Shown here: positions 1-64,000 of the stretch, piece after piece
Position numbering within the stretch: the first letter of the stretch is position 1
Layout: every line of letters begins with the position of its first letter
Source: Candidatus Rubrimentiphilum sp.
Lineage (GTDB): Bacteria; Vulcanimicrobiota; Vulcanimicrobiia; Vulcanimicrobiales; Vulcanimicrobiaceae
NCBI GenBank assembly: GCA_035710515.1
Contig: DASTDE010000001.1
Span: 1 to 64,000 of the forward strand
Direction of reading: 5' to 3'
DNA length: 64,000 nt
The notes under the pieces: generated by a model
The model's database searches: none
What the model was told of the DNA's origin: nothing
The model's input: only the letters and a program-made list of their open reading frames with translations
Position numbers and translations under genes: made by a program

Positions 1-446
1 CGATGGGCCGCAACGCCCGGGGAGTCAAGGCGATGACGCTGGAGAAGGGCGACTCGCTGATCGCGATGGACGTCGTCGAAGACGAGCGCCGCGAAGTGCT
101 CCTGGTTACGACGCGCGCGTTCGGCAAACGTACGCCGATCAGCGAATACCGTCACTCGGCGCGCGGAGGCACGGGCGTGAAGGCGTTTGCCAAAGAGCGG
201 GAAGACATCGGCCAAGTCGTCGATCAGATATTGGTCGCGCCCGACGATCAGCTGTTGATGATCACGTCGGCCAACCAGGTGATCCGCATCAAAGTCGGCG
301 AGATTCGAAAGGCCGGCCGGTCGACAAAGGGCGTGCGGCTGCAGCGGCTGGGCGAAGGCGACGAAGTCATCGCCATCACCAACCTGGGCAAGCAGGCCGC
401 CCAACTGACCGAAATAACGGGCGAACCCCAGCAAACGGAACTCTGA
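1..446 (+). CDS. gyrA: DNA gyrase subunit A, C-terminal end (partial)
   Basis: This is the 3' end of an open frame that enters from outside the window and stops at TGA 444-446. The visible ~148 residues are successive blades of the GyrA C-terminal beta-pinwheel, which binds and wraps DNA during ATP-dependent negative supercoiling. Seen: blade-type segments such as RTPISEYRHSARGGTGVKAF and the later SANQVIRIKVGEIRKAGRST, which recur in GyrA/ParC tails. The RGGTGVKA version resembles the GyrA-box region (classically QxRGGKG) of gyrase rather than ParC. The catalytic winged-helix and tower domains lie upstream and cannot be judged. A dispersed repeat follows immediately, then the thioredoxin gene. 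Confidence 0.9.
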   Translation, partial: MGRNARGVKAMTLEKGDSLIAMDVVEDERREVLLVTTRAFGKRTPISEYRHSARGGTGVKAFAKEREDIGQVVDQILVAPDDQLLMITSANQVIRIKVGEIRKAGRSTKGVRLQRLGEGDEVIAITNLGKQAAQLTEITGEPQQTEL

Positions 447-448
447 TT

Positions 449-490
449 GTCATCCTGAGGTATCGAAGGACCCTGAGGTAACGAAGGGCC
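449..490 (+). repeat. Dispersed intergenic repeat, copy 1
   Basis: A 42-bp element made of two imperfect units of the type CTGAGGTATCGAAGG / CTGAGGTAACGAAGG, preceded by GTCATC. It matches 51042-51083 at 40 of 42 positions and is related to 54638-54696 in the opposite orientation. It lies in the 104-bp gap between gyrA and the thioredoxin gene. The rest of the gap holds only a TATAAC at 523-528 that could be a -10 box, without a convincing -35. Confidence 0.85.
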
Positions 491-550
491 CGGGGGCGCA
501 ACCGAAAAGCACGAAGCACAGTTATAACTCTCGAGAGGAATACACCACCA

Positions 551-877
551 GTGAGCGCTTTAGCCGACGTAACGCAGACCGATTTTCAACAGGAAGTTTT
601 GGGCGCGGGCCAACCCGTGCTCGTGGATTTTTGGGCGCCCTGGTGCGGGCCGTGCAAGATGCTTTCGCCCGTGGTCGAGAAAGTGGCGGCGAGCCACAGC
701 GGCCGCGCGAAGTTCGTGAAGCTGAACACTGATGAGAACCCGCAGCTCGCGGGCGAGTATCAGGTCTCGGGCATTCCGTGCCTCATCCTCTTTAAAGGCG
801 GCAAAGCCGTCGATCGCATCGTGGGATACGTTTCGGAGCAAACGATCACGTCGATGCTCAGCAAACATTTGAATTGA
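551..877 (+). CDS. trxA: Thioredoxin
   Basis: A 108-residue classical thioredoxin, a cytoplasmic dithiol-disulfide oxidoreductase. Seen: the WCGPCK active site near residues 32-37 preceded by VDFWAP, and the cis-proline segment SGIPCLILFKGGK near residues 73-85. Position 76 in this loop is Cys, following the conserved Pro, where most thioredoxins have Thr. The start is GTG at 551 with AGAGGA about 10 bases upstream. The stop TGA overlaps the TTG start of selA, so it heads the forward operon trx-selA-selB-adenine deaminase-clpB. A thioredoxin is a plausible partner for selenium or redox metabolism, but the linkage is only positional. Confidence 0.93.
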   Translation: MSALADVTQTDFQQEVLGAGQPVLVDFWAPWCGPCKMLSPVVEKVAASHSGRAKFVKLNTDENPQLAGEYQVSGIPCLILFKGGKAVDRIVGYVSEQTITSMLSKHLN

Positions 878-2205
878 GGGATCTGCCGGCTGTAAACCGG
901 TTTCTGGACGAACCGCGGATCGCGTCGTTCGCGGCGCTGGTCGGCAGAGAGAACGTGAAGCGCAGCATCGCGCAGACGCTTGAAGACGCGCGGCGCGCTC
1001 GTCAAAACGGTGGCTACACATTTGAATCTCTGGCGGCCGGTGTAATCGAAAAGCTGCAGAGCGCGCAATTTGAAGCGCTGGTGCCCGTGATTAACGGCAC
1101 CGGGATTCTGCTGCACACGAATCTCGGCCGCGCTCCGCTTGCCGCTTCGGCGTCAGCGGAAGTGCAACGCATCAGCGCCGGATACTCCAACCTCGAATAC
1201 GATCTCGACAAGGGCGAACGTGGTTCGCGCTACGGGCGCGCCGTGTCGCTGATTCGCGCTGTGACCGGCGCCGAAGACGCACTCGTCGTCAACAACTGCG
1301 CTGCCGCGGTCTTGCTGATTCTGGATACATTTGCCAAAGGCCGCGACGTGGTCGTCGCGCGCAGCCAGCTCATCGAGATCGGCGGCGGCTTTCGTTTGCC
1401 CGACGTGCTCGAGCGCAGCGGCGCGCAGCTCGTCGAAGTCGGCGCCACCAATAAGACCTATCTCAAGGATTATGAAACTGCGTGCTCGCCGCACGCCGCG
1501 CTGCTGATGCGCGCGCATCCTTCGAATTTCGCCATCACCGGATTTACCGAGGAAGTTGCGCCCAAGGACTTGGTCGAGCTCGGACATCGCGCGGGTATTC
1601 CGGTGATCGAAGATCTTGGCAGCGGCGCGCTCACCGACCTCGCGCAATACGGTTTGCCGCACGAACGCACGGTGCAGGAAGCGATCGCCGACGGGCTCGA
1701 TCTCGTCACGTTTTCCGGCGACAAACTGCTGGGCGGTCCGCAAGCCGGCATTATTGTGGGGTCTGCCACGATGATCGCGCGGCTGCGCACGAATCCGCTG
1801 TTGCGCGCGCTGCGTGTCGACAAGATGACGCTGGCCGCGCTGACTGAAACGCTTCGCATATGGGCCTCACCCGAACGTCGCGCGGAGATTCCGCTGTACG
1901 CGATGCTCGCAGCGACGACCGAAAGCTTGCGCGGCCGCGCTGCGGCGTACGTAAAAGCTATCAACGGTGCGCAGGTTGTCGAAACGACTTCGTTCGCCGG
2001 CGGCGGTTCGCTGCCGCAAGCGGCATTGCCGTCGATTGCGATCGCGATCCAGCCGGCTGACGGCGCGACAGCCTCAGCCGCCAAGCTGCGCCGGAACGAT
2101 CCCCCGGTGATCGGGCGCATCGAAGACAGCCGGCTTTTGCTTGACCTGCGCACGATACAACCCGCCGAAGATTCAACTGCGATAGCTGCGCTGCAAGCGC
2201 TCTAA
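874..2205 (+). CDS. selA: L-seryl-tRNA(Sec) selenium transferase
   Basis: SelA converts seryl-tRNA(Sec) to selenocysteinyl-tRNA(Sec) with selenophosphate, using PLP. The 443 residues compare with about 460 in E. coli. Seen: an N-terminal helical region beginning RDLPAVNRFLDEP like other SelA proteins, the NGTGILLHTNLGRAPL block (residues 74-90), EYDLDKGERGSR (108-119), and the PLP-lysine motif FSGDKLLGGPQAG with K284; the C-terminal PPVIGRIEDSRLLLDLRT also matches the family. The TTG start overlaps the thioredoxin stop by 4 bp; no ATG upstream would keep the family N-terminus. selB follows after 3 bp. The cognate tRNA-Sec is at 14668-14761; selD is not in the window. Confidence 0.96.
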   Translation: MRDLPAVNRFLDEPRIASFAALVGRENVKRSIAQTLEDARRARQNGGYTFESLAAGVIEKLQSAQFEALVPVINGTGILLHTNLGRAPLAASASAEVQRISAGYSNLEYDLDKGERGSRYGRAVSLIRAVTGAEDALVVNNCAAAVLLILDTFAKGRDVVVARSQLIEIGGGFRLPDVLERSGAQLVEVGATNKTYLKDYETACSPHAALLMRAHPSNFAITGFTEEVAPKDLVELGHRAGIPVIEDLGSGALTDLAQYGLPHERTVQEAIADGLDLVTFSGDKLLGGPQAGIIVGSATMIARLRTNPLLRALRVDKMTLAALTETLRIWASPERRAEIPLYAMLAATTESLRGRAAAYVKAINGAQVVETTSFAGGGSLPQAALPSIAIAIQPADGATASAAKLRRNDPPVIGRIEDSRLLLDLRTIQPAEDSTAIAALQAL

Positions 2206-2208
2206 TCC

Positions 2209-4080
2209 ATGCACATCGTCGGAACGGCCGGGCACGTCGATCACGGCAAGTCTTCGCTGGTCAACGCGTTGACCGGCACTAACCCCGATCGCTGGCTGGA
2301 AGAGCAGCTGCGCGGCATGACGCTCGATCTCGGCTTTGCGCATCTGCAACTCGAGGATGGCGTGGAAGCCGGCATCGTGGATGTGCCCGGCCACGAACGG
2401 TTTTTGCACAACATGCTGGCAGGCGCCGCCGGCATGGAGCTGCTGCTGCTGGTGATCGCTGCCGATGAAGGCGTGCGGCCGCAAACCGTGGAGCATCTGC
2501 AGATCCTGCGGTACTTGAACGTGCGCGAAACGATCGTCGTCGTGACTAAAGCCGACGTCGTTTCGAGCGACGAGCTCAAAGCATCGTGCGAAGCGATTCG
2601 TACCGCGTTGAAAGGCACGATCGCACAAGACGCGGACATCATCCCGGTTTCGAGCGTGGCGCGCACCGGGCTCGACAAATTGCGCGCGCGCATGCAGTCG
2701 GCGCTGGCCGGTTTTCCGCCGCGAAGCCCGCAAGCGCCGGCGTATCTGCCAATCGACCGCGTCTTCGTATTGCCCGGCCACGGAACGATCGTCACCGGAA
2801 CATTGATGCAGGGAAAACTTGCCACCGGCGATCGCGTGAAGCTCGAACCGAGCGGCAAAACGGTACGCATCCGCAGTTTGCAAAGCTTCGGACGGCAACA
2901 GCAATCTGTCGAAGGCGGCACGCGCGTCGCTGCCAACCTGCCCGGAGTCGAAGTTTCGGAGATCGCCCGCGGCGAGATGCTGGTGGCGCCGGAGTTTGCG
3001 GCCGGCCAATCGTTCAACGTAACTTTCGACGCTTTGCGCGAAGCGATGCCGATTCTGCGCCGCCGTAACGCGGTGCGTGCATACATCGGCTCGGCCGAGA
3101 TTCTCGGTACGTTAGTGCTGGATGAAGATGCAAATCCGGGAGTGCCCGTGCGCGGCCGGTTGCTACTGCGCCGCGCGACGGTAGCGTTTCCCGGAAGCGC
3201 GTTCGTCGTGCGCCGGCTCTCGCCCAAAGACTTGCTCGGCGGCGGGCGCATTGAAGGCGCCGCACCTCACGCCGCACCGACCGAGAGCGCTACGTCCGGC
3301 GAGGAAGATGCGGTCCTCGGCGTGCTTCGGCGCGGGCTCGCGGCTCTCGATGCAACCGAAATTGCGCGCGAAGCGAATCTTGGCGAGAAGCACGTCGAGA
3401 GCGCACTGGAAAAGCTTGTGGCGCGCGGCGACGTGCTGCGCGTGGCGCGGCCCGCCGCATACGTTGAAAGCGCGGCCGCCGAAGCGCTGCTCGAAAGAAC
3501 GCTGCGTCACTTGAACGACGCGCAACGGCGCGAGCCATGGATAATGGGCGCAACGGCGCTGGCGCTCTCGCGCGCGCTCGACGTCCCTGAGGCGTTGCTC
3601 GGGCGCGTGCTGAACGCGCTTGCCGATGAAGGCCGGATCGCTCACCGCGCGGGGTACTACGCGAGCACCGACCACGTTCCGCAACTGACCGCCGAACAAA
3701 AGGCGTTCTTCGAAGACCTCGTGCCGCTGGATCCGGCCAATCCCTTTCTGCCGGTGGAACTGGCCGCCGCCGTTGCGCGCGTACGGCAGTCGAACGTCGG
3801 CGGCGCGGGCAAGGCTTTCGATATGCTGCTTGCCAAAGGTGCGTTCGTGAAGGTCAACGAGGCGCTGTATAGAGGCACCCAAATCGCGCATATCCGCGCC
3901 CGGCTCGAGGCGTTCTTGCGCGAGCGCGGGCAGATGACGATGGCCGAGTTTCGCGACGTGATCGCGACCTCGCGCAAGTACGCCGTGCCGCTTTTGGAAT
4001 GGTTCGACGCGCGCGGCGTAACGGTGCGCAGCGGCGACTACCGTATGCTGCGTTCGGCTACGAGCGGCACTCCGTCATGA
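2209..4080 (+). CDS. selB: Selenocysteine-specific translation elongation factor SelB
   Basis: SelB is the EF-Tu-like GTPase that delivers Sec-tRNA(Sec) to UGA codons followed by a SECIS hairpin. It has 623 residues, the usual bacterial length. Seen: G1 GHVDHGKS (residues 8-15), the switch I region EEQLRGMTLDLGFAH, G3 DVPGHE (58-63), G4 TKAD (113-116), then EF-Tu-like beta-barrel domains (roughly 170-340). The C-terminal ~250 residues look like consecutive winged-helix modules, which in SelB bind the SECIS RNA. ATG start 3 bp after selA. The next gene starts at an ATGA overlap. No SECIS-bearing selenoprotein gene was recognised in this window. Confidence 0.96.
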   Translation: MHIVGTAGHVDHGKSSLVNALTGTNPDRWLEEQLRGMTLDLGFAHLQLEDGVEAGIVDVPGHERFLHNMLAGAAGMELLLLVIAADEGVRPQTVEHLQILRYLNVRETIVVVTKADVVSSDELKASCEAIRTALKGTIAQDADIIPVSSVARTGLDKLRARMQSALAGFPPRSPQAPAYLPIDRVFVLPGHGTIVTGTLMQGKLATGDRVKLEPSGKTVRIRSLQSFGRQQQSVEGGTRVAANLPGVEVSEIARGEMLVAPEFAAGQSFNVTFDALREAMPILRRRNAVRAYIGSAEILGTLVLDEDANPGVPVRGRLLLRRATVAFPGSAFVVRRLSPKDLLGGGRIEGAAPHAAPTESATSGEEDAVLGVLRRGLAALDATEIAREANLGEKHVESALEKLVARGDVLRVARPAAYVESAAAEALLERTLRHLNDAQRREPWIMGATALALSRALDVPEALLGRVLNALADEGRIAHRAGYYASTDHVPQLTAEQKAFFEDLVPLDPANPFLPVELAAAVARVRQSNVGGAGKAFDMLLAKGAFVKVNEALYRGTQIAHIRARLEAFLRERGQMTMAEFRDVIATSRKYAVPLLEWFDARGVTVRSGDYRMLRSATSGTPS

Positions 4081-5081
4081 TAAATGTTAATGCGCTACCC
4101 AAGGCCGAGCTGCACGTGCACATCGAGGGAACCTTCGAGCCGGCGCAGATCTTCGCATTCGCCAAACGCAACGACATGGAGCTGGCGTACCCGAACGTTG
4201 CGGCGCTTGAAGACGCGTATAAGTTTACGGACCTCCAATCGTTCCTGAATTTGTACTATGCGGCGATGGCCGTACTTCGTACCGAGCGCGATTTCGAAGA
4301 ACTGACGACTGCATATTTGGCGCGCGCGCAAGCGCAGGGCGTGAAGCATGCCGAGATCTTCTTCGATCCGCAGGCCCACTTGCAGCGAGGCCTATCGTTC
4401 GACACGGTTCTGAACGGATTGTGGGCGGCGCTGCAGCGCAGCGAAGCGGACTTTGGAATCACGACGTCGCTCATTATGTGCTTTTTGCGCGACCAGCCCG
4501 AAGAATCGGCGATGAAAACGCTCGAGCTGGCACTGCCGCACCGCGATCGCATCATCGGCGTTGGATTGGACTCCGCCGAACTCGGCAACCCGCCGTCCAA
4601 GTTTCAAGCCGTCTTCGAGCGCGCGCTGGCCAACGGATTTCTGACGGTCGCGCACGCCGGCGAAGAGGGGCCACCCGAATATGTTTGGGAAGCGATCCGG
4701 TTGTTGAAAGTCTCGCGCGTGGACCACGGCGTGCGCAGCATGGAAGATCCGAAGCTGGTCGAGTATCTGGCGAAGACGCAAATTCCGCTCACGGTCTGTC
4801 CGCTGTCGAACGTGCGCTTGCGCGTGGTGGACCGGATGCAGGACCATCCGCTGAAACGCATGTTGGAAGCCGGCTTGCGCGCCACGGTCAACTCCGACGA
4901 CCCGGCGTACTTCGGCGGGTACGTTGCCGACAATTTCACCGCCGTCTATAACGCGCTCAAACTTACGGACGACGACCTGGTGCAGCTCGCGCGCAACTCT
5001 TTCGAGTCCTCGTTCATCGACGACGAGCGCAAGCAGCGCTACCTCGCGGAGATCGGCAGGTTGGCGGCCGCGGCTCCCTAA
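4077..5081 (+). CDS. Adenine deaminase (Aah1-type, adenosine-deaminase fold)
   Basis: Zinc amidohydrolase predicted to convert adenine to hypoxanthine in purine salvage. Seen: PKAELHVHIEG with zinc ligands H13 and H15, HAGEEGP (H193, catalytic E196), VDHGVR (H217) and NSDDPAYFGGY with the metal Asp at 274/275. The blocks FFDPQAH, FGITTSLIMCFLR, GLDSAELGNPPSKF and SDDPAYFGGY follow the yeast Aah1/bacterial adenine deaminase subgroup more closely than true adenosine deaminases, so adenine is the preferred substrate call. The ATG at 4077 overlaps the selB stop; an upstream GTG-initiated extension would add 26 unconserved residues. The clpB start lies 12 bp downstream. Confidence 0.88.
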   Translation: MINVNALPKAELHVHIEGTFEPAQIFAFAKRNDMELAYPNVAALEDAYKFTDLQSFLNLYYAAMAVLRTERDFEELTTAYLARAQAQGVKHAEIFFDPQAHLQRGLSFDTVLNGLWAALQRSEADFGITTSLIMCFLRDQPEESAMKTLELALPHRDRIIGVGLDSAELGNPPSKFQAVFERALANGFLTVAHAGEEGPPEYVWEAIRLLKVSRVDHGVRSMEDPKLVEYLAKTQIPLTVCPLSNVRLRVVDRMQDHPLKRMLEAGLRATVNSDDPAYFGGYVADNFTAVYNALKLTDDDLVQLARNSFESSFIDDERKQRYLAEIGRLAAAAP

Positions 5082-5093
5082 GGGGATACAGAG

Positions 5094-7715
5094 ATGAACG
5101 CAGATCGCATGACGGAGCGCGTGCAGGACGCGCTCAACTCGGCCTACTCGAAGGCCTTGAGCGAGCACAACTCGCAGACCGCGCCCGAGCATTTATTGGC
5201 CGCGCTTCTGGACCAGGATGGCGGCATTGCGCCGGAGGTCGTACGGGAAGCCGGCGTCGATCCCGCGACCTTGGAGGCGCGGACGACCGAGGCCATCGGC
5301 CGGCTTCCGCGCCTAACCGGTTCCGGCGCCGACTCGGCCAGCGTGACCGTTTCGCCCGAGCTCACGCGGTTGTTTTCGCAAGCCGACAATGAAGCCAAGC
5401 AGCTCCAAGACGACTACGTCTCCGTCGAACATCTCTTGCTCGCGCTGGCGGCGAGCAGCGGCGCGGTGGGAAAACTGCTGCGCGACTCGGGGCTGACGCG
5501 CGATAAACTGCTGCAAGCGCTGGTGAAAGTGCGCGGCAATCAGCGCGTGACCACGCAGAATCCCGAAGGAACGTACAAGAGTCTCGAACGCTACGGCCGC
5601 GATCTCACGCAAGAAGCGGAGCGAGGCAAGCTCGATCCCGTCATTGGCCGCGACGATGAGATCCGGCGCGTGATTCAAGTGCTCTCGCGGCGCACCAAAA
5701 ATAATCCGGTGCTCATCGGCGATCCCGGCGTCGGCAAGACCGCGATCGTCGAAGGACTGGCGCAACGCATCGTCCGCGGCGACGTGCCCGAGGGAATCAA
5801 AGACAAACGGATCGTCTCGCTGGACATGGGCGCGCTGATCGCGGGCGCAAAGTATCGCGGCGAGTTCGAAGAGCGGCTCAAAGCGGTGCTCAAAGACGTG
5901 CAGAGCGCCGAGGGACAGATCATTCTGTTCGTCGACGAACTGCACACCGTCGTCGGCGCGGGCAAAGCCGAAGGGTCGATGGACGCGGGCAATCTGCTCA
6001 AGCCGATGCTGGCACGCGGCGAGCTGCACATGATCGGCGCGACGACGCTCAACGAATACCGTCAGTATATTGAAAAGGACGCGGCGCTCGAGCGGCGCTT
6101 TCAGCCGGTCTTCGTGGATCAGCCAAGCGTCGAAGATACCATCTCGATTCTGCGCGGACTCAAAGAAAAATATGAAGCGCACCACGGAGTGCGTATCAAG
6201 GATTCCGCTCTTGTGGCGGCGGCCGTGCTCTCGAACCGGTACATCAGCGATCGCTTCTTGCCGGATAAAGCGATCGACCTAATCGATGAAGCTGCGGCGA
6301 AACTGCGCACCGAGATCGATTCCATGCCGCAAGAGCTCGACGAGCTGACGCGGCGCGTCATGCAGCTCGAGATCGAACGCGAGGCGCTCAAGAAAGAAAA
6401 GGACCGCGCCAGCAAGGACCGCCTGACGCAACTCGAACGCGAGCTCGCCAACCTCAAGGAAGAGCAATCCGCGTTGCAAGCGCGTTGGCAAGCCGAGAAA
6501 AACGCCGCGCAGAAAGCGCGCGCGCTGCGCGAGGAGATCGAGCAGACGAAAGTGGCGATCGAGCAGGCCGAGCGCCAATACGATCTCAACCGCGTCGCCG
6601 AACTGCGCTACGGCAAGCTGGCCGAGCTGGAGAAGCAGCTGCAGCAAGAGGAAGAGGCGATTGCCAAGCGCGACGGCCAGACGCGCCTATCAAAGGAAGA
6701 AGTCGACGAAGAAGACATCGCCGAGGTGATCAGCCGCTGGACCGGCATTCCGGTGACCAAGCTGCTGGAAGGCGAAGTGCAGAAGCTGTTGCACCTGGAC
6801 GAAGAGTTGCACAAGCGCGTGATCGGTCAAGACGAAGCCGTTGATGCGGTCGCCGAAGCGGTGGTGCGCTCACGCTCCGGGTTGGCGGATCCGAACCGCC
6901 CGATCGGCTCGTTCATTTTCTTGGGTCCGACCGGCGTCGGAAAAACTGAGTTGGCGCGTGCGCTCGCCGAGTACATGTTCGACGACGAACGCGCGATGAT
7001 CCGCATCGACATGTCGGAGTATCAGGAACGCCACACTGTGGCGCGGTTACTCGGCGCGCCGCCGGGATACGTCGGCTTTGAAGAAGGCGGCCAACTCACC
7101 GAAGCCGTCCGGCGCCGCCCGTACAGCGTGATTCTTTTCGACGAGATCGAAAAGGCGCACCCGGACGTCTTTAACGTCTTTCTGCAAATACTCGATGACG
7201 GGCGCCTCACCGACGGGCAAGGACGCACGGTAGATTTTCGCAATACTATCGTCATCATGACCTCCAACGTCGGCAGCCACCGCATTCTGGATTACAAGGG
7301 CGACACGTCCGGCGCGGAGTTCGCAATCATGCGCGCGACGGTGCTCGACGAACTGCGCCAGCATTTCCGGCCCGAGTTTCTCAACCGCGTCGACGAAGTT
7401 ATCGTCTTTCATGCACTCACCGAAGAAGAACTCGAAAAGATCGTCGAGATTCAGCTGGAGCGCGTCCGCAAACGGTTGGCCGACCGGCACATCGAGTTGG
7501 AACTCAGCTCCACCGCCAAGCGTCATCTCGTGAAGACGGGCTACGACCCGGTGTATGGCGCGCGTCCGCTCAAGCGCGCGATTCAAAAAGAAGTGGAGAC
7601 GCCGCTCGGGCGCAAGATCTTGGCGGGCGATATCGCCGATGGTCAGCGCGTGCGCGTGGATTATGACGAGAAGCGCGGCGAGTTGACGTTCAACGCAGCT
7701 CCGGTGGCGGTGTAG
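5094..7715 (+). CDS. clpB: ATP-dependent disaggregase ClpB
   Basis: Hexameric AAA+ chaperone that pulls aggregated proteins apart together with DnaK. The 873 residues match full-length ClpB. Seen: a double Clp-N domain (residues ~1-145), first AAA+ module with Walker A GDPGVGKT (209-216) and Walker [10 protein letters not shown], a long charged middle-domain coiled coil (about 410-530), a second module with [11 protein letters not shown] and [16 protein letters not shown], and the C-terminal small domain with [10 protein letters not shown]. No IGF/IGL ClpP-binding loop is apparent, as expected for ClpB. It sits inside the trx-sel operon rather than as a stand-alone heat-shock gene, and no CIRCE-like element is visible upstream. 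Confidence 0.97.
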
Positions 7716-7716
7716 A

Positions 7717-8271
7717 ATGGATCTCGATTTTGGCCAGCAGATGTACTTTCTGCTCTCGTCGATCAAGGATATCCAAGCGACGATTCGCGCGATCGACACA
7801 AAGGTCAGCATCCTGCTGGCGGCTCTGGCGATTCCGCTGCCGCAGGTCGCCGTCTTCTTTGCCTATTGGCATGCGCGCGGATACTCGGTCTCGTTCGCGC
7901 ACGTGATCATGGCGTTGGCGGTCTTGCTGTACGTCCTCGCGGTGTACGTCGCGGTGAAAACCCTGGTCGGGATCGGCGACGCCACGCCGCACATCCGCGG
8001 CGTCAAGATGATGAACACGTTTTACGCGGGCGGCATGTTCGCGTTAAATTGGCGCGATTCGCTGCGCGATCGCCCGGGCGTGCAGTCGTCGAAGACCGTC
8101 GATGAATACATTGACTCGCTGCCGACTTCGCAAAAAACCATGAAGGAAGAGCTGGCCACCGAGATGATGGCGCTCGCCTACATCCGGGACATCAAGCTCT
8201 ATCGCCAGCGCTTGGCCTTTACCGCAGCGGTTTTGGCTGGCGCCGCCGCGGTTATCGGTCTTATTGCGTAA
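7717..8271 (+). CDS. Three-helix membrane protein resembling Pycsar effector (PycTM/DUF5706) proteins
   Basis: 184 residues: N-terminal amphipathic helix, then IRAIDTKVSILLAAL running into TM1 (about 31-50), TM2 (about 60-82), a ~75-residue cytoplasmic helical part, and TM3 at the very C-terminus (about 166-184). The IDTKVSILL signature, the two-plus-one helix layout and the basic helix before the last TM (YIRDIKLYRQRL) resemble the DUF5706/PycTM family, whose studied members disrupt membranes on binding cyclic UMP or CMP. This assignment is by eye. ATG one base after the clpB stop, so probably co-translated with clpB. No pyrimidine cyclase lies nearby. Its 3' end overlaps the convergent I42 inhibitor by 11 bp. 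Confidence 0.55.
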   Translation: MDLDFGQQMYFLLSSIKDIQATIRAIDTKVSILLAALAIPLPQVAVFFAYWHARGYSVSFAHVIMALAVLLYVLAVYVAVKTLVGIGDATPHIRGVKMMNTFYAGGMFALNWRDSLRDRPGVQSSKTVDEYIDSLPTSQKTMKEELATEMMALAYIRDIKLYRQRLAFTAAVLAGAAAVIGLIA

Positions 8272-8650
8272 TCTTGATCGTAAAACTCTGCGTGCGCGTG
8301 GGTACCGTGCCTTTTAGCCAAGGACGTCCGTAAGAGAACGTGACCTTGGCGGTGCCGACGTGCAGCGCATCCAGGACGAAGATCTGCTGACCTCCCGCTC
8401 CCATGACCGTGCGGCCGCGAACGCCCGAGCGTTCGTTCGCCGAACCGAAAACCGCAACGTCGGGATTGGACGCTTTAGCCGTCCACGAATAACCCGTCGT
8501 TGGATTACTGGGAAGCGCGATCAGAAACTCTTGCCCCGCTCGTATTGTAACGGGCACCGTCGGATCCGTGTACACCGTGGTGTTCACCGGATCGGCCAGC
8601 GCCGGCGCGATCGCCGCGATCGCGAAGAGCGCTGTGAGCAGCGCCTTCAC
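8261..8650 (-). CDS. Secreted chagasin-type (I42) cysteine protease inhibitor, second copy
   Basis: 129 residues with a Sec signal peptide cleaved after ALA near residue 19. Seen: all three inhibitory loop motifs of the I42 (chagasin/ICP) family: NPTTGYSW (49-56), GAGGQQ and the GRPW loop. Known members block papain-family proteases by inserting these loops into the active-site cleft. GTG start overlaps the stop of the paralogous upstream gene (GTGA), showing a tandem, translationally coupled pair after typA. The C-terminus overlaps the end of the convergent membrane-protein gene by 11 bp. No papain-like target protease is seen in the window. Confidence 0.85.
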   Translation of the reverse strand: MKALLTALFAIAAIAPALADPVNTTVYTDPTVPVTIRAGQEFLIALPSNPTTGYSWTAKASNPDVAVFGSANERSGVRGRTVMGAGGQQIFVLDALHVGTAKVTFSYGRPWLKGTVPTRTQSFTIKITQ

Positions 8651-9039
8651 TTGGTTATGGTGACGTTGAACGTCATGGTACGAGCGGGCTTGGCGCCTTT
8701 CTCCCAAGGCCGCGCGTAAGAAAACGTGAGTACGCCCGGCCCAACTTTGTTGGCGTTGCAGATAAAGATCTGCTGGCCGCCGGCTCCCATCATCGGCTTG
8801 GCCGACGCCGATGGGCCTTGGTAGGCGGAGCCCCAGACGGTGATGTTTGCATTCGAGCTCTTTGCGGTCCAAGAATATCCCGTCGTCGGATTACCGGGGA
8901 TCGCGATTAGAAACCCTTGCCCGACTTTCACGGTGATTGGCGACGACGTAAAGACCGTGCCGTTGTAGGTATCGGCTAGCGCCGGTGCCGCGATGAACAT
9001 GGCGCAGACAATGGCAAAAACCGTGCTCTTCAAACTCAT
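8647..9039 (-). CDS. Secreted chagasin-type (I42) cysteine protease inhibitor, first copy
   Basis: 130 residues, signal peptide (hydrophobic core 5-19, cleavage near ALA-D), then a beta-immunoglobulin-like inhibitor domain. Seen: NPTTGYSW (50-57), GAGGQQIF and ARPWEKG, the three loop motifs of the family. It is clearly paralogous to the next gene but diverged outside the loops, with about half the residues shared by eye. The ATG overlaps the typA stop (ATGA), so typA and both inhibitors form one reverse operon. Predicted periplasmic or secreted; could protect against host, predator or self cysteine proteases. Confidence 0.87.
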   Translation of the reverse strand: MSLKSTVFAIVCAMFIAAPALADTYNGTVFTSSPITVKVGQGFLIAIPGNPTTGYSWTAKSSNANITVWGSAYQGPSASAKPMMGAGGQQIFICNANKVGPGVLTFSYARPWEKGAKPARTMTFNVTITK

Positions 9040-10865
9040 GCGTTTACTTTCTCCCTCTTGCGCTGGCGAACGCGCTCGGATTCTTTCAGGATGCGTTTCC
9101 GCAGGCGAATCGACTTCGGCGTCACCTCGACCAGTTCATCGTCCTCGATAAACTCGATGGCCCGCTCCAGCGACATCTCTTCCGCCGGGGCGAGGTTGAC
9201 GTTTTCGTCCGAGCCAGCCGCGCGCATGTTGGTGAGTTTTTTGGCGCGCACGGCGTTGAGCGCGACGTCGCTGTCGTCGTTGGCGCGGCCTACTATCATG
9301 CCTTCATACACGTCAACGCCCGGACCGACGAAGAAACGCCCGCGCTGCTGGACGCCCATGAGCGCGTAGCCGGTCGTGCGTCCGGTGTCGGTGGTGACGA
9401 GGGCGCCGACGTTGCGTCCGGGCAACTCGCCCATCCACGGTTCGTGATCGTAATAGGTGTGCGACATGATGGCCGTGCCGCGTGTCAGCGTCAGCAGTTC
9501 ACCGCGCAGGCCGAAGATGGCGCGGGTGGGCATCGTGTACTCGAGCCGGCGCGAGCTGCCGATCGAAATCATGTTCGACATGAGCGCCTTTCGCGCGCCG
9601 AGCGCTTCGATCACGGGACCTGCGTACTCGTCGGGCACGTCGACGACGACGTACTCAATCGGCTCAAGTTTTTGGCCGTTGCGTTCGGTGACGATGACCT
9701 GCGGTTTTGAGACTTGCAGTTCGTAGCCTTCGCGGCGCATCGTTTCGATGAGAATAGAAAGATGCAGTTCGCCGCGGCCGCGAACTTCGAACGTGTCGGC
9801 AGAATCGGTCTCTTCGACGCGCAGCGCGACGTTCGATTCGAGTTCGCGCGTGAGCCGGTCGCGGATCTGGCGCGAGGTGAGAAACTTCCCTTCGCGCCCG
9901 GCAAACGGCGAGTTGTTCACGCTGAAGAACATCGAGACGGTGGGTTCGTCCACGGCAACGGCGTGCACGCCTTCGGGCGCCTGGACGTCCGCGATGGTGT
10001 CGCCGATGTTCAAGCCTTCGATTCCGGAGACGCAGATGATGTCGCCGGCCATCGCCTCTTCGACTTCGATGCGCTCCAAGCCGAAGAACGTCAGCATTTT
10101 CGTAAGGCGCAGTCCCGTCTCGACGGTGCCGTCGCGCGAGACTTTGACAATCGGCGCGTTCACGCGCGCCGAGCCGCGGAAGATGCGGCCGATTCCGACG
10201 CGACCGACGTATTGGTTGTGATCGATCGCCGAAACCAGCAGCTGCAGCGGGCCGTCTTGGGCCGGCGCTTCCGGCACGCGGTCGGCGATCGCCTGGAAGA
10301 GCGGTTCGAGCGATTCGCTTTGATCGTCCATCGAACGTTTGGCGATGCCGAGCTTGGCGTTCGTGTAGACCACGGGAAATTCGGCTTGTTCGTCGTTGGC
10401 GCCCAGCTCGACGAAGAGGTCGAAGACGTCGTTGACGATTTCGCTCGGGCGGGCATCCTTGCGATCGATTTTGTTGATGACAACGATCGTCTTCAGATCG
10501 AGCTCGAGCGCCTTGCGGAGCACGAACCGGGTCTGGGGCATCACGCCCTCGGCGGCGTCGACCAGCAGCAGAACGCCCTGCACCATCTGCAGCACGCGCT
10601 CGACCTCGCCGCCGAAATCGGCGTGGCCGGGCGTATCCACGATGTTGAATTTAATGTCGCCGTGCTTAATGGCGGTGTTCTTGGCGAGGATCGTGATGCC
10701 GCGCTCGCGTTCGAGCGGATTGGAGTCGAGCACGCGCGTGGCGACCTGCTGGCCTTCGCGGAAAATACCGCTTTGTTTGAGCATGGCGTCGACGAGCGTG
10801 GTTTTGCCGTGATCGACGTGCGCGATGATTGCGACGTTGCGGATGTCAGGGCGCGTGAGGATCAT
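9036..10865 (-). CDS. typA: Translational GTPase TypA/BipA
   Basis: Ribosome-associated GTPase of the EF-G superfamily with roles in stress adaptation and 50S assembly. 609 residues from the ATG at 10865, matching the ~605-615 of the family. Seen: RNVAIIAHVDHGKTTLVDAML (G1) just after the start, RERGITI (G2), DTPGHADFGGEVER (G3), NKIDR (G4), and the BipA-type C-terminal domain with RGELLTLTRGTAIMSH. Extension upstream of 10865 would enter a low-similarity stretch, so the internal ATG was chosen. Divergent from the methyltransferase gene, with 73 bp between them; followed by two coupled protease-inhibitor genes. Confidence 0.96.
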   Translation of the reverse strand: MILTRPDIRNVAIIAHVDHGKTTLVDAMLKQSGIFREGQQVATRVLDSNPLERERGITILAKNTAIKHGDIKFNIVDTPGHADFGGEVERVLQMVQGVLLLVDAAEGVMPQTRFVLRKALELDLKTIVVINKIDRKDARPSEIVNDVFDLFVELGANDEQAEFPVVYTNAKLGIAKRSMDDQSESLEPLFQAIADRVPEAPAQDGPLQLLVSAIDHNQYVGRVGIGRIFRGSARVNAPIVKVSRDGTVETGLRLTKMLTFFGLERIEVEEAMAGDIICVSGIEGLNIGDTIADVQAPEGVHAVAVDEPTVSMFFSVNNSPFAGREGKFLTSRQIRDRLTRELESNVALRVEETDSADTFEVRGRGELHLSILIETMRREGYELQVSKPQVIVTERNGQKLEPIEYVVVDVPDEYAGPVIEALGARKALMSNMISIGSSRRLEYTMPTRAIFGLRGELLTLTRGTAIMSHTYYDHEPWMGELPGRNVGALVTTDTGRTTGYALMGVQQRGRFFVGPGVDVYEGMIVGRANDDSDVALNAVRAKKLTNMRAAGSDENVNLAPAEEMSLERAIEFIEDDELVEVTPKSIRLRKRILKESERVRQRKREKVNA

Positions 10866-10938
10866 GCGGTCTGTTTCGCCTTCCGGCAAGGAGCCGCCCC
10901 CACGGGAGAGGGAGGCGGCGGCAGCGTAAGCTTGGTCG

Positions 10939-11919
10939 GTGGCCGTGAAAAAAGTCGAACGCATCGGCGAGCATCTCTTTGTGAACGCGGACTGCGTGCG
11001 CGGGGCGGTCGCGCATCTGCCCGACGCAAGCGTCGATTTGATCGTCACCGATCCGCCCTACGGAATCGAGGGCGACCGCCTGCACCGCCATTACAACCGG
11101 GACGAGCGGTTTGTCGTCGACGGCTATGTCGAGGTCGACGCGAAAAAATACAAGGCGTTCAGCCGCGCCTGGATCGCGCAGGCCGAACGCGTGCTGCGGC
11201 CCGGCGGACAGCTCTACGTGGTCTCCGGCTATACGAATCTGTACGACGTGCTCGACGCTTTGCGGCGCACGAAGCTGCGCGAGATCAATCACCTCATTTG
11301 GAAGTACAACTTCGGCGTGTACACGTCGGCGAAGTTCGTCTCGTCGCATTATCACGTGCTGTATTATGCGAAGCCGGGCGGCCGGCGGACGTTCAACTTA
11401 CAGGCGCGCTTTGCGTTGGATGAAACCGCCGGCGACGGCCGCTCGCTGAACTATCGCGATCGCGAGGACGTGTGGACGATCAATCGCGAGTACAAGCCGG
11501 GCCAGCGGAAAAACAAAAACGAGCTCCCGAAGGCGCTGCTCCAAAAAATTCTGGCGTACAGTAGTAAGGAAGGCGATCTGGTTTGCGATTTCTTCATGGG
11601 CGGCGGCTCGACGGCCGCGGTAGCGATCGGAATGAACCGGCGGTTCGTCGGCTTCGAGATCTCGGAGCGAACGTTCCGCAGCCGCGTGCCGGAGTTACGC
11701 AAAGTCGCGCCGGGCTCGATGCTGCAGCCCGAGCCGGCGCCGCATGTCGTGCGCAATCGGGGGAAATCATGGAGTCCCGCCGAGGCGGAGCGCCTTGCTG
11801 CCCGCTATCGCGACTTGCGTGCATCGGGCGCCGCTCAGAGCGCGATCGTCGCGACGCTGAGCGCCGAATTCGAACGCGGCGCCTGGGCGATCCGCAAGCG
11901 CCTTACGCGCTACATGTGA
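10939..11919 (+). CDS. Site-specific DNA methyltransferase (N4-C or N6-A, DPPY type)
   Basis: 326 residues. Seen: motif IV TDPPYGIEG (DPPY at 38-41) near the N-terminus and motif I DFFMGGGST (about 218-225) near the end of the catalytic domain. This order and spacing fits the beta-class arrangement of amino-DNA methyltransferases. A C-terminal ~70-residue basic tail containing SWSPAEAERLAARYRDLRA looks like a small DNA-binding helical module. GTG starts at 10939 or 10945. No restriction endonuclease lies next to it, so it appears solitary and may serve regulation or epigenetic marking. Its 3' end overlaps the convergent DUF1036 gene by 10 bp. Confidence 0.88.
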   Translation: MAVKKVERIGEHLFVNADCVRGAVAHLPDASVDLIVTDPPYGIEGDRLHRHYNRDERFVVDGYVEVDAKKYKAFSRAWIAQAERVLRPGGQLYVVSGYTNLYDVLDALRRTKLREINHLIWKYNFGVYTSAKFVSSHYHVLYYAKPGGRRTFNLQARFALDETAGDGRSLNYRDREDVWTINREYKPGQRKNKNELPKALLQKILAYSSKEGDLVCDFFMGGGSTAAVAIGMNRRFVGFEISERTFRSRVPELRKVAPGSMLQPEPAPHVVRNRGKSWSPAEAERLAARYRDLRASGAAQSAIVATLSAEFERGAWAIRKRLTRYM

Positions 11920-12389
11920 AAGCGGTACGTGTAGTCAAAGTTCTCGTCGTTGCCGTACCCGCTGGGTGAATGCACGAAGCGGAACATTTTGTTGGTAAAG
12001 CCCGAGGGGCAACTGTCGTACGAATGTGCGCGCCAAGCGTCGTCGAGCGAAAACGCATTGTTGAGATCCACGCAGTAATAGTCATCAGCGTCGGTGCTTC
12101 CGCTCCAGTTCGTGCCGTCGGCGGCTTGCGCGTAGACCTAGAAGCCTTCGGCATCCGTCCAGTAGCTGCCGACGTACATGCACTCGCCTCCCTGAATTTT
12201 CCACCAGCCTTTTGCGAGGCCGTCGGAGTCGAGGTCGATCGGTTCAGCCGCGGCTACCCAAATCTGAAACGTCGTGTCGTTGCAGGCGGTCAGGTGAACG
12301 TGCTGGCTTTGCGCCAGAGCGGGACGCGGCGCAAGCGCGGCCGCAGCCAGACCGAGCGTCAAAATTATGACAAAAATGCGAGGCATCAT
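11910..12389 (-). pseudogene. Secreted DUF1036 protein interrupted by an in-frame TAG
   Basis: Reading from ATG 12389, a signal peptide (ALAPRPALAQ) is followed by CNDTTFQIWVA and GWWKIQGGEC, the opening half of a DUF1036 domain. A TAG at 12138-12140 stops translation after 83 residues. The same frame then runs 75 further codons without a stop, encoding VYAQAADGTNWSGS, a Cys-containing middle and the closing FDYTYRFHM; this reads as the second half of DUF1036 (W-S-G then C...F...C pattern). Intact length would be about 159 residues. The simplest reading is a single nonsense change, perhaps TAC to TAG at a Tyr, or a sequencing error. TAG is not the Sec codon, so the local selenocysteine machinery would not rescue it. 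Confidence 0.75.
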
Positions 12390-12407
12390 ACGGACCTCCC
12401 CTAAAAT

Positions 12408-12752
12408 TTAGCGGCGGCGGATTTTGCAGTAATCGCCGGCTCGGATTACTTCGTAGTTGCCCGGCTTGCTGATCTCGAGACTGCACGGCCAAAAGCCCGG
12501 CTTGCCGTGGACGTGGACAGTTGCATTTGCTGCGATCCGCTGCGCGCGGCTGCCCGATTTTTCGCCGGGAAACTCCGCGGTTTCATGGCCGTAGAGCCAG
12601 TTCTTGTCCTGCGTCACGCCGATTCGGTAGACGATTCGCACACTAATGACGTACGACTGGGCGTTGTATACCCGAATGTCCTCGGCCGCTCGCACGGGCG
12701 TGATTGCACCGGCGCACAACAAAACGGCAAGAGGGAAAACCGCGAGCTTCAT
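12408..12752 (-). CDS. Small secreted protein, unrecognised
   Basis: 114 residues: Sec signal peptide (LAVFPLAVLLCAGAITPVRA) then a ~92-residue, probably beta-rich domain with two Cys (WPCSLEI and GDYCKI) that could form a disulfide. ATG at 12752. Same orientation and only 18 bp upstream of the DUF1036 gene, so they may be co-transcribed. Both are small exported proteins with paired Cys and a 'lone domain' character. I recognise no family. The 133 bp upstream of it (12753-12885), shared with the divergent gene at 12886, shows nothing clear. Confidence 0.7.
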   Translation of the reverse strand: MKLAVFPLAVLLCAGAITPVRAAEDIRVYNAQSYVISVRIVYRIGVTQDKNWLYGHETAEFPGEKSGSRAQRIAANATVHVHGKPGFWPCSLEISKPGNYEVIRAGDYCKIRRR

Positions 12753-12885
12753 GCCCTTTTGTTTCCCGCCGTTTCAGAGCGCACCCTGTCGCGGTCCAGG
12801 AAGCAGACGAGGAGGCGGGTTCGTCCTCCAATCGCCGTCGATATCGGTCGAAGGGGCAACGTACAAGCATCGGTAATCTCGTCCC

Positions 12886-13290
12886 ATGAAAACATTTCGA
12901 AGTGCCGTTATTGCGACGTGTGTTTTTTTCGTTATGTCGTCTGCAATTTGTCGAGCCGATGGTTATATAACAATTCGCTTGGCCAATCCGGACGGTCCGC
13001 TGGCGCAAACGCAGTGGCGAATTACTCCGGGAATTCAAATGCGCAGCGGCAGAGGCTCCCTCTTTAGCAAGACAATTCGGGGCCACGAATCAGCGAGTTG
13101 GCCGGCGCTGGATCGGAACGGAAATTTTATATTTGTTCTTGATGTCGACGAGGTCGGAGGTTCCCGGTCAGTGCGTTGCGTCAAGGATCACCTCGGCGGA
13201 AGGCCCAGCAATTGGAAGATAGAGGTTGAAGGCGTTCCCGTTTTTGGGGGCAAGTCGGTCGCCGTCAAGTGCGCAGTGGTCGAAGAGTAG
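12886..13290 (+). CDS. Small secreted protein, unrecognised
   Basis: 134 residues with a signal peptide (hydrophobic stretch 7-22, cleavage near CRA-D) and a predicted beta-rich domain with two Cys (SVRCVKD and AVKCAVVEE). By eye it is more AT-rich than the core genes around it, like the other small genes up to 14.6 kb. The truncated tRNA-Sec copy begins about 20 bp after its stop. Function unknown. Confidence 0.65.
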   Translation: MKTFRSAVIATCVFFVMSSAICRADGYITIRLANPDGPLAQTQWRITPGIQMRSGRGSLFSKTIRGHESASWPALDRNGNFIFVLDVDEVGGSRSVRCVKDHLGGRPSNWKIEVEGVPVFGGKSVAVKCAVVEE

Positions 13291-13309
13291 TCGGGTATCC
13301 GGACAAAGA

Positions 13310-13351
13310 TTATGGGAGAGTACGGGTCTGGTGGCTCGCACGGTATTCAAA
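13310..13351 (+). repeat. Truncated copy of the tRNA-Sec gene (5' half)
   Basis: 42 bp matching 14664-14705 at 40 positions: TTAT of the 5' flank, the 5' acceptor strand GGGAGAGT, the whole D arm and the anticodon stem and loop up to TTCAAA. Similarity stops just 3' of the anticodon. The two differences are C to T in the D stem and C to A in the loop. The long variable arm, T arm and 3' acceptor strand are missing, so it cannot be a functional tRNA. Between this copy and 13572 (about 220 bp) I see no gene. Confidence 0.9.
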
Positions 13352-13571
13352 CGCCTCCACGCGTTTCCTGACCAACTCGCGTAATTCCGGAAAAGCCCGA
13401 TATAATCGCCCAAGCAGCGATTCATTCTCCTAACTAGTCCGCCCAAGAAGGGCTCAATCAGCGCCCGTCCGTGACAAATCCGTGACACGCCAGACCTACA
13501 ATACGCGGCGCCCGAAAGTTCTTACAGAACACGAATCGTCGAGCCAGAGGCAGGACCCCAGGGAAGTGTTA

Positions 13572-13955
13572 ATGCACCATTCCGTTGCAATGCGTCTGCT
13601 CGCCGTACTCGCGATGTCATTTGGGGCGATAACAGCGTGCGGAGCCGCCAGTGAATACATGGCCGGAGATGCACATGCAATTGACCTAGCACGACATGTT
13701 CCCGGTGCAAACCGGCTCGAAAAATATCCGGGAACTTTTGGCTGGCAGGTGGTCATGTACTGCACGCGACTGGGTAAATGCCCCGAGGTCTCAGGCACAG
13801 AAAACCCAAAGTTGTATCCTATACGCGTTATCTGCTACTGCGATCAGGACGCTGCTCGCCCGCGCGGGTGGTTCATTGAGTCTAATCTGCATACAAACTC
13901 CGCACGAGCAATCAGCGGAGACCATAGGTTGCAGAAGCTTTATGACTTGCCATAG
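13572..13955 (+). CDS. Small secreted protein, unrecognised
   Basis: 127 residues from ATG 13572 (AGGG about 10 bases upstream); an internal ATG at 13590 would also leave a full signal peptide, MRLLAVLAMSFGAITACGA, and an upstream in-frame ATG at 13482 adds 30 unconvincing residues. The mature part has several Cys (CTRLGKC, CYCD), suggesting disulfides in an exported protein. It lies inside the tRNA-Sec-bounded segment. No family recognised. Confidence 0.55.
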   Translation: MHHSVAMRLLAVLAMSFGAITACGAASEYMAGDAHAIDLARHVPGANRLEKYPGTFGWQVVMYCTRLGKCPEVSGTENPKLYPIRVICYCDQDAARPRGWFIESNLHTNSARAISGDHRLQKLYDLP

Positions 13956-14027
13956 GAAAGCGCCTCGTTCCGATCGCGAACGCGCAGCAGTCGTACGTCG
14001 GCTTTAACAACAAAAGAACGCAAGACA

Positions 14028-14243
14028 ATGATAATTGGGTATGACCACCTTGTAGAACTTCTGCGCAAATCGGGGTTGCCAAACCAAGACGCTGACCCGG
14101 GTGACGCTCTTTACATCCGATTCAAAAAAATCGACAGAATTGAAGGATCGGACGAATTTACAACCCCCGACGGAGCGATTGTGAAACTGGATCTTGATGG
14201 TGAGGAAGATCTTTGCGGCATCGAGATCGTGCTGACTCGTTGA
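14028..14243 (+). CDS. DUF2283-like small protein
   Basis: 71 residues. Seen: GDALYIRF followed by TTPDGAIVKLDLDGE and CGIEIVLTR, which follows the DUF2283 pattern (D-A-L-Y-I ... G-V-I-V-D-x-D ... G-I-E-I). Such proteins are small, often found beside toxin-antitoxin or mobile genes, and have no settled function. Relatively AT-rich, inside the tRNA-Sec-bounded segment. About 70 bp of featureless sequence precede it. Confidence 0.6.
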   Translation: MIIGYDHLVELLRKSGLPNQDADPGDALYIRFKKIDRIEGSDEFTTPDGAIVKLDLDGEEDLCGIEIVLTR

Positions 14244-14281
14244 TCACAAGTACAACGTTGATTAATCTTCGCACGCGCGAG

Positions 14282-14608
14282 ATGAGTTTCGCGGGCTTAG
14301 CGATTGCCCTTGCCCTTACAGGTACAGCATGTTCCTTCGATTACAGAAATCAGGCCTTTCCCGGCTGTTCAAGGCAAACGGTGTTAGGGGATGTCAGCGC
14401 AAGTGCTCCACGGCACGTAGCAACAATAAGACTGAGCGATGGCCACTTCTATAGAAACCATGATGATATAGTACTGCACAGTGAACGCGAACGTTATCCA
14501 AAGGGCACGCATGTTGTGCTTTGCCGACTGCAGAAACATGGCGAGAGGTATTCTATCGCACGCGACATTATCGGAATCCCATATGAGCATTTCGACAAGA
14601 TTAAATAG
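14282..14608 (+). CDS. Putative exported small protein
   Basis: 108 residues from ATG 14282, beginning with a hydrophobic stretch SFAGLAIALALTGTAC that may be a signal peptide; the GTAC before the first Cys is only a poor lipobox. The mature part has basic and aromatic residues and three Cys in all. An upstream in-frame ATG at 14213 overlaps the previous gene and was not chosen. Last gene before tRNA-Sec. No family recognised. Confidence 0.5.
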   Translation: MSFAGLAIALALTGTACSFDYRNQAFPGCSRQTVLGDVSASAPRHVATIRLSDGHFYRNHDDIVLHSERERYPKGTHVVLCRLQKHGERYSIARDIIGIPYEHFDKIK

Positions 14609-14667
14609 ATTTTCGCGGAACGAACGAGGCCGTTAAATTAGGTGAATCCCGATGTAATTAGGGTTAT

Positions 14668-14761
14668 GGGAGAGTACGGGTCTGGTGGCCCGCACGGTCT
14701 TCAAAACCGCTGAGGCCGGCGCAAGCCGGCTGGTAGGTTCGATTCCTACACTTTCCCGCCA
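14668..14761 (+). tRNA. selC: tRNA-Sec (anticodon TCA), CCA encoded
   Basis: 94 nt with every hallmark of bacterial tRNA-Sec. Seen: 8-bp acceptor stem GGGAGAGT/ACTTTCCC (one G-T pair), an extended 6-bp D stem CGGGTC/GGCCCG with a 4-nt loop, anticodon loop CTTCAAA with TCA at 14701-14703, a long variable arm with the perfect hairpin GCCGGC-GCAA-GCCGGC, T arm GTAGG-TTCGATT-CCTAC, discriminator G at 14758 and encoded CCA at 14759-14761. It is the substrate of SelA and SelB encoded at 0.9-4.1 kb. Its 5' half is duplicated at 13310-13351. Confidence 0.97.
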
Positions 14762-14772
14762 ATGCTCGCTGG

Positions 14773-16464
14773 CTATGTCACCAGAATGTTCGACATCATT
14801 CCGGTGTCTTCGTGCGGCAAGATGTGGCAATGATAGACGGTCTTACCTTTGTATCCTTTAAAGCGCACGCGCATCTTTACCGTGCCCGGCTTTCCATTGT
14901 ATTTGGGCGGGACAAAGATCGTATCGCAGATCAACGGAGGATCGACCGGCTCTCCGTTGATTTCGAAGACCTGAAATGAGTTGTCGTGTAAGTGAAACGG
15001 ATGACCGCACATGTCTGAGGTGGCTTCTATCGTCCATTCTTCGGCGGTGCCGTTTTTCGGAAAAGCCGAGCAGGTCATCTCGTCGTAGAACTGGCCGTTG
15101 ACCGTAAAGGAAAACCCCGTCAGGATTTCGGTCGTGGTTCCCGTATCGAAGGTCACCGTGCGATTGCGCACCACTTGCTGCTTGGTGATGATCGGGTACT
15201 CGCGTTTGGGAACCGGCAAACGTTTGGGAATCTCCATGTGCACCGGCGTACCACTCACGACAAACTTCGCCAAGTCGAGCCTCGGATACGGATTGACCGA
15301 AATGCCATCGTTGGCAGCCGCTGAAAGCGTATAGGTTCCGGGCGTCTGCGGGGCGCGAATCAACAGTTCGTTCCGGTTTCCGCTCGATGCGAGGATCGTC
15401 GAACCGTCGAAGACGTTGGCTGGAGTGACCATCGTCGTGCCCGTTTGTTTCAGGAGCGCGGGCTCCAAGAAGTTGACCCCGTCGACGCCGATCTGATAGA
15501 CGTCCATGCCCGGCAGCACCAACGGCAATACGATGACGTTGGTCCCGGTCAGCATCCGCAGTCGTACGACCTCGCCCGGCCGCATCGTAAATTCGGGAGG
15601 CGGCAATGTCGTATACGTGCCGTCACGTCCTGTGGTGTGATCGAGCCACGTGACGCCCTGCCCGTTGACGGTGAACATCACGTAATCCGTGTGCAGATTG
15701 TAGCCGCCTTTTTTCGGGGACTCATACGGGATCGGTTCCAGCTCAAAATGGTCCGGCTTGTTCGGCGTTGCGTTCACCTGCAGCGACTGGACGACGAGAA
15801 AGATCTCACGTGCCGCCGCGATCTCCGGAACATCGTCGACCGGTCCGCGGATAACGAGTAAGCCGGCCATACCGCCGCTGACCTGCACGTCGGTCGAGCC
15901 GTGAAGGTGTGGATGATACCAGTACAACCCGCTGGGGTGGTCCGCTGGAATCGGAAAGTCATACCGGTACGACTCGCCGGGCCTGATCGCAATCATCTTC
16001 GCGTGCGGGTTGCTCGTTCCGAGCGGTTGGAAGAGATGCGGAATTGTCTGTACGCCGTGAACGTGCAGATTGGTCGAATTGAACTCGTGCGGGTTGTTCA
16101 TCGGATCGATCTTGCTTGCGGAGAGGCGCGTAGCCACCGGATACATATCGTTCGCGTCTTTCGGGAACGGAATCTCGAGCGGCTCCCCCGGCAGATCCGC
16201 CGGTCGATTCGACGGTAACTCGTTGACGATCCTAACGCGCAGCAGATGGCCGGGACGGGTCGTCATTACCGGGCCGTACGTTCTTCCCGCATAGGTGCGC
16301 GTACGCAAAACGCGTTCGCCGAACTGCGTCGTCGCGTAGCGGACGGGAATCGTATACGCGTCAACCTTACCTCCACGCATTGGCGACGACCAGGCGTCGG
16401 AGGGCAGAACCGCGCCCGCCGCCGCGGCGGTGAGCGATCCAAAAACAAAACGACGTCGATTCAT
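14773..16464 (-). CDS. Multicopper oxidase (laccase/CotA/bilirubin-oxidase-like), Tat-exported
   Basis: 563 residues. An N-terminal twin-arginine signal (MNRRRFVFGS then a hydrophobic core) indicates folded export. All copper motifs are present: HVHG (H134, H136), YHPHLHG (H184, H186, H188), GHPFHLHD, and the C-terminal HCHILPHEDTGM with the type-1 Cys546, His551 and axial Met556. Three cupredoxin domains fit the length. Known members oxidise phenols, aromatic amines or metal ions with reduction of O2 to water. It is followed on the same strand region by flavin oxidases and, further on, a tyrosinase. Its stop lies 12 bp from the 3' end of the convergent tRNA-Sec. Confidence 0.93.
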   Translation of the reverse strand: MNRRRFVFGSLTAAAAGAVLPSDAWSSPMRGGKVDAYTIPVRYATTQFGERVLRTRTYAGRTYGPVMTTRPGHLLRVRIVNELPSNRPADLPGEPLEIPFPKDANDMYPVATRLSASKIDPMNNPHEFNSTNLHVHGVQTIPHLFQPLGTSNPHAKMIAIRPGESYRYDFPIPADHPSGLYWYHPHLHGSTDVQVSGGMAGLLVIRGPVDDVPEIAAAREIFLVVQSLQVNATPNKPDHFELEPIPYESPKKGGYNLHTDYVMFTVNGQGVTWLDHTTGRDGTYTTLPPPEFTMRPGEVVRLRMLTGTNVIVLPLVLPGMDVYQIGVDGVNFLEPALLKQTGTTMVTPANVFDGSTILASSGNRNELLIRAPQTPGTYTLSAAANDGISVNPYPRLDLAKFVVSGTPVHMEIPKRLPVPKREYPIITKQQVVRNRTVTFDTGTTTEILTGFSFTVNGQFYDEMTCSAFPKNGTAEEWTIEATSDMCGHPFHLHDNSFQVFEINGEPVDPPLICDTIFVPPKYNGKPGTVKMRVRFKGYKGKTVYHCHILPHEDTGMMSNILVT

Positions 16465-16550
16465 AACGACCTCACGTAACTAGCCCCCAGTTCGCATGCC
16501 ACGGCGCCAAGGTCCTCCGCGAGCCTAGGATGCGCTACCGGAAGTAAGTC

Positions 16551-18110
16551 CTATGGACTATGCCGCCCTAGAGACTGGGCGTACGTAAAGACATTCTCCG
16601 GATCGTACTTGTGTTTGATTTCGTTTAAGCGCGCCACATGCGTGCCGTAGTATTGGTGTTGCCAGTCTGAAAGAAATGGATCCGCATATCCTTGGTATGC
16701 GCTGCCCGAAAGCCATGGCCGAACGGAATCGTACATCGCTTGGGTCCATGCGATATTGGCGCGCGCCACCGATGCCGGGGAGCCGGGCTGCCAGCGCGCT
16801 TGGTACTGCGTTACGATCCGGATGTCGCGGTGCGCGAATGCCATCGCGTCGAGCCCCGGTTGCGAGATCGCGCCGCCCGCCGATTCGAACGCGACCTTGC
16901 CGATCTGCGTCGCGGGATTGAAATTCGCAGGAGTGAGCACGCGATCGGCCTGACGACGTGCAATCGCTTCGATGAGCGCCGAAAATGCTTCCGCCGGCCA
17001 TTTCTTGCGAATGAGATCGGATTTTGCATAGAAGGCCGGTCGCGGAATCCGGCCGCTGCCGGAAACACCCGTATACGCGCATTCTTCCAGGCGAAGCGCC
17101 GCGCACACGGAGCCGCGTTGCGTTGAGATGTACGGCCCGGTTTCAACGGACGTTGCGCTCGGCTTTACGCCGGCTGCACTAAGAAACTCGTGTCCGAGCC
17201 CAAACGCCTCTTTCTCCGATCCTGCTAACGTAAACTCGACGATGATTTTCGCGCCTTCCGACGGCGCACGGTTCACGATTTCAGCCCAAACGTGCCCGCG
17301 TGGCGGCAACGTTTCGATCCAGTCCTGCATCGCGGTCAAAACGCGCAAGCCATGCAACAATGGAAAAGTGTACGCGATCTCCGTGAAGGACATGTCGACT
17401 GGATGAATCCGCGCCGTAAGCTCGACGACCGCGCCAAAATTGCCGCCACCGCCGCCGCGACATGCCCAGAGCAAATCGGAATGTTGCGTGTCGCTCGCAG
17501 TTAAGACGTCACCGGACGCATCGACCACCTTCAACTCCAGGATGTTGTCGCACGTCAACCCGTAAAGTCGCGAAAGGCGCCCGAATCCTCCGGCTTGGCT
17601 CAATCCGGTTACGCCGACCGTGGGACACGTGCCGGCAGGCAGCGACATGCGAGCAGGCCAGAGCCTTTCATACAAGGCCAGATTCGTAAAACCGGCGCCG
17701 AACGTTGCGCGCTGGTTCTTACTATCGATGCGAACCTCGCGCAGCGCGCTCACGTCGACAATCAATCCATGACTGGCGGAGAACCCGGCAAAACTATGGC
17801 CGCCGTTTCGCACCACGAATGGCAGCCCATGTTCTCGCGCGAACGCGATCGTGCGCCCCACATCGTGTGCGTCAGCGACGATAACGATCGCGGCGGGGAG
17901 CACGTTTGCAAACCTTGCGTTCCACGGTTCACTCTTCGAGCGGTATGCAGAATCCGCCGGCGTTATGACGTGGCCGCGAACGGCGGAGCGCAGTTGGGCA
18001 AGAGGCGCTGCCGAACGCGCGCTTAGCGGAAGACCTATTCCACCTAAGGCCGCGGCCGACGCCGCAGCCTCTATGAAGTGCCGGCGGTCGATCTTTTGCA
18101 TCATTTTCAT
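16551..18110 (-). CDS. Exported FAD-linked oxidase of the BBE/VAO family
   Basis: About 519 residues from ATG 18110 (ATGs at 18104 and 18101 are also possible). A Tat-like leader (KIDRRHFIEAAASAAALGG) precedes a PCMH-type FAD domain. Seen: RNGGHSFAG, whose His is the usual covalent FAD site, GLSQAGGFGRLSRLYGLTCDN, and a C-terminal berberine-bridge-enzyme segment ending HKYDPENVFTYAQSL. Members oxidise sugars, alcohols or alkaloid-like substrates with O2, releasing H2O2. The gene is divergent from the amine oxidase, sharing a 99-bp region that holds an inverted repeat. The 86 bp between it and the multicopper oxidase start show only a short AGTCC-TAT-GGACT palindrome near its stop. Confidence 0.88.
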   Translation of the reverse strand: MKMMQKIDRRHFIEAAASAAALGGIGLPLSARSAAPLAQLRSAVRGHVITPADSAYRSKSEPWNARFANVLPAAIVIVADAHDVGRTIAFAREHGLPFVVRNGGHSFAGFSASHGLIVDVSALREVRIDSKNQRATFGAGFTNLALYERLWPARMSLPAGTCPTVGVTGLSQAGGFGRLSRLYGLTCDNILELKVVDASGDVLTASDTQHSDLLWACRGGGGGNFGAVVELTARIHPVDMSFTEIAYTFPLLHGLRVLTAMQDWIETLPPRGHVWAEIVNRAPSEGAKIIVEFTLAGSEKEAFGLGHEFLSAAGVKPSATSVETGPYISTQRGSVCAALRLEECAYTGVSGSGRIPRPAFYAKSDLIRKKWPAEAFSALIEAIARRQADRVLTPANFNPATQIGKVAFESAGGAISQPGLDAMAFAHRDIRIVTQYQARWQPGSPASVARANIAWTQAMYDSVRPWLSGSAYQGYADPFLSDWQHQYYGTHVARLNEIKHKYDPENVFTYAQSLGRHSP

Positions 18111-18148
18111 GTTCGACGTGAAGTTCGGGTCCCTCGCGCACGAGCGCC

Positions 18149-18174
18149 AGGCGAGCAGGCTTTCGGTCGCCTGC
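18149..18174. promoter_or_regulatory. Nested inverted repeat in the divergent BBE oxidase/amine oxidase promoter
   Basis: GCAGGC (18155-18160) and GCCTGC (18169-18174) form an inverted repeat, overlapped by a second pair AGGCGA (18149-18154) and TCGCCT (18167-18172). The pairs are mutually exclusive or nested around the same TTTCGG. The position midway between two divergent starts fits an operator controlling both oxidases. No regulator gene is adjacent. Confidence 0.4.
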
Positions 18175-18209
18175 TGTGAACCCGACCAAAGAAGAGGGGC
18201 GTTTTTGCC

Positions 18210-19709
18210 ATGGCAGTTCAAAAGCTTGAGGCGGATTTTTGCGTCGTCGGGGCGGGATATGCGGGCTTAACGGCTGCGTACCGGCTGCAACAGCAAAAGC
18301 ATTCTGTGGTTTTACTCGAGGCTGCCCCGCGCTTTGGCGGCCGCGTCTGGTCCGAGCATCTCTCCGACGGAACGCACTTCGACATCGGCGGCGCGTGGGT
18401 AGGCAATGAAAAAGTGCAACCGGATATACGGCGCCTCATGAAAGAGCTGGATGTACTGCCCTACCGGCAGTTCACGGGAGGCGAGCACGGCAAAACCGTT
18501 TTCGTAGATGCAAAGGGTAAAGTTTCGTTCTACGAGCCGCTCAACAAAGACAACATACTCGGGCTTGCCGGCGTGCCGAACATCGGGGAGCTGGCGCAAG
18601 CCGAACTTGGCACTACGGTGTTTGCGCTCAACGATATGGCCGCGGCGGTTCACCTCGAAAGCCCCTGGGACGTCGTTGAACTTCCAGACACGCTGACGTT
18701 CAACCCAAAAACGTCGCGCGAAGCCGATACGATGTCGGTGGAAACATGGCTCAGCCTCAACATGTCGACGCCCGAAGCCCGCACGTTGCTAACAAACGCC
18801 TTTGTAGGAATCCTTGGTGTAAGCACGGCGTCGGCGTCGCTGCTTCATTTGCTTTGGATGCTCAGGACATTCGACGGCAGCTTTATGAATACGATCGGTT
18901 CGGGAGAGGGCGAAGCAGAAGAATTCCGAGTGAATAACGGCGCGCAAGAGATGGCCAAACGCATGGCGGCCAAGCTCGGTGATGCGTTGCATTTGAACTG
19001 TCCGGTGCGCCAGATCACCCAGGATGCGAACGGCGTGACCGTGAGTTCAGAGATGATTTCAGTCCGCGCCAAGCGCGCGATCGTGGCGACCGGGACGGCG
19101 ATGGCGAGTTTCATCCGTTTCGACCCGGTGCTGCCGATACCGCGCGCCCAGCTGCAGCAGCGTATGCCGCAGGGCGAATGTTGGAAGATCTGGCTCTGTT
19201 ACGATACGGCGTTTTGGCGAAGCAAAGGTTTCAACGGAGAGTCCGTTTCGATTGCCCCCGGCGACGTGGTCGTGAATGCTCGCGACGCGGGCGTGGAAAA
19301 AGATTCGCCGGGTCTTATGAACGCGTTTCTCGCCGGAGATGGCGCGCGCCAATTCGATAAAATGAGCCGCGCGGATCGAAAAAAGGAAGTCCTCAAAGAG
19401 CTCGTCCACCGGTTCGGCGAGGAGGCCGGTCGCCTTTCGACTCGGGTCACGTTTCCGGCAGTACTGCCGCAGAACCCGGAGCCCGATGCGTATTTCGAAT
19501 GGAATTGGGCGATGGACGAATTTACGCGCGGCGATTTCGCCGCCGTGCCCGGCCCCGGCGTTTACACGACGTTAGGCAACGGACCGGCGATCCGCGAGCC
19601 CTTTCAATTCGTGCACTGGGCCGGCGTAGACACGTCCACCTATCCCTACGCTTCGTTCAGCGGAGCCGTGCAATCGGGCGAGCGCGCCGCAAAGGAGGTC
19701 ACGAGCTAA
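18210..19709 (+). CDS. Flavin-containing amine oxidase
   Basis: 499 residues. Seen: N-terminal dinucleotide motif VVGAGYAGLTAAYRL with the acidic VVLLEA, then RFGGRVWSE, the FDIGGAWVG block of monoamine/polyamine oxidases, and a C-terminal FAD-binding segment HWAGVDTSTYPYASFSGAV, where a Tyr-rich region replaces the covalent Cys of MAO; FAD is therefore probably non-covalent. No signal peptide, so cytoplasmic. Typical reaction: oxidative deamination of amines to aldehydes with H2O2. Weak GAGG-type RBS. The M28B gene starts 19 bp downstream, suggesting an operon. Confidence 0.87.
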   Translation: MAVQKLEADFCVVGAGYAGLTAAYRLQQQKHSVVLLEAAPRFGGRVWSEHLSDGTHFDIGGAWVGNEKVQPDIRRLMKELDVLPYRQFTGGEHGKTVFVDAKGKVSFYEPLNKDNILGLAGVPNIGELAQAELGTTVFALNDMAAAVHLESPWDVVELPDTLTFNPKTSREADTMSVETWLSLNMSTPEARTLLTNAFVGILGVSTASASLLHLLWMLRTFDGSFMNTIGSGEGEAEEFRVNNGAQEMAKRMAAKLGDALHLNCPVRQITQDANGVTVSSEMISVRAKRAIVATGTAMASFIRFDPVLPIPRAQLQQRMPQGECWKIWLCYDTAFWRSKGFNGESVSIAPGDVVVNARDAGVEKDSPGLMNAFLAGDGARQFDKMSRADRKKEVLKELVHRFGEEAGRLSTRVTFPAVLPQNPEPDAYFEWNWAMDEFTRGDFAAVPGPGVYTTLGNGPAIREPFQFVHWAGVDTSTYPYASFSGAVQSGERAAKEVTS

Positions 19710-19727
19710 CCGGCCTAAGAGTTCACG

Positions 19728-21791
19728 ATGCGCAATTTTCGTATGGTGACTCTGATACTTCCGTTGGCATTGATAGCTCCGCTCGCGACGCCGGCTGCTT
19801 CGCCCGGAATCGTCGGCTGGGCGCAAGGTCCGGCGGTTTCGCAGGAGCTCCAATACGAGCGCACGATGATGCGTGTGCCCAGCGCCGCCAACGCGCGCGC
19901 GATCGAGTTGCACATTTCGTCGCTGCCCCATCGTGCCGGAACGGCGGCGGACCTGGCGACAGCGCAATTCGTGCAGCAGAGGCTCGCTCGGGACGGATTT
20001 ACGACGCGGGTCGTCCGGTACAGCGTGTGGTTCACGAGCCCCACCGAACAATCGCTGGCGCTGGTTTCACCGCGCGCGCATGCGTTTGATCTGCTCGAAG
20101 GCACAGCGCCGCACACGAAGTGGGAGCGCATGGCCGGCCCGCCATTTATGGAAAATTCCGGCGACGGCGATGTAACCGGACCGGTCTATTACGTCAACAC
20201 CGCCTCCAAAGACGACTTGGAACTGCTCGACGCGATGCACGTGAATCTGCGCGGCGCCGTCGTTATCATTCGGATGTCGGCGCCGCCGGCCGCGGGCCCC
20301 CCGCGCCCATTCGATCCAAAGTTCAATCAATATGACCAGCTGGCGGCGCGCGGCGTCAAAGCGATACTCGAATTCATGGACCCCGGCACGACCGGATACG
20401 GCGGCGGCCAGACCTGGCCGAACGGCAATTACAAAAATACGAACATGGCCGAACGGATAAGCGGACCGTCGCCTCTCAAAGGCCTGTCCACCGGCGCGCC
20501 GCCCGGTGATCCAACACTCCCGGGGCAAGCGCCGCTGCCCGGCATTCCGCACATTCCTTATGCGCAATTGCCGCACTCGACGATGCCCGAGATGAGCATC
20601 ACGCAGAGCACTGCACGCGCGCTGCTTTCCGGCATGAACGGCGCAGTTGTTCCGCAAGACTGGCACCCCATGTATGAATTCGTGCAGCACGTCGGCGGTA
20701 ATCAGCGCGTGCACGTGCACGTGAAGATGACGCGCCATCTCACAACGATTTACAACGTGTTCGGCGATCTGAAGGGCAGCTCGATGCCTAATTCGATCGT
20801 TATGATTGGCAGCCACCGCGACGCCATGGCGTTCGGAGTAATCGATCCCGGCAGCGGCACGACGGTGATGATGCAAGATGCCGACGCGCTGCATGCGCTC
20901 GTGCTGCAAGGCTATCGTCCCCAGCGCACCATCGAGATCGCGTCGTGGGACGGACACGAGCTCGGCCTGTGGGGATCGGCGTCCTACATCTACCAGACCG
21001 GTCCCGTGCTTCGCGCGAACCTGTTTCAATATATCAACACCGACCAGCTCACTACGGGAAAACCGTTCGTCATCAGCTCGACGGTCGGTCTGTTTGCGTT
21101 CCTCCAGCAGATTGCGGACGGCATCCCGGGACCCGACGGCCGGATGCTCAGCGCGCACAGCGCGACCGAACGCCGTCCGCTCCTCAATCCGATGACCGGC
21201 GGATCCGATCATCAGAACTTCGCCTATATCTTGGGCATCCCGAGCTCGTCCAACGGCTTCTATGGATCGTTCGGCGCGCACCATACTGCCGAAGACAACC
21301 TCGACGGTATACGCACCTACGATCCGGGACTGAAGGAAGCCGTCGCGTGCGCGCAGCTCACCGGCATTCAAGCGATGCGCGCGGCCGGGGCAACGGTCGA
21401 TCCGCTACGGATTTCGGAGATGCCGGCGCAGTTCACGAAAGACATGGCGTCGTTGCCGGGTATCGCGACGAATAAAATCAACGTGCAAATGCTCGCGCAA
21501 GCGCTTGCGAATTTTTCAGCTGCGGCGAAGTCGACCGACGATGCGATGGCGCGGGCCGAAGCCGCCGGCGACGTTGCAACGATGCAGCAGCTCGGCGCAA
21601 AGGAGCAATCGGTTCGCGACGCGTTCTACATCCCGTCGGGGCTGTCGTTCAACAGGTACTATCACACGATTGACCGCGTGCTCGCCCCCTATCCGGAGGT
21701 GACGTACGCAGGCGATGATCCGAAAGCCCAACAGGCCGCGGTCGATCGCTTTACCGCGGCCGTCGAGGCTGCAACGAACGCGCTGAAGTAA
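19728..21791 (+). CDS. Exported M28B (glutamate carboxypeptidase II-like) protein with altered catalytic base
   Basis: 687 residues with a signal peptide (hydrophobic 7-23), a PA domain and a Zn-peptidase domain. Metal ligands align with human GCPII: HRDAM (H363), IDPGSG (D373), E411, INTDQ (D439) and HHTAED (H519). At the catalytic dyad GCPII has DAEEFG; here it is DGHELG, so the general-base Glu is His410 while the zinc-ligand Glu411 is kept. The C-terminal dimerisation helix region (about 560-687) is complete. Either an inactive, receptor-like relative or an enzyme with unusual chemistry. Downstream of the amine oxidase by 19 bp. Confidence 0.85.
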   Translation: MRNFRMVTLILPLALIAPLATPAASPGIVGWAQGPAVSQELQYERTMMRVPSAANARAIELHISSLPHRAGTAADLATAQFVQQRLARDGFTTRVVRYSVWFTSPTEQSLALVSPRAHAFDLLEGTAPHTKWERMAGPPFMENSGDGDVTGPVYYVNTASKDDLELLDAMHVNLRGAVVIIRMSAPPAAGPPRPFDPKFNQYDQLAARGVKAILEFMDPGTTGYGGGQTWPNGNYKNTNMAERISGPSPLKGLSTGAPPGDPTLPGQAPLPGIPHIPYAQLPHSTMPEMSITQSTARALLSGMNGAVVPQDWHPMYEFVQHVGGNQRVHVHVKMTRHLTTIYNVFGDLKGSSMPNSIVMIGSHRDAMAFGVIDPGSGTTVMMQDADALHALVLQGYRPQRTIEIASWDGHELGLWGSASYIYQTGPVLRANLFQYINTDQLTTGKPFVISSTVGLFAFLQQIADGIPGPDGRMLSAHSATERRPLLNPMTGGSDHQNFAYILGIPSSSNGFYGSFGAHHTAEDNLDGIRTYDPGLKEAVACAQLTGIQAMRAAGATVDPLRISEMPAQFTKDMASLPGIATNKINVQMLAQALANFSAAAKSTDDAMARAEAAGDVATMQQLGAKEQSVRDAFYIPSGLSFNRYYHTIDRVLAPYPEVTYAGDDPKAQQAAVDRFTAAVEAATNALK

Positions 21792-21805
21792 GCCGCGCGG
21801 CCAGG

Positions 21806-22015
21806 TCAGACGTCGGGGGCCGCCTCCCATTTGGGCTTATTCTCTTTGCCCCATCGCTGCGGATCTTCGTTGTGCATCTGTTCCATTTTCTTGGCCACGT
21901 CCGGATGCTTTTCCATAACGTGTTTGGTCATCGTTTGTACCATTTCGTCCCACGATCCAGCCGTCAATTTTTGGTCACACACACCGCCGAGATCCTTGCA
22001 TTGCATTGTCTTCAT
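21806..22015 (-). CDS. Small DUF1059-like protein
   Basis: 69 residues. Seen: MQCKDLGGVCDQKLTAGSWDE at the N-terminus and repeated His-containing helix (TKHVMEKHPDV), which fits the DUF1059 pattern (C-x2-L-G-x2-C-D, then E...H...H). Cytoplasmic, function unknown. Its stop lies 15 bp from the M28B stop in a convergent arrangement. Confidence 0.65.
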   Translation of the reverse strand: MKTMQCKDLGGVCDQKLTAGSWDEMVQTMTKHVMEKHPDVAKKMEQMHNEDPQRWGKENKPKWEAAPDV

Positions 22016-22044
22016 GCCCCATTAGTACCCCGATCCGCGGGCCG

Positions 22045-22989
22045 TTATGACGTAAGCAATGCGCCTAAATCGAGGTTCGCGGAAAAGTAGCGCGTGCGCC
22101 AGCCCGGATCAAGTTGATCGAGTATGAGCGCTTCGCCCGCGCCAAACGCATAGAAATTCACGCGCTCGTCCTCCGAGAGCGCCTTCGTCTCCAGCCGTTT
22201 GAGTGTCCGATCGTAGGTCGCCGACGAATCCTGCGCCAGCGCCGTAGCTTCCGTGTCCGTCAAAAATGAAGGGTCGCGTTGATGCTCGCCGGCAGCCAGG
22301 CGTCCCACCATGATCTCGGTATAGCGAGCCACGCCTTCTTGCCAGCATTGAAATGCGAAATACTTATAATCGGCGGGCGCCAGCTTCGACGCGAAGGCCT
22401 TGCGCGCAGTTATGTACGCGGCCGCAGCCGGGCGAAAACCCGGTGTGCCTATAGCCCTCACGGCTGCCGCGAGCTGATGGGCGAGCTGAACGTAACCGGC
22501 GTCCGTTTGTGTGTCTTTATAGGGGAAGGGATAGTTCAGCATCCACATGGCGTTCGTGTCGCCAGGCGGAGCAAGATCGAGGGCCTTTATCGCGGTGAGA
22601 TAATCCGGCCACGTGTACTGCCATTGATGAAAATGCTCGTGCAGGAGCGTCACGCTCCAGCGTATGGGCGTATTGGCCTGCGTAAACTGAGGCTCGCCGA
22701 TGACGATCGTCGGCACGCCGTTGGAGAGTGGAAACGTCGCCTCCAAGTTCGTTGGAAACGCCGGTGGCGCAATAGGCTTGGAAAAATTTATTGCCGCGGG
22801 ACCGTTGGCGGTCAACAGGTCGATCGCAAATTCGGTTTGGGCCCAGTTCGGCCACAGCTGGTCGCCGATACGCTGCACGATTGCCGTACTGAGTGCGATG
22901 TTACGCGTGTCGTCGGGGCTAGGCGAGGCCGGGGCGGTCGACACGGCCGCAATGAGCGGCAAAGCCAGAAACATCATGACTGCTCCCAT
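22045..22989 (-). CDS. Exported gluzincin-like metalloprotease homologue (HEHFH)
   Basis: 314 residues; signal peptide (MMFLALPLIAAVSTAPA). Seen: LLHEHFHQWQY, an HExxH zinc motif with H117, E118 and H121, and QEGVARYTE about 100 residues later, where E218 is well placed as the third zinc ligand and the EGxAxY pattern is typical of gluzincins. I do not recognise a named family. A strong palindrome sits 24 bp upstream of the ATG and is shared with the 31.3-kb hydrolase gene. Likely a periplasmic or secreted peptidase. Confidence 0.7.
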   Translation of the reverse strand: MGAVMMFLALPLIAAVSTAPASPSPDDTRNIALSTAIVQRIGDQLWPNWAQTEFAIDLLTANGPAAINFSKPIAPPAFPTNLEATFPLSNGVPTIVIGEPQFTQANTPIRWSVTLLHEHFHQWQYTWPDYLTAIKALDLAPPGDTNAMWMLNYPFPYKDTQTDAGYVQLAHQLAAAVRAIGTPGFRPAAAAYITARKAFASKLAPADYKYFAFQCWQEGVARYTEIMVGRLAAGEHQRDPSFLTDTEATALAQDSSATYDRTLKRLETKALSEDERVNFYAFGAGEALILDQLDPGWRTRYFSANLDLGALLTS

Positions 22990-23012
22990 GGAAGTGGTGC
23001 GTCGCGCCGCCT

Positions 23013-23032
23013 AGACCTAATTTCTTAGGTCT
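23013..23032 (-). promoter_or_regulatory. Palindromic operator AGACCTAA-N4-TTAGGTCT
   Basis: Perfect 8-bp arms (23013-23020 and 23025-23032) around a 4-base spacer. Read on the reverse strand the core is ACCTAAGAAATTAGGT. It matches 15 of 16 bases of the core at 31307-31322. Upstream on the reverse strand a TTGACT lies about 16-17 bases before TGTAAC, a plausible promoter placing the palindrome just past the -10, in a repressor-like position. Confidence 0.65.
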
Positions 23033-23088
23033 ACTTTCTGTTAGGTTACAATAATCTGAACTGGTAAGTCAAACGCGTTGCTGCCGCG

Positions 23089-23694
23089 CTAGTAACTGCC
23101 GCGCGTCCAGCGCGTGGAATTATTCCAGTCGATTCGCTGAAAATCGCTCGAGAGATGGCCCTCGACCTGGCGCCCCGACCAATTCGTAGTAATGCGGCGC
23201 TGATTTACAAACGATCCCGTTGCGGTTTGACCCGTTTCGTTCGTTAGCGTAAGCGCACTGCCGCGTTGGCGGATGTGACAGCGCTTGGATGGATCTCCGC
23301 CCATGAACCACGTTCCGCTAATATCCGGTAGCGCGTGCGCACCTTCCGCTGAACGCGTCCAGTAGGTGGAGTTGCTCCACAAGATCGTGCTGAGATTACC
23401 CGAGATCCGGCCGTCGATTTGAAGCTTTGGTCCCATCGGGGTGTACGCCGACTCCGGCCACTTGGTGGTGATGTGACTGGGATCGACGAACGACCCGGTC
23501 GCGTTTTCACCGCGTTCATTCCGAAGCGTAATCGAGTTGCCGCTCTGGCTGATGTGACAGCGCTTCGAGTGGTTGCCGCCCATGTACCACGTTCCACTGA
23601 TGTTGGGAAGCGTCCCCGCATGTGCTGCCGGAAAGGGCCCCAGCAAGAAAGCCATGCTTGCAAAAATGGTAATGACCGTCGCGATGCGTTTCAT
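23089..23694 (-). CDS. Secreted protein with two tandem copies of one domain
   Basis: 201 residues: signal peptide (cleavage near AHA-G) followed by two homologous ~75-95-residue units. Unit 1 opens LPNISGTWYMGGNHSKRCHI and unit 2 opens LPDISGTWFMGGDPSKRCHI. Each then has an ITLRNE/LTLTNE segment, GxxATGSFV, an I-T-T-x-W element and ends W-x-N-S-T-x-W-T-R. The D/NISGTW opening resembles small lipocalin-like or avidin-like beta-barrel domains, but no ligand can be assigned. A single Cys per unit could bridge them. Between this gene and the palindrome lies about 55 bp with a second half-site-like TTAGGT. Confidence 0.7.
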   Translation of the reverse strand: MKRIATVITIFASMAFLLGPFPAAHAGTLPNISGTWYMGGNHSKRCHISQSGNSITLRNERGENATGSFVDPSHITTKWPESAYTPMGPKLQIDGRISGNLSTILWSNSTYWTRSAEGAHALPDISGTWFMGGDPSKRCHIRQRGSALTLTNETGQTATGSFVNQRRITTNWSGRQVEGHLSSDFQRIDWNNSTRWTRGSY

Positions 23695-23711
23695 AAACGG
23701 CTCCGTTTCAA

Positions 23712-25100
23712 TCAGCCTTGCAGTAAGAGTTGCCTAAACGACATCATCGGTGTCGTGGCCGCGTCGTTATTGGGATCGCCGAACGGTATGAACGTTATGG
23801 TAACGTTCGTGGAAGGCGCCAGCCCCGCGCTGAGCTGTTGCGCGATGACTCGGCCGATTGGATAGGTGATCTGCACGTTTCCGCCGACAGCGTTCATCGA
23901 CTCGATTGAGAACGCGAACGTGCCCAGCTGGCCGAGATTGAAATCGATCTCCTCATTCTCCGGAACTGCGCCGCTGGGAAGATTCGCATACAGGTTGTAG
24001 CTGTAACCGCTGAAATTACCTTGGCCCGTGAGCTGCGCGCCGTCGAGAATGAGGACTGCGGCTGCATCGATCTGCGACGCCGTGACCGGTATGGTCACTT
24101 GAAGCGGCCGCAAGTCAAGCGAAAACGCGCCGGCGACCTGCGATTGCGCATGCGTGAGTTGTTGAACGTGACCGCTCAGGCTTCGCGCGATAGCAACTTC
24201 CGGAACGATCGAGCCCGGCGGCGCCACCGGCAGCGTCAGATCGCTGTACGTGTAGTTCAATTGCGTTGTGTCGAGCACGCCCGGTACGCTGAGCGTCCAT
24301 GCGCCAGACGTATTAAAAGTGAACGACTTGTTATACCAGGGGTCGCCCGAGCTCGGCAGCCGGCGGCCGCCGCCCGCATTGATCCACGCGGCCCACAGCC
24401 GATCAACGTTACAGTGATGCACCCAAAAAATCGGATCCGCTGCGGCGGTGGGCACTTCGCCCATGTCTCCGCCGACCATGTCGTGCACGTGCCCGTGCGG
24501 ATTGCCCTCTATCACCTGCTCGAACGTATCGGCGTTGGCCGGATCGCGATTGAATGTCGTGAGCGCCGGGTCGAAAGCTTCAAAGGTTAAGCCGGTTACG
24601 ACGCTGCCTTCGCGATTAGGCCAATACAGCGGATTCGCCGTGCCGTCCGCGAGCAGCGGATGCGCGAAGATGTCGGGCAGCTGCGGATGTTTGTAATAGT
24701 CCCAATACGGCAGCGCAAAGTTCGGATTGCCTGAGGCCGTGCGCAGCGCAGCTTCGAAGAAGAACAAGAACGCCCGGTGCCACGCATAAAAATACGGCTT
24801 GCGATGCGGGCATTGGTTCCAGACCGCGGCCATCGAGGCGGGCGGCGTTCCCGTTGCCATCCAGTGGCTGTTGTGCCAGAACTGCCAGCTGCGCGTATCG
24901 GTGATATCGGCAAAGTTCATCATCGCTTTGACGCCGTCGCGAAACGCTTTGACGAGCGCCGCATTTGCGGAGAACTCGGTGACCTCTTGACGCACTAATG
25001 TGCTTGAGGCCGCTCCCGACGGCACGTTCGGAGCTGACGAGCTCGAACACGCCGCCAGCGCAGCCGCCGAACCCGAAAGCACAAAGAGGCGCCGGTTCAT
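23712..25100 (-). CDS. Tyrosinase-type dicopper oxidase lipoprotein
   Basis: 462 residues. The N-terminus MNRRLFVLSGSAAALAAC is a lipoprotein signal with lipobox LAAC (Cys18). CuA site: WHNSHW (H76 or H79), H99 and WHR H108. CuB site: NPHGHVHD (H202, H206) and DPIFWVHH with H228/H229, followed by NVDRLW. This is the common central domain of tyrosinase; the ~200-residue C-terminal beta domain resembles that of plant-type polyphenol oxidases. Expected activity: o-hydroxylation and/or oxidation of phenols to quinones. It is the fourth oxidase within 10 kb. Only 17 bp separate it from the duplicated-domain protein. Confidence 0.92.
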   Translation of the reverse strand: MNRRLFVLSGSAAALAACSSSSAPNVPSGAASSTLVRQEVTEFSANAALVKAFRDGVKAMMNFADITDTRSWQFWHNSHWMATGTPPASMAAVWNQCPHRKPYFYAWHRAFLFFFEAALRTASGNPNFALPYWDYYKHPQLPDIFAHPLLADGTANPLYWPNREGSVVTGLTFEAFDPALTTFNRDPANADTFEQVIEGNPHGHVHDMVGGDMGEVPTAAADPIFWVHHCNVDRLWAAWINAGGGRRLPSSGDPWYNKSFTFNTSGAWTLSVPGVLDTTQLNYTYSDLTLPVAPPGSIVPEVAIARSLSGHVQQLTHAQSQVAGAFSLDLRPLQVTIPVTASQIDAAAVLILDGAQLTGQGNFSGYSYNLYANLPSGAVPENEEIDFNLGQLGTFAFSIESMNAVGGNVQITYPIGRVIAQQLSAGLAPSTNVTITFIPFGDPNNDAATTPMMSFRQLLLQG

Positions 25101-25152
25101 AGCCGTCTTTTAGGCGGGGACAATACGCCGTCCTCGGCAAAAGGCAAATCGC

Positions 25153-25971
25153 ATGCGGGATTGGTTCAAAGCCGCCGCCATAAATCTAGGCAAAGCGCTG
25201 GCAACGGCGATCGCGATAACGTTGATCGTTTTCGCTCTCTTAAAAGCCGCGATCCCTTCGACGCAATTCTTGCCCTGGCTGGGCAAGATCCTCGCCGGAG
25301 ACTTTGGATACTCGCGAGCCTATTCCGCGCCGGTTGTTGCGGCCTTTTTTGAGCGCTTACCGTTTTCGCTCGAACTGATCGTCGTGTCGTTTGCGATCGC
25401 ACTGACCGTTGGGTTCGTAATAGCTTTCTTGTCGTCACGATCGCCTTCTTCGGTTCTTAGCCGCATTGCCGGGTATGTCGTCCTTGCACTGGAGTCCGTG
25501 CCGGTTTTCTGGCTAGCACTCATGCTGCAAGTCCTTGTCGCGTTGTTTGGGCATGGGTTCCCATATGATAGGTTCGCAAGCTCCGATCGCTTCGATTTAG
25601 ACGATCGCCTTTCACACTTGATCCTCCCAGCCGTGACTTTGGCGCTTTTCCAGATTCAGCCGCTGATGGAATACGCTCGGAGCCGCCGGACGGCCGCCGG
25701 CCGCTCGACAGCGGCAAGAGACTGGGTTGCCGGCGCGTTTGCGACATTTGCTTGGAGATTGCCCGCAGTTATCGGTGCCACGTTTATTATTGAACCGATC
25801 TTTGCATGGCCGGGCGCAGGGCGCTTGGTTTTCATAGCAGCAGATCAAGGGGATTTCAGGCTTTTCTCGGGCGTGCTGCTGCTTGCGGCGCTCTGCGTGC
25901 TGACTTTGCGTTTTATCGCTGAGACGTTTCTTCCGGATGATCCCTTCGGAGTCGCTAATGATGTTGCGTAA
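25153..25971 (+). CDS. Dipeptide/oligopeptide-type ABC permease (DppB-like), short
   Basis: 272 residues against ~310-330 for typical DppB/OppB. Seen: N-terminal TM, GDFGYSRAYSAPVVAAFFERLPFS-type entry region, VLALESVPVFWLALMLQ and IIEPIFAWPGAGRL near the C-terminus, which is the family landmark. The periplasmic loop after TM1 looks shortened. It overlaps the next permease gene. Binding protein and ATPase genes are absent from the window, so substrate is unknown. Divergent from tyrosinase across 52 bp. Confidence 0.8.
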   Translation: MRDWFKAAAINLGKALATAIAITLIVFALLKAAIPSTQFLPWLGKILAGDFGYSRAYSAPVVAAFFERLPFSLELIVVSFAIALTVGFVIAFLSSRSPSSVLSRIAGYVVLALESVPVFWLALMLQVLVALFGHGFPYDRFASSDRFDLDDRLSHLILPAVTLALFQIQPLMEYARSRRTAAGRSTAARDWVAGAFATFAWRLPAVIGATFIIEPIFAWPGAGRLVFIAADQGDFRLFSGVLLLAALCVLTLRFIAETFLPDDPFGVANDVA

Positions 25972-26731
25972 GCGCGAGGTTATCGCGGCGACCGTCGTGG
26001 CGGTGATACTCGCGGCGTTTTTTGCCGGCAGCATCATTCTAAGAGACAACGCCTTCAAAATTGACGAGGTCCATTGGCGGGGTAATCCGATACCGCCATG
26101 CTTCCAAGATGCTGCAACGTGCGGCGGGCACGCCCTGGGAGCCGACGAAAACGCCCGGGACGAGTTCGCGCGCTTGGTGGTCGGCGGTTGGGTTACGCTG
26201 TGGATCAGCTTTGTGGCAGCGATTATCGCCCTTGCCGGTGCGTTCGTTCTCCGTGCCGCGGCGCGTTATGGCGGCTCAATCGTGCGATTCATTGTCATGC
26301 GCGCGGCAGACGCAGTCGCATGCATTCCCGCTTGGCCTATAGCGGCGGCCGTGGTGTCGCTCATGTCGTTTAGGCACAATAGTTTGTTTGCGCCGAGTTG
26401 GTGGGAACTGGCAATTCTGCTGGCGGCGGTGGTTTGGCCGCAAGTAACTCGCTTTGCAGTGATGACAGCGAGTCACCGTTTACTGATGAACCAGACCGCT
26501 CGAAATTGGCGAAGTGCGATTCTGATTCTGTCGACTGTCGACTTCTTGGGCTTCGGAGTTCAGGCGCCGACGCCGTCTTGGGGCAATATGCTCGCAGGTG
26601 CCGAGAGTTCTTTACAGGACCAGTGGTGGGCGGCCGTCTTGCCCGGCATTTGTATCTTCCTAGCCGTTTTCTCGATTGAGCTCGCGAGACGGGCGATATT
26701 TGGTTCGGGCGCGCAGCAACAGCCGCGTTAG
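25958..26731 (+). CDS. Dipeptide/oligopeptide-type ABC permease (DppC-like)
   Basis: About 257 residues from ATG 25958 (ATG 25961 also possible). Seen: LGADENARDEFARLVVGGWVTLWIS, a degenerate form of the DppC G-T-D-x-x-G-R-D-x-L-S-R block, and FLGFGVQAPTPSWGNML near the C-terminus, characteristic of DppC/OppC. The GTDxxGRD core is altered (GADENARD). It overlaps the DppB-like gene by 14 bp, so the two make one permease heterodimer. No ATPase or solute-binding gene follows; the 3' end overlaps the convergent racemase homologue by 4 bp. Confidence 0.8.
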   Translation: MMLRKREVIAATVVAVILAAFFAGSIILRDNAFKIDEVHWRGNPIPPCFQDAATCGGHALGADENARDEFARLVVGGWVTLWISFVAAIIALAGAFVLRAAARYGGSIVRFIVMRAADAVACIPAWPIAAAVVSLMSFRHNSLFAPSWWELAILLAAVVWPQVTRFAVMTASHRLLMNQTARNWRSAILILSTVDFLGFGVQAPTPSWGNMLAGAESSLQDQWWAAVLPGICIFLAVFSIELARRAIFGSGAQQQPR

Positions 26732-27390
26732 CCCTGGGCCATTCGCTTGATGATTGCGTCAATATGGACTCGCGAAGCGTCGATCGTGGGGAAGTCAGGT
26801 GGTTGTGCGTCGTATAGCGCGACGAAGTCCGTTCCCGCGAGTACGATTGCGTCCACATGTTCCTTCTCGAGTAACCTCCGCGCAATGTCCGAGAGGCGCT
26901 CGCGATCGCTCATGGTGCCCTCGCCGCCGCGGGCCAGTCTGGTGTAAATCGCGTCGATATCTCGGATCTCTTCCGGCGTTGGCTTAACGACCTCCACATC
27001 TAAGCAGCCAAAGAGATCGGTTTCGATTACGAAGCTGGTGCCGAACAGGCTGACGCGGCGCAGTCCGCGTTCCGCCAGCGCCGCATTTAAAGCGGAAGGC
27101 AAGTCGATGATCGGTATCGGCGAGGCCGAGCGCAGTTGCTCGAGGCAGACATGCGGCGTCACCGCGGCGACCGCGCCAATCGTCGCGCCCTCGCGTGACA
27201 AAGAAGTCAGCATGCCGGCGAGATATTGCGATAGAGCTTCTGTATCTCCGGCCACGACGAAGTCGCGCGCCGTCTCGAAATCCGCCTCCGCCAGCAAGAC
27301 CGCGCTCTTGTCCGGCGATGCGCGAACAATGCTCTCATAGTAATGTATGCCTGCGGGAACGCCGAGGCCGCCGATAAGTCCCAGTGTCAT
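26728..27390 (-). CDS. Aspartate/glutamate racemase-fold protein lacking both catalytic cysteines
   Basis: 220 residues. Overall alignment with E. coli YgeA is clear: opening MTLGLIGGLG, LSREGA before the first active-site loop, VSLFGT in the middle and the AIVLAGTDF loop near the end. The two catalytic Cys positions are changed: YgeA CTNTMH reads AAVTPH here (A75, V77, H80 kept) and GCTE reads AGTD (G186). A Cys at 82 is offset and not equivalent. Two-base acid/base racemisation by thiols is therefore unlikely. It may be a binding protein or use different chemistry. About 70 bp separate it from the next gene. Confidence 0.75.
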   Translation of the reverse strand: MTLGLIGGLGVPAGIHYYESIVRASPDKSAVLLAEADFETARDFVVAGDTEALSQYLAGMLTSLSREGATIGAVAAVTPHVCLEQLRSASPIPIIDLPSALNAALAERGLRRVSLFGTSFVIETDLFGCLDVEVVKPTPEEIRDIDAIYTRLARGGEGTMSDRERLSDIARRLLEKEHVDAIVLAGTDFVALYDAQPPDFPTIDASRVHIDAIIKRMAQG

Positions 27391-27460
27391 GGCTTCACGA
27401 GCTTACGCCACATTCGACAAGCGGCTCGGTATTTGCTCCAGGGCGCGTTTGAACGAATCT

Positions 27461-28777
27461 TTAGTTATTGCTGAGTGCAGGGCAACGTTCGCGCCGGCAA
27501 AGCCACGCGGCTAGTTCCCCGCTGAACCTCTTGTTGTAGGCGCCTGGAGTGTTATCCGTAAGCTGTTTTATAGCTGCCGTCTGCGACGCAGCAATCTGAA
27601 GATAATGATTCATGTCGGGAATGATCTTTAAGGTCGCACTATTTGGTTGGTGCGAGTTTACGATGTCGACTATGCGTTTGTGATCGGACTCGGCGGTGAC
27701 GAAGTCGGCCTGGCCGTAGAGAGCGAGCACGGGCACGTGCACGCTCATCCAGGCCTCGGCAATGTTGAGTGCTGCTACCTGCTGCATATAAGCGGGCGGA
27801 GCCGGATACTGAATGTAGTCTTTGCAATCCGGCCGAACGGCAAGGATCTGCTCGGGACTAGCCTTCTCGATGAGCAGCCGGTGCATGCAATATTCCTTTT
27901 TGGCCACCGACTCATCGACTTGGAAAGGGGTCGAGCCGCTGAGAATTTCCTGGCGTTGCAGATTTATGAGCTCGTACTCAAACCAGTTGACGGCGACTCC
28001 ATCCGCGACAATCACTCCTGCCGTTGGAAATTCCAGCGCGAGGCGGGGAGCGACAACGGTGCCGATGCTATGGCCAAAGATGTATACGCGTGCCGGATCC
28101 ACCAGCGGATTTTGCAAAAACGCGGCGTAGGCAATCTCGTAGGAGTGATATTCAGTGTTGAAATCGACCGACGCGCAGGGCGGTCCCTGGCTGTCGCCTA
28201 CGCCGCTCTTTTCGAGGCGCATTACAACAAAGCCGAGTACGCTTAAATCATGTGCGACGTTGCGATAACCGTCTTGGGTATTGGTTGTGTCCATGGAAAA
28301 GCATCCGATCCCGCCGATCATAAAAACCGCCGGCAGTTTTCCGCGAGCACCGATTGGCGATGTGACCAAGGTTCGGCGCAGCGTGCCGTCAATTGTCACG
28401 CTTTGGTAGCTCGTCTGGACGTCGAGAAAGTTTTCATCCGGCGCGCTGCGCATGACTATCGTTAGCGTAACCGGGTGAGTCCCGCGCTCGAGGGTCAATG
28501 TTACGGGAGTGCCTCCAGGCCGTCTAACCTTGGACAAGAAATCCTCGACGGTCGACACTGTGGTGCCGTCTACGCTTTGGATCACATCGCCTTTTTGGAC
28601 ACCGGCGGCTTCCGCAGAAGATCCCGGCACAATAGCAGAGACGACCACGCGGCCATTCTGCATTGCCACGGCCGTTCCGAGTAGCCCGTGCCGTGGCAGC
28701 GAGGCGAAAGCCGGAGTAACCCACCCACACAAAATGGCAAGAATGAAAAAAGCCTGTACGGTTCCCGTCCGGCGCAT
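27461..28777 (-). CDS. Exported PDZ-domain alpha/beta hydrolase
   Basis: 438 residues: signal peptide (VQAFFILAILCGWVTPAFA), PDZ domain about 30-110 (VSAIVPGSSAEAAGVQKGDVI), then an alpha/beta-hydrolase of the dienelactone-hydrolase/COG1073 kind. Seen: nucleophile elbow FGHSIGT with Ser237, an acid candidate in LYGQADFVT and a His in DMNHYL. Likely a periplasmic esterase or peptidase-like hydrolase tethered by the PDZ domain to protein C-termini. Divergent from the TPR regulator with 76 bp between starts. Confidence 0.82.
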   Translation of the reverse strand: MRRTGTVQAFFILAILCGWVTPAFASLPRHGLLGTAVAMQNGRVVVSAIVPGSSAEAAGVQKGDVIQSVDGTTVSTVEDFLSKVRRPGGTPVTLTLERGTHPVTLTIVMRSAPDENFLDVQTSYQSVTIDGTLRRTLVTSPIGARGKLPAVFMIGGIGCFSMDTTNTQDGYRNVAHDLSVLGFVVMRLEKSGVGDSQGPPCASVDFNTEYHSYEIAYAAFLQNPLVDPARVYIFGHSIGTVVAPRLALEFPTAGVIVADGVAVNWFEYELINLQRQEILSGSTPFQVDESVAKKEYCMHRLLIEKASPEQILAVRPDCKDYIQYPAPPAYMQQVAALNIAEAWMSVHVPVLALYGQADFVTAESDHKRIVDIVNSHQPNSATLKIIPDMNHYLQIAASQTAAIKQLTDNTPGAYNKRFSGELAAWLCRRERCPALSNN

Positions 28778-28853
28778 GTAACATTCTCGCCGTAGTTGCC
28801 CGTCGAAGTCTTTAAACAGGCATCAAAAAGCAGGATGAGAAAAAATTGAAGCC

Positions 28854-30215
28854 ATGACGTCGCGCCTCGAGTTCGATCGATATGTGCTGGACGAACGCAG
28901 GCGCCAGCTGTTGCGGGATGGTAAGGCGCTGCCGCTGAGTGCCAAGACGTTCGAACTCTTGCTGCTGTTCGCGGCTAGTGAGGGCGGCGTTCTGACGCGC
29001 GAGGGCATCTTTGAGCGGTTGTGGCCGGCAAGTGAGACCGAAGATGCGAACCTTTCGCAACACATCTACCTGTTGCGGCGCATCCTCGATCCGGACGGCG
29101 ACGGTCGAGATTTCATCGAAACGGTTCCCCGAATCGGTTATCGCTTTGCCAAAGAGGTGCGGCCGGTACGAGAGCCTGCGGTAGCCGCGTGGGATGCGGC
29201 GTGGAAGCGTGCAGCCTTCTTTGCCGGCGCCGTACTTCTACTCGCGCTGATTTTGCCGGCAGTGCCGCGTGAGGAGCGATTGCCGGTAGGCGCTCGCGAG
29301 GCATACACGCTTGGGATCTATCACCTCAATCTGCGCACCGAAGACAATTTGAATTATGCGCTAGCGTACTTCAAACAGACGGCCCGGCTCGCGCCGAAAA
29401 ACGCCATCGGCTACGCTTCCGTGGCCTCGGCCTATGCGCTGCTGGCGCAGTTTAAGCCCGAGGGCTCGCGCGCGCAACGCTCCTTGGTCGCCTTGGCAAA
29501 AGCCTATCGTGATGAAGCGCTAAAACGCGACCCGCGGAGCTCCCAAGGCCTGGCAGCATCCGGCCTAATCGCGTACCGCTTCGGAAACGATCGAGCGGCA
29601 GCCGAGCGCGACCTCCGTGCGTCGCTGGCTGCGGATGGGGCAAACGCCCAGGCGCATCACTGGCTCGGTGAAGTGCTCCTTTCCGATGGGCGGACGCGCG
29701 ATGCGATAACGGAACTGCAAACGGCTCATCGGCTCGATCCAACCTCAGAGGTTTACGCGCGATGGCTGGCCCGCGCTTACACGTACGCGCGGCAACCCGA
29801 CGAGGCCGTTCCCTTGGCGATCGAGGCGCTGCGTCTGCAGCCTAACGACGCGTCCGCTTGGCTCGTGCTGGCCTGCGCTCAGGAGCAGCGCGGAAAACTG
29901 CGCGATGCGATCCAAACTCTGAAAACGCTCGCAGCCCGGCTTCCGTCGGAACGGCCGTATGCTCTCGCGGACCGGTCGCGACTTGAATTCCTCATTGAGG
30001 GAAGAGCTCATCGCACGGAAGCAATCGCCGGAATGGACAGACTCGTTGCCCTCAATCGCGCCGATCCGTTCGAAGCCGCGCTCTTTTACCTTACGGCGGG
30101 CGAGCGGAAGAGCGCGAAAAAGATGCTCGCTCAGCTCAAACCGTTCAGATGGCTCGCTGAACTCGATCGCTACGATCCGCGTTTTCGGTCGTTGGGAAAT
30201 GAGCTAGTATCTTAA
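28854..30215 (+). CDS. CadC-like membrane-anchored winged-helix regulator with TPRs
   Basis: 453 residues. An OmpR/PhoB-type DNA-binding domain occupies residues 1-102 (LSAKTFELLLLFA, NLSQHIYLLRRIL, FIETVPRIGYRF). A single TM helix follows at about 119-138, and then ~300 residues of tetratricopeptide-like helical repeats on the far side of the membrane. This one-component layout (ToxR/CadC class) senses an external or envelope signal and binds DNA directly. The target is unknown; the divergent PDZ-hydrolase is the obvious candidate. The epimerase gene begins 25 bp downstream. Confidence 0.85.
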   Translation: MTSRLEFDRYVLDERRRQLLRDGKALPLSAKTFELLLLFAASEGGVLTREGIFERLWPASETEDANLSQHIYLLRRILDPDGDGRDFIETVPRIGYRFAKEVRPVREPAVAAWDAAWKRAAFFAGAVLLLALILPAVPREERLPVGAREAYTLGIYHLNLRTEDNLNYALAYFKQTARLAPKNAIGYASVASAYALLAQFKPEGSRAQRSLVALAKAYRDEALKRDPRSSQGLAASGLIAYRFGNDRAAAERDLRASLAADGANAQAHHWLGEVLLSDGRTRDAITELQTAHRLDPTSEVYARWLARAYTYARQPDEAVPLAIEALRLQPNDASAWLVLACAQEQRGKLRDAIQTLKTLAARLPSERPYALADRSRLEFLIEGRAHRTEAIAGMDRLVALNRADPFEAALFYLTAGERKSAKKMLAQLKPFRWLAELDRYDPRFRSLGNELVS

Positions 30216-30240
30216 CCCGCGTCAAATAGGACCACCTAAA

Positions 30241-31236
30241 CTGGATATCCTTATCGTAGGCGGAACGAAATTCGTCGGGCGTCACATTACGGACGTTTCT
30301 CTTGAGCGCGGCCACCGCGTGACGCACTTCAACCGCGGTCTGACCGAGGCGCGAACGCGTGCAAGCGTCGAGGCTATCCGGGGAGATCGCGCGACCGATA
30401 TTCACATCCTCGAGAATCGCCACTGGGATGCCGTGATCGACATGTGCGGCTTCACTCCGGATGTAGTCGAAACTTCAACGCGCTATCTTGCCGATCGGGT
30501 GGGGAGATACGTTTTCTTTTCGACCATTTCCGTCTACGATCACGAGCAAACACAGCATCCAAACGAGGATGCGCCTCTGCTGCGTTTGCCGGAAGGTGCC
30601 GACCGGACTGTTTTTGCGCTCGAACACTATGGCGCGTTGAAGGCGCTGTGCGAAGCGGTTGTTACCAGCACGTTCCGGCATCGCGCGACGGTATTACGAC
30701 CTGCTTTGATTGCGGGGCCGTACGATCCGACCGATCGATTTACCTACTGGCCGCTGCGCGTCGACGCGGGCGGGTTGGTGCTCGCGCCGCTACGAACGCA
30801 TCGCATCCAGTACATTGACGCCCGCGACCTGGCTGTATTTGCCGTGCGCGTTGTCGAGAGAGGGATAGGCGGCGCGTACAACTGCGCTACAGCGTCGGAC
30901 GGCACAACTTTCGGCGAACTGTTAGATGCATGCGAGAAGGCCGCCCGATCGCGTGTCGACATCATGCATGCGCCGGACGCGTTCTTGGAGTCCCATGGAA
31001 TCGAGCCGTGGGCCGACCTGCCTTTGTGGATTCCGAATTCCTCGGAGTATGCGGCTCTTGTGAATTGCGATACGACGCGCGCAGGCATCCAAGGATTCAT
31101 CACGCGCGCTCCGTTTGAAACAGTGCGCGATACGCTAGCGTGGGCGCAAGCCGCGCACAAGCAACTTGATACACTTAAAGCGGGGCTCGCGCCCGAGCGC
31201 GAGCGCGAAGCCGCCTCATCTCTAAAGTTGCTTTAA
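30241..31236 (+). CDS. NAD(P)-dependent epimerase/dehydratase, probable CTG start
   Basis: 331 residues if it starts at CTG 30241. The Rossmann motif DILIVGGTKFVGRHIT lies at the very N-terminus, upstream of the first standard start (GTG 30319), so the gene must begin earlier. In frame back to the TAG at 30205-30207 there is no ATG, GTG or TTG. CTG 30241 has GGA 9 bases before it. Extended SDR features continue: FSTISVYD with the catalytic Ser region, HYGALKAL (YxxxK) and a C-terminal substrate domain. Resembles chloroplast-RNA-binding/isoflavone-reductase-like epimerases. Substrate unknown. Confidence 0.75.
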   Translation: MDILIVGGTKFVGRHITDVSLERGHRVTHFNRGLTEARTRASVEAIRGDRATDIHILENRHWDAVIDMCGFTPDVVETSTRYLADRVGRYVFFSTISVYDHEQTQHPNEDAPLLRLPEGADRTVFALEHYGALKALCEAVVTSTFRHRATVLRPALIAGPYDPTDRFTYWPLRVDAGGLVLAPLRTHRIQYIDARDLAVFAVRVVERGIGGAYNCATASDGTTFGELLDACEKAARSRVDIMHAPDAFLESHGIEPWADLPLWIPNSSEYAALVNCDTTRAGIQGFITRAPFETVRDTLAWAQAAHKQLDTLKAGLAPEREREAASSLKLL

Positions 31237-31273
31237 GAACTTTTACATCGGCGCAAATCGAGGAGCGGACCTG

Positions 31274-31322
31274 TTGACAGAAGCGCATCTGTAGCAGTAT
31301 CTTGTGACCTAAGGAATTAGGT
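31274..31322 (+). promoter_or_regulatory. Promoter with palindromic operator ACCTAAGGAATTAGGT
   Basis: A perfect -35 TTGACA (31274-31279) is followed 18 bases later by TATCTT (31298-31303). The palindrome ACCTAA-GGAA-TTAGGT (31307-31322) sits immediately downstream, ending 6 bp before the ATG at 31329. It is nearly identical to the site upstream of 22989. The position overlaps the expected transcription start, which suits repression. AAGGA within it may also act as a distant RBS. Confidence 0.65.
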
Positions 31323-31328
31323 GAAGCA

Positions 31329-33593
31329 ATGCTGTCCCGCCTCTTGATGATCGCAACGCTTATCGCGCAATGGGCTCCCGCCGCAGATCCCAACTCGCTT
31401 GCGGACCCGGCAAAATTAGCACAACTGATGCCTGTTCTGGCGCGGCAAACGATCGAGTCGTACAAAGAACCCGACCGGCAAACCTATCTGACCAATCTGT
31501 TTCCGGCCCAAATCGTTGCCGGAGATTATGACGGAGCTCGCACAAGCATTGATGACTTAAGGGCCGTCCTGGCCGCGAGGGGCGTGCGCAACGCGAGTCT
31601 TTTTGCCGCGCCTTCGAAGCTCTATGTCGACGCAAAGCTCATCGAAGCACAGCAAAAAGTCTCATTCGCCCAAGCCTATGCGTTGGCGTTCCGTAGGACA
31701 TTCAAATCCCTCTCGGATGCGGACGCGATGTGGGTCGCGGACCAACTCATCGGTCAGGTGACCTCTCTCCATTCCTGGAATTTTGTCGCGAATTTCGACC
31801 TGCACAATGAAATTAATTCGCTCAAGACAAAGAGCGCGCTCGCCTCGGACGACGTCGTGACGCTGCTCTCTCTGTACAGCGCGGCTCAGGTCTTCAACAG
31901 CATATGGGACCTTACGACCCCCCTGCAGCGCCAAGATGCCGAGCGTCGTTTCGTGATCTCAGAACATGTTCACATTAGGACAGGCGACGGGGCCATGATA
32001 AGCGCGGTTATGGTGCGCCAAAAGGCCGGGCCGGCCCGCCGCCCCACCGCGCTGATTTTCACAATTTATGCGCAGCCCCCAATTGATGTGCTGCACGCCG
32101 AATACGCTGCCGCGCGCGGCTACATCGGCATCACCGCCTATAGCAGGGGCAAGGGTGACAGCACCGATCCTATCTCTCCTTACGAATACGATGGGCGCGA
32201 CGCCAACGCGGTGATTGATTGGATCGCAAGGCAGTCCTGGAGTAATGGCAGCGTCGGCATGTACGGCGGAAGCTACAACGGTTTCACCCAGTGGGCCGCT
32301 GCGAAATGGCATAACCCCGCTCTGAAAACAATCGTGCCCTACGTGGCAAACAATCCCGGCAACGGATTGCCGATGGAAAACAATATTCCGCTGTTTGTCA
32401 ACTACGCTTGGATCTATTATGCCGCAAATAACCGGTACCTCGACGACGCCGGCTACAACGATGCGCATTTTATCGGCCTGAATTCAAAGTGGTATCATTC
32501 GGGAAAATCATATAGTGATGTTGATGCTATTGCCGGCGTTCCGAATCCGTGGTTTCACCGCTGGCTGAGTCACCCGGATTTCGACGCCTACTGGCAATCG
32601 ATGGTCCCGTATAAGGACGATTTTGCAAAGATCAACATTCCCGTCTTGACATTTACGGGATACTACGACGACGGGCAGGGCTCGGCTATTGGATTCCTCC
32701 GCGACCACTATGCCTATAATCCCCGGGCCGTGCACTACCTGATTATTGGGCCCTACGATCACCTCGGCACGCAGCGTTCTCACAAAGAGGACGTCTTGAG
32801 AGACTATCCGATCGATCCCGTGGCTCAAATCGATACGCCGGCAATTACCTTTGAGTGGTTTGACTATGTCATGCGGGGGCGCAGCAAACCGGCCATCCTC
32901 GCAGATCGGATCAACTACGAAGTGATGGGCGCAAATCAGTGGCGGCACGCGCCGAAACTAGACGCCATGAGCACTTCGTCGATGACATTCTATCTCAGCA
33001 ACCAGCCTCTGTCGGGGTTTCTTGCCTTGTCGCAAAATAAACCCGTGCGACCTGAAGCGCTCACCGAAACGGTGGATTTTGCGGACAGGAAAACGCTGAA
33101 CAATGGTGATTCGTATCCATTTCCAATCCTCGGAAAAGAAGTGGACTTCTCCGAGGGTTATACGTTTATCACGGACCCGCTCGATCATGCGATTTCCGTG
33201 AATGGGCAGTTCAGCGGACAGATCAACGCAATTCTTAATAAGCGTGACGTCGACTTTGGCGTTGTCTTGTACGAGGTAACGCCTGACAATAAGCTCTTTC
33301 AGCTCTCGTACTTCATCGGGCGCGCGAGCTACGCTAACGATATGAGCAAGCGTGTCTTGCTAAATCCCCGAGAGGTCGTCACCATTCCATTCGATCGAAC
33401 TCGTGTCGTCAGCCGGCAACTGAGCAAGGGAAGCCGCCTACTGCTGACGCTTGATGTTAACAAAAATGCTTTTGCCGAGATAAACTACGGGACCGGCGGT
33501 GACGTAAGCCGTGAGGATGTCAAGGATGCGAAGACGCCGCTGAAAATCAGCTGGCTCACGGATAGCTATGTGAACATCCCTGTCTCCAACTAG
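31329..33593 (+). CDS. Exported CocE/NonD-type hydrolase (X-Pro dipeptidyl-peptidase S15 fold) with long N-terminal region
   Basis: 754 residues. Signal peptide (LLMIATLIAQWAPAA), an unusual ~190-residue helical N-terminal region, the S15 alpha/beta-hydrolase domain (about 210-560) and a C-terminal galactose-binding-like jelly roll (about 570-754). Seen: nucleophile MYGGSYNG with Ser315, acid region GYYDDGQ, and GPYDHLG with the catalytic His. Family members are acyl or peptide hydrolases such as cocaine esterase, glutaryl-7-ACA acylase and X-prolyl dipeptidases. It has its own promoter with the ACCTAAG palindrome and is followed by a GC-rich hairpin. Confidence 0.85.
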   Translation: MLSRLLMIATLIAQWAPAADPNSLADPAKLAQLMPVLARQTIESYKEPDRQTYLTNLFPAQIVAGDYDGARTSIDDLRAVLAARGVRNASLFAAPSKLYVDAKLIEAQQKVSFAQAYALAFRRTFKSLSDADAMWVADQLIGQVTSLHSWNFVANFDLHNEINSLKTKSALASDDVVTLLSLYSAAQVFNSIWDLTTPLQRQDAERRFVISEHVHIRTGDGAMISAVMVRQKAGPARRPTALIFTIYAQPPIDVLHAEYAAARGYIGITAYSRGKGDSTDPISPYEYDGRDANAVIDWIARQSWSNGSVGMYGGSYNGFTQWAAAKWHNPALKTIVPYVANNPGNGLPMENNIPLFVNYAWIYYAANNRYLDDAGYNDAHFIGLNSKWYHSGKSYSDVDAIAGVPNPWFHRWLSHPDFDAYWQSMVPYKDDFAKINIPVLTFTGYYDDGQGSAIGFLRDHYAYNPRAVHYLIIGPYDHLGTQRSHKEDVLRDYPIDPVAQIDTPAITFEWFDYVMRGRSKPAILADRINYEVMGANQWRHAPKLDAMSTSSMTFYLSNQPLSGFLALSQNKPVRPEALTETVDFADRKTLNNGDSYPFPILGKEVDFSEGYTFITDPLDHAISVNGQFSGQINAILNKRDVDFGVVLYEVTPDNKLFQLSYFIGRASYANDMSKRVLLNPREVVTIPFDRTRVVSRQLSKGSRLLLTLDVNKNAFAEINYGTGGDVSREDVKDAKTPLKISWLTDSYVNIPVSN

Positions 33594-33602
33594 GGCTATC
33601 TA

Positions 33603-33621
33603 GGGCCCCGTTGCGGGGTCC
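33603..33621 (+). terminator. GC-rich hairpin after the CocE-type gene
   Basis: Stem GGGCCCCG (33603-33610) and CGGGGTCC (33614-33621), loop TTG, 8 bp with one G-T pair. It lies 10 bp after the stop at 33593. The following bases are C/T-rich but lack a run of T, so it is at best a weak intrinsic terminator. Confidence 0.45.
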
Positions 33622-33648
33622 TTCGGCTTCTGTTTCGAAGGCGCTCGC

Positions 33649-34515
33649 ATGAATATACGGTCCATCGTCATGATTGCCGCTCTGTTGGTGATCGGAGTCC
33701 TCGATTTCGGGAATCTCTTCCACGTAAGCGGGTCCACCAACGCTACGCTCACCCTATTGGCGGGCCTGGTCTTTGTGGTCGCGCACGGGTCGGCCGCGTT
33801 TGGTTGGCGCAATATCGCGGCCTTCATCGCAATCACCTTCGTCGTCAGCTTCACGTCCGAAGTTATCGGCGTGGCCACCGGACTCGTTTTCGGTCCCTAC
33901 CATTATACAGACTTGCTGGGACCAAAATTGCTCGGCGTGCCGCCGCTGATCCAACTTGGGTATTTGGCAGTCGGATATGCGAGCATGGTGATGGGTCGCA
34001 TCATTCTGTCGCTGCTCGCCCCGGTGAGGCAGTGGGCGATATTCGCCGCGGCCGTGGCCGGAAGTTTCATCATGGTGAGTTGGGACGTCGCGATGGATCC
34101 GTATCAATCCACCGTATCCGGCGACTGGATTTGGCATACCGGTGGGCCATACTTCGGAGTTCCGCTGCATAACTATGCCGGCTGGTTCGGAACCGTGTTC
34201 CTTTTCATGCTCGTGTACTTCATCTATGCGAGCCGCTATACGGAAGAGCCGCAACCCGACGCGACCAACAATCCCACGGCGTTCTGGAGTTTGCCGGTCG
34301 TCTTGTATGCGCTTTTCGCCCTAGGGATCATCGTCACGCCGCTGGCCGGCGGAATTGAGTATCCGTACGCTTCGCCGGCAAACTACAACGGCGCGCCGCA
34401 GGTGCTCGGACCGAGCCTTTCGCTGATCGCGATCTTCGTGATGGGCAGCCCGGTCGTCTTCGCGCTGTCCCGCTTGCTAACCAAGAGAAGCGTCGATCGG
34501 ACGTTTGTCGCATGA
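33649..34515 (+). CDS. Carotenoid-biosynthesis-type membrane protein (CruF/DUF422-like)
   Basis: 288 residues with about eight hydrophobic helices. Seen: SEVIGVATGLVFGPYHYTD followed by LLGPKLLGVPPLIQLGYL, and SWDVAMDPYQ further on, which match the membrane family that includes CruF-type carotenoid 1',2'-hydratases. Expected role: hydration or modification of an acyclic carotenoid end group, but no other carotenoid gene is nearby and the family is broad. ATG 33649 with GAAGG about 10 bases upstream. Confidence 0.72.
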   Translation: MNIRSIVMIAALLVIGVLDFGNLFHVSGSTNATLTLLAGLVFVVAHGSAAFGWRNIAAFIAITFVVSFTSEVIGVATGLVFGPYHYTDLLGPKLLGVPPLIQLGYLAVGYASMVMGRIILSLLAPVRQWAIFAAAVAGSFIMVSWDVAMDPYQSTVSGDWIWHTGGPYFGVPLHNYAGWFGTVFLFMLVYFIYASRYTEEPQPDATNNPTAFWSLPVVLYALFALGIIVTPLAGGIEYPYASPANYNGAPQVLGPSLSLIAIFVMGSPVVFALSRLLTKRSVDRTFVA

Positions 34516-34555
34516 GGTATAAAGCATATCGCAGCTAAGTTTGTGCTGTTAAGAT

Positions 34556-34702
34556 ATGCACATGAAAGTGATTACAAAGACGAGTGAGACAAAGGTAGCC
34601 ATCGACGACGTCGATGCGCGGCCGAGCTCGATCGAACTCAAAGAAGTGAAACTGCTGCGCGGAATGTTTACGGGCTGGGGCCCGAAAATCAGCAGCAACT
34701 AG
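34556..34702 (+). CDS. Tiny ORF of 48 residues, unrecognised
   Basis: ATG 34556 (or in-frame ATG 34562) to TAG 34700-34702. The peptide has a charged leader-like first part (KVITKTSETKVAIDDVD), then SSIELKEVKLLRGMFTGWGP and a polar end KISSN. The GMFTGWGP core rich in Gly and aromatics after an acidic-basic leader is reminiscent of small modified-peptide precursors, but no modifying enzyme is adjacent. It fills the gap between the CruF-like gene and the convergent MFS gene, ending 3 bp from the latter's stop. RBS weak. The assignment as a gene is tentative. Confidence 0.35.
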   Translation: MHMKVITKTSETKVAIDDVDARPSSIELKEVKLLRGMFTGWGPKISSN

Positions 34703-34705
34703 TTA

Positions 34706-35923
34706 CTATGCCGGCGCTTTTACTCGCAACGCTTTTGTAGCGAGGAGTGCGGGCACAGCTGCCAGCAGAGCGACCGCCGCGGCCAATTGCCAGGCGATCG
34801 CGTAACCGGCCGTACCGATAACCAGACCGATAGCAATTGGCGCGATCGCGCCGGCGACGTAAATCCACATCGTTCCGAATCCGAGCGCGCCGCCGGCATG
34901 GTCTTTGCCGCCGATTTCGGCCATGGCCAAAAGCGACAACGCGAACCAGCCTTCGCCCGCGAAGCCTAAGCCGACCGCGGCGACGCAGATCAGCCATAGC
35001 CCGATGTGACCGATGCCGCTCAGCAGCATCGCCGCGCCCGCCCCGAAGATCGCGCAGTACGCCATCGGTATGGTTCGATTGCCTCCGTAGCGCCGATCGC
35101 TCAGCCTGCCCCAAACCAGCCGCCCCGCGCCCGCCGACAAGTGCCCGCCCGCAAAGATCAGCGCCGCAAACTCCGGGCTGTATCCGCCGCCGCGCACTAG
35201 CGTGATCGGAAAGAAGACGATGAACACGGTTTGCGTGAAGACGAGCAGCATCGACGCAAGCGTCACCAGAATCAGGCGGCGATCTTTCCCGATGTGCCCG
35301 ATGTCTTCGAGCAGCTTTGAGACCGCAACATGTTCGCCGCACAACTCTTTGGGCTGACGGTACAGTAGCGCCGAAGCCGTGCAAACGACGAGCACGATTA
35401 CGCCGCCCGCGATCAGCGCGCCGCCGTACCCGTAACGCGATCCGACGCCGGCAAACAACAGGCCGCCGAGCGCGCCGCCCACCGGCATGCCCGTTTGCCG
35501 GATTCCCATCGCCAGCCCGCGCTGCGTCGGCGAAAAAAACGCCAGGATCGCATGCGTGCCTGCGGGATTGCTCGCCGCATAACCGGCGCCATAGAGAAAC
35601 AGACATGCGAGCAGCCAGAAATAATTCGGGAAATACGCGGCGGCGATCATCGAGGCGCCCATCAGCAGGCCGGCTTCGAGCAGCATCGCTTTGTCGCCGA
35701 AGCGATCGCACAACGTTCCGCTTAAAGGAACGGTAAACAGGCCGCCCAGCGTGAGGGCAGTCGCGATCAGTCCGAGCTGCGAATGGCCCAAGTCAAAGGC
35801 GCCACCGACGTACGGCACGATGGCGCCCGTTCCGCCGTACAGCATTGCGCCGGCAACCATCGAGATCGTGAAGAGCGCCAAAACGAAGTAGCGCGATTCC
35901 CCCCGAGGCGGCGTCAAAAGCAT
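34706..35923 (-). CDS. Major facilitator superfamily transporter
   Basis: 405 residues from ATG 35923, with about 12 hydrophobic helices. Seen: LCDRFGDKAM in the TM2-TM3 loop (the MFS motif A position) and FFSPTQRGLAMGIRQTGMPVGGALGG, typical of cyanate/oxalate-formate-like uniporters and antiporters. Substrate unknown. The frame extends further upstream, but the 20-bp gap to the divergent thrC makes 35923 the natural start. Both genes must share overlapping promoters. Confidence 0.85.
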   Translation of the reverse strand: MLLTPPRGESRYFVLALFTISMVAGAMLYGGTGAIVPYVGGAFDLGHSQLGLIATALTLGGLFTVPLSGTLCDRFGDKAMLLEAGLLMGASMIAAAYFPNYFWLLACLFLYGAGYAASNPAGTHAILAFFSPTQRGLAMGIRQTGMPVGGALGGLLFAGVGSRYGYGGALIAGGVIVLVVCTASALLYRQPKELCGEHVAVSKLLEDIGHIGKDRRLILVTLASMLLVFTQTVFIVFFPITLVRGGGYSPEFAALIFAGGHLSAGAGRLVWGRLSDRRYGGNRTIPMAYCAIFGAGAAMLLSGIGHIGLWLICVAAVGLGFAGEGWFALSLLAMAEIGGKDHAGGALGFGTMWIYVAGAIAPIAIGLVIGTAGYAIAWQLAAAVALLAAVPALLATKALRVKAPA

Positions 35924-35942
35924 TGCGCGCCCTTCGCTGAAT

Positions 35943-37163
35943 ATGGCGGGAATGCTCTCCCACCTCGAGTGCCCCAAGTGCGGAGCCCGATACGACGCCG
36001 ACAAGCAGCAGCACCTGTGCAGCTGCGGCGGCCCGCTGCTGGCGCGGTACGATCTGCTGGCCGCCGCCAAGACGTTTACCCGCGAGAATCTCGCCCGGCG
36101 CGAACCGTCACTGTGGCGGTACGGCGAGTTGCTGCCGTTGCGCAACATCAACCACCGCATCAGTTTCGGCGAAGTCTTCACGCCGATGCTAGCGCTTTCG
36201 GCGATTGGATCCGAGATTGGAATCGGCGAGCTGTTCGTCAAGGACGAAGGCTTGCTGCCGACCGGAACGTTTAAAGCCCGCGGCGCAGCGGTCGGCGTCT
36301 CGCGCGCGCAAGAACTCGGTGTTTCAGCCTTTGCAATGCCGACCAACGGAAATGCCGGCGGCGCGTGGGCTGCCTACGGTGTCCTGGCCGGCATCGAAGC
36401 GTACATCGTCATGGCGAAGAACGCGCCGGCGATCAACCGCCTGGAATGCAGCATGATGGGCGCGCACCTGTGGCTGGTGGACGGCTCGATCGCCGATGCG
36501 GGCAAGATTGTGGCCAAGGCGATTGCCGAACACGGCCTGTACGATGCATCGACGTTAAAAGAACCGTACCGCATCGAGGGCAAGAAAACGCTGGGTTTCG
36601 AACTGGTCGAGCAATTCGACTGGGACGTTCCCGACGTTATTCTCTATCCTACCGGCGGCGGCGTCGGTTTGATCGGCATCTACAAGGCGCTGCGCGAGCT
36701 GCAGGCGATGGGATTGCTTGACGAGCGCATGCCGCGCTTCGTGGCGGTGCAAGCCGAAGGCTGCGCGCCGATCGTGCGCGCGTGGAAAGAGCACAAGAAT
36801 GAATCCGTCCTTTGGCCGGATTCAAAGACGGTTGCTTTCGGCATCAACGTGCCCAAAGCGCTGGGCGATTTTCTCGTGCTTGAAGCGCTGTACGAAAGCG
36901 GCGGCGCCGCGATTGCGGTCAGCGACGAAAATATTCTCGCGATGCAGCGCCGTATCGGTGCGCAGGAGGGACTGTTCGTGTGTCCGGAAGGCGCGGCGAC
37001 GATCGTGGCCGCGGCCGAGTTGCGCCGGCAAGGCTGGATTCAGCCCGACGACACGGTGCTGGCTATCAATACCGGCACGGGGCTGAAGTACCCCGACGTT
37101 ATGGTTCCGGAGTTGCCGCTGCTGGCGCCGGACGCGACCATTGCGATCGGAAGCGATAGATAA
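35943..37163 (+). CDS. thrC: Threonine synthase
   Basis: PLP enzyme converting O-phospho-L-homoserine to threonine. 406 residues from ATG 35943 (ATG 35952 possible). Seen: an N-terminal zinc-ribbon-like CPKC...CSC (C10, C13, C26, C28), then PTGTFKARG with the PLP Lys111, TNGNAGGAWAAY binding the phosphate-side substrate, and YPTGGGVGLIG for the cofactor phosphate. Zn-ribbon-bearing ThrC is common in archaea, actinobacteria and deep bacterial lineages. Its final 65 bp overlap the 3' end of the convergent amino-acid permease. Confidence 0.93.
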   Translation: MAGMLSHLECPKCGARYDADKQQHLCSCGGPLLARYDLLAAAKTFTRENLARREPSLWRYGELLPLRNINHRISFGEVFTPMLALSAIGSEIGIGELFVKDEGLLPTGTFKARGAAVGVSRAQELGVSAFAMPTNGNAGGAWAAYGVLAGIEAYIVMAKNAPAINRLECSMMGAHLWLVDGSIADAGKIVAKAIAEHGLYDASTLKEPYRIEGKKTLGFELVEQFDWDVPDVILYPTGGGVGLIGIYKALRELQAMGLLDERMPRFVAVQAEGCAPIVRAWKEHKNESVLWPDSKTVAFGINVPKALGDFLVLEALYESGGAAIAVSDENILAMQRRIGAQEGLFVCPEGAATIVAAAELRRQGWIQPDDTVLAINTGTGLKYPDVMVPELPLLAPDATIAIGSDR

Positions 37164-38544
37164 GCACGCCGGCCGCCGCGACGATAGCCGTCTGCACGAT
37201 CGGTTGCAGGTACCACGCTTGCGTGTGAGTCGTCACGGCAATCGAGATGGCAAACCAGAGCGCGAAAGCCATAATGGCGATGGCGACGGCGGCGTTCACG
37301 AGCCGGTTGCGATCCTTGGCGGAGTACAGCAGCATCCCCAAGCCGACGAAAAAGAAGACGCCCATTACCGAAAACACGCGCACGCCGACGCCGAAGACGT
37401 AGCCGAGCTTCAGCGACTCCACCAGGCTGAGCGATGCGAGCAGCGCGCTGATCGTTAAGGCCAGAACCGGGGTTGCATACCGCTCGTGCGTTTGCGCGAA
37501 GCGGTCGGGTACCAGGCCGTCTTTGCCCCACGCGTAGATCCAGCGCGACTGCGCCAGGAAAAGCGGGATGAACGTTTTGACCATGATGAAGGCGACGCCG
37601 AGATTTACCACCGAGGCGAGCCAAGCCGGCATGACCAACCCGAGCAGTCCGGTTGACGTCGTGTAGGCGGTGAGTTTCATGGCTGCCAGACCCGCTATCA
37701 CTTGCCACGGCACGGCGTGATAGATCGCGAACGTGAACAGAACGTAGATCGCCGTAACGATGCAGACCGCAATCAACACGCCGCGCCCTAACGTGCGGCG
37801 CGCGTCGACGGCCTCGTCGCCGGTTTGGGTCGCGGTCGATAGTCCCAGGTACGCGAAGAAGAGAACCGGCAGCGCGGTTCCAAACGCGGCCGCCCAATTC
37901 ACAGTGTGGACGGGTGCTTGCGCCGTGATGCCGGCCGCCGAAAGGTGTAGGTGCGCCGTCAACGCAGCCGAGAACGCTTGCGGGCTGGTACCGAAACCGA
38001 AGACGATCACGACCGCCGTTACGACGACGACGACGCCCATCGACAGCACCGCAATCGCAGCCGCTAGACGCACGCCGCGCACGTGCACCAGCCAAACGAT
38101 CCACAAAAGGGCAAGGCCGGTAACGAGCGTTCCGACATCCGAAGAAAAAAACGGCGCGTCAAATGCGGTTGCCAAAAACTTCGGCGCGGCATAGGCGAGC
38201 GTTCCGAGCGAGCCCGTCATGCCGAACCACGCAAGAAAGGTCACCAAGAACCCGACGAACGGGTTTACCGTGCGCGAAACGATCACGTACTCGCCGCCCG
38301 CGCCGATCAAGCCGTGCGAAAAGAAGTAACGGTACGCGATGACGGTCAGAAACGTGAGCGCTCCGCCGACGAGCATGAGCCAGGGAACAAGGTCGCCGAC
38401 GCCCGGCGCGGTTTGCTGAACCTGCGTCGAGACGAAGAAGAGTCCCGCGCCGACTTGGTTGGTCACGCCGAACGCGACCACCGACCACGGGCCGAGCACG
38501 CGCCGCAACGCGCGAACATCCGACATGCGAGTGCCCTTCGTCAA
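37099..38544 (-). CDS. APC-superfamily amino acid permease
   Basis: 481 residues (an internal ATG seven codons in, at MSDVRALRR, is also possible), with 12 or more hydrophobic helices. Seen: the TM1 motif SVVAFGVTNQVGAGLFFVS, where GxG of unwound TM1 is replaced by NQVGAGLF, and the GAGGEYVIVSR segment in TM3. Likely an amino acid:proton symporter or exchanger. Its last 22 codons overlap thrC on the opposite strand, an unusually long convergent overlap. Confidence 0.88.
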   Translation of the reverse strand: MTKGTRMSDVRALRRVLGPWSVVAFGVTNQVGAGLFFVSTQVQQTAPGVGDLVPWLMLVGGALTFLTVIAYRYFFSHGLIGAGGEYVIVSRTVNPFVGFLVTFLAWFGMTGSLGTLAYAAPKFLATAFDAPFFSSDVGTLVTGLALLWIVWLVHVRGVRLAAAIAVLSMGVVVVVTAVVIVFGFGTSPQAFSAALTAHLHLSAAGITAQAPVHTVNWAAAFGTALPVLFFAYLGLSTATQTGDEAVDARRTLGRGVLIAVCIVTAIYVLFTFAIYHAVPWQVIAGLAAMKLTAYTTSTGLLGLVMPAWLASVVNLGVAFIMVKTFIPLFLAQSRWIYAWGKDGLVPDRFAQTHERYATPVLALTISALLASLSLVESLKLGYVFGVGVRVFSVMGVFFFVGLGMLLYSAKDRNRLVNAAVAIAIMAFALWFAISIAVTTHTQAWYLQPIVQTAIVAAAGVLIYRFRSQWSRPAPAAATPEP

Positions 38545-38600
38545 AACAAAGAGCGCTCATCCGAAGATGCGCGCTCGAGGTCTCTCCCTTTGATGATGCC

Positions 38601-39227
38601 TTACGTGGGCATAGGCGATGGACGCGGATGCCGCATGCGTCCGCCAAATCCGCCGGGTGGTCCAAACTCACCGGGCGGCCCCATGTGTTCGCGTTCCAGC
38701 ATGAAGCCGTGAGCGCCCAAGCCGGGTCCCCCAATGGTCGCGAGTCTGAAGAGCAGCTCTCCGGCATCGGGCGTGCGCCGTTCTTTCGGCTCGCCGCTGC
38801 GCATCGGCCGCGGAGACGGAAAATTCGGGTTCGCGGCGCGGAACTTCGCAAACATCGCTTCCATCTGCGCCCCCTGCTGCGCTCTGAACGATTGCTCGGC
38901 GTTCAAGATCGCTTGTTTCTCACCGCTGGAAAGAAAGGCGTCGATCTTCTTGATCGCCGCTTGCGGGTCCGGACTCGCGGCGATTGCGAGCTGTCCGATT
39001 ACTGCCGCCAATTGATTGCGGTGCGCGGGCGTTAACGCACCCAAAACCTTGGCGCGAAATTGTTTGTACATCGCATCCCGCTGTTGCATCGTTTGGCGGA
39101 TCATCTGAAAATCGGGACGCGGCCACGGCGCGCCGCTCGGTCCGGGCGGCATCGGCGGTGCGCCTTGCGCCAGCACGAACGCCGGTATCGCGGCGAGCAT
39201 GGCAACGAGAATAAGAAGTTTGCTCAT
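38601..39227 (-). CDS. Secreted Spy/LTXXQ-like protein
   Basis: 208 residues: signal peptide (LLILVAMLAAIPAFVLA), a Pro-rich stretch, a helical middle (VLGALTPAHRNQLAAVIGQLA and later helices rich in Gln and Met) and a Gly/Pro/Met-rich tail (GPPGEFGPPGGFGGRM). The LTPAHRNQL helix resembles LTXXQ-motif periplasmic proteins, but no strict LTxxQ is present, so this is tentative. 9 bp downstream of the MFS gene, in the same direction. About 55 bp separate it from the permease start region. Confidence 0.6.
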   Translation of the reverse strand: MSKLLILVAMLAAIPAFVLAQGAPPMPPGPSGAPWPRPDFQMIRQTMQQRDAMYKQFRAKVLGALTPAHRNQLAAVIGQLAIAASPDPQAAIKKIDAFLSSGEKQAILNAEQSFRAQQGAQMEAMFAKFRAANPNFPSPRPMRSGEPKERRTPDAGELLFRLATIGGPGLGAHGFMLEREHMGPPGEFGPPGGFGGRMRHPRPSPMPT

Positions 39228-39236
39228 AGCTCTGTT

Positions 39237-40451
39237 CTAGGCCACTTTTCCTGGAATATCCTGAGAAAGCTCCTTGCCGGCAGTCTCAGGGAGGAAAGCG
39301 AGCGTCAACACGACGAGCGCATACGCGGCGACGGCGACGACCGTCATTGCGGCGCCGATAGGGTAAGCCTTCGCGAGCCAGCCGATCAGCCACGGTCCAA
39401 GTCCGGCCACGCCGCGCCCGAAATTGTAGCAAAAGCCCTGCCCCGCGCCGCGCGCGCTGTCCGGGTACAGCTCGCTCAAGTAAGGGCCGAAGCCGCTAAA
39501 GATTCCCGACGCGAAATAACCCAACAATGGTCCGGCAATGATGAGCTGCCAGTTCGCAGCTACGAAGTACAGATACAGCGGGACCATGATCGCCGAACAG
39601 ACTGCAAACAGTGCAAACGTGCGGCGCCGTCCCAAGCGATCGTTCAGATAACCCGCGCTAACGTAGCCGGCAAATGCGCCTGCGATGACGAGATAGAGAT
39701 AGGAGCCGCTCGTTACCGCCGCCAGATGCCGCTGCGTCGTCAAGTACGTCGGCATCCACGTGAACAGCGCATAGTAGCCGCTCTGAGCACCGACCGCCAA
39801 CAGCGAGGCGAGAATTGTCGTGCGTAGCAGCGCCGGCCGAAAGATCTCCGCGAGCGTAACCTGCGACTGCGCGTGAAAGCGCGGCGGGTCGTCTACGCCG
39901 CGGCGAATGTAGAGCAAAGCCAGCGCGGGAAGAATTCCGAGGAAGAACAAGTAGCGCCACGCAACCGCCGCTGGGCTGAGCGAGAAAACAATTTGAAATG
40001 CCAAGTTCGCACCCAGCCATCCGATGGCCCACGAACCTTGCACGATGCCCAAGTTCCGCCCGCGGCGCTGCGCTTGCGACCATTCGGCCACGAGCACCGA
40101 ACCGACGGCCCATTCCGCGCCGAACCCAAAGCCTTCCAGTCCGCGCAGGATCGCCAGCTGCTCGTACGTCTGCGCGAAGCCGCAAAGAAACGTGAAGAAC
40201 GCATAGCATGCGATAGAGATCATCAATGCCCGCCGCCGCCCGATGCGATCCGCGAGCGTTCCCATCGTAATGCCGCCGATCGCGCTGGCCACGAGCATGT
40301 ACGTCGCGAGCAGTCCGCCGGCGGATTTGTTCAAGCCGAAAGCGACAAGAATGGCGGGCAGCGCGTAGACGTACAAATAGAAATCGAACGCATCCAGGCC
40401 CCATCCCAAGCCCGAAGCCCACATGACGCGGCGAGTCTGATCGTTGCGCAT
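39237..40451 (-). CDS. MFS transporter of the sugar-acid/aromatic-acid symporter type
   Basis: 404 residues from ATG 40451; an upstream ATG at 40502 overlaps the divergent small gene and adds unconserved residues. 12 hydrophobic helices. Seen: WGLDAFDFYLYVYALP in TM1 with the paired acidic residues of the AAHS/SHS family, LADRIGRRRALM (motif A) and EGFGFGAEWAVGSVLVAEW. Likely substrate: an aromatic or other organic acid with protons. Divergent from the 77-residue ORF. Confidence 0.87.
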   Translation of the reverse strand: MRNDQTRRVMWASGLGWGLDAFDFYLYVYALPAILVAFGLNKSAGGLLATYMLVASAIGGITMGTLADRIGRRRALMISIACYAFFTFLCGFAQTYEQLAILRGLEGFGFGAEWAVGSVLVAEWSQAQRRGRNLGIVQGSWAIGWLGANLAFQIVFSLSPAAVAWRYLFFLGILPALALLYIRRGVDDPPRFHAQSQVTLAEIFRPALLRTTILASLLAVGAQSGYYALFTWMPTYLTTQRHLAAVTSGSYLYLVIAGAFAGYVSAGYLNDRLGRRRTFALFAVCSAIMVPLYLYFVAANWQLIIAGPLLGYFASGIFSGFGPYLSELYPDSARGAGQGFCYNFGRGVAGLGPWLIGWLAKAYPIGAAMTVVAVAAYALVVLTLAFLPETAGKELSQDIPGKVA

Positions 40452-40489
40452 CGCGGGAACGTTCGCCGCCGCTTCAGAAAAGCGCCTAC

Positions 40490-40723
40490 ATGACCGATGC
40501 ACAGCGACTCGCGCAGGCGCTCAATCCGCTCACGAAGACGCCGCAGTTCTCGTACACCAAGGCGCGCGCGGCCGCCCGCAACGAGCCGGCCGTGAATTGG
40601 CCCGCGACAAAGGAGCGCAACGAAGACTTCAACCCCGAAGTTGACGGCTGCGAATCATTTGTCATGAAGGACGGCTCGCTGTGCGAGTGGCTGCCCGGTC
40701 AATATCGCTACGCCGCCAAGTAA
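40490..40723 (+). CDS. Small protein, unrecognised
   Basis: 77 residues, no signal peptide or TM. Contains a polar N-terminus and a C-terminus with ESFVMKDGSLCEWLPGQYRY. The stop TAA overlaps the next ATG (TAATG), so it is coupled with the methyltransferase. Function unknown. Confidence 0.6.
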   Translation: MTDAQRLAQALNPLTKTPQFSYTKARAAARNEPAVNWPATKERNEDFNPEVDGCESFVMKDGSLCEWLPGQYRYAAK

Positions 40724-41475
40724 TGGAAATCTCCGGCCACGCACGCAAGAATCGTGCGTATTGGGATCGAGAAGCCGGCTCATATGAGGCCTCGCACGGA
40801 GAGCAACTCGCAAAAGAGCCGCTCGCTTGGGGCGTGTGGTCGATTCCGGAGAGCGAGCTGCGCGTGCTCGGAGACGTGCGCGGAAAAGACGTTCTCGAGT
40901 TCGGCTGCGGTGCGGCGCGGTGGTCGATCGGACTCTCGAAGATTGGTGCGCGTTGCGTAGGATTGGATAACTCCGAAAAGCAGCTCGCGCATGCGCGGCA
41001 GCTCATGGCCGCGGCGGGCGTCGATTTCCCGCTGCTGCACGCCAGCGCGGAATCCGTCCCCTTGCCCGATGCATCCTTCGAGATTGTGTTTTGCGATCAC
41101 GGTGCGATGTCGTTCACCGATCCGGTCCGAAGCGTTCCGGAAGCGGCGCGTCTCTTACGGCGCGGCGGCCTCTTTGCGTTTAATGCGGAGACGCCGCTGC
41201 ATTTCGTTTGCTATGACGAAGCGAACGATCGCATCAGCGCGCAGCTGCAGGCGAATTACTTTAACGACCGCATGACCGATGCCGACGGCAGCGTCAATTT
41301 CTCGCTGCCTTATGGCGAGTGGGTCGGGCTTTTTCACCGTTCGGGGTTTGCAATCGAAGGTTTGATCGAGCTTCGCCCTCCCGCGGATGCGCAGTCCAGC
41401 TATCGAGACTCGGCGTCGCGCGACTGGGCGCGCAAGTGGCCCGCGGAACAGATTTGGCGGCTGCGGCGCCTCTAG
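40723..41475 (+). CDS. Class I SAM-dependent methyltransferase
   Basis: 250 residues. Seen: DVLEFGCGAARWS (motif I, SAM glycine loop), VGLDNSEKQLAHARQL (acidic loop), EIVFCDHGAMSFTDP and RLLRRGGLFAFNAET in the Rossmann order of methyltransferase-11 proteins. The end WPAEQIWRLRRL carries Trp residues. The ATG at 40723 overlaps the preceding stop; a GTG-initiated extension inside the previous gene was rejected. Substrate unknown. Its last 4 bp overlap the convergent GNAT gene. Confidence 0.85.
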   Translation: MEISGHARKNRAYWDREAGSYEASHGEQLAKEPLAWGVWSIPESELRVLGDVRGKDVLEFGCGAARWSIGLSKIGARCVGLDNSEKQLAHARQLMAAAGVDFPLLHASAESVPLPDASFEIVFCDHGAMSFTDPVRSVPEAARLLRRGGLFAFNAETPLHFVCYDEANDRISAQLQANYFNDRMTDADGSVNFSLPYGEWVGLFHRSGFAIEGLIELRPPADAQSSYRDSASRDWARKWPAEQIWRLRRL

Positions 41476-42293
41476 AAGAGCAGCGTCGAAAATTCGCCGG
41501 CTTGCGTAAAGCCGAGGCGGCCGTACAAGCGCAGCGCGGGCGCGTTGAAGTCGTTGACGTAGAGCGAGAGCGTCGGGTATTCGTCGAGCAGTGCGGCGCA
41601 AATACCGTGCAGCGATGCCGTTGCCAGTCCGCGCCCGCGTAATTCAGGCGGCGTCCAAATGCCTTGGAGTTGGAGCGTTCGCGCGCTGTACGGGCCTTCG
41701 CTGGTGAAAAAGCAGATTGCGGCGTCATGTTCGCCGACCCACCACACGCCACGCTCGACCGAGGTGCGCGTGTTCGAATCGAATTCGTGCGAAGAGGCTC
41801 GCGGATCGTAGCCGAGCTCGTCGCGAATCATCGCAGCGGAGTTGCGTGCGACCAACTCCCATTCACGCGGCAGCGCCCGGCGCACCGTGACGCCGCGTGT
41901 TTCGCCGCGTAATGTTTTTCGATCGACCACCAGAAGCGGCTGACTCTTACGCACGAGACGCGGCGTAGCGTGACGATCCTTCACGCGGTCCCAATAGGCC
42001 TCGACAGTCCGGCGCGGCCCGACGATCATGCGCGCGGATTCTTTGGTTTGCGCCAATTCCGCGAATGCATTAACCGGCGCGCCGTCATCCGCCGCCAGGA
42101 CGACGTGCCGTCCAAAAAACGCCACGCCTCTGATTTGCGATCCGGCGGCGTACACATACAGCGATGAGCGGTACGATCCGAATTTCTCCGACGCGATCGC
42201 CCAGCTCAGAAAAACGTTCTCGTATGGCGAGGCGTCAAGGTAGGCGAGCGCGGCCGCATCGTCCTCGCGCCGCAGGCGCCGCGCGCCGGTCAG
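41472..42293 (-). CDS. GNAT-family N-acetyltransferase, probable CTG start
   Basis: About 273 residues. Seen: an N-terminal domain (DASPYENVFLSWAI) of the two-domain GNAT/DUF4081 type, and a C-terminal GNAT domain with GIWTPPELRGRGLATASLHG (acetyl-CoA loop R-G-R-G-L-A) and LYVNDFNAPALRLYGRLGF. In frame there is no standard start near the conserved N-terminus; CTG 42293 overlaps the anti-sigma stop as CTGA, exactly like ATGA/GTGA couplings elsewhere here. A standard start exists only far upstream inside the anti-sigma gene. Cytoplasmic acetyltransferase of unknown substrate. Confidence 0.75.
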   Translation of the reverse strand: MTGARRLRREDDAAALAYLDASPYENVFLSWAIASEKFGSYRSSLYVYAAGSQIRGVAFFGRHVVLAADDGAPVNAFAELAQTKESARMIVGPRRTVEAYWDRVKDRHATPRLVRKSQPLLVVDRKTLRGETRGVTVRRALPREWELVARNSAAMIRDELGYDPRASSHEFDSNTRTSVERGVWWVGEHDAAICFFTSEGPYSARTLQLQGIWTPPELRGRGLATASLHGICAALLDEYPTLSLYVNDFNAPALRLYGRLGFTQAGEFSTLLF

Positions 42294-43078
42294 CTGAGCT
42301 TCACTACGAATGTCGGCTTGCTCGTCGGCTGTTTGCTGCCGCCATCCGGCTCCATGCTCACCGCCAATTCGATCACCTTCGTGGCTTGCACGGGCAAGCG
42401 GACGACCGCGATACCGCTGCGGTCGGGCATAAACGTCACCGACGGCGCCATCGCCGCCGAGCCCCGGTGCATCACCCAAGCTTGGTAGACCTTACCATGC
42501 GGCGGCATGCCCATCTGTTCCATTGCAATATAGAGGCGGTTGCCGTGCCGGACGACTTCACCACCTTCGATCGCATAGTGCTGCGAGTCGGTAGAGGTGA
42601 GGTCCGCCAGCTCGGTGCGCTGTGCGGCGACCTCGCGATGCAGCATTTTGGCTTGCGTGGCGAGTTGCGCGATCTGCGCTTTGGACGAACGCACCGTTTC
42701 ATTTAAAGAGATGTTGAAAACTGTGGTTATAAGCGCCACGGCCAAGCACGCCGCGGCGACCGCGTAGGCCGGCCATACGATCGGGCGGACCGCGCGCATT
42801 TCGCCGACGTTCGAAAGACGCGGCGGCGCGCTGCGGCGTACCTGGTCCATGATCCGCGCTTTGAGCCTGGGGCTGGGGACGACCGCGCCGCTGGCCGCGT
42901 CGGGGCAGGCTTCGGCCGAATACGCAACCGCGTCAACGGCAGGTTTAAGCCGCCGGTACTCGGCGGCGCACTCCGCGCAGGCCGCAATATGCTCGCGCAC
43001 GGCGGCAGCTTCTTTGGGCGGCAACGCGCCGAGCGCGTAGACCGCGACGTCGTCGAGCATGACGTCGTGGGCGTTCAT
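42290..43078 (-). CDS. Membrane anti-sigma factor (RskA-like)
   Basis: 262 residues. A zinc-finger anti-sigma domain with H30-x3-C34-x2-C37 (EHIAACAECAAEY), one TM helix at about 101-125, a coiled-coil region (SSKAQIAQLATQAKMLHREV) and a C-terminal RskA extracytoplasmic domain (GKVYQAWVMHRG, IAVVRLPVQATKVIELAVSMEP). It holds the neighbouring ECF sigma factor inactive until an envelope signal. ATG overlaps the sigma gene stop (ATGA). No cognate protease is adjacent. Confidence 0.9.
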   Translation of the reverse strand: MNAHDVMLDDVAVYALGALPPKEAAAVREHIAACAECAAEYRRLKPAVDAVAYSAEACPDAASGAVVPSPRLKARIMDQVRRSAPPRLSNVGEMRAVRPIVWPAYAVAAACLAVALITTVFNISLNETVRSSKAQIAQLATQAKMLHREVAAQRTELADLTSTDSQHYAIEGGEVVRHGNRLYIAMEQMGMPPHGKVYQAWVMHRGSAAMAPSVTFMPDRSGIAVVRLPVQATKVIELAVSMEPDGGSKQPTSKPTFVVKLS

Positions 43079-43605
43079 ACGGTTACGGCTCCCTCGAGCG
43101 CGCTGCGCAGCTGACGAAGGCCTGTGCGGATGCGAGTCTTGATTGTGCCGAGCGGAATGCCCGTGCGGCGCGCGATCTCGGCGTGAGTGACGCCGCCGAA
43201 GAAGCCGAGTTCGATCGGCTCGCGCTGTTCCGGCGGGAGCTTCTCAAGCGCGCTTCGGACACTGGCCGCGTCGATGTCGGCGAAGACCTGCTCTTCGAGC
43301 AGATCGCTGTTGGGCATGGCTTCGCTGAGCTCGCTCTCGGAATTCGACTTGCGGCGCAGGACGTCGAGCGCCTGATTGCGCGTGACGCGCGCGATCCAGC
43401 CTGCGAAGTTTCCGCTCTCGAACCGTTCGGGTGCGCTCCAGATCTTAAGGAAGACAGCCTGCGTGACGTCTTCGGCAGCACCGGCATCGCCGAGAATGCG
43501 AATGGCAATGCCGTACACCAGGCGGTGGTGCGCGTCGTAGAGCGCTTCGAACGCGGCTGTATCGCGCGTTCGCACGCGTGCCATGAGCCGGGCGGCGATT
43601 TCCAA
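43075..43605 (-). CDS. ECF-family RNA polymerase sigma factor (SigK-type)
   Basis: 176 residues. Region 2: AAFEALYDAHHRLVYGIAIRIL and AAEDVTQAVFLKIW, with the -10-melting segment FAGWIARVTRNQALDVLRRK. Region 4: LPPEQREPIELGFFGGVTHAEIARRTGIPLGTIKTRI. Start placed at TTG 43605, so that the region 2 N-terminus is complete; ATG 43584 would truncate a usual helix. It is cotranscribed and coupled with the RskA-like anti-sigma factor. Its regulon cannot be read from the window. Confidence 0.9.
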   Translation of the reverse strand: MEIAARLMARVRTRDTAAFEALYDAHHRLVYGIAIRILGDAGAAEDVTQAVFLKIWSAPERFESGNFAGWIARVTRNQALDVLRRKSNSESELSEAMPNSDLLEEQVFADIDAASVRSALEKLPPEQREPIELGFFGGVTHAEIARRTGIPLGTIKTRIRTGLRQLRSALEGAVTV

Positions 43606-43693
43606 GGCTTTTTGCTTCGCTTCATCGGGAGGTTCCCCCGGTCAGGTAACGTCGCGGCGGGCCTTGCGGATTGGAACGTCGTAGGTCCGGGCG

Positions 43694-44077
43694 ATGAGCG
43701 CATTGGAAGTGATACGCGCCGACATTCCGGATTTTCCGGGCTGCGAAGGCGAAATGGAGTGCCGGCTTTCCGACGAGCAGGTCCGTTCCTATGTCGGCGA
43801 ACGGCTTGCCGCCTTGGATAGCCAGCAGTTGTCCGCGGACGAGAAACAGCTGTATGACACGGTGCTGTATCGCAGCGAGTTCATGAATCAGGAAGCCTTT
43901 CGCATCTTCGACGAAAATCGCGATGAAAGCCGGATTACCGCCGTGCTGGACGCCGACGCGGCTTTGATCGCGGCCTCGAAATTGCTCGACGCATCCGGCG
44001 AGAAAACCGGCGACGCTTTGAAGGCGATTAACGAGGCGTTCGACAAGCGCGACGCCGCCATGCTGTCGCCGCCGTAG
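43694..44077 (+). CDS. Small helical protein, unrecognised
   Basis: 127 residues. Starts with a stretch SALEVIRADIPDFPGCEGEM ending in ECRLSDEQVRSYVGERLAA; the rest is mainly helical and acidic. It carries CxxxxEC-type Cys near the N-terminus. Divergent from the sigma factor with 88 bp between them. GTG of the GH20 gene follows after 2 bp, so an operon is likely. Confidence 0.55.
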   Translation: MSALEVIRADIPDFPGCEGEMECRLSDEQVRSYVGERLAALDSQQLSADEKQLYDTVLYRSEFMNQEAFRIFDENRDESRITAVLDADAALIAASKLLDASGEKTGDALKAINEAFDKRDAAMLSPP

Positions 44078-44079
44078 TC

Positions 44080-46083
44080 GTGTTCGTCCTGGCCGCGGCG
44101 CTTTCATTACATTTAATTCCGCTTCCGCAATCGGTTCAGACGCGGCCCTGCAGCGTCGCGCTGACGGAGCCGCTGCGCGTTGAACGGGATTTCGATGCGG
44201 CGGCACTGGATGAAATCAACGAACGCTGGAAAGCGCTCGGCATTCCGTCGTTCCGGCGCGTGGAAGAAGGCACGGGCGGCACCGGATTTCGGATCGTCAT
44301 TCGTCCGGGATCCGTCTCCGATCCGTATGTATCCGACGTCAGCGTCCAACAAGCGGCGCTGCCGCCGCAAGCGTACCGCTTGCACATCGCGCACAATGGT
44401 GCGATTGAGATTCAAGCCGGCGATTCGGATGGAGCGTTCTATGCGGCGATGACCCTCGCGCAGCTCCCGCAGCGCGTCACTGGGAAGTGGTTCTTGCCGT
44501 GCGTCGATATCACGGATGCTCCAGCGTTGAAATGGCGCGTACTGAGTGACGACGTCTCGCGCGGACCGCTTCCGAACATGCGATATTTTAAAGAACGCAT
44601 TCGCACGATCGCCGCCTTTAAGATGAACGGCTACTCGCCGTACATGGAGCACGTCTTCGTCGATCCGCGCAACCCGTTGGCCGCGCCGCTCGATGGGATT
44701 ACGCCGGCGCAATTACGCGAGTTGGCGGCCTATGCAAAGCGCTACCACGTAACGTTCATCCCCGAGCAGCAAACGTTTGCGCACATGCACGGCGCGCTGG
44801 CGCTCGAGAAATACGCGACCGCGGCGGAGTTCCAGCACGACTTTCTTCTCAGCCCGGCCTCGCCGCTTTCGTTGGAATACCTGACGCAACTGATTCAAGA
44901 CGAACTGGCCGCCGTGCCGCATCCGGTCTTCTTTCACATCGGCTCGGACGAAACGTCAACCTTAGGGCAGGGCCAAAGCAAAACGCTGGCTGCGCAGCGC
45001 GGCCTCAGTAGCCTGTTCGCCGAGCACGTGCGGCTCATGAATAACATCATTGCGCCTTCGGGTGCGCGCGTCATGTTGTGGGACGACGCGATAGAAAAAG
45101 ATCCGGCGATCATGTCGATGATTCCGAAAAGTGCGGTTATCATCAACTGGCATTATGGGGCGGACAACAGCTTTACAAAATACATTAACGTGATTGCGTC
45201 CGGCGGGCTCGAGCAGATGGTCGCGCCCGGCGCGAACAACTGGAATCAGATCTATCCCGATATCCACGGTGCCCTCGTGAACGAACAGCGGTTCGTCGAC
45301 GAAGGCAAGAACGCGCACGTCCTGGGGTTGTTTCAAACGGTCTGGCACGACGACGGTGAGACGCTCTTCGAAGCGACCTGGTATCCGCTGCTTTATTCCG
45401 CGGCCAATGCCTGGGAACACCGTTCGGTCGACCCCGTCCGCTTTCAACAAGACTTTCCGGCCGCGTTTTTTGGAGTGGATGACGCGCGTTACGGAAGCGA
45501 TATCGCCGCTCTCACCGACATCCAAGCGCGCTTGGCAGGTCCGTACAGTTACTCGAGCGATTATCTTTTTTGGGCTGACCCGTTCGACCCGCGCGCGGCC
45601 GCTTTCATGCAGAAGGTGGACATACGCGCGCTTCGTTTGGATTCGGAAGTTGCGCAACAGCACTTGCTACAACACACGCCTCCGTTGCACGCGAACGCGG
45701 CGCAAGTCATGTTCTTGGCGGCACGAAAATACGATTTCATTGGCCGAAAGTTTCAGGCTGCGCAAGAGGTTCGCGATTATTATGCCGAGGCGCAAGCGGG
45801 GACCGGGCAACCGCACAGCCCCACCGACCGCGACTTGCTGTGGTGCAAGTATTGGTTCTGGGAATTACGCGATCGCTACGAAGAGCTAGAGCCGCTCTAC
45901 GCAGCGGCTTGGCGCTATGAGAACCGCGAGAGCCACTTGGCAAGCAATTTGGAGCGTTACCACCTGGCCGCGCAGCAGAATATTGAACGCGCTGACCGCT
46001 TTAATGCTGTAGCGCTCGACCACAATGCGGGCAAACCACTGCCGCCACTCGATGTCATACTGAACCCGAGCGTGCCACTGTGA
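44080..46083 (+). CDS. Exported GH20 beta-N-acetylhexosaminidase
   Basis: 667 residues: GTG start, signal-like hydrophobic N-terminus (FVLAAALSLHLIPLP), an N-terminal zincin-like GH20b domain (about 25-150), then the TIM barrel. Catalytic motif HIGSDET (H286, D290, E291): the Asp-Glu pair supports substrate-assisted cleavage of GlcNAc or GalNAc. Other barrel landmarks: FIPEQQTFAHMH and WDDAIEKDP. Long C-terminal helical region (about 480-667) is atypical. Likely releases GlcNAc from chitin or peptidoglycan for the kinase/epimerase genes at 54.7-56.2 kb. Confidence 0.87.
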   Translation: MFVLAAALSLHLIPLPQSVQTRPCSVALTEPLRVERDFDAAALDEINERWKALGIPSFRRVEEGTGGTGFRIVIRPGSVSDPYVSDVSVQQAALPPQAYRLHIAHNGAIEIQAGDSDGAFYAAMTLAQLPQRVTGKWFLPCVDITDAPALKWRVLSDDVSRGPLPNMRYFKERIRTIAAFKMNGYSPYMEHVFVDPRNPLAAPLDGITPAQLRELAAYAKRYHVTFIPEQQTFAHMHGALALEKYATAAEFQHDFLLSPASPLSLEYLTQLIQDELAAVPHPVFFHIGSDETSTLGQGQSKTLAAQRGLSSLFAEHVRLMNNIIAPSGARVMLWDDAIEKDPAIMSMIPKSAVIINWHYGADNSFTKYINVIASGGLEQMVAPGANNWNQIYPDIHGALVNEQRFVDEGKNAHVLGLFQTVWHDDGETLFEATWYPLLYSAANAWEHRSVDPVRFQQDFPAAFFGVDDARYGSDIAALTDIQARLAGPYSYSSDYLFWADPFDPRAAAFMQKVDIRALRLDSEVAQQHLLQHTPPLHANAAQVMFLAARKYDFIGRKFQAAQEVRDYYAEAQAGTGQPHSPTDRDLLWCKYWFWELRDRYEELEPLYAAAWRYENRESHLASNLERYHLAAQQNIERADRFNAVALDHNAGKPLPPLDVILNPSVPL

Positions 46084-46114
46084 GCACGACTAAGTGATGG
46101 CGACCATAAGCTGT

Positions 46115-46201
46115 GTCATCCTGAGCCCCGGTGCGTCATGGTGAGCCTGTCGAAATGTCATCCTGAGCTTGTCGAAGGGCACGGCCGAGCCTGTCGAGGC
46201 C
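46115..46201 (+). repeat. Intergenic repeat cluster GTCATcctGAGCctGTCGAA
   Basis: Three to four near-tandem units: GTCATCCTGAGCCCC (46115), GTCATGGTGAGCCTGTCGAA (46135), GTCATCCTGAGCTTGTCGAA (46157) and a GAGCCTGTCGAGG remnant. The gap from 46084 to 46205 contains nothing else. The unit is widespread in bacterial intergenic DNA and related to the GAGGTATCGAAGG elements here. Confidence 0.75.
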
Positions 46202-46205
46202 CGCG

Positions 46206-48215
46206 ATGATCGCACCGCTGCTCATACTCCTGGTCTTCCTTATATTCGCGGCACTGATGTACACGCGCAAGATTCCTGCGCTTCTGGCCGTGCCGGCCAT
46301 GGCGGTGCTCATGGCGCTGGTAGCGGGCGTGCCTCTCGCCGAGATCGGAAAGACCGTCGTTGTGCTGGGCTCCGCCCGGCTCTCCCTGGTTTTCGTCGCG
46401 GTGATCTTTGGGGCATGGCTGGGACGCGTGACGCTCGACACCGGCATCGCGCGCAGCATCGTGAACATCGCGGCCGAATTCGGCGGCGAGCAGCCGTTGG
46501 CGGTTGCGCTCACGCTGAGCGCCGTGGTGGCGCTGTTGTTCGTTTCGCTTAACGGCCTGGGCGCCATCATCATGGTAGGGTCGATAGTGCTGCCGATCAT
46601 GATGACAATCGGCGTTCCGCGAAAGATTGCGGCCACGATGTTCTTGATGGCCTTTGCCCTCGGATTCATCTTTAACATCGTGAACTGGAAGTTCTACACG
46701 CAATTCTTCGGCGTAAGCCAGCAGCAGATGTACGCATACGCGATCGTGCTGGGAGTCATCGATCTCGTTGCCCTGCTCATCTACGCATTTGTCTCATTTC
46801 GAAATTCGCGCGGATACGCTACGTGGGCGGTGCGGGCGAAAGATGAACCGCAAGCACATCGAGTCCCTTTCTACGCGCTCATAACACCGGTTCTGCCGAT
46901 CATTTTGTACTACGCCTTGGGCGTTGATCCGATCGTGTCGTTTGCACTATCCGCGGTTTATGGCGCTCTCACCACCCGGCCCACGCAAGCCATTTCAACG
47001 TTGACCGCAGCCGCTATCCGGGGAATTGAGGACGTCGCGCCGGCGATAGTGTTGTTCGTTGGAATCGGCATGCTCTTTAACGCGACACAGGAGCCGCAGT
47101 TCGTCGCGGCCCTCCATTCACTCGCCACGTGGGAAGCGCTGCGTAATCCGATCGTCTACGTCGTGATTTTCGGTGTCTTAAGCCCGCTCGCACTGTATCG
47201 CGGCCCGCTCAATCCTTTCGGCGTTGGAATTGCGGTTTTCACGGTCTTGCTTTCGGGCCACGTGCTGCCGCCCGTAATTCTGGTCGCCGCGGTCATGGCC
47301 GTCGTTCAGGTGCAAAATGTTTGCGACCCAACGAATACGGCCAACGTCTGGATTGCAAACTTCACCGGCGTGCAGATCGTCGACATCACCAAACGCACTC
47401 TGCCCTACCAAGTCGCGGTTGCGATTGTCGCTTGCATCGTCGTGGTGACGTCGGCGCCGCGCCTGTTCGGCGTGCAGCCATTCGCGGCCGTGGTTCCGGC
47501 GGCCAGCGCAGCCGAGTTGAGTTCTCCGGGAATGTTCGTCGGAACGAGCGCAGCTCGCCGCTTTGCCGTGGGCAGCGACGGCACGGCGGACGCGCAGCTG
47601 GCGGTGCCGGCAATCGTTGACGCGCTGCGCAGCGCAGCGGCCGCGCAAGTCTTTGCGCAGCAGGACGATCCCAACGCGGCCGACTGCAGCGGAAAGACGT
47701 ATGCCGCTTACGTGAAGGCGACTTCCACGCGATTCACGCTGACCGAAGGAACGGACGTCGACGTCGGAGTCCAGCTCTTCGATTGCGGCGGCTGGGAGGT
47801 TGCGGAGTGGCACGATCATGCCGTGTTCGCGCAACCATCGCCGCAAGACGTTACGCAGCTGGCGAGCGCCGGCGTCGCGCGGTTGCTGGAGTGGGCGCGC
47901 GCAAATCCGCAGCGCTGGGAAAACCTGCAGCAACAGGGGTTAGCCTATGCGCCGGGCGATCCGGCGAGTTATTACTACGCGCTGTACAAAACCGTTGACG
48001 GGAATATGCGCGCCTATGTGCGCGCCGGCGGGCCGGCCTATGCGGCCGGCATGCGCACCAACGACATCGTTGATAAGCTCGACGGCTTGGATTGGTGGAT
48101 GTACGGCACGTACCAAACCCAAGCGCGCGCCTACGATGGGAAACCGCACTCCTTTCAACTGGAGCGAGGCGGCGCGATAATCGCCGTGCAATTGGGCGCG
48201 CCGTTCACGACGTGA
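46206..48215 (+). CDS. GntP/anion-symporter-like permease fused to periplasmic and PDZ-like domains
   Basis: 669 residues. The first ~430 form 11-12 TM helices with the pattern of the GntP/CitMHS group (VFVAVIFGAWLG, LNGLGAIIMVGSIVLPIMMTIGVP, VCDPTNTANVWIANFTGV). After a junction near residue 430 comes a ~150-residue soluble part (DPNAADCSGKTYAAYVK, DVDVGVQLFDCGG; two Cys), then a PDZ-like tail (about 595-665: RAYVRAGGPAYAAGMRTNDIVDKL). Such a fused C-terminus is unusual for this carrier family. GTG of the next gene overlaps its stop. Substrate: probably an organic anion. Confidence 0.78.
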   Translation: MIAPLLILLVFLIFAALMYTRKIPALLAVPAMAVLMALVAGVPLAEIGKTVVVLGSARLSLVFVAVIFGAWLGRVTLDTGIARSIVNIAAEFGGEQPLAVALTLSAVVALLFVSLNGLGAIIMVGSIVLPIMMTIGVPRKIAATMFLMAFALGFIFNIVNWKFYTQFFGVSQQQMYAYAIVLGVIDLVALLIYAFVSFRNSRGYATWAVRAKDEPQAHRVPFYALITPVLPIILYYALGVDPIVSFALSAVYGALTTRPTQAISTLTAAAIRGIEDVAPAIVLFVGIGMLFNATQEPQFVAALHSLATWEALRNPIVYVVIFGVLSPLALYRGPLNPFGVGIAVFTVLLSGHVLPPVILVAAVMAVVQVQNVCDPTNTANVWIANFTGVQIVDITKRTLPYQVAVAIVACIVVVTSAPRLFGVQPFAAVVPAASAAELSSPGMFVGTSAARRFAVGSDGTADAQLAVPAIVDALRSAAAAQVFAQQDDPNAADCSGKTYAAYVKATSTRFTLTEGTDVDVGVQLFDCGGWEVAEWHDHAVFAQPSPQDVTQLASAGVARLLEWARANPQRWENLQQQGLAYAPGDPASYYYALYKTVDGNMRAYVRAGGPAYAAGMRTNDIVDKLDGLDWWMYGTYQTQARAYDGKPHSFQLERGGAIIAVQLGAPFTT

Positions 48216-48943
48216 ACGATCTTCCGACTGCGCGCTTTACGGAACGCGCTGGTGCGTACGCCGCCAATCGTCCCGGTTATCCGCCGGCTGCACTCGACGC
48301 ATTGCTCGAAGGTTTAGGGCCGCCGGAGCACCTGACGATCGCCGACATCGGCGCGGGCACCGGGATCGCAGCGCGCTTGCTGGCAGAACGCGGCGCGACG
48401 GTGTTGGCGGTCGAGCCCAATCATTCCATGGCGGAGCAGGCCGAACCAGATCCTCGCATCGAGTGGATCGATGGGACGGGCGAAGATACGCACTTGCCGG
48501 CCAAATCCGTCGACATTGCGGGCGCCTTTCAAGCATTTCATTGGTTCGAAGCGCAAACCGCGGTCGAAGAGTTCAAGCGAATCAGCCGGCGGCGGATCGC
48601 GCTGGTGCAGTACGAGCGTGATGAGAGCCACGCGTTTGCGGCCGCGTATGGAGAACTCGTTCGCCGATTCGCGATCGAGGATATCGAACAGCGGCGCGCG
48701 CAAGCGCTGACGACGTTCGCGCAGCTGGCCGGCGCAAGTTGCAAGCGCAGCGAGCATTCGTACGAACAACTCTTGGATCTCCAACAGCAGCTCGGACGAA
48801 TGGAGTCTACTTCGTACTTGCCGCACGGCGGAGCGAAGGCGGAGGAACTCCGCCGCGAGGCTGTCGCGCTGTTCGAACGATTTGCCGAGGGCGGCCGCGT
48901 CTCGCTGACGATGGTCTGTTACGTCCTCTATGCCGATGCGTAA
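48212..48943 (+). CDS. Class I SAM-dependent methyltransferase
   Basis: 243 residues from GTG 48212, which overlaps the permease stop. Seen: TERAGAYAANRPGYPP (typical N-terminus of this methyltransferase-11 group), IADIGAGTGIAARLLAERG (motif I), VLAVEPNHSMAEQA, and GAFQAFHWFEAQ. The family methylates small molecules; substrate unknown. 14 bp of its end overlap the HyuA-like gene. Confidence 0.85.
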   Translation: MNDLPTARFTERAGAYAANRPGYPPAALDALLEGLGPPEHLTIADIGAGTGIAARLLAERGATVLAVEPNHSMAEQAEPDPRIEWIDGTGEDTHLPAKSVDIAGAFQAFHWFEAQTAVEEFKRISRRRIALVQYERDESHAFAAAYGELVRRFAIEDIEQRRAQALTTFAQLAGASCKRSEHSYEQLLDLQQQLGRMESTSYLPHGGAKAEELRREAVALFERFAEGGRVSLTMVCYVLYADA

Positions 48944-51032
48944 ACTGCGTCTCGGCGTCGATGTCGGTGGTACGTTTACCGACGTCGTGGCGATCGATTC
49001 GGAGACGCGTCAGATGGTCGCGAGCATCAAGGTCCCGACGACGCACAGCGCGGCCGAAGGCGTCGCCGCGGGCATCGTCGAGGGCATAAAGCGGCTTCTC
49101 TTGGAACATGCGATCGATCCGAGCGAAGTGGCATTCATCGCGCACTCGACGACGCAGGCGACCAATGCGCTGCTCGAAGGCGACGTCGCGCAAGTCGGAG
49201 TGCTCGGCCTGTTGAACGGTTTCGCTCCGCTCGCACGCTGGCAAATGCGTTTCGGTCAATTGCAGCTCGCCCCCGGATTACCGTTCGCTCCAACATTTGT
49301 GTTTGCATCGGCGCACAATCCGAACGCAGTTGAAAAGGCGATCGGTACGCTGCGCTCAAGCGGTTCGGAAGTGGTAGCGGCGTCGCAAGCGTTTTCGGTC
49401 GACCGGCCGCAAGCCGAAAGCCGGGCAGTCGCGATGGCGACCGCAGCCGGACTCTTTGCGACCAGCGGCCACGACGTGAGCACGATGTACGGCTTGCGCG
49501 CGCGCACGCGAACCGCCGCAATCAACGGTGCGATTCTCCCGAAGATGGTGCGCACCGCGCGCATGACCGCGGACGCCGTTCGGCAGGCCGCGATCGCTTC
49601 GCCGCTGATGGTCATGCGCAGCGACGGCGGCGTGATGGACGCGCGCGAAATGGAACGCCGTCCGATCTTGACGCTGCTTTCCGGCCCGGCCGCGGGCGTG
49701 GCCGGGGCATTGCTGTACGAAAACGTGACGGACGGAATCTTTATCGAAGTCGGCGGCACGAGTTCGGATTGCTCCGCGATCCGCGCCGGCATGCCGCAGA
49801 TGCGTCCCGCGCGCGTCGGCGGACATCGCACGATGCTGCGAACGCTCGACGTGCGCACGCTTGGCATTGCGGGCGGCAGCCTCGTTCGGGCGACTGCGCA
49901 CAAAATTACCGACGTTGGTCCGCGCTCCGCGCATATCGCGGGCCTCAAGTACGCGAGTTTCGTCGAGGCGGACGTTCTGGATGGCGCAACCGTCGAGCGT
50001 TTCCGGCCGACGGCGCACGATTCGGATGATTATCTCGCTTTGCGCGCGCGCGACGGAACGCGGATTGCCGTGACGCCGACGTGCGCCGCCAACATGCTGG
50101 GTTACGTGCCCGAAGGCGCTTTTGCGCGCGGCAATGCCGAATCGGCGCGGCGCGCCTTTGCGATTATTGCGCAACATCTAAACACGTCGCCCGAAGACTT
50201 GGCTCGCGAGCTGCTCGATATCGCCTCCGGCAAAGTGATTGAGACTATCGAAGAACTGATCGCCGACTACGAACTCGATCGTCAAACGCTGGTGGTCGTC
50301 GGAGGGGGCGGCGGCGCGGCTGCGCTCGTTCCGTATGCCGCGAAAAAAACGGGACTGGATTTTCGTCTCGCGCGCGACGCCGAAGTCATCTCGCCGATCG
50401 GCGTTGCGCTGGCGCTGGTACGCGAAGTCGTCGAACGTACCATCGTTGACCCGACACCCGACGAGATCTTGCGCATCCGGCGAGAGGCGCAAGACGCCGT
50501 TATCTCGGCCGGCGCGTCGCCCGACGGCGTGGAAACGGTTGTCGAGATCGACTCGCAGCGAAACATCGTGCGCGCCACGGCATCCGGGGTGACGGAACTC
50601 GCCGAAACCGCAGCGCACGGCGTTCTCGATGAAGCGGAGCGGCTTAGCGCAGCGGCGCGGTTGATGCGCGTGCCGGCATCCGACGTTCGCGCGGTAGCGC
50701 GCACGCCGGGATTAACCGTCTATGAAAACGGGCGCATACTGCGCGTGCTCGATCGAAAAGGCGTCGGACGATTGATCGTGCGCGATGGTTCCGTTCAACT
50801 GACAACGGCCGGCCGGACTGCGGACGATCTTCCGGCCGCGATTGAAGATGCGACGGCTTTCGGCGACGTTGGCCGGGCGATGCCGAATCTTTACGTTTTG
50901 CACGGCGCGCGAATCGCCGACTACAGCGGGCTGCTTTCAGCAGAGCAAGCGGTCGCGCTCGCGCAGGAAGAGCTCGCCGGGCGCGAGCCGGACGCACCGG
51001 TGATCATTCTGACCGCTCGGCGGCCGGCCTAA
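48930..51032 (+). CDS. Hydantoinase/oxoprolinase A-like ATPase (HyuA)
   Basis: 700 residues from ATG 48930 or 48936. Seen: GVDVGGTFTDVV and HSTTQATNALLEG near the N-terminus, the SGPAAGVAGAL and EVGGTSSDCSAIR blocks, and VVVGGGGGAAALVPY. These are ASKHA-fold nucleotide motifs of HyuA/acetone-carboxylase-beta/oxoprolinase A. Typical roles are ATP-dependent opening of cyclic amides or carboxylations, with a separate HyuB partner; none is adjacent, so reaction and partner remain open. A dispersed repeat follows 9 bp after the stop. Confidence 0.85.
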   Translation: MPMRKLRLGVDVGGTFTDVVAIDSETRQMVASIKVPTTHSAAEGVAAGIVEGIKRLLLEHAIDPSEVAFIAHSTTQATNALLEGDVAQVGVLGLLNGFAPLARWQMRFGQLQLAPGLPFAPTFVFASAHNPNAVEKAIGTLRSSGSEVVAASQAFSVDRPQAESRAVAMATAAGLFATSGHDVSTMYGLRARTRTAAINGAILPKMVRTARMTADAVRQAAIASPLMVMRSDGGVMDAREMERRPILTLLSGPAAGVAGALLYENVTDGIFIEVGGTSSDCSAIRAGMPQMRPARVGGHRTMLRTLDVRTLGIAGGSLVRATAHKITDVGPRSAHIAGLKYASFVEADVLDGATVERFRPTAHDSDDYLALRARDGTRIAVTPTCAANMLGYVPEGAFARGNAESARRAFAIIAQHLNTSPEDLARELLDIASGKVIETIEELIADYELDRQTLVVVGGGGGAAALVPYAAKKTGLDFRLARDAEVISPIGVALALVREVVERTIVDPTPDEILRIRREAQDAVISAGASPDGVETVVEIDSQRNIVRATASGVTELAETAAHGVLDEAERLSAAARLMRVPASDVRAVARTPGLTVYENGRILRVLDRKGVGRLIVRDGSVQLTTAGRTADDLPAAIEDATAFGDVGRAMPNLYVLHGARIADYSGLLSAEQAVALAQEELAGREPDAPVIILTARRPA

Positions 51033-51041
51033 CCAAGCGTT

Positions 51042-51083
51042 GTCATTCTGAGGTATCGAAGAACCCTGAGGTAACGAAGGGCC
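51042..51083 (+). repeat. Dispersed intergenic repeat, copy 2
   Basis: 42 bp differing from copy 1 (449-490) at only two positions, again two units of CTGAGGTAWCGAAG. It sits between the HyuA-like gene and the 118-residue protein gene. Confidence 0.85.
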
Positions 51084-51105
51084 GCCGGAGGACGATACTT
51101 TATGT

Positions 51106-51462
51106 ATGGCAAGCGTCGCGATCGAAGGAAACGCGGTCCACATCGACCTGTCGAATCTCGACAAGGTTTGGTCGGTGCACGGCTCGCTACGCATTCCGCT
51201 AGCGCACATCAAGTCCGCGGTTGTTGAAGACGAGAACGGCTGGGACTACTGGTGGCGCAAGATCATCGGTACGAGTGCGCCCGGGTTAAAAACAGCCGGC
51301 ACGTTCGTCGCGGACGGCGGCTTGGCATTTCTGGATTTTGGAACCGGACGGAACTGCGTCGTGCTTGAGATGCAGAACGAACGTTACAAGTTCGTGATCG
51401 TCGACACCGACGACGATCCCGACGGCGTGGCCGCCGAGATCAATCGCCGGGTTGGAAGATAA
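51106..51462 (+). CDS. Small PH-like protein, unrecognised
   Basis: 118 residues, no signal or TM. Beta-rich pattern (IDLSNLDKVWSVHGSLRIPL; VLEMQNERYKFVIVDTDD) that resembles small bacterial PH-like domains; a run WDYWWRK is conspicuous. ATG at 51106 (another ATG at 51102 in a different frame). Its TAA abuts the TAG of the convergent APC permease. Function unknown. Confidence 0.55.
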   Translation: MASVAIEGNAVHIDLSNLDKVWSVHGSLRIPLAHIKSAVVEDENGWDYWWRKIIGTSAPGLKTAGTFVADGGLAFLDFGTGRNCVVLEMQNERYKFVIVDTDDDPDGVAAEINRRVGR

Positions 51463-52953
51463 CTAGTTCACCCGAGGCTGATTTATCGCTAGGCCTTCGG
51501 CTAGTTGGAGCGCGACCGTGCTCTTTTTGCGCCCGTAGAAGTAGTAGAACAAGAGCCCGCCGGCAAGCCAGATAAGTCCGATGAACCAGACAATCGGGAA
51601 CCATCCGAAAAGCACGGGGTTACCGACCTTCAAGAAGATGATCAGCCCGAACGCTGCCACCGCTGACAGGTAAGGCAAAAAGTACGGTCCCAGCGGCACG
51701 GTAAAGGCGCCTTTCAGTTCGGGATGGCGCCGCCGCAAAATCGGCACCGCGAGCGAGGTCAGAATAAACGCAAGCAGCGTTCCGAAATTCGTGACCGAGC
51801 CCAGAATTCCGAGCGGAAAAAACGCGCCTGCCGCGGCAATGCACACGCCGAAAAATATTTGCGATACGATTGGCGTGCGCCACGTTGGATGGATGGTCGT
51901 AAAGCTCGGCGGGATGAGCCTGTCGCGCGACATCGCGTAAAAGACGCGCGCCTGCCCGAACATCATCACGAGGAGGACGGTCGTTAGGCCGGCGATGGCG
52001 CCGAACGAAATGATCGTACCTGCCCAGGCGAGTCCGACCGAGTTCATGGCAAAGGCTACAGGAAAGGCAACGTTGAGTTTATCGAACGGCACCATCCCGT
52101 TTAGGATAAACACGACGATGATGTAAAGCAGCGTGCAGATCGCCAAACTCATCAAGATGCCGAACGGCAAATCTTTGGCCGGGTTTTTTGCTTCTTCGGC
52201 ACTGGTCGAGACTGCGTCAAACCCGATGTAGGCGAAGAAAATGAACGCCGCACCGCCCAGCATACCGCCCCAGCCGAACGGGAAGAACCCGCCCGCGCCC
52301 GTCGTCGGTCCAGCCGGAAGATGGAAATTCGCGGTGTTGATGTGGCTCACGCCCAGCGCGATGAAGAAGAGCACGACGATCACTTTGAAGGTGACGATCC
52401 AGGCGTTGACGGTCCCGGATTCTTTCGTGCCCCGCACAAGCAGCGCAGTTATCAATAAGATAATTGCGGCCGCCGGCAAGTTTGCGATGCCCGGCGTCGG
52501 ATCCCAGTGGCTATGCTGCCACGCTTGCGGAATGATCAGCCCGAACTGATGCAGGATGTTGGTGAAGTATCCTGACCACCCGACACTCACTGTCGCTGCA
52601 CCGACGGCATACTCGAGGATCAAACCCCATCCGACGATCCAGGCCAACAGTTCTCCGAACGTTGCGTACGTGTATGTGTAGGCACTGCCGGAGATCGGAA
52701 TTTTGCTCGAGACTTCGGCGTAACACAGCGCGGCAAGCGCGCTGACGATGCCGGCCACGATGAACGAAATCGTCAACGATGGACCCGCACGCGTTGCCGA
52801 GGCCACGCCGGTCAAAACAAATATGCCGGTGCCGATAATCGCCCCGATCCCCATGGCAGTCAATGCCCATGGGCCGAGCGAGCGTTTTAGTCCGTGTTCG
52901 TGGTCGGCGCCTTCGGCGAGAATGGTCGCGAGAGGCTTAACGCGTGATAGCAT
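51463..52953 (-). CDS. APC-family amino acid permease (CAT/YfnA-like)
   Basis: 496 residues from ATG 52953. The N-terminus HEHGLKRSLGPWALTAMGIG followed by AIIGTGIFVLTG (the GxG of TM1) and EVSSKIPISGSAYTYTYATFGE (TM3 region) are typical of cationic-amino-acid-transporter-like APC proteins. About 12-14 helices. The frame continues upstream without a stop but overlaps the divergent oxidoreductase, so the internal ATG is preferred. Probable amino acid uptake or exchange. Confidence 0.9.
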   Translation of the reverse strand: MLSRVKPLATILAEGADHEHGLKRSLGPWALTAMGIGAIIGTGIFVLTGVASATRAGPSLTISFIVAGIVSALAALCYAEVSSKIPISGSAYTYTYATFGELLAWIVGWGLILEYAVGAATVSVGWSGYFTNILHQFGLIIPQAWQHSHWDPTPGIANLPAAAIILLITALLVRGTKESGTVNAWIVTFKVIVVLFFIALGVSHINTANFHLPAGPTTGAGGFFPFGWGGMLGGAAFIFFAYIGFDAVSTSAEEAKNPAKDLPFGILMSLAICTLLYIIVVFILNGMVPFDKLNVAFPVAFAMNSVGLAWAGTIISFGAIAGLTTVLLVMMFGQARVFYAMSRDRLIPPSFTTIHPTWRTPIVSQIFFGVCIAAAGAFFPLGILGSVTNFGTLLAFILTSLAVPILRRRHPELKGAFTVPLGPYFLPYLSAVAAFGLIIFLKVGNPVLFGWFPIVWFIGLIWLAGGLLFYYFYGRKKSTVALQLAEGLAINQPRVN

Positions 52954-53028
52954 CCGGAGCCGTTTACCCCTTGCCTTGCCACTCCCTTGTCGCCGGAGGC
53001 GGCGCTTTCGCGTCGAAGGCCGCGGCGA

Positions 53029-54378
53029 GTGAAAGAATACGACGTCTTGGTCGTCGGCGGTGGTAACGCGGGTTGCGCCGCCGCGATTGCAGCGGCGCGC
53101 CATGGCGCGAAGACGATGCTCGTCGAGCGCTATGGATTCTTGGGTGGAACCGCCACGGCGGCGATGGTCGGACCGTGGATGACCTTTCACTCGGGCCAGA
53201 AGCGGATCGTCGGCGGAATCGCGCAAGAGATCGTCGAGCGCCTAAAGCGTATGGGTGGCTCCCCAGGCCATCTGCACGATTCATCCGACTACGTCCCGAC
53301 CATAACGCCCTTCGATCCCGAGATTCACAAAGCGTTGCTCTTCGAAATGATGCAGGAAGCCGGCGTTAACTTATTGCTGCACGCGTATTTTTTGCGCGCC
53401 ATCACTTTGCAAGCGGAGGGTGATACATTTGTCGAAGGCGCGGTCTTTGCCACCGTCGCCGGCGAACGCGAATATCGCGCGCGCGTTACGATCGACGCGA
53501 CCGCCGATGCGTACGTCGCGGCATCGGCGGGCGTCGCGACGCAGCAGGGCGACGAACGCGGGCGGGTGCAGCCGGCGACGTTGATCTTTCGCCTGAGCCA
53601 CGTCGACTTAGCGAAAACCGCCGCGTATTTGCGCAACCATCCCGACCAAATGCGCACGTCGCTCAAAACGCACGAGCGCACGGCGTCGACGTTAACCGCG
53701 GTCGCCGGTCTTTACGATCTCTGGCACGACGCGCAGAGCAAGGGCGAGGTTGACGTTCCGCGCGAGGTCGTGTCGTTTTTCATGACGCCGTACCCCGACG
53801 AGGTGACGGTGAACATGACGCGCGTTGTCGACATCGATCCGCTGGATCCCGACGATTTGACGCGCGCCGAAGTGGCGGCGCGTCTGCAAGCGATGCAACT
53901 CTTTGAATTTTTCCGCAAGCGCGTTCCGGGTTTCGAGAACTCGCGGATCGCCGCAACCGCGACACAGATCGGCATTCGCGAATCGCGCCGGATCGTCGGT
54001 GCGTACACGCTGACGCGCGAAGATGTGCTCGAGGCCCGTCATTTCGACGATGCAATCGCGCGCAGCGCCTACCCGATCGACATTCACAATCCGTCCGGAA
54101 CCGGAACGCAGACGCACCGGCTGCGTCCGGGAGAAAGCTATGAAATTCCGTATCGCTGTTTGGTTCCGGCAACGGTCGAACGGCTGCTGGTCGCGGGGCG
54201 CTGCATTTCGACGACGCACGAAGCGCTGGCATCGACGCGGCTTACGCCGACGGTGATGACGCTCGGTCAAGCTGCGGGCACGGCCGCCGCGCTCGCGCAA
54301 AAGGAAAGCGTGCGGCTGCGCGACGTGGATTCAAAGGAGCTCCGTGCTGCGCTCGTTGCGGACGGTGTGATTTTATGA
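53029..54378 (+). CDS. FAD-dependent oxidoreductase (FAD_oxidored type)
   Basis: 449 residues from GTG 53029, with GAAGG about 10 bases upstream; TTG 52987 in frame would add 14 residues. Seen: YDVLVVGGGNAGCAAAIAAA (dinucleotide fold), VERYGFLGGTATAAMVGPW, RVTIDATADAYVAASAGV, and a C-terminal LVAGRCISTTHEALASTR plus VMTLGQAAGTAAAL, typical of the family. Cytoplasmic; substrate unknown, family members often act on sugars or modified amino acids. It heads a run of four overlapping genes ending in nanE. Confidence 0.87.
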   Translation: MKEYDVLVVGGGNAGCAAAIAAARHGAKTMLVERYGFLGGTATAAMVGPWMTFHSGQKRIVGGIAQEIVERLKRMGGSPGHLHDSSDYVPTITPFDPEIHKALLFEMMQEAGVNLLLHAYFLRAITLQAEGDTFVEGAVFATVAGEREYRARVTIDATADAYVAASAGVATQQGDERGRVQPATLIFRLSHVDLAKTAAYLRNHPDQMRTSLKTHERTASTLTAVAGLYDLWHDAQSKGEVDVPREVVSFFMTPYPDEVTVNMTRVVDIDPLDPDDLTRAEVAARLQAMQLFEFFRKRVPGFENSRIAATATQIGIRESRRIVGAYTLTREDVLEARHFDDAIARSAYPIDIHNPSGTGTQTHRLRPGESYEIPYRCLVPATVERLLVAGRCISTTHEALASTRLTPTVMTLGQAAGTAAALAQKESVRLRDVDSKELRAALVADGVIL

Positions 54379-54695
54379 AAATTGAGATCGCCGATCTGGG
54401 CGACTGGGGCGAGGCCGTCTTGCGTTCCGAGTACGATCCGGACGGCCCCGTAATTCGCGTGAACTCGCGGGTGCTCGAGCGGCTGCTGCCGGAAGAGCAA
54501 GCCGAATTTCTCGCGCGCGCGATCGCGCATGAATACTATCATCACCTCGAGCACACCGGTGCAATTCCGGTGATTGCCCATCGCGCGGCACGTGAACGCG
54601 CTGCGGACGCGTACGCCGATTGTGGTACTTCCTTACTCTTCGATACCTCAGGGCCGCTCGCTAGCGCTTCGCGGTCGTTCGATACCTCACGATGA
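54375..54695 (+). CDS. ImmA/IrrE-like HExxH protein, 3' end replaced by a repeat
   Basis: 106 residues; ATG overlaps the previous stop (ATGA). Seen: AHEYYHHLEH with H52, E53 and H56 as a zinc-peptidase motif, then RERAADAYA, close to the E-x-A-x-x-x-A of M78 (ImmA/IrrE) proteins. The last ~20 residues (from about residue 86) are encoded by the dispersed repeat at 54638-54696, so the native C-terminus seems cut or replaced. Its stop overlaps the kinase ATG. A zinc-dependent protease role is only an inference. Confidence 0.6.
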   Translation: MKIEIADLGDWGEAVLRSEYDPDGPVIRVNSRVLERLLPEEQAEFLARAIAHEYYHHLEHTGAIPVIAHRAARERAADAYADCGTSLLFDTSGPLASASRSFDTSR

Positions 54696-54696
54696 C
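54638..54696 (-). repeat. Dispersed repeat, copy 3, embedded in coding sequence
   Basis: Two TTCGATACCTCA units (54639-54650 and 54678-54689) in reverse orientation to copies 1 and 2, separated by about 27 bases including the palindromic CGCTAGCG. The second unit runs into CGATGAC, in which the reversed repeat sequence provides the ATG of the downstream kinase and the TGA of the upstream gene. Confidence 0.8.
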
Positions 54697-55564
54697 AAGC
54701 TTGTACGCCGGAATTGATGCGGGGCAGAGCGGTACCGTCGCCGTGATCGGTGACGAGACTGGGCGCGTTCTTGGACGCGGAAAAGCCGGCGCTGCGGACG
54801 AGATCGGGCAAGACGCGCAGTCCACTCGTTTGCGCGACGCCTTGCGCGCGGCTTATGACGCAGCTGCGATCGCGGCGAAACTTGGTCCGGAAGCACGTTG
54901 CGCGCGAATCGTCGCTGGGATCAGCGGTTATGAAGGGCGGGTTTACGGGCGTGCGCCGGAATTTCCGTGCGGCGAACTCGTGCTGCTGCACGACGCGGTG
55001 ATCGCGCAAGCCGGCGCATTCGACGGCGGCCCCGGCGTTGCCGTGATCGCCGGAACCGGATCGGTTGCGTATGGCGTGAATGCGCGTGGTGAAAGCGTTA
55101 CTGCCGGTGGTTGGGGCTATCTGTTCGGCGATGAAGGCAGTGCGTTTTGGTTTGCGCGCTGCGCGCTCGGCGAGGCGATCCGCGACGATGATGCGGGCAA
55201 GACGAATATGCTCACAAAAATCGCGCTGCAGTATTTTGAATCGCCCTCGCTGCACGCGCTCGTGCGCGCGTTCTACGCCGGCGAGATCTCGCGCACGAAG
55301 TTCGCGAGTTTCGGCCGCACGGTCATCGAGTCGGGGAACTTTGTGCCCGATGGCGCCCGCGCTCTGGCCGAGCTCGCAGCAAAAACGATGGCGCGGATCG
55401 ACTTGCCGGCCGGGCCGGTCGCGTTTCTGGGCGGCGTCTCGAAGAATTCCGTCATGAAGGACGCGATCGCGAAAGCATTGCGCGAAGCTGCGCCGGAGGC
55501 GCGGCAGATCGAACCGCTGCACGACGCCGCCGAAGGCGCATTATTGCTGGCGCGCAAACAATGA
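54692..55564 (+). CDS. N-acetylglucosamine kinase-like ATPase (BadF/BcrA fold)
   Basis: 290 residues. Seen: YAGIDAGQSGTVAVI (phosphate 1 motif), VAGISGYEGRV, VIAGTGSVAYGVNARGE, AGGWGYLFGDEGSAFW (typical of bacterial GlcNAc/glucosamine kinases), and VAFLGGVSKNSVMKDA. ASKHA fold; predicted phosphorylation of GlcNAc or a related amino sugar. The ATG comes from a dispersed repeat, with no clear RBS, so translation likely depends on coupling to the preceding gene. nanE follows with an ATGA overlap. Confidence 0.82.
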   Translation: MTSLYAGIDAGQSGTVAVIGDETGRVLGRGKAGAADEIGQDAQSTRLRDALRAAYDAAAIAAKLGPEARCARIVAGISGYEGRVYGRAPEFPCGELVLLHDAVIAQAGAFDGGPGVAVIAGTGSVAYGVNARGESVTAGGWGYLFGDEGSAFWFARCALGEAIRDDDAGKTNMLTKIALQYFESPSLHALVRAFYAGEISRTKFASFGRTVIESGNFVPDGARALAELAAKTMARIDLPAGPVAFLGGVSKNSVMKDAIAKALREAAPEARQIEPLHDAAEGALLLARKQ

Positions 55565-56253
55565 GCGATCGCAACGTCCTCGACAAGTTGCGCGGCGGTT
55601 TGATCGTCTCGGTGCAAGCTCGCACCGGTTCCGCGCTCGACAATCCAGACGTCCTAGCTGCGATCGCAACTGCAGCCAAAGAAGCGGGAGCGGTGGGCAT
55701 TCGTGCGGCCGGCGAAGCGAATCTCAAAGCGATCCGCAAGCGGGTCGACCTTCCGATCATCGGGATCGTGAAACGCGAATATCCGGGCTTTGAACCCTAC
55801 ATCACGCCGACGCTCCAAGAAGTGCGCGAGATCGCCGGCTGCGGCGCCGAGATCGTCGCGTTCGATGCAACAGGCCGGCCCCGGCCCGGCGGCTTGGGCA
55901 TCGCGGACCTCATCGCAGAGATTCAGGGGACGGGAGCGCTGGCTATGGCGGACTGCGCCACGGCGGCGGACGGGGTGGCCGCGCAGGCGGCCGGCGCCGA
56001 CGTCGTCGCGACCACGCTGTGCGGATATACAAAGGAAACGGACGGCCGCGTGCTTCCGGCGTTGGACCTGGTGCGGGAGCTGGCCGAGCTCGACGTGTTC
56101 GTCATCTGCGAGGGCGGCGTCCATTCCCCGGCGCAGGGGGCGGCGGCGCTGGAGGCCGGAGCGGAGGCCGTCGTCGTCGGAACGGCCATTACAAATGTAG
56201 AGTGGCTGACCCAAGAGTTTGCCGAAGCCCTGAAAAGGTCGTCGCGCGCGTAG
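55561..56253 (+). CDS. nanE: N-acylglucosamine-6-phosphate 2-epimerase
   Basis: 230-residue TIM barrel interconverting ManNAc-6-P and GlcNAc-6-P. Seen: LIVSVQARTGSALDNP at the N-terminus, VGIRAAGEANLKAIR, LPIIGIVKREYPG, EIVAFDATGRPRP (catalytic Asp region), MADCATAADGVAAQAAGADVV, TTLCGYT and ICEGGVHSP, all NanE signatures. The ATG overlaps the kinase stop. Together they suggest amino-sugar catabolism or cell-wall recycling; nagA, nagB and a sialic acid lyase are not present here. Confidence 0.92.
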   Translation: MSDRNVLDKLRGGLIVSVQARTGSALDNPDVLAAIATAAKEAGAVGIRAAGEANLKAIRKRVDLPIIGIVKREYPGFEPYITPTLQEVREIAGCGAEIVAFDATGRPRPGGLGIADLIAEIQGTGALAMADCATAADGVAAQAAGADVVATTLCGYTKETDGRVLPALDLVRELAELDVFVICEGGVHSPAQGAAALEAGAEAVVVGTAITNVEWLTQEFAEALKRSSRA

Positions 56254-56265
56254 GACGCGCTTTCC

Positions 56266-56271
56266 TATAAT
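56266..56271 (+). promoter_or_regulatory. -10 element (TATAAT) of the cox operon
   Basis: A perfect TATAAT 37 bp before the coxB start, in an AT-rich island within otherwise GC-rich sequence. No good -35 is seen at 17 bp. GGAG at 56296-56299 gives the RBS 9 bases before the TTG. Confidence 0.6.
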
Positions 56272-56308
56272 ACAAATAGCCTAACCGACCCGCTTGGAGA
56301 GTTAACCT

Positions 56309-57418
56309 TTGCCAGAAAATAGGGATCCGGTAGTTCATCTCGATCGCGGATTCTGGATCGCCACGACGGTCATGAGCGTCTTGGCCCTCCTTGCGATCGT
56401 CTTTTGGGTCGAAGTGCCGATCACCGGCCTCATGCCCGAGGCGGTCGATAAGGCGCAGCAGATCGATGCGCTTTTCCGCTTCCTGGCAGCAACCGGTACG
56501 GCGCTCTGGATCTTCGTCTGCGGATTCATCCTCTATTTCGCGCTGAAGTTTCGCCGCCATGCGGGTACGCCCGAGAATGCCGTGGGCGTGCAGATCCACG
56601 ACAACAACAAGTTGGAGATGTGGTGGACGATCATTCCGACGGTTTTCGTAATCGTCATGGCGTTCTTCAGTATCAAAATTTGGGCGGGCATCGAGTTCGC
56701 GCCTAACAACACGCTGGTCGTGGAAGCGTTAGGCCGGCAGTGGTATTACACGTTCCGCTATCCGAACGTCAACGGCGAAGTCAAGGAGATGCACTTGCCG
56801 CTCGGACAAGCGGTGACACTGCAAGTTTCATCGTACGACGTCATTCACTCGTTTTGGATTCCGGCGATGCGGCTCAAAGCCGACATGGTGCCCGGCATGA
56901 TCAATACGCTGGAGTTTACGCCGACGCGCGCAGGCAAGTACGAGATCATTTGCACCGAGTTTTGCGGCACGTTCCACGGCGAGATGCACAGCGGAACGAA
57001 TCAAAACCCAGCTTACGTCTACATCGACACGCCGGCGCAGTATAGCGCCTGGTACGCGCGCACGCAGCGTCAGCAGGCCACTGCCAGCAACGCGATCAGC
57101 GTGCCGAGCACCAGCCAATTGAACTTGGCGGGCGGCGATGCGAAGGCGGGCGCAGCGGTTTTCTCCGCGAAGTGCTCCGCCTGTCACGCGATCGGCCCGT
57201 TCGACCAGCGCATCGTTGGGCCCGGACTCAAAGGCGTCTTGTACGATCCGGCGCACCCGGACTTGGTCAACGGCCAAAAAGCCACGCCGGAGAATGTTGC
57301 GAAAATACTGCAGAATGGTTTTAAGGGCAGCCTGGGCCAAATGCCCAACCAAGCGCAGAACGGATTGACCAACAAAGACATCGTGAATTTGGTCGCTTAC
57401 TTGAAGACCCTGAAGTAA
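56309..57418 (+). CDS. coxB: Cytochrome c oxidase subunit II with fused cytochrome c domain
   Basis: 369 residues. Two TM helices (about 17-38 and 60-80, with a further hydrophobic stretch at 107-125). The periplasmic CuA domain has H180 (VIHSFW), C215, E217, C219, H223 and M226 (CTEFCGTFHGEM), a complete binuclear centre. After a linker rich in Gln/Ser/Thr comes a cytochrome c domain with CSACH (C289, C292, H293) and LGQMPNQ, whose Met is the likely axial ligand. Start TTG 56309 with GGAG upstream. Accepts electrons from soluble cytochrome c. Confidence 0.93.
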   Translation: MPENRDPVVHLDRGFWIATTVMSVLALLAIVFWVEVPITGLMPEAVDKAQQIDALFRFLAATGTALWIFVCGFILYFALKFRRHAGTPENAVGVQIHDNNKLEMWWTIIPTVFVIVMAFFSIKIWAGIEFAPNNTLVVEALGRQWYYTFRYPNVNGEVKEMHLPLGQAVTLQVSSYDVIHSFWIPAMRLKADMVPGMINTLEFTPTRAGKYEIICTEFCGTFHGEMHSGTNQNPAYVYIDTPAQYSAWYARTQRQQATASNAISVPSTSQLNLAGGDAKAGAAVFSAKCSACHAIGPFDQRIVGPGLKGVLYDPAHPDLVNGQKATPENVAKILQNGFKGSLGQMPNQAQNGLTNKDIVNLVAYLKTLK

Positions 57419-57429
57419 CTCGGAGCAAA

Positions 57430-59112
57430 ATGGCAGCAATAACAGCATCGGTTAACGCAGGCGGAGGACTCGCCGACCACATTCATCCGGAGCCGCAAGG
57501 CTTTTTCCGGAAGTACGTCTTCTCGATCGATCACAAGATCATCGGGATTCAGTACATGATCACGGCGTTTCTCTTCATGATCCTGGGCGGTATGCTGGCC
57601 GAGCTCATCCGCGTCCAACTGATGAAAGCCAGCGGCGGCATCATGACGCCGGACACGTACAACGAAGTCTACTCCGTGCATGGCTCGACGATGGTCTGGC
57701 TGGTGATCATCCCGCTGCTTACCGGCGGCTTCGGCAACTTGATCTTCCCCGTGCAGATCGGCGCGCGCGACGTTGCGTTTCCCTGGCTGAACATGCTGAG
57801 CTTCTGGCTCTTCCCGCCGGCCGGGTTGATGCTTTACGCTTCCTTTTTAATGGGCGCACCGACCGCAGGCTGGACCGAATATCCGCCGATGTCCCTGCAG
57901 GGCGCAGCCGGCACTTCGATGTGGGCGGCTGCGATCTTCCTGATCGGTGTCAGCTCGACGATGACGGGCATCAACTTCCTGGTGACTATTTTAAAGATGC
58001 GCGCGCCCGGCATGACGTTTACGCGCATGCCGCTCTTCGTGTGGGGCCAGTTCGTGACGGCGCCGCTGTTGATGATCGCCACGACCGCGCTCGGCGCAGC
58101 CCTGGCCGCGCTCTTCGTGCAGCGTCAGTTCGGGGTCGCGTTCTTCGATCCGACGCGCGGCGGCAGTCCGCTGCTGTGGCAGCACATGTTCTGGTTCTAC
58201 TCGCATCCGGCAGTCTACATTATGATCTTGCCGGCCTTCGGAATCATCTCCGAAGTGCTGCCGACGTTTTCGCGCAAGCCGATCTTCGGCTACAAGATGA
58301 TCGCCTTCTCGTCGTGCGCGATCGCGATCCTCGGGTTCATGGTTTGGGCACATCACATGTTCACATCGGGCTTGGCGCCGGCGCTGCAACTGCCGTTCAT
58401 GGTGCTGACGATGCTGATCGCGATTCCGACCGGCATCAAGATCTTCTCGTGGGTGGCGACCCTGTGGGGCGGGGTCATCCGCATGACGACCTCGATGATG
58501 TTCGCCCTCGGGTTTCTCGCGACGTTCACACTCGGCGGAATCACCGGAGTCTTTTTGGCGGCGGTGCCGTTCGACTTGCACGTGCACGGAACGTACTTCA
58601 TCGTGGCGCATCTGCACTACGTGCTCGTCGGCGGCAGCTTGATGGGCGTGCTGGCCGGGCTGTTCTACTGGTATCCGAAGATGACCGGGCGGCTGATGAA
58701 TGAAAAGCTCGGCCACTGGGCGTTCTGGCTGTTTTTCATCGGCTTCAACGGCACGTTCTTGCCGATGCACTGGCTCGGCATCTGGGGACAGCCGCGCCGC
58801 GTCGCCGTGTACGATCCGCAGTTCCAAGGCTGGAACCAAGTCGCATCGTGGTTCTCGTTCGTGATGACCGCGGCGCTGGTGCTGGTGCTGTTCAACGCGT
58901 TGTGGTCGATCCGCAGGGGCAAGAAGTCCGGGCCGAATCCGTGGAACGCGCGCACGCTCGAATGGCAGATTCCCTCGCCGATGCCCTATTACAACTTCAA
59001 GCACGTACCGTCGGTCTTTGCCGCGCCGTACGACTTCGCCGAACCCTTACCGTATAAAGGTTTGGAAGAAGAACTCAAGGGTGGCCCACCGCCGGTTCCG
59101 GCGGCTCACTGA
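57430..59112 (+). CDS. coxA: Cytochrome c oxidase subunit I, A2-type
   Basis: 560 residues, 12 TM helices. Haem and CuB ligands: H84 (VYSVHGSTM), H259 and Y263 (WFYSHPAVY, the cross-linked His-Tyr pair), the H-H pair in VWAHHMFTSG, and HFIVAHLHYVLVGG-type histidines (HGTYFIVAHLHYV). The helix VI motif is YSHPAVY: the D-channel Glu of A1 oxidases (GHPEVY) is absent, replaced by the Tyr-Ser pair that defines A2-type enzymes. Reduces O2 to water and pumps protons. 12 bp after coxB. Confidence 0.96.
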   Translation: MAAITASVNAGGGLADHIHPEPQGFFRKYVFSIDHKIIGIQYMITAFLFMILGGMLAELIRVQLMKASGGIMTPDTYNEVYSVHGSTMVWLVIIPLLTGGFGNLIFPVQIGARDVAFPWLNMLSFWLFPPAGLMLYASFLMGAPTAGWTEYPPMSLQGAAGTSMWAAAIFLIGVSSTMTGINFLVTILKMRAPGMTFTRMPLFVWGQFVTAPLLMIATTALGAALAALFVQRQFGVAFFDPTRGGSPLLWQHMFWFYSHPAVYIMILPAFGIISEVLPTFSRKPIFGYKMIAFSSCAIAILGFMVWAHHMFTSGLAPALQLPFMVLTMLIAIPTGIKIFSWVATLWGGVIRMTTSMMFALGFLATFTLGGITGVFLAAVPFDLHVHGTYFIVAHLHYVLVGGSLMGVLAGLFYWYPKMTGRLMNEKLGHWAFWLFFIGFNGTFLPMHWLGIWGQPRRVAVYDPQFQGWNQVASWFSFVMTAALVLVLFNALWSIRRGKKSGPNPWNARTLEWQIPSPMPYYNFKHVPSVFAAPYDFAEPLPYKGLEEELKGGPPPVPAAH

Positions 59113-59113
59113 C

Positions 59114-59698
59114 ATGGCTGTAGCAACTCTAGCGCACGAACCCGATCAGCTCTACGTGGAGACCCGCGAGCTGCGCATCCAAGGCTTCCTGCTGTTCATG
59201 GTCAGCGACTTGGTGCTGTTCTCGTCGTTCATCTTTGCGTATCTGTACATGCGCAACAGCGGCCAAGGCTGGCCGGCGGGCGGTCCGAAGCTCGACATCG
59301 CACTTGCGGCGCTCAACTCGATCGTGCTCTTCGGATCCGGCGCGACGATGCACTTTGCGCTGGAGAATTGGAAGCACCGGAACTTCTCCAAGTTTGCAAA
59401 CTGGATCGTGATGACGATCATCCTGGGCGCGGGCTTCTTGTCCGGCCAGGTGATGGAATACATTCACATCGGCGCGCGGTGGAGCGACGGGATCTTCGGC
59501 GCCTCGTTCTACACGCTGACCGGCATGCACGGACTGCACGTGTTTGCGGGCATCATCTATTTGACGGTCCTGCTCTTGCAGGCGCTGCAAGGCAAGTACA
59601 CTTTCACGAAGTACACCGGACTGACGCTGGGAACGCTGTATTGGCATTTCGTCGACGTCATCTGGGTGGTACTGTTCTCGATCTTCTATTTACTGTGA
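59114..59698 (+). CDS. coxC: Cytochrome c oxidase subunit III
   Basis: 194 residues from ATG 59114, one base after the coxA stop; the frame extends further up into coxA but that part is unrelated. Five TM helices, the short form of the family. Seen: GFLLFMVSDLVLFSSFIFAYLYMR, the TGMHGLHVFAGIIYL motif and YWHFVDVIWVVLFSIFYL at the C-terminus. It stabilises subunit I and its proton uptake. Confidence 0.94.
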   Translation: MAVATLAHEPDQLYVETRELRIQGFLLFMVSDLVLFSSFIFAYLYMRNSGQGWPAGGPKLDIALAALNSIVLFGSGATMHFALENWKHRNFSKFANWIVMTIILGAGFLSGQVMEYIHIGARWSDGIFGASFYTLTGMHGLHVFAGIIYLTVLLLQALQGKYTFTKYTGLTLGTLYWHFVDVIWVVLFSIFYLL

Positions 59699-59707
59699 GG
59701 CGCGGCG

Positions 59708-59920
59708 ATGGAAGCTAAGATTGCTCTAGTAGAACGGGTGCTGGCGGTCATTTTCGGAATCGTCGTCTTCGTCGTGGCGGCGATCGCCTTGAAGAACGAT
59801 TGGAAGAGCGAGGGCATCGAGAATCAGGTTTTCAAACTCATGCTCGGATTGCTGGCGCTGGGCGCGGTCCTCGGTATCTTAGCCGCATTCGGCGTCTTGA
59901 TCGGAAAGGGCGTGGCCTAA
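59708..59920 (+). CDS. Small two-helix membrane protein of the cox operon
   Basis: 70 residues with two hydrophobic helices (about 9-28 and 43-66). Its place right after coxC suggests a small accessory subunit (subunit IV/CtaF-like), but similarity is only in size and topology. Stop TAA overlaps the next ATG. Confidence 0.6.
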   Translation: MEAKIALVERVLAVIFGIVVFVVAAIALKNDWKSEGIENQVFKLMLGLLALGAVLGILAAFGVLIGKGVA

Positions 59921-60108
59921 TGTACGACCCGACAGATGAACGCGGCGTCCCCGTGAGCCGCGGCGTGCCGCTCGTGGTGCGCATCGCGACGCTGATCGGC
60001 ATTTTGTGCATCTTCGGCATCGGCGGCGCCGTAGTAATGTTGTCGGGCTCCGGCCACTGGTGGCCCGATCAGAAAGCCTTACGAGTTCCGCTTAGCAACC
60101 CGCGCTAG
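59920..60108 (+). CDS. Tiny single-helix membrane protein of the cox operon
   Basis: 62 residues from ATG 59920 (TAATG overlap). One TM (about 20-43), preceded by a polar N-terminus DPTDERGVPVSRG and followed by SGHWWPDQKALR. Last gene of the cox operon; its stop is 2 bp from the convergent gene. Function unknown. Confidence 0.55.
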   Translation: MYDPTDERGVPVSRGVPLVVRIATLIGILCIFGIGGAVVMLSGSGHWWPDQKALRVPLSNPR

Positions 60109-60110
60109 AT

Positions 60111-60578
60111 CTAGCGCGAGCGGTTCTGATCCTTCACGAACGACCAGAAGTCTTCATCACGCTTTAGCGCTCCATGCGACGAACGCTGCGCGAGCGACCA
60201 CGCCGGCAGCGCGATGATGAAGACCACCATCAGCGTGTAGGCAATTCCGGCAGCCAAGACGACGACGTTGACGCCGTCCAATAACTGCGGTGCGCGCAAA
60301 TCGCCGACATGAACTGCTAAGTAGTTGTGGAACCCCACCGCTCGCACGAATGCCATGCCGATGTAGGCACAGTAGACGAACACTCCGTCCTCAAGTAAGA
60401 AGTTCAACAGCTCGAGCCTGCGCAGCGCGACGGCCAACCCACCGGCCGAGAGCATGACGATGGCGGGCGCAACCAACGGATGCCAGTCCGTGCGCTCGAC
60501 GAGCCAGGCGGCGGCAAAGCCGATTGCTACACCGGCGACCGCAAGCAGCGGCAAACGCTTCCAGCTTATAGGGTCCAT
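60111..60578 (-). CDS. Integral membrane protein, unrecognised
   Basis: 155 residues with four hydrophobic stretches and a short basic C-terminus (KRDEDFWSFVKDQNRSR). No catalytic motif recognised. Located 3 bp downstream of another membrane gene in the same direction; together they lie between two respiration clusters, so a role in cox assembly is possible but unproven. Confidence 0.55.
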   Translation of the reverse strand: MDPISWKRLPLLAVAGVAIGFAAAWLVERTDWHPLVAPAIVMLSAGGLAVALRRLELLNFLLEDGVFVYCAYIGMAFVRAVGFHNYLAVHVGDLRAPQLLDGVNVVVLAAGIAYTLMVVFIIALPAWSLAQRSSHGALKRDEDFWSFVKDQNRSR

Positions 60579-60581
60579 CAG

Positions 60582-61157
60582 TTACCTACGCATTCTCTGC
60601 GCAATGCCGATTGCTAACGTTGGCAGCTCGTCGGGAACGACGCCGGTCGATTTGCCGTCCACTTTGTGGATGCCGCCGTATTCGGAGAACTCGACCAGCG
60701 TCGGAATCGTGGCGTTTGGAATGGGTTTGTCGCCGAAACATTCCCACTCACAGCAGAGCTCGGAATCCGCAAACAAGACCGCAACGTAGCCGGCGGAGTC
60801 AATTTCGGAGAGATCGTCCGGCCCTCGATAGCGCACGTAGCCGTCGACGATGTAGATCGGCTTGAAGGTTTGCGCGTACGCGATCAGCGGCGCGACCAGC
60901 AGCGCGATGAGATAGATCGCGAAACCGAATGCCATGATCCCGAAAATCGGCGCGAGAATCCACAGATCGTGCGGCGCGGCAACGCGCGCGCGCCAGACGA
61001 TGCCCCAGGTGAGCAGTGCGAAAAAAACGGTGCCGAGCAGCGGCTCGACTGCAATTGCGAAGCGCCCGGTAAGACCACGCCACACAATCGCTCGTTCGCG
61101 TTCGGTCCACGGACGGGCCGTGAGATGGCGGCCAAGCCGTACTTCGCGGAACCCCAT
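60582..61157 (-). CDS. Membrane protein, unrecognised
   Basis: 191 residues: a basic N-terminus (RLGRHLTARPWTERERAIVWRG), two TM helices (about 35-55 and 68-92), and a C-terminal soluble domain with ELCCEWECFGDKP, a Cys-rich stretch that might bind metal. Its ATG (61155-61157) abuts the MFS gene stop. Function unknown. Confidence 0.6.
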   Translation of the reverse strand: MGFREVRLGRHLTARPWTERERAIVWRGLTGRFAIAVEPLLGTVFFALLTWGIVWRARVAAPHDLWILAPIFGIMAFGFAIYLIALLVAPLIAYAQTFKPIYIVDGYVRYRGPDDLSEIDSAGYVAVLFADSELCCEWECFGDKPIPNATIPTLVEFSEYGGIHKVDGKSTGVVPDELPTLAIGIAQRMRR

Positions 61158-62528
61158 TTAGAACGAGTATTCGGCGCGGGCGGCGACCTCTGCTTTCCGT
61201 GAGCGGAGAAAGAGCGAGATGATCAGCGCCAGCAGTGCGAGGCCGGCGAAGGTGAGGTAGGTCCAGCGGTAGGCGGCCTCGTCAGAGATGGCGCCGGTCA
61301 TGATCCCGCCGGCCACCGAGCCGCCCAGAATCTGTCCGATGATCAAGAATTGCGAGAGCAGTCCGACGGCAGTCGCGCGGGTCGATTCACTCGTCTCGTT
61401 GGTGACGATGTACCGCGTCGGCGCGCCGAGGAGGGCCCCAAAGCCAATCCCGGCGACGATCATGGCAAGTAGTGCGAGCGCCAGCGAATTGAATCCGAGC
61501 GCGAAGATCACCAAGCCGATCTCCGTCATCAGCGCGCCGGCGAGCAGTACGTTGCGGCTGCCGATGCGATCGAGCGCGCGCCCCGACGCAGGGATGACGA
61601 TTACGAACATCAGCGCACCGACCGCCGCGATGGCGCCGGCTGCAACATACGAAATATGTTGCGCGCCGATCAGGACGGCCGGAATAAAGAAGAGCGAGCC
61701 CTCGAGCATGCCGATGACGAGTTCCAGAGCGTACGTTTTCGCCAGCTGCCGGTTGAGAAAGAGGCGGGGCGGCACGATTGGAAAGTCGGCCGATCGTTCC
61801 CAGAACCAAAAACCGGTCAGCAGCAAGATGCCGACAACGATCGGAACGGCGTGCGTGCCGGTAATGCCGTACATCAAGAACAATAGACCGGCGGCGAGAA
61901 AGAAGAGGCCGGGCACGTCCAGCGGGCCGCGCCGGTGCGGGGCGCCCGACGGGAGGACGCGCAGCGCAAAAACGATGACGGCGCCGCCGATCGCAAAATT
62001 CGGCACGAAGATCCAGCGCCACGAGATAAGATTCGTGATGATTCCGCCGTACAGCGGGCCGATGATGGCCGCGACCCCCCACGTCGCCGCAATCAAACCA
62101 AGCGCTGCGCCGCGCCGGTGGTGCGGAACGCGGTCGCCGATCGCAGCGGTCGCAACGGGGAAGATTCCGCCCGCGCCCAGCGCTTGAATCGCGCGCGCGA
62201 TCAAGAACGTCGTGTAATCCTGCGATACGATCGCCAGCGCGCTGCCGGCCAGAAAGACGCCAATGCAGATCAGATAGATCGGCTTGCGCCCATAGCGATC
62301 GGCCAAGGTGCTCGTGACCGCGATGCTCAGAACGCTCATTAGCAAGTAGAGGGTGAAGACCCACGACAGGTCGCCGGTTGCCGTATCGAAGTCCCGGCCC
62401 AGCGCCGGCAAGGCCGGTGCGAGCACGCTCAAGTCGAGGGCGCCGAGAAAAACGCCCAGCCCGAGCGTCAGCAGCAGTGGAAATGCGTCGCGCAGATCCG
62501 GATCGTCCGCACGCAGCCTCACGTTCAT
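61158..62528 (-). CDS. MFS drug/solute exporter (DHA type)
   Basis: 456 residues from ATG 62528, 12-14 TM helices. Seen: LDLSVLAPALPALGRDF in TM1, LADRYGRKPIYLICIG (motif A), RAIQALGAGGIFPVATAAIGDRVP (motif B/C region) and LGLIAATWGVAAIIGPLYGGII (antiporter motif C). Likely an H+-coupled exporter. ATG overlaps the stop of ctaB. The opposite strand is open over long stretches, but this is a shadow. Confidence 0.88.
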   Translation of the reverse strand: MNVRLRADDPDLRDAFPLLLTLGLGVFLGALDLSVLAPALPALGRDFDTATGDLSWVFTLYLLMSVLSIAVTSTLADRYGRKPIYLICIGVFLAGSALAIVSQDYTTFLIARAIQALGAGGIFPVATAAIGDRVPHHRRGAALGLIAATWGVAAIIGPLYGGIITNLISWRWIFVPNFAIGGAVIVFALRVLPSGAPHRRGPLDVPGLFFLAAGLLFLMYGITGTHAVPIVVGILLLTGFWFWERSADFPIVPPRLFLNRQLAKTYALELVIGMLEGSLFFIPAVLIGAQHISYVAAGAIAAVGALMFVIVIPASGRALDRIGSRNVLLAGALMTEIGLVIFALGFNSLALALLAMIVAGIGFGALLGAPTRYIVTNETSESTRATAVGLLSQFLIIGQILGGSVAGGIMTGAISDEAAYRWTYLTFAGLALLALIISLFLRSRKAEVAARAEYSF

Positions 62529-63436
62529 GAAACGATCCGGTCGATCACCATGAAGGCGCAGATCAACGCCAGATAGAGCAGCGAAAAACGGAAGAGCGTG
62601 CGCGCGGCGGCTTCGCCTCCGCGCTGCACCTTGCGTGCATACGCGATGAACAGTGCCCCCAATACCAACGCGCTCGCAAAGTAGATGATGCCCATGACGT
62701 GCAGCGGGAAGAGTAGCAGCGAGACTGCGACGAGCACGTAGGTGTAGCCGAGAATCGCGCGCTTCGTACGCGCCTCGCCGACGACGTTGGGCAGCATCGG
62801 GATCGCGGCTTTTTCGTAGTCGGTCTCCGAGTTGAGCGCCAGCGCCCAGAAATGCGGCGGCGTCCACAGAAAGATGAGCGCGAACAGGCCGATCGCCGGT
62901 CCGCCGATCGTGTTGGTGACGGCCGCCCAGCCGACCAGCGGCGGAATGGCGCCAGCGGCGCCGCCGATCACGATGTTCTGCGGCGTTCGCCGTTTGAGCC
63001 ACATCGTGTAGATGACGACGTAATAGACGTTGCCCGCCAGCGAAAGCCATGCGGCCAGCGGGTTCACACGAAAATAAAAGATGCAGAACGAAAGCACGCC
63101 CATCACGATGGCGTGCATGGTCGCCGCGAAGATCGAGATTCGCTGCGCCGGAATCGGCCGCGTTTGCGTGCGGCGCATGAGGCGATCGATGTCGGCGTCG
63201 TAGACGCAGTTCAGCGTTCCGGCCGACATTGCGGCCAGCGCGCCGGCCAGCAGCGTCCACCCGAGGAGCGGCAGCGGCGGCAGGCCGCGCGCGGCCATTA
63301 CCATCGCGGCCGCCGTTGTAACGAGCAGCAGATACATGATGCGCGGCTTGCCGAGATCGTAGTAGTCGCCGAAGCGCGATAAGAGCGCGGCAACGCGCGT
63401 CTGCGCAACCTGCTCGGCGCGTGCGTATACGCTCAC
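62525..63436 (-). CDS. ctaB: Protoheme IX farnesyltransferase (haem O synthase)
   Basis: 303 residues, about 8-9 TM helices. Seen: LNCVYDADIDRLMRRTQTRP (the N-x3-D-x3-D prenyl diphosphate motif), GNVYYVVIYTMWLKRRTPQN and IFLWTPPHFWALAL, all typical of CyoE/CtaB of the UbiA family. It adds the farnesyl group to haem B, giving haem O for CtaA, and so supplies haem A to the oxidase encoded at 56.3-59.7 kb. GTG start at 63436 overlaps the ctaA stop (GTGA). Confidence 0.95.
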   Translation of the reverse strand: MSVYARAEQVAQTRVAALLSRFGDYYDLGKPRIMYLLLVTTAAAMVMAARGLPPLPLLGWTLLAGALAAMSAGTLNCVYDADIDRLMRRTQTRPIPAQRISIFAATMHAIVMGVLSFCIFYFRVNPLAAWLSLAGNVYYVVIYTMWLKRRTPQNIVIGGAAGAIPPLVGWAAVTNTIGGPAIGLFALIFLWTPPHFWALALNSETDYEKAAIPMLPNVVGEARTKRAILGYTYVLVAVSLLLFPLHVMGIIYFASALVLGALFIAYARKVQRGGEAAARTLFRFSLLYLALICAFMVIDRIVS

Positions 63437-64000
63437 GTCGCGGTAACCGTTTTACGCACAGGCGCCGACTCGATTGCGGCCAGCGTTGTCGCGCAAACGA
63501 ACGCCAGGAAGATCAGCGCGGCGTTGGCCGCATGCGCTTCGCGCAGATCCAGCGGCAGACGGAACGCGACGTTCAGCAGGCCTAAAATTATCTGGACGAA
63601 GACGAGCAAGAGTCCGGCCGTCGTCCAGATTCGGACGCTCGCGCTCGATCGTTTCACCCAGACGATGGCGAATGCCGCAACCGACGCCAGCAATGCTGCG
63701 GCCGCGGCCGCGCGGTGGAGCATCTGGACGAATTGTCCGTCGCTGTACACCACGACGTTGCCGGCGCACCCCGGAATCGTTACGCACGCCAAGCCGGCGC
63801 CGCTCGAGCTGACGTATGCGCCGATGCACATCGTTATGAATGCCACTACCGCCGTGCCGGCAAGCACGCCGGTTACGCTCGCGCTCTGCGAATGCCGTCG
63901 GCGCAGCTCTCCGCCGGCCGCGAAGATCGCCAGCGCGGCCAGCGACGCGATCAGCGCCATCGCAGTTCCCCAATGCCAGACGACCGACGCCGGTACGTTC
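63433..64000 (-). CDS. ctaA: Haem A synthase, C-terminal part (gene runs off the window)
   Basis: About 188 residues of a membrane protein are visible. The frame is open up to the window edge and reads VVWHWGTAM in the last bases, containing one of the conserved His of CtaA. Further landmarks: SSSGAGLACVTIPGCAG (a Cys pair in the extracellular loop), VQMLHRAAAA (haem His) and LREAHAANAAL. It oxidises the haem O methyl group to give haem A. Overlaps ctaB at its stop. Start and N-terminal half lie beyond 64000. Confidence 0.9.
   Translation of the reverse strand, partial: NVPASVVWHWGTAMALIASLAALAIFAAGGELRRRHSQSASVTGVLAGTAVVAFITMCIGAYVSSSGAGLACVTIPGCAGNVVVYSDGQFVQMLHRAAAAAALLASVAAFAIVWVKRSSASVRIWTTAGLLLVFVQIILGLLNVAFRLPLDLREAHAANAALIFLAFVCATTLAAIESAPVRKTVTAT

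Follow-up and report, generated by a model that had tools for sequence, protein, structure and literature searches.

The window analysed here, a 64-kb (64,000-nucleotide) stretch from Candidatus Rubrimentiphilum sp., a member of Candidatus Eremiobacterota, contains one tRNA-Sec gene, selC, on the forward strand at 14668-14761 (ARAGORN and Rfam; alternative end 14757; RF01852, 72.5 bits), and this was also the only tRNA-Sec gene above the family cut-off in the whole genome. Upstream of it, in the same orientation, lies a partial second copy: the first 38 nt of selC match positions 13314-13351, 1354 bp away, at 36 of 38 bases, and together with four flanking bases the copy (13310-13351, forward strand; hereafter the stub) is identical to 14664-14705 at 40 of 42. 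The stub runs from the mature tRNA 5' end through the final base of the anticodon loop (TTCAAA), and since only four bases of flank (TTAT) are shared, the repeat begins essentially at the mature 5' end. When the window was scanned with the selC 5' half, 13314-13351 was the sole other match at up to 3 mismatches, while 100 shuffled sequences gave 0 matches (chance expectation 0). No 3' half of selC is present beside the stub. The duplication of half of tRNA-Sec described in the earlier note, with its end just after the anticodon loop, is therefore real. The end of the stub also overlaps an inverted repeat, AAACGC-N6-GCGTTT (13349-13366).

Between the stub and selC, G+C content falls to 48-56%, compared with ~60% in the surroundings, and the segment holds three small forward-strand ORFs, so that the ORF list and the drop in G+C agree with the earlier description of three small AT-rich genes between the repeats. 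The first ORF (13572-13955) is predicted to encode a small secreted or lipoprotein-like protein; an alternative, longer GTG start at 13482 would run over a direct repeat described below. Pfam and PADLOC searches returned no match for it and no homologue was found in the 98 other family genomes, and hence the cargo points to no donor. The second (14028-14243) encodes a DUF2283 protein (Pfam PF10049, 24.9 bits, cut-off 23), and the third (14213-14608, ATG at 14282) a small lipoprotein-like protein with no Pfam match and no homologue at other selC loci. No integrase gene was found in the window, and the four tyrosine-recombinase matches in this genome all lie away from the selC locus. One of these, a phage-type integrase at C4:548866 (L198), adjoins tRNA-Leu, arranged as in conventional 3'-side insertions, and was rejected as the partner of the window element. 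To the right of selC, ~7 kb (14773-21791; a multicopper oxidase, an FAD oxidase and two more genes) have no counterpart at most of the other selC loci in the family, which makes the right flank variable too.

We found stubs of the selC 5' half in 12 of the 99 family genomes searched, distributed over six genera: the window genome (G000), G001, G002 (partial), G003, G006, G011 (two stubs), G020, G022, G031, G047, G091 and G097. Besides the window, stub and selC are linked at distances of 16.27 kb (G001), 1.69 kb (G003), 1.25 kb (G002, the partial stub), 4.07 kb (G047) and 3.15 kb (G091), and every linked stub lies upstream of selC on the same strand; the stubs of G006, G011 (both), G020, G022, G031 and G097 are on contigs without linkage to selC. 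The break base is identical in all stubs, following loop ends of the type T(T/C)CAAA or C(T/C)TCAAA, with differing DNA beyond, and in G001 and G003 the stub is perfect up to this base and then ends. The stubs of G000, G003 and G006 share a putative element terminus, with ~50 bp conserved past the stub (13352-13400, forward strand, in the window), and an exact scan of the genome contigs for this terminus matched only the G003 and G006 records. The inverted repeat is kept in both, with one loop base changed. An antisense control gave no matches, 3'-half stubs were absent from the stretches searched, where downstream coverage was often short, and viral contigs contained no match to the stub junction. 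Across 149 genomes of the phylum, a stricter pattern, which diverged tRNA sequences would escape, detected stubs nowhere outside the family. A half-tRNA in G066 ends at a contig edge and was not counted. Separately, G017 carries two full tRNA-Sec genes (C64:51056 and C171:16642), both near contig ends, with identical sequence immediately upstream and different sequence downstream, possibly reflecting a 3'-side island or a mixture of strains.

At ~80-130 bp past the break, 10 of 11 stubs show a direct repeat whose units are spaced 11 bp apart. In the window this repeat, TCCGTGACAAATCCGTGACA, lies at 13468-13487 on the forward strand and matches at 9/9 positions at period 11; we predict that it represents an integrase arm-type site on the stub-side (P') arm. 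With at least 7 of 9 matching positions counted as a repeat, 13% of random windows qualify, and the binomial P for the stubs is 1.5e-8, an optimistic value given that G000, G003 and G006 share a terminus and are not fully independent. The stub-side motif recurs less than 200 bp upstream of selC in G001 (TGTGACC), G047 (TGTGACCAA) and G002 (GTTAGAT), at 16/18, compared with at most 15/18 for random pairs in 60 trials; the G002 pair, which lies at the edge of a contig, is less secure. These paired repeats have the layout of putative arm-type integrase sites flanking a core. Candidate arm sites thus lie on both sides of the crossover in G001, G002 and G047 and on the stub side alone in the window, there being no comparable repeat before selC in either the window or G003. 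For an island of the G001 kind, the predicted attP is the selC 5' half joined to TTCCCTGCAGCG.

The neighbouring genes indicate which side of the interval is original. The gene for the TypA/BipA GTPase, typA, is found at 36 stub-free loci on the opposite strand, upstream of selC; in G000, G003, G006, G011, G020 and G031 it lies upstream of the stub, and in G001 and G003 the stub is adjoined by the same serine-hydrolase gene. With these neighbours on its side, the stub marks the chromosomal left and the interval is the insert. The D-stem alleles of the two G011 stubs differ from those of the present selC (GGGTC/GGCTC and GGATC/GGTTC), which is consistent with a half supplied by the element. The comparison with an uninterrupted locus suggested in the earlier note was borne out in part: selC occurs without a stub in G004, G005 and others, and typA-selC synteny is conserved, but both flanks are too diverged for a base-exact join of the empty site.

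The intervals in relatives include one with an integrase. In G001, the 16.3 kb between stub and selC encode a 407-residue tyrosine integrase (Pfam Phage_integrase PF00589, 2.7e-26), whose own gene lies 12.6 kb from selC; a type I restriction-modification system and a helix-turn-helix protein are encoded there as well. In G011, the end of an integrase gene lies ~100 bp upstream of selC. The 4.07-kb interval of G047 contains no integrase; one of its products matches PDC-S05, a candidate phage-defence family. The 1.69-kb interval of G003 contains two genes and a third that may be toxin-like, with a sub-threshold Gp49-like match. Cargo genes differ among all islands. In the interval of G002 (L035), an 11-bp unit, CTGTTAGATGT, is repeated head to tail ~ten times, ending ~75 bp before selC, and two stretches resemble, by eye, the 3' portion of a different tRNA gene in reversed orientation. 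An integrase near a contig end in G097 was rejected as a 5'-type selC integrase, since by eye that contig end resembles the 3' part of another tRNA.

In addition, six family genomes (G003, G012, G026, G065, G067 and G075) carry an integrase gene directly 3' of selC. All six genes (L039:10096-10992 in G003; L132, L137, L153, L158 and L169) point toward selC, as in conventional 3'-side islands, and G003 carries traces of both 5'- and 3'-side selC islands. In an integrase tree with weak deep branches, the five 3'-side integrases of sufficient length separated from the two 5'-linked ones, and the latter (G001 and G011) were not recovered as a separate, well supported clade in the full set of integrases.

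We conclude that the segment 13352-14705 is very probably the decayed remnant of an integrative element, or genomic island, for which the selC 5' half served as attB. A tyrosine integrase would target this half and exchange strands within the anticodon loop, across a 7-bp overlap of the length typical of such tyrosine integrases (PMC8371274). From the point at which the stubs diverge and from known anticodon-loop integrases (PMC8371274, PMC4383910), we infer that the overlap corresponds to 13345-13351 of the stub (forward strand, ATTCAAA) and to 14699-14705 of selC (CTTCAAA). The element would carry a functional selC 5' half of its own within its attachment site. On integration, the resident 5' half would be moved to the opposite end of the insert and persist as the attL-side stub, and the copy brought by the element would join the resident 3' half, restoring a working selC. 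In the rebuilt gene, 14668-14705 would then derive from the element and 14706-14761 from the original 3' half, and the region upstream of selC, so probably its promoter, would now be element DNA from which selC is transcribed. Loss of the integrase gene and of the arm sites next to selC would have come later, with the integrase end deleted in the window, and the remnant is probably immobile.

The earlier note had proposed recombination near the anticodon loop that left a stub and a rebuilt gene, and this proposal is upheld by what can be read from the DNA of the relatives: the same exact break, its recurrence, the integrase-bearing island of G001 and the paired, putatively arm-type repeats. 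The missing integrase, which had seemed odd, is accounted for by decay, in that the stub-side repeat was kept while the selC-side repeat and the integrase are gone, and we read the segment as a decayed remnant on these grounds. As in 5'-fragment tDNA islands, the fragment lies on the correct side and strand and ends at the anticodon-loop crossover sublocation; with no integrase inside, the segment is filed as a remnant rather than an intact island of this class.

We also considered whether the segment is instead a non-autonomous mini-element or cassette of ~1.2-1.7 kb, lacking an integrase from the outset and mobilized in trans by the integrases of co-resident islands. Short integrase-less islands in G000, G003 and G002 would fit such a cassette, as would the arm-like repeats at both ends of the G002 interval and of the integrase-free 4.07 kb of G047. 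Yet the selC-side arm is missing in G000 and G003, the G002 interval is at a contig edge and holds the apparent tRNA fragments mentioned above, and the same short element was not found at two sites, leaving this explanation improbable. More improbable again, and strongly disfavoured, is a local duplication or recombination error in which the first part of selC was copied and no mobile element took part. Such an error could leave a window without an integrase, a segment of just 1.35 kb and three small genes lacking mobility functions, whereas it does not predict independent stubs in six genera with the same break base and different DNA beyond, an integrase-bearing island in the same interval of G001, or arm-type repeats past the stubs. 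It is scarcely credible that the stub represents a second tRNA-Sec gene that decayed independently of integration: the two positions at which it differs from selC would suit decay, but no 3' half lies near the stub, the rest of the genome falls below the tRNA-Sec cut-off, and the stubs of G001 and G003 are perfect until they stop at the break.

Beyond the remnant of a 5'-half element that we favour for the window, a broader scenario is conceivable, which we put forward as speculative and rather unlikely to hold. In this scenario selC would be a two-sided hotspot in the family, entered by unrelated integrases through its 5' half and its 3' end, and short, integrase-less, two-armed elements would be traded in trans like cassettes, each re-supplying half of tRNA-Sec and a promoter.

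Islands in the 5' half of tRNA genes are rare (~4% of Islander islands) and place the tRNA under the control of the element. The present family has many of them at a single-copy tRNA gene, where the attachment-site anatomy is readable at both ends, and its islands form a natural test set for how integrases of the 5' half preserve the function of their target tRNA. Small remnants such as this one are overlooked by island finders that require an integrase.

Finally, we compared the locus with known systems. The enterobacterial selC islands, including LEE and PAI I of E. coli, use the 3' end of selC, with the integrase downstream of the gene. They share with the present islands the use of selC as a hotspot, as the earlier note had stated together with the usual 3' end, and they differ in the end that is used, 5' use being recurrent here; the 3'-side layout is also present in the six family genomes described above. 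Islands with 5' fragments are a known minority, and the new part is the selC 5' half as a recurrent hotspot in Candidatus Eremiobacterota, of which we found no description in a literature search covering a minority of subscription papers. Among the 3919 islands in Islander, 159 have a 5' tDNA fragment (PMC4383910), and like the present locus they combine a rebuilt tRNA gene with a displaced 5' fragment upstream, in the same orientation, and an anticodon crossover (the 'A' class). They differ in that here selC is the target and is hit repeatedly in one family, and the window remnant would be rejected by Islander, whose criteria include an integrase and a minimum length of 2 kb. For the archaeal integrases of the pTN3 type (PMC8371274), attB likewise falls within the 5' half of a tRNA gene, and there too the rebuilt tRNA gene relies on upstream element DNA; in contrast to the bacterial G001 integrase, encoded 12.6 kb from selC by a gene of its own, and to the integrase-free window, the archaeal system expresses the rebuilt tRNA from the integrase promoter.
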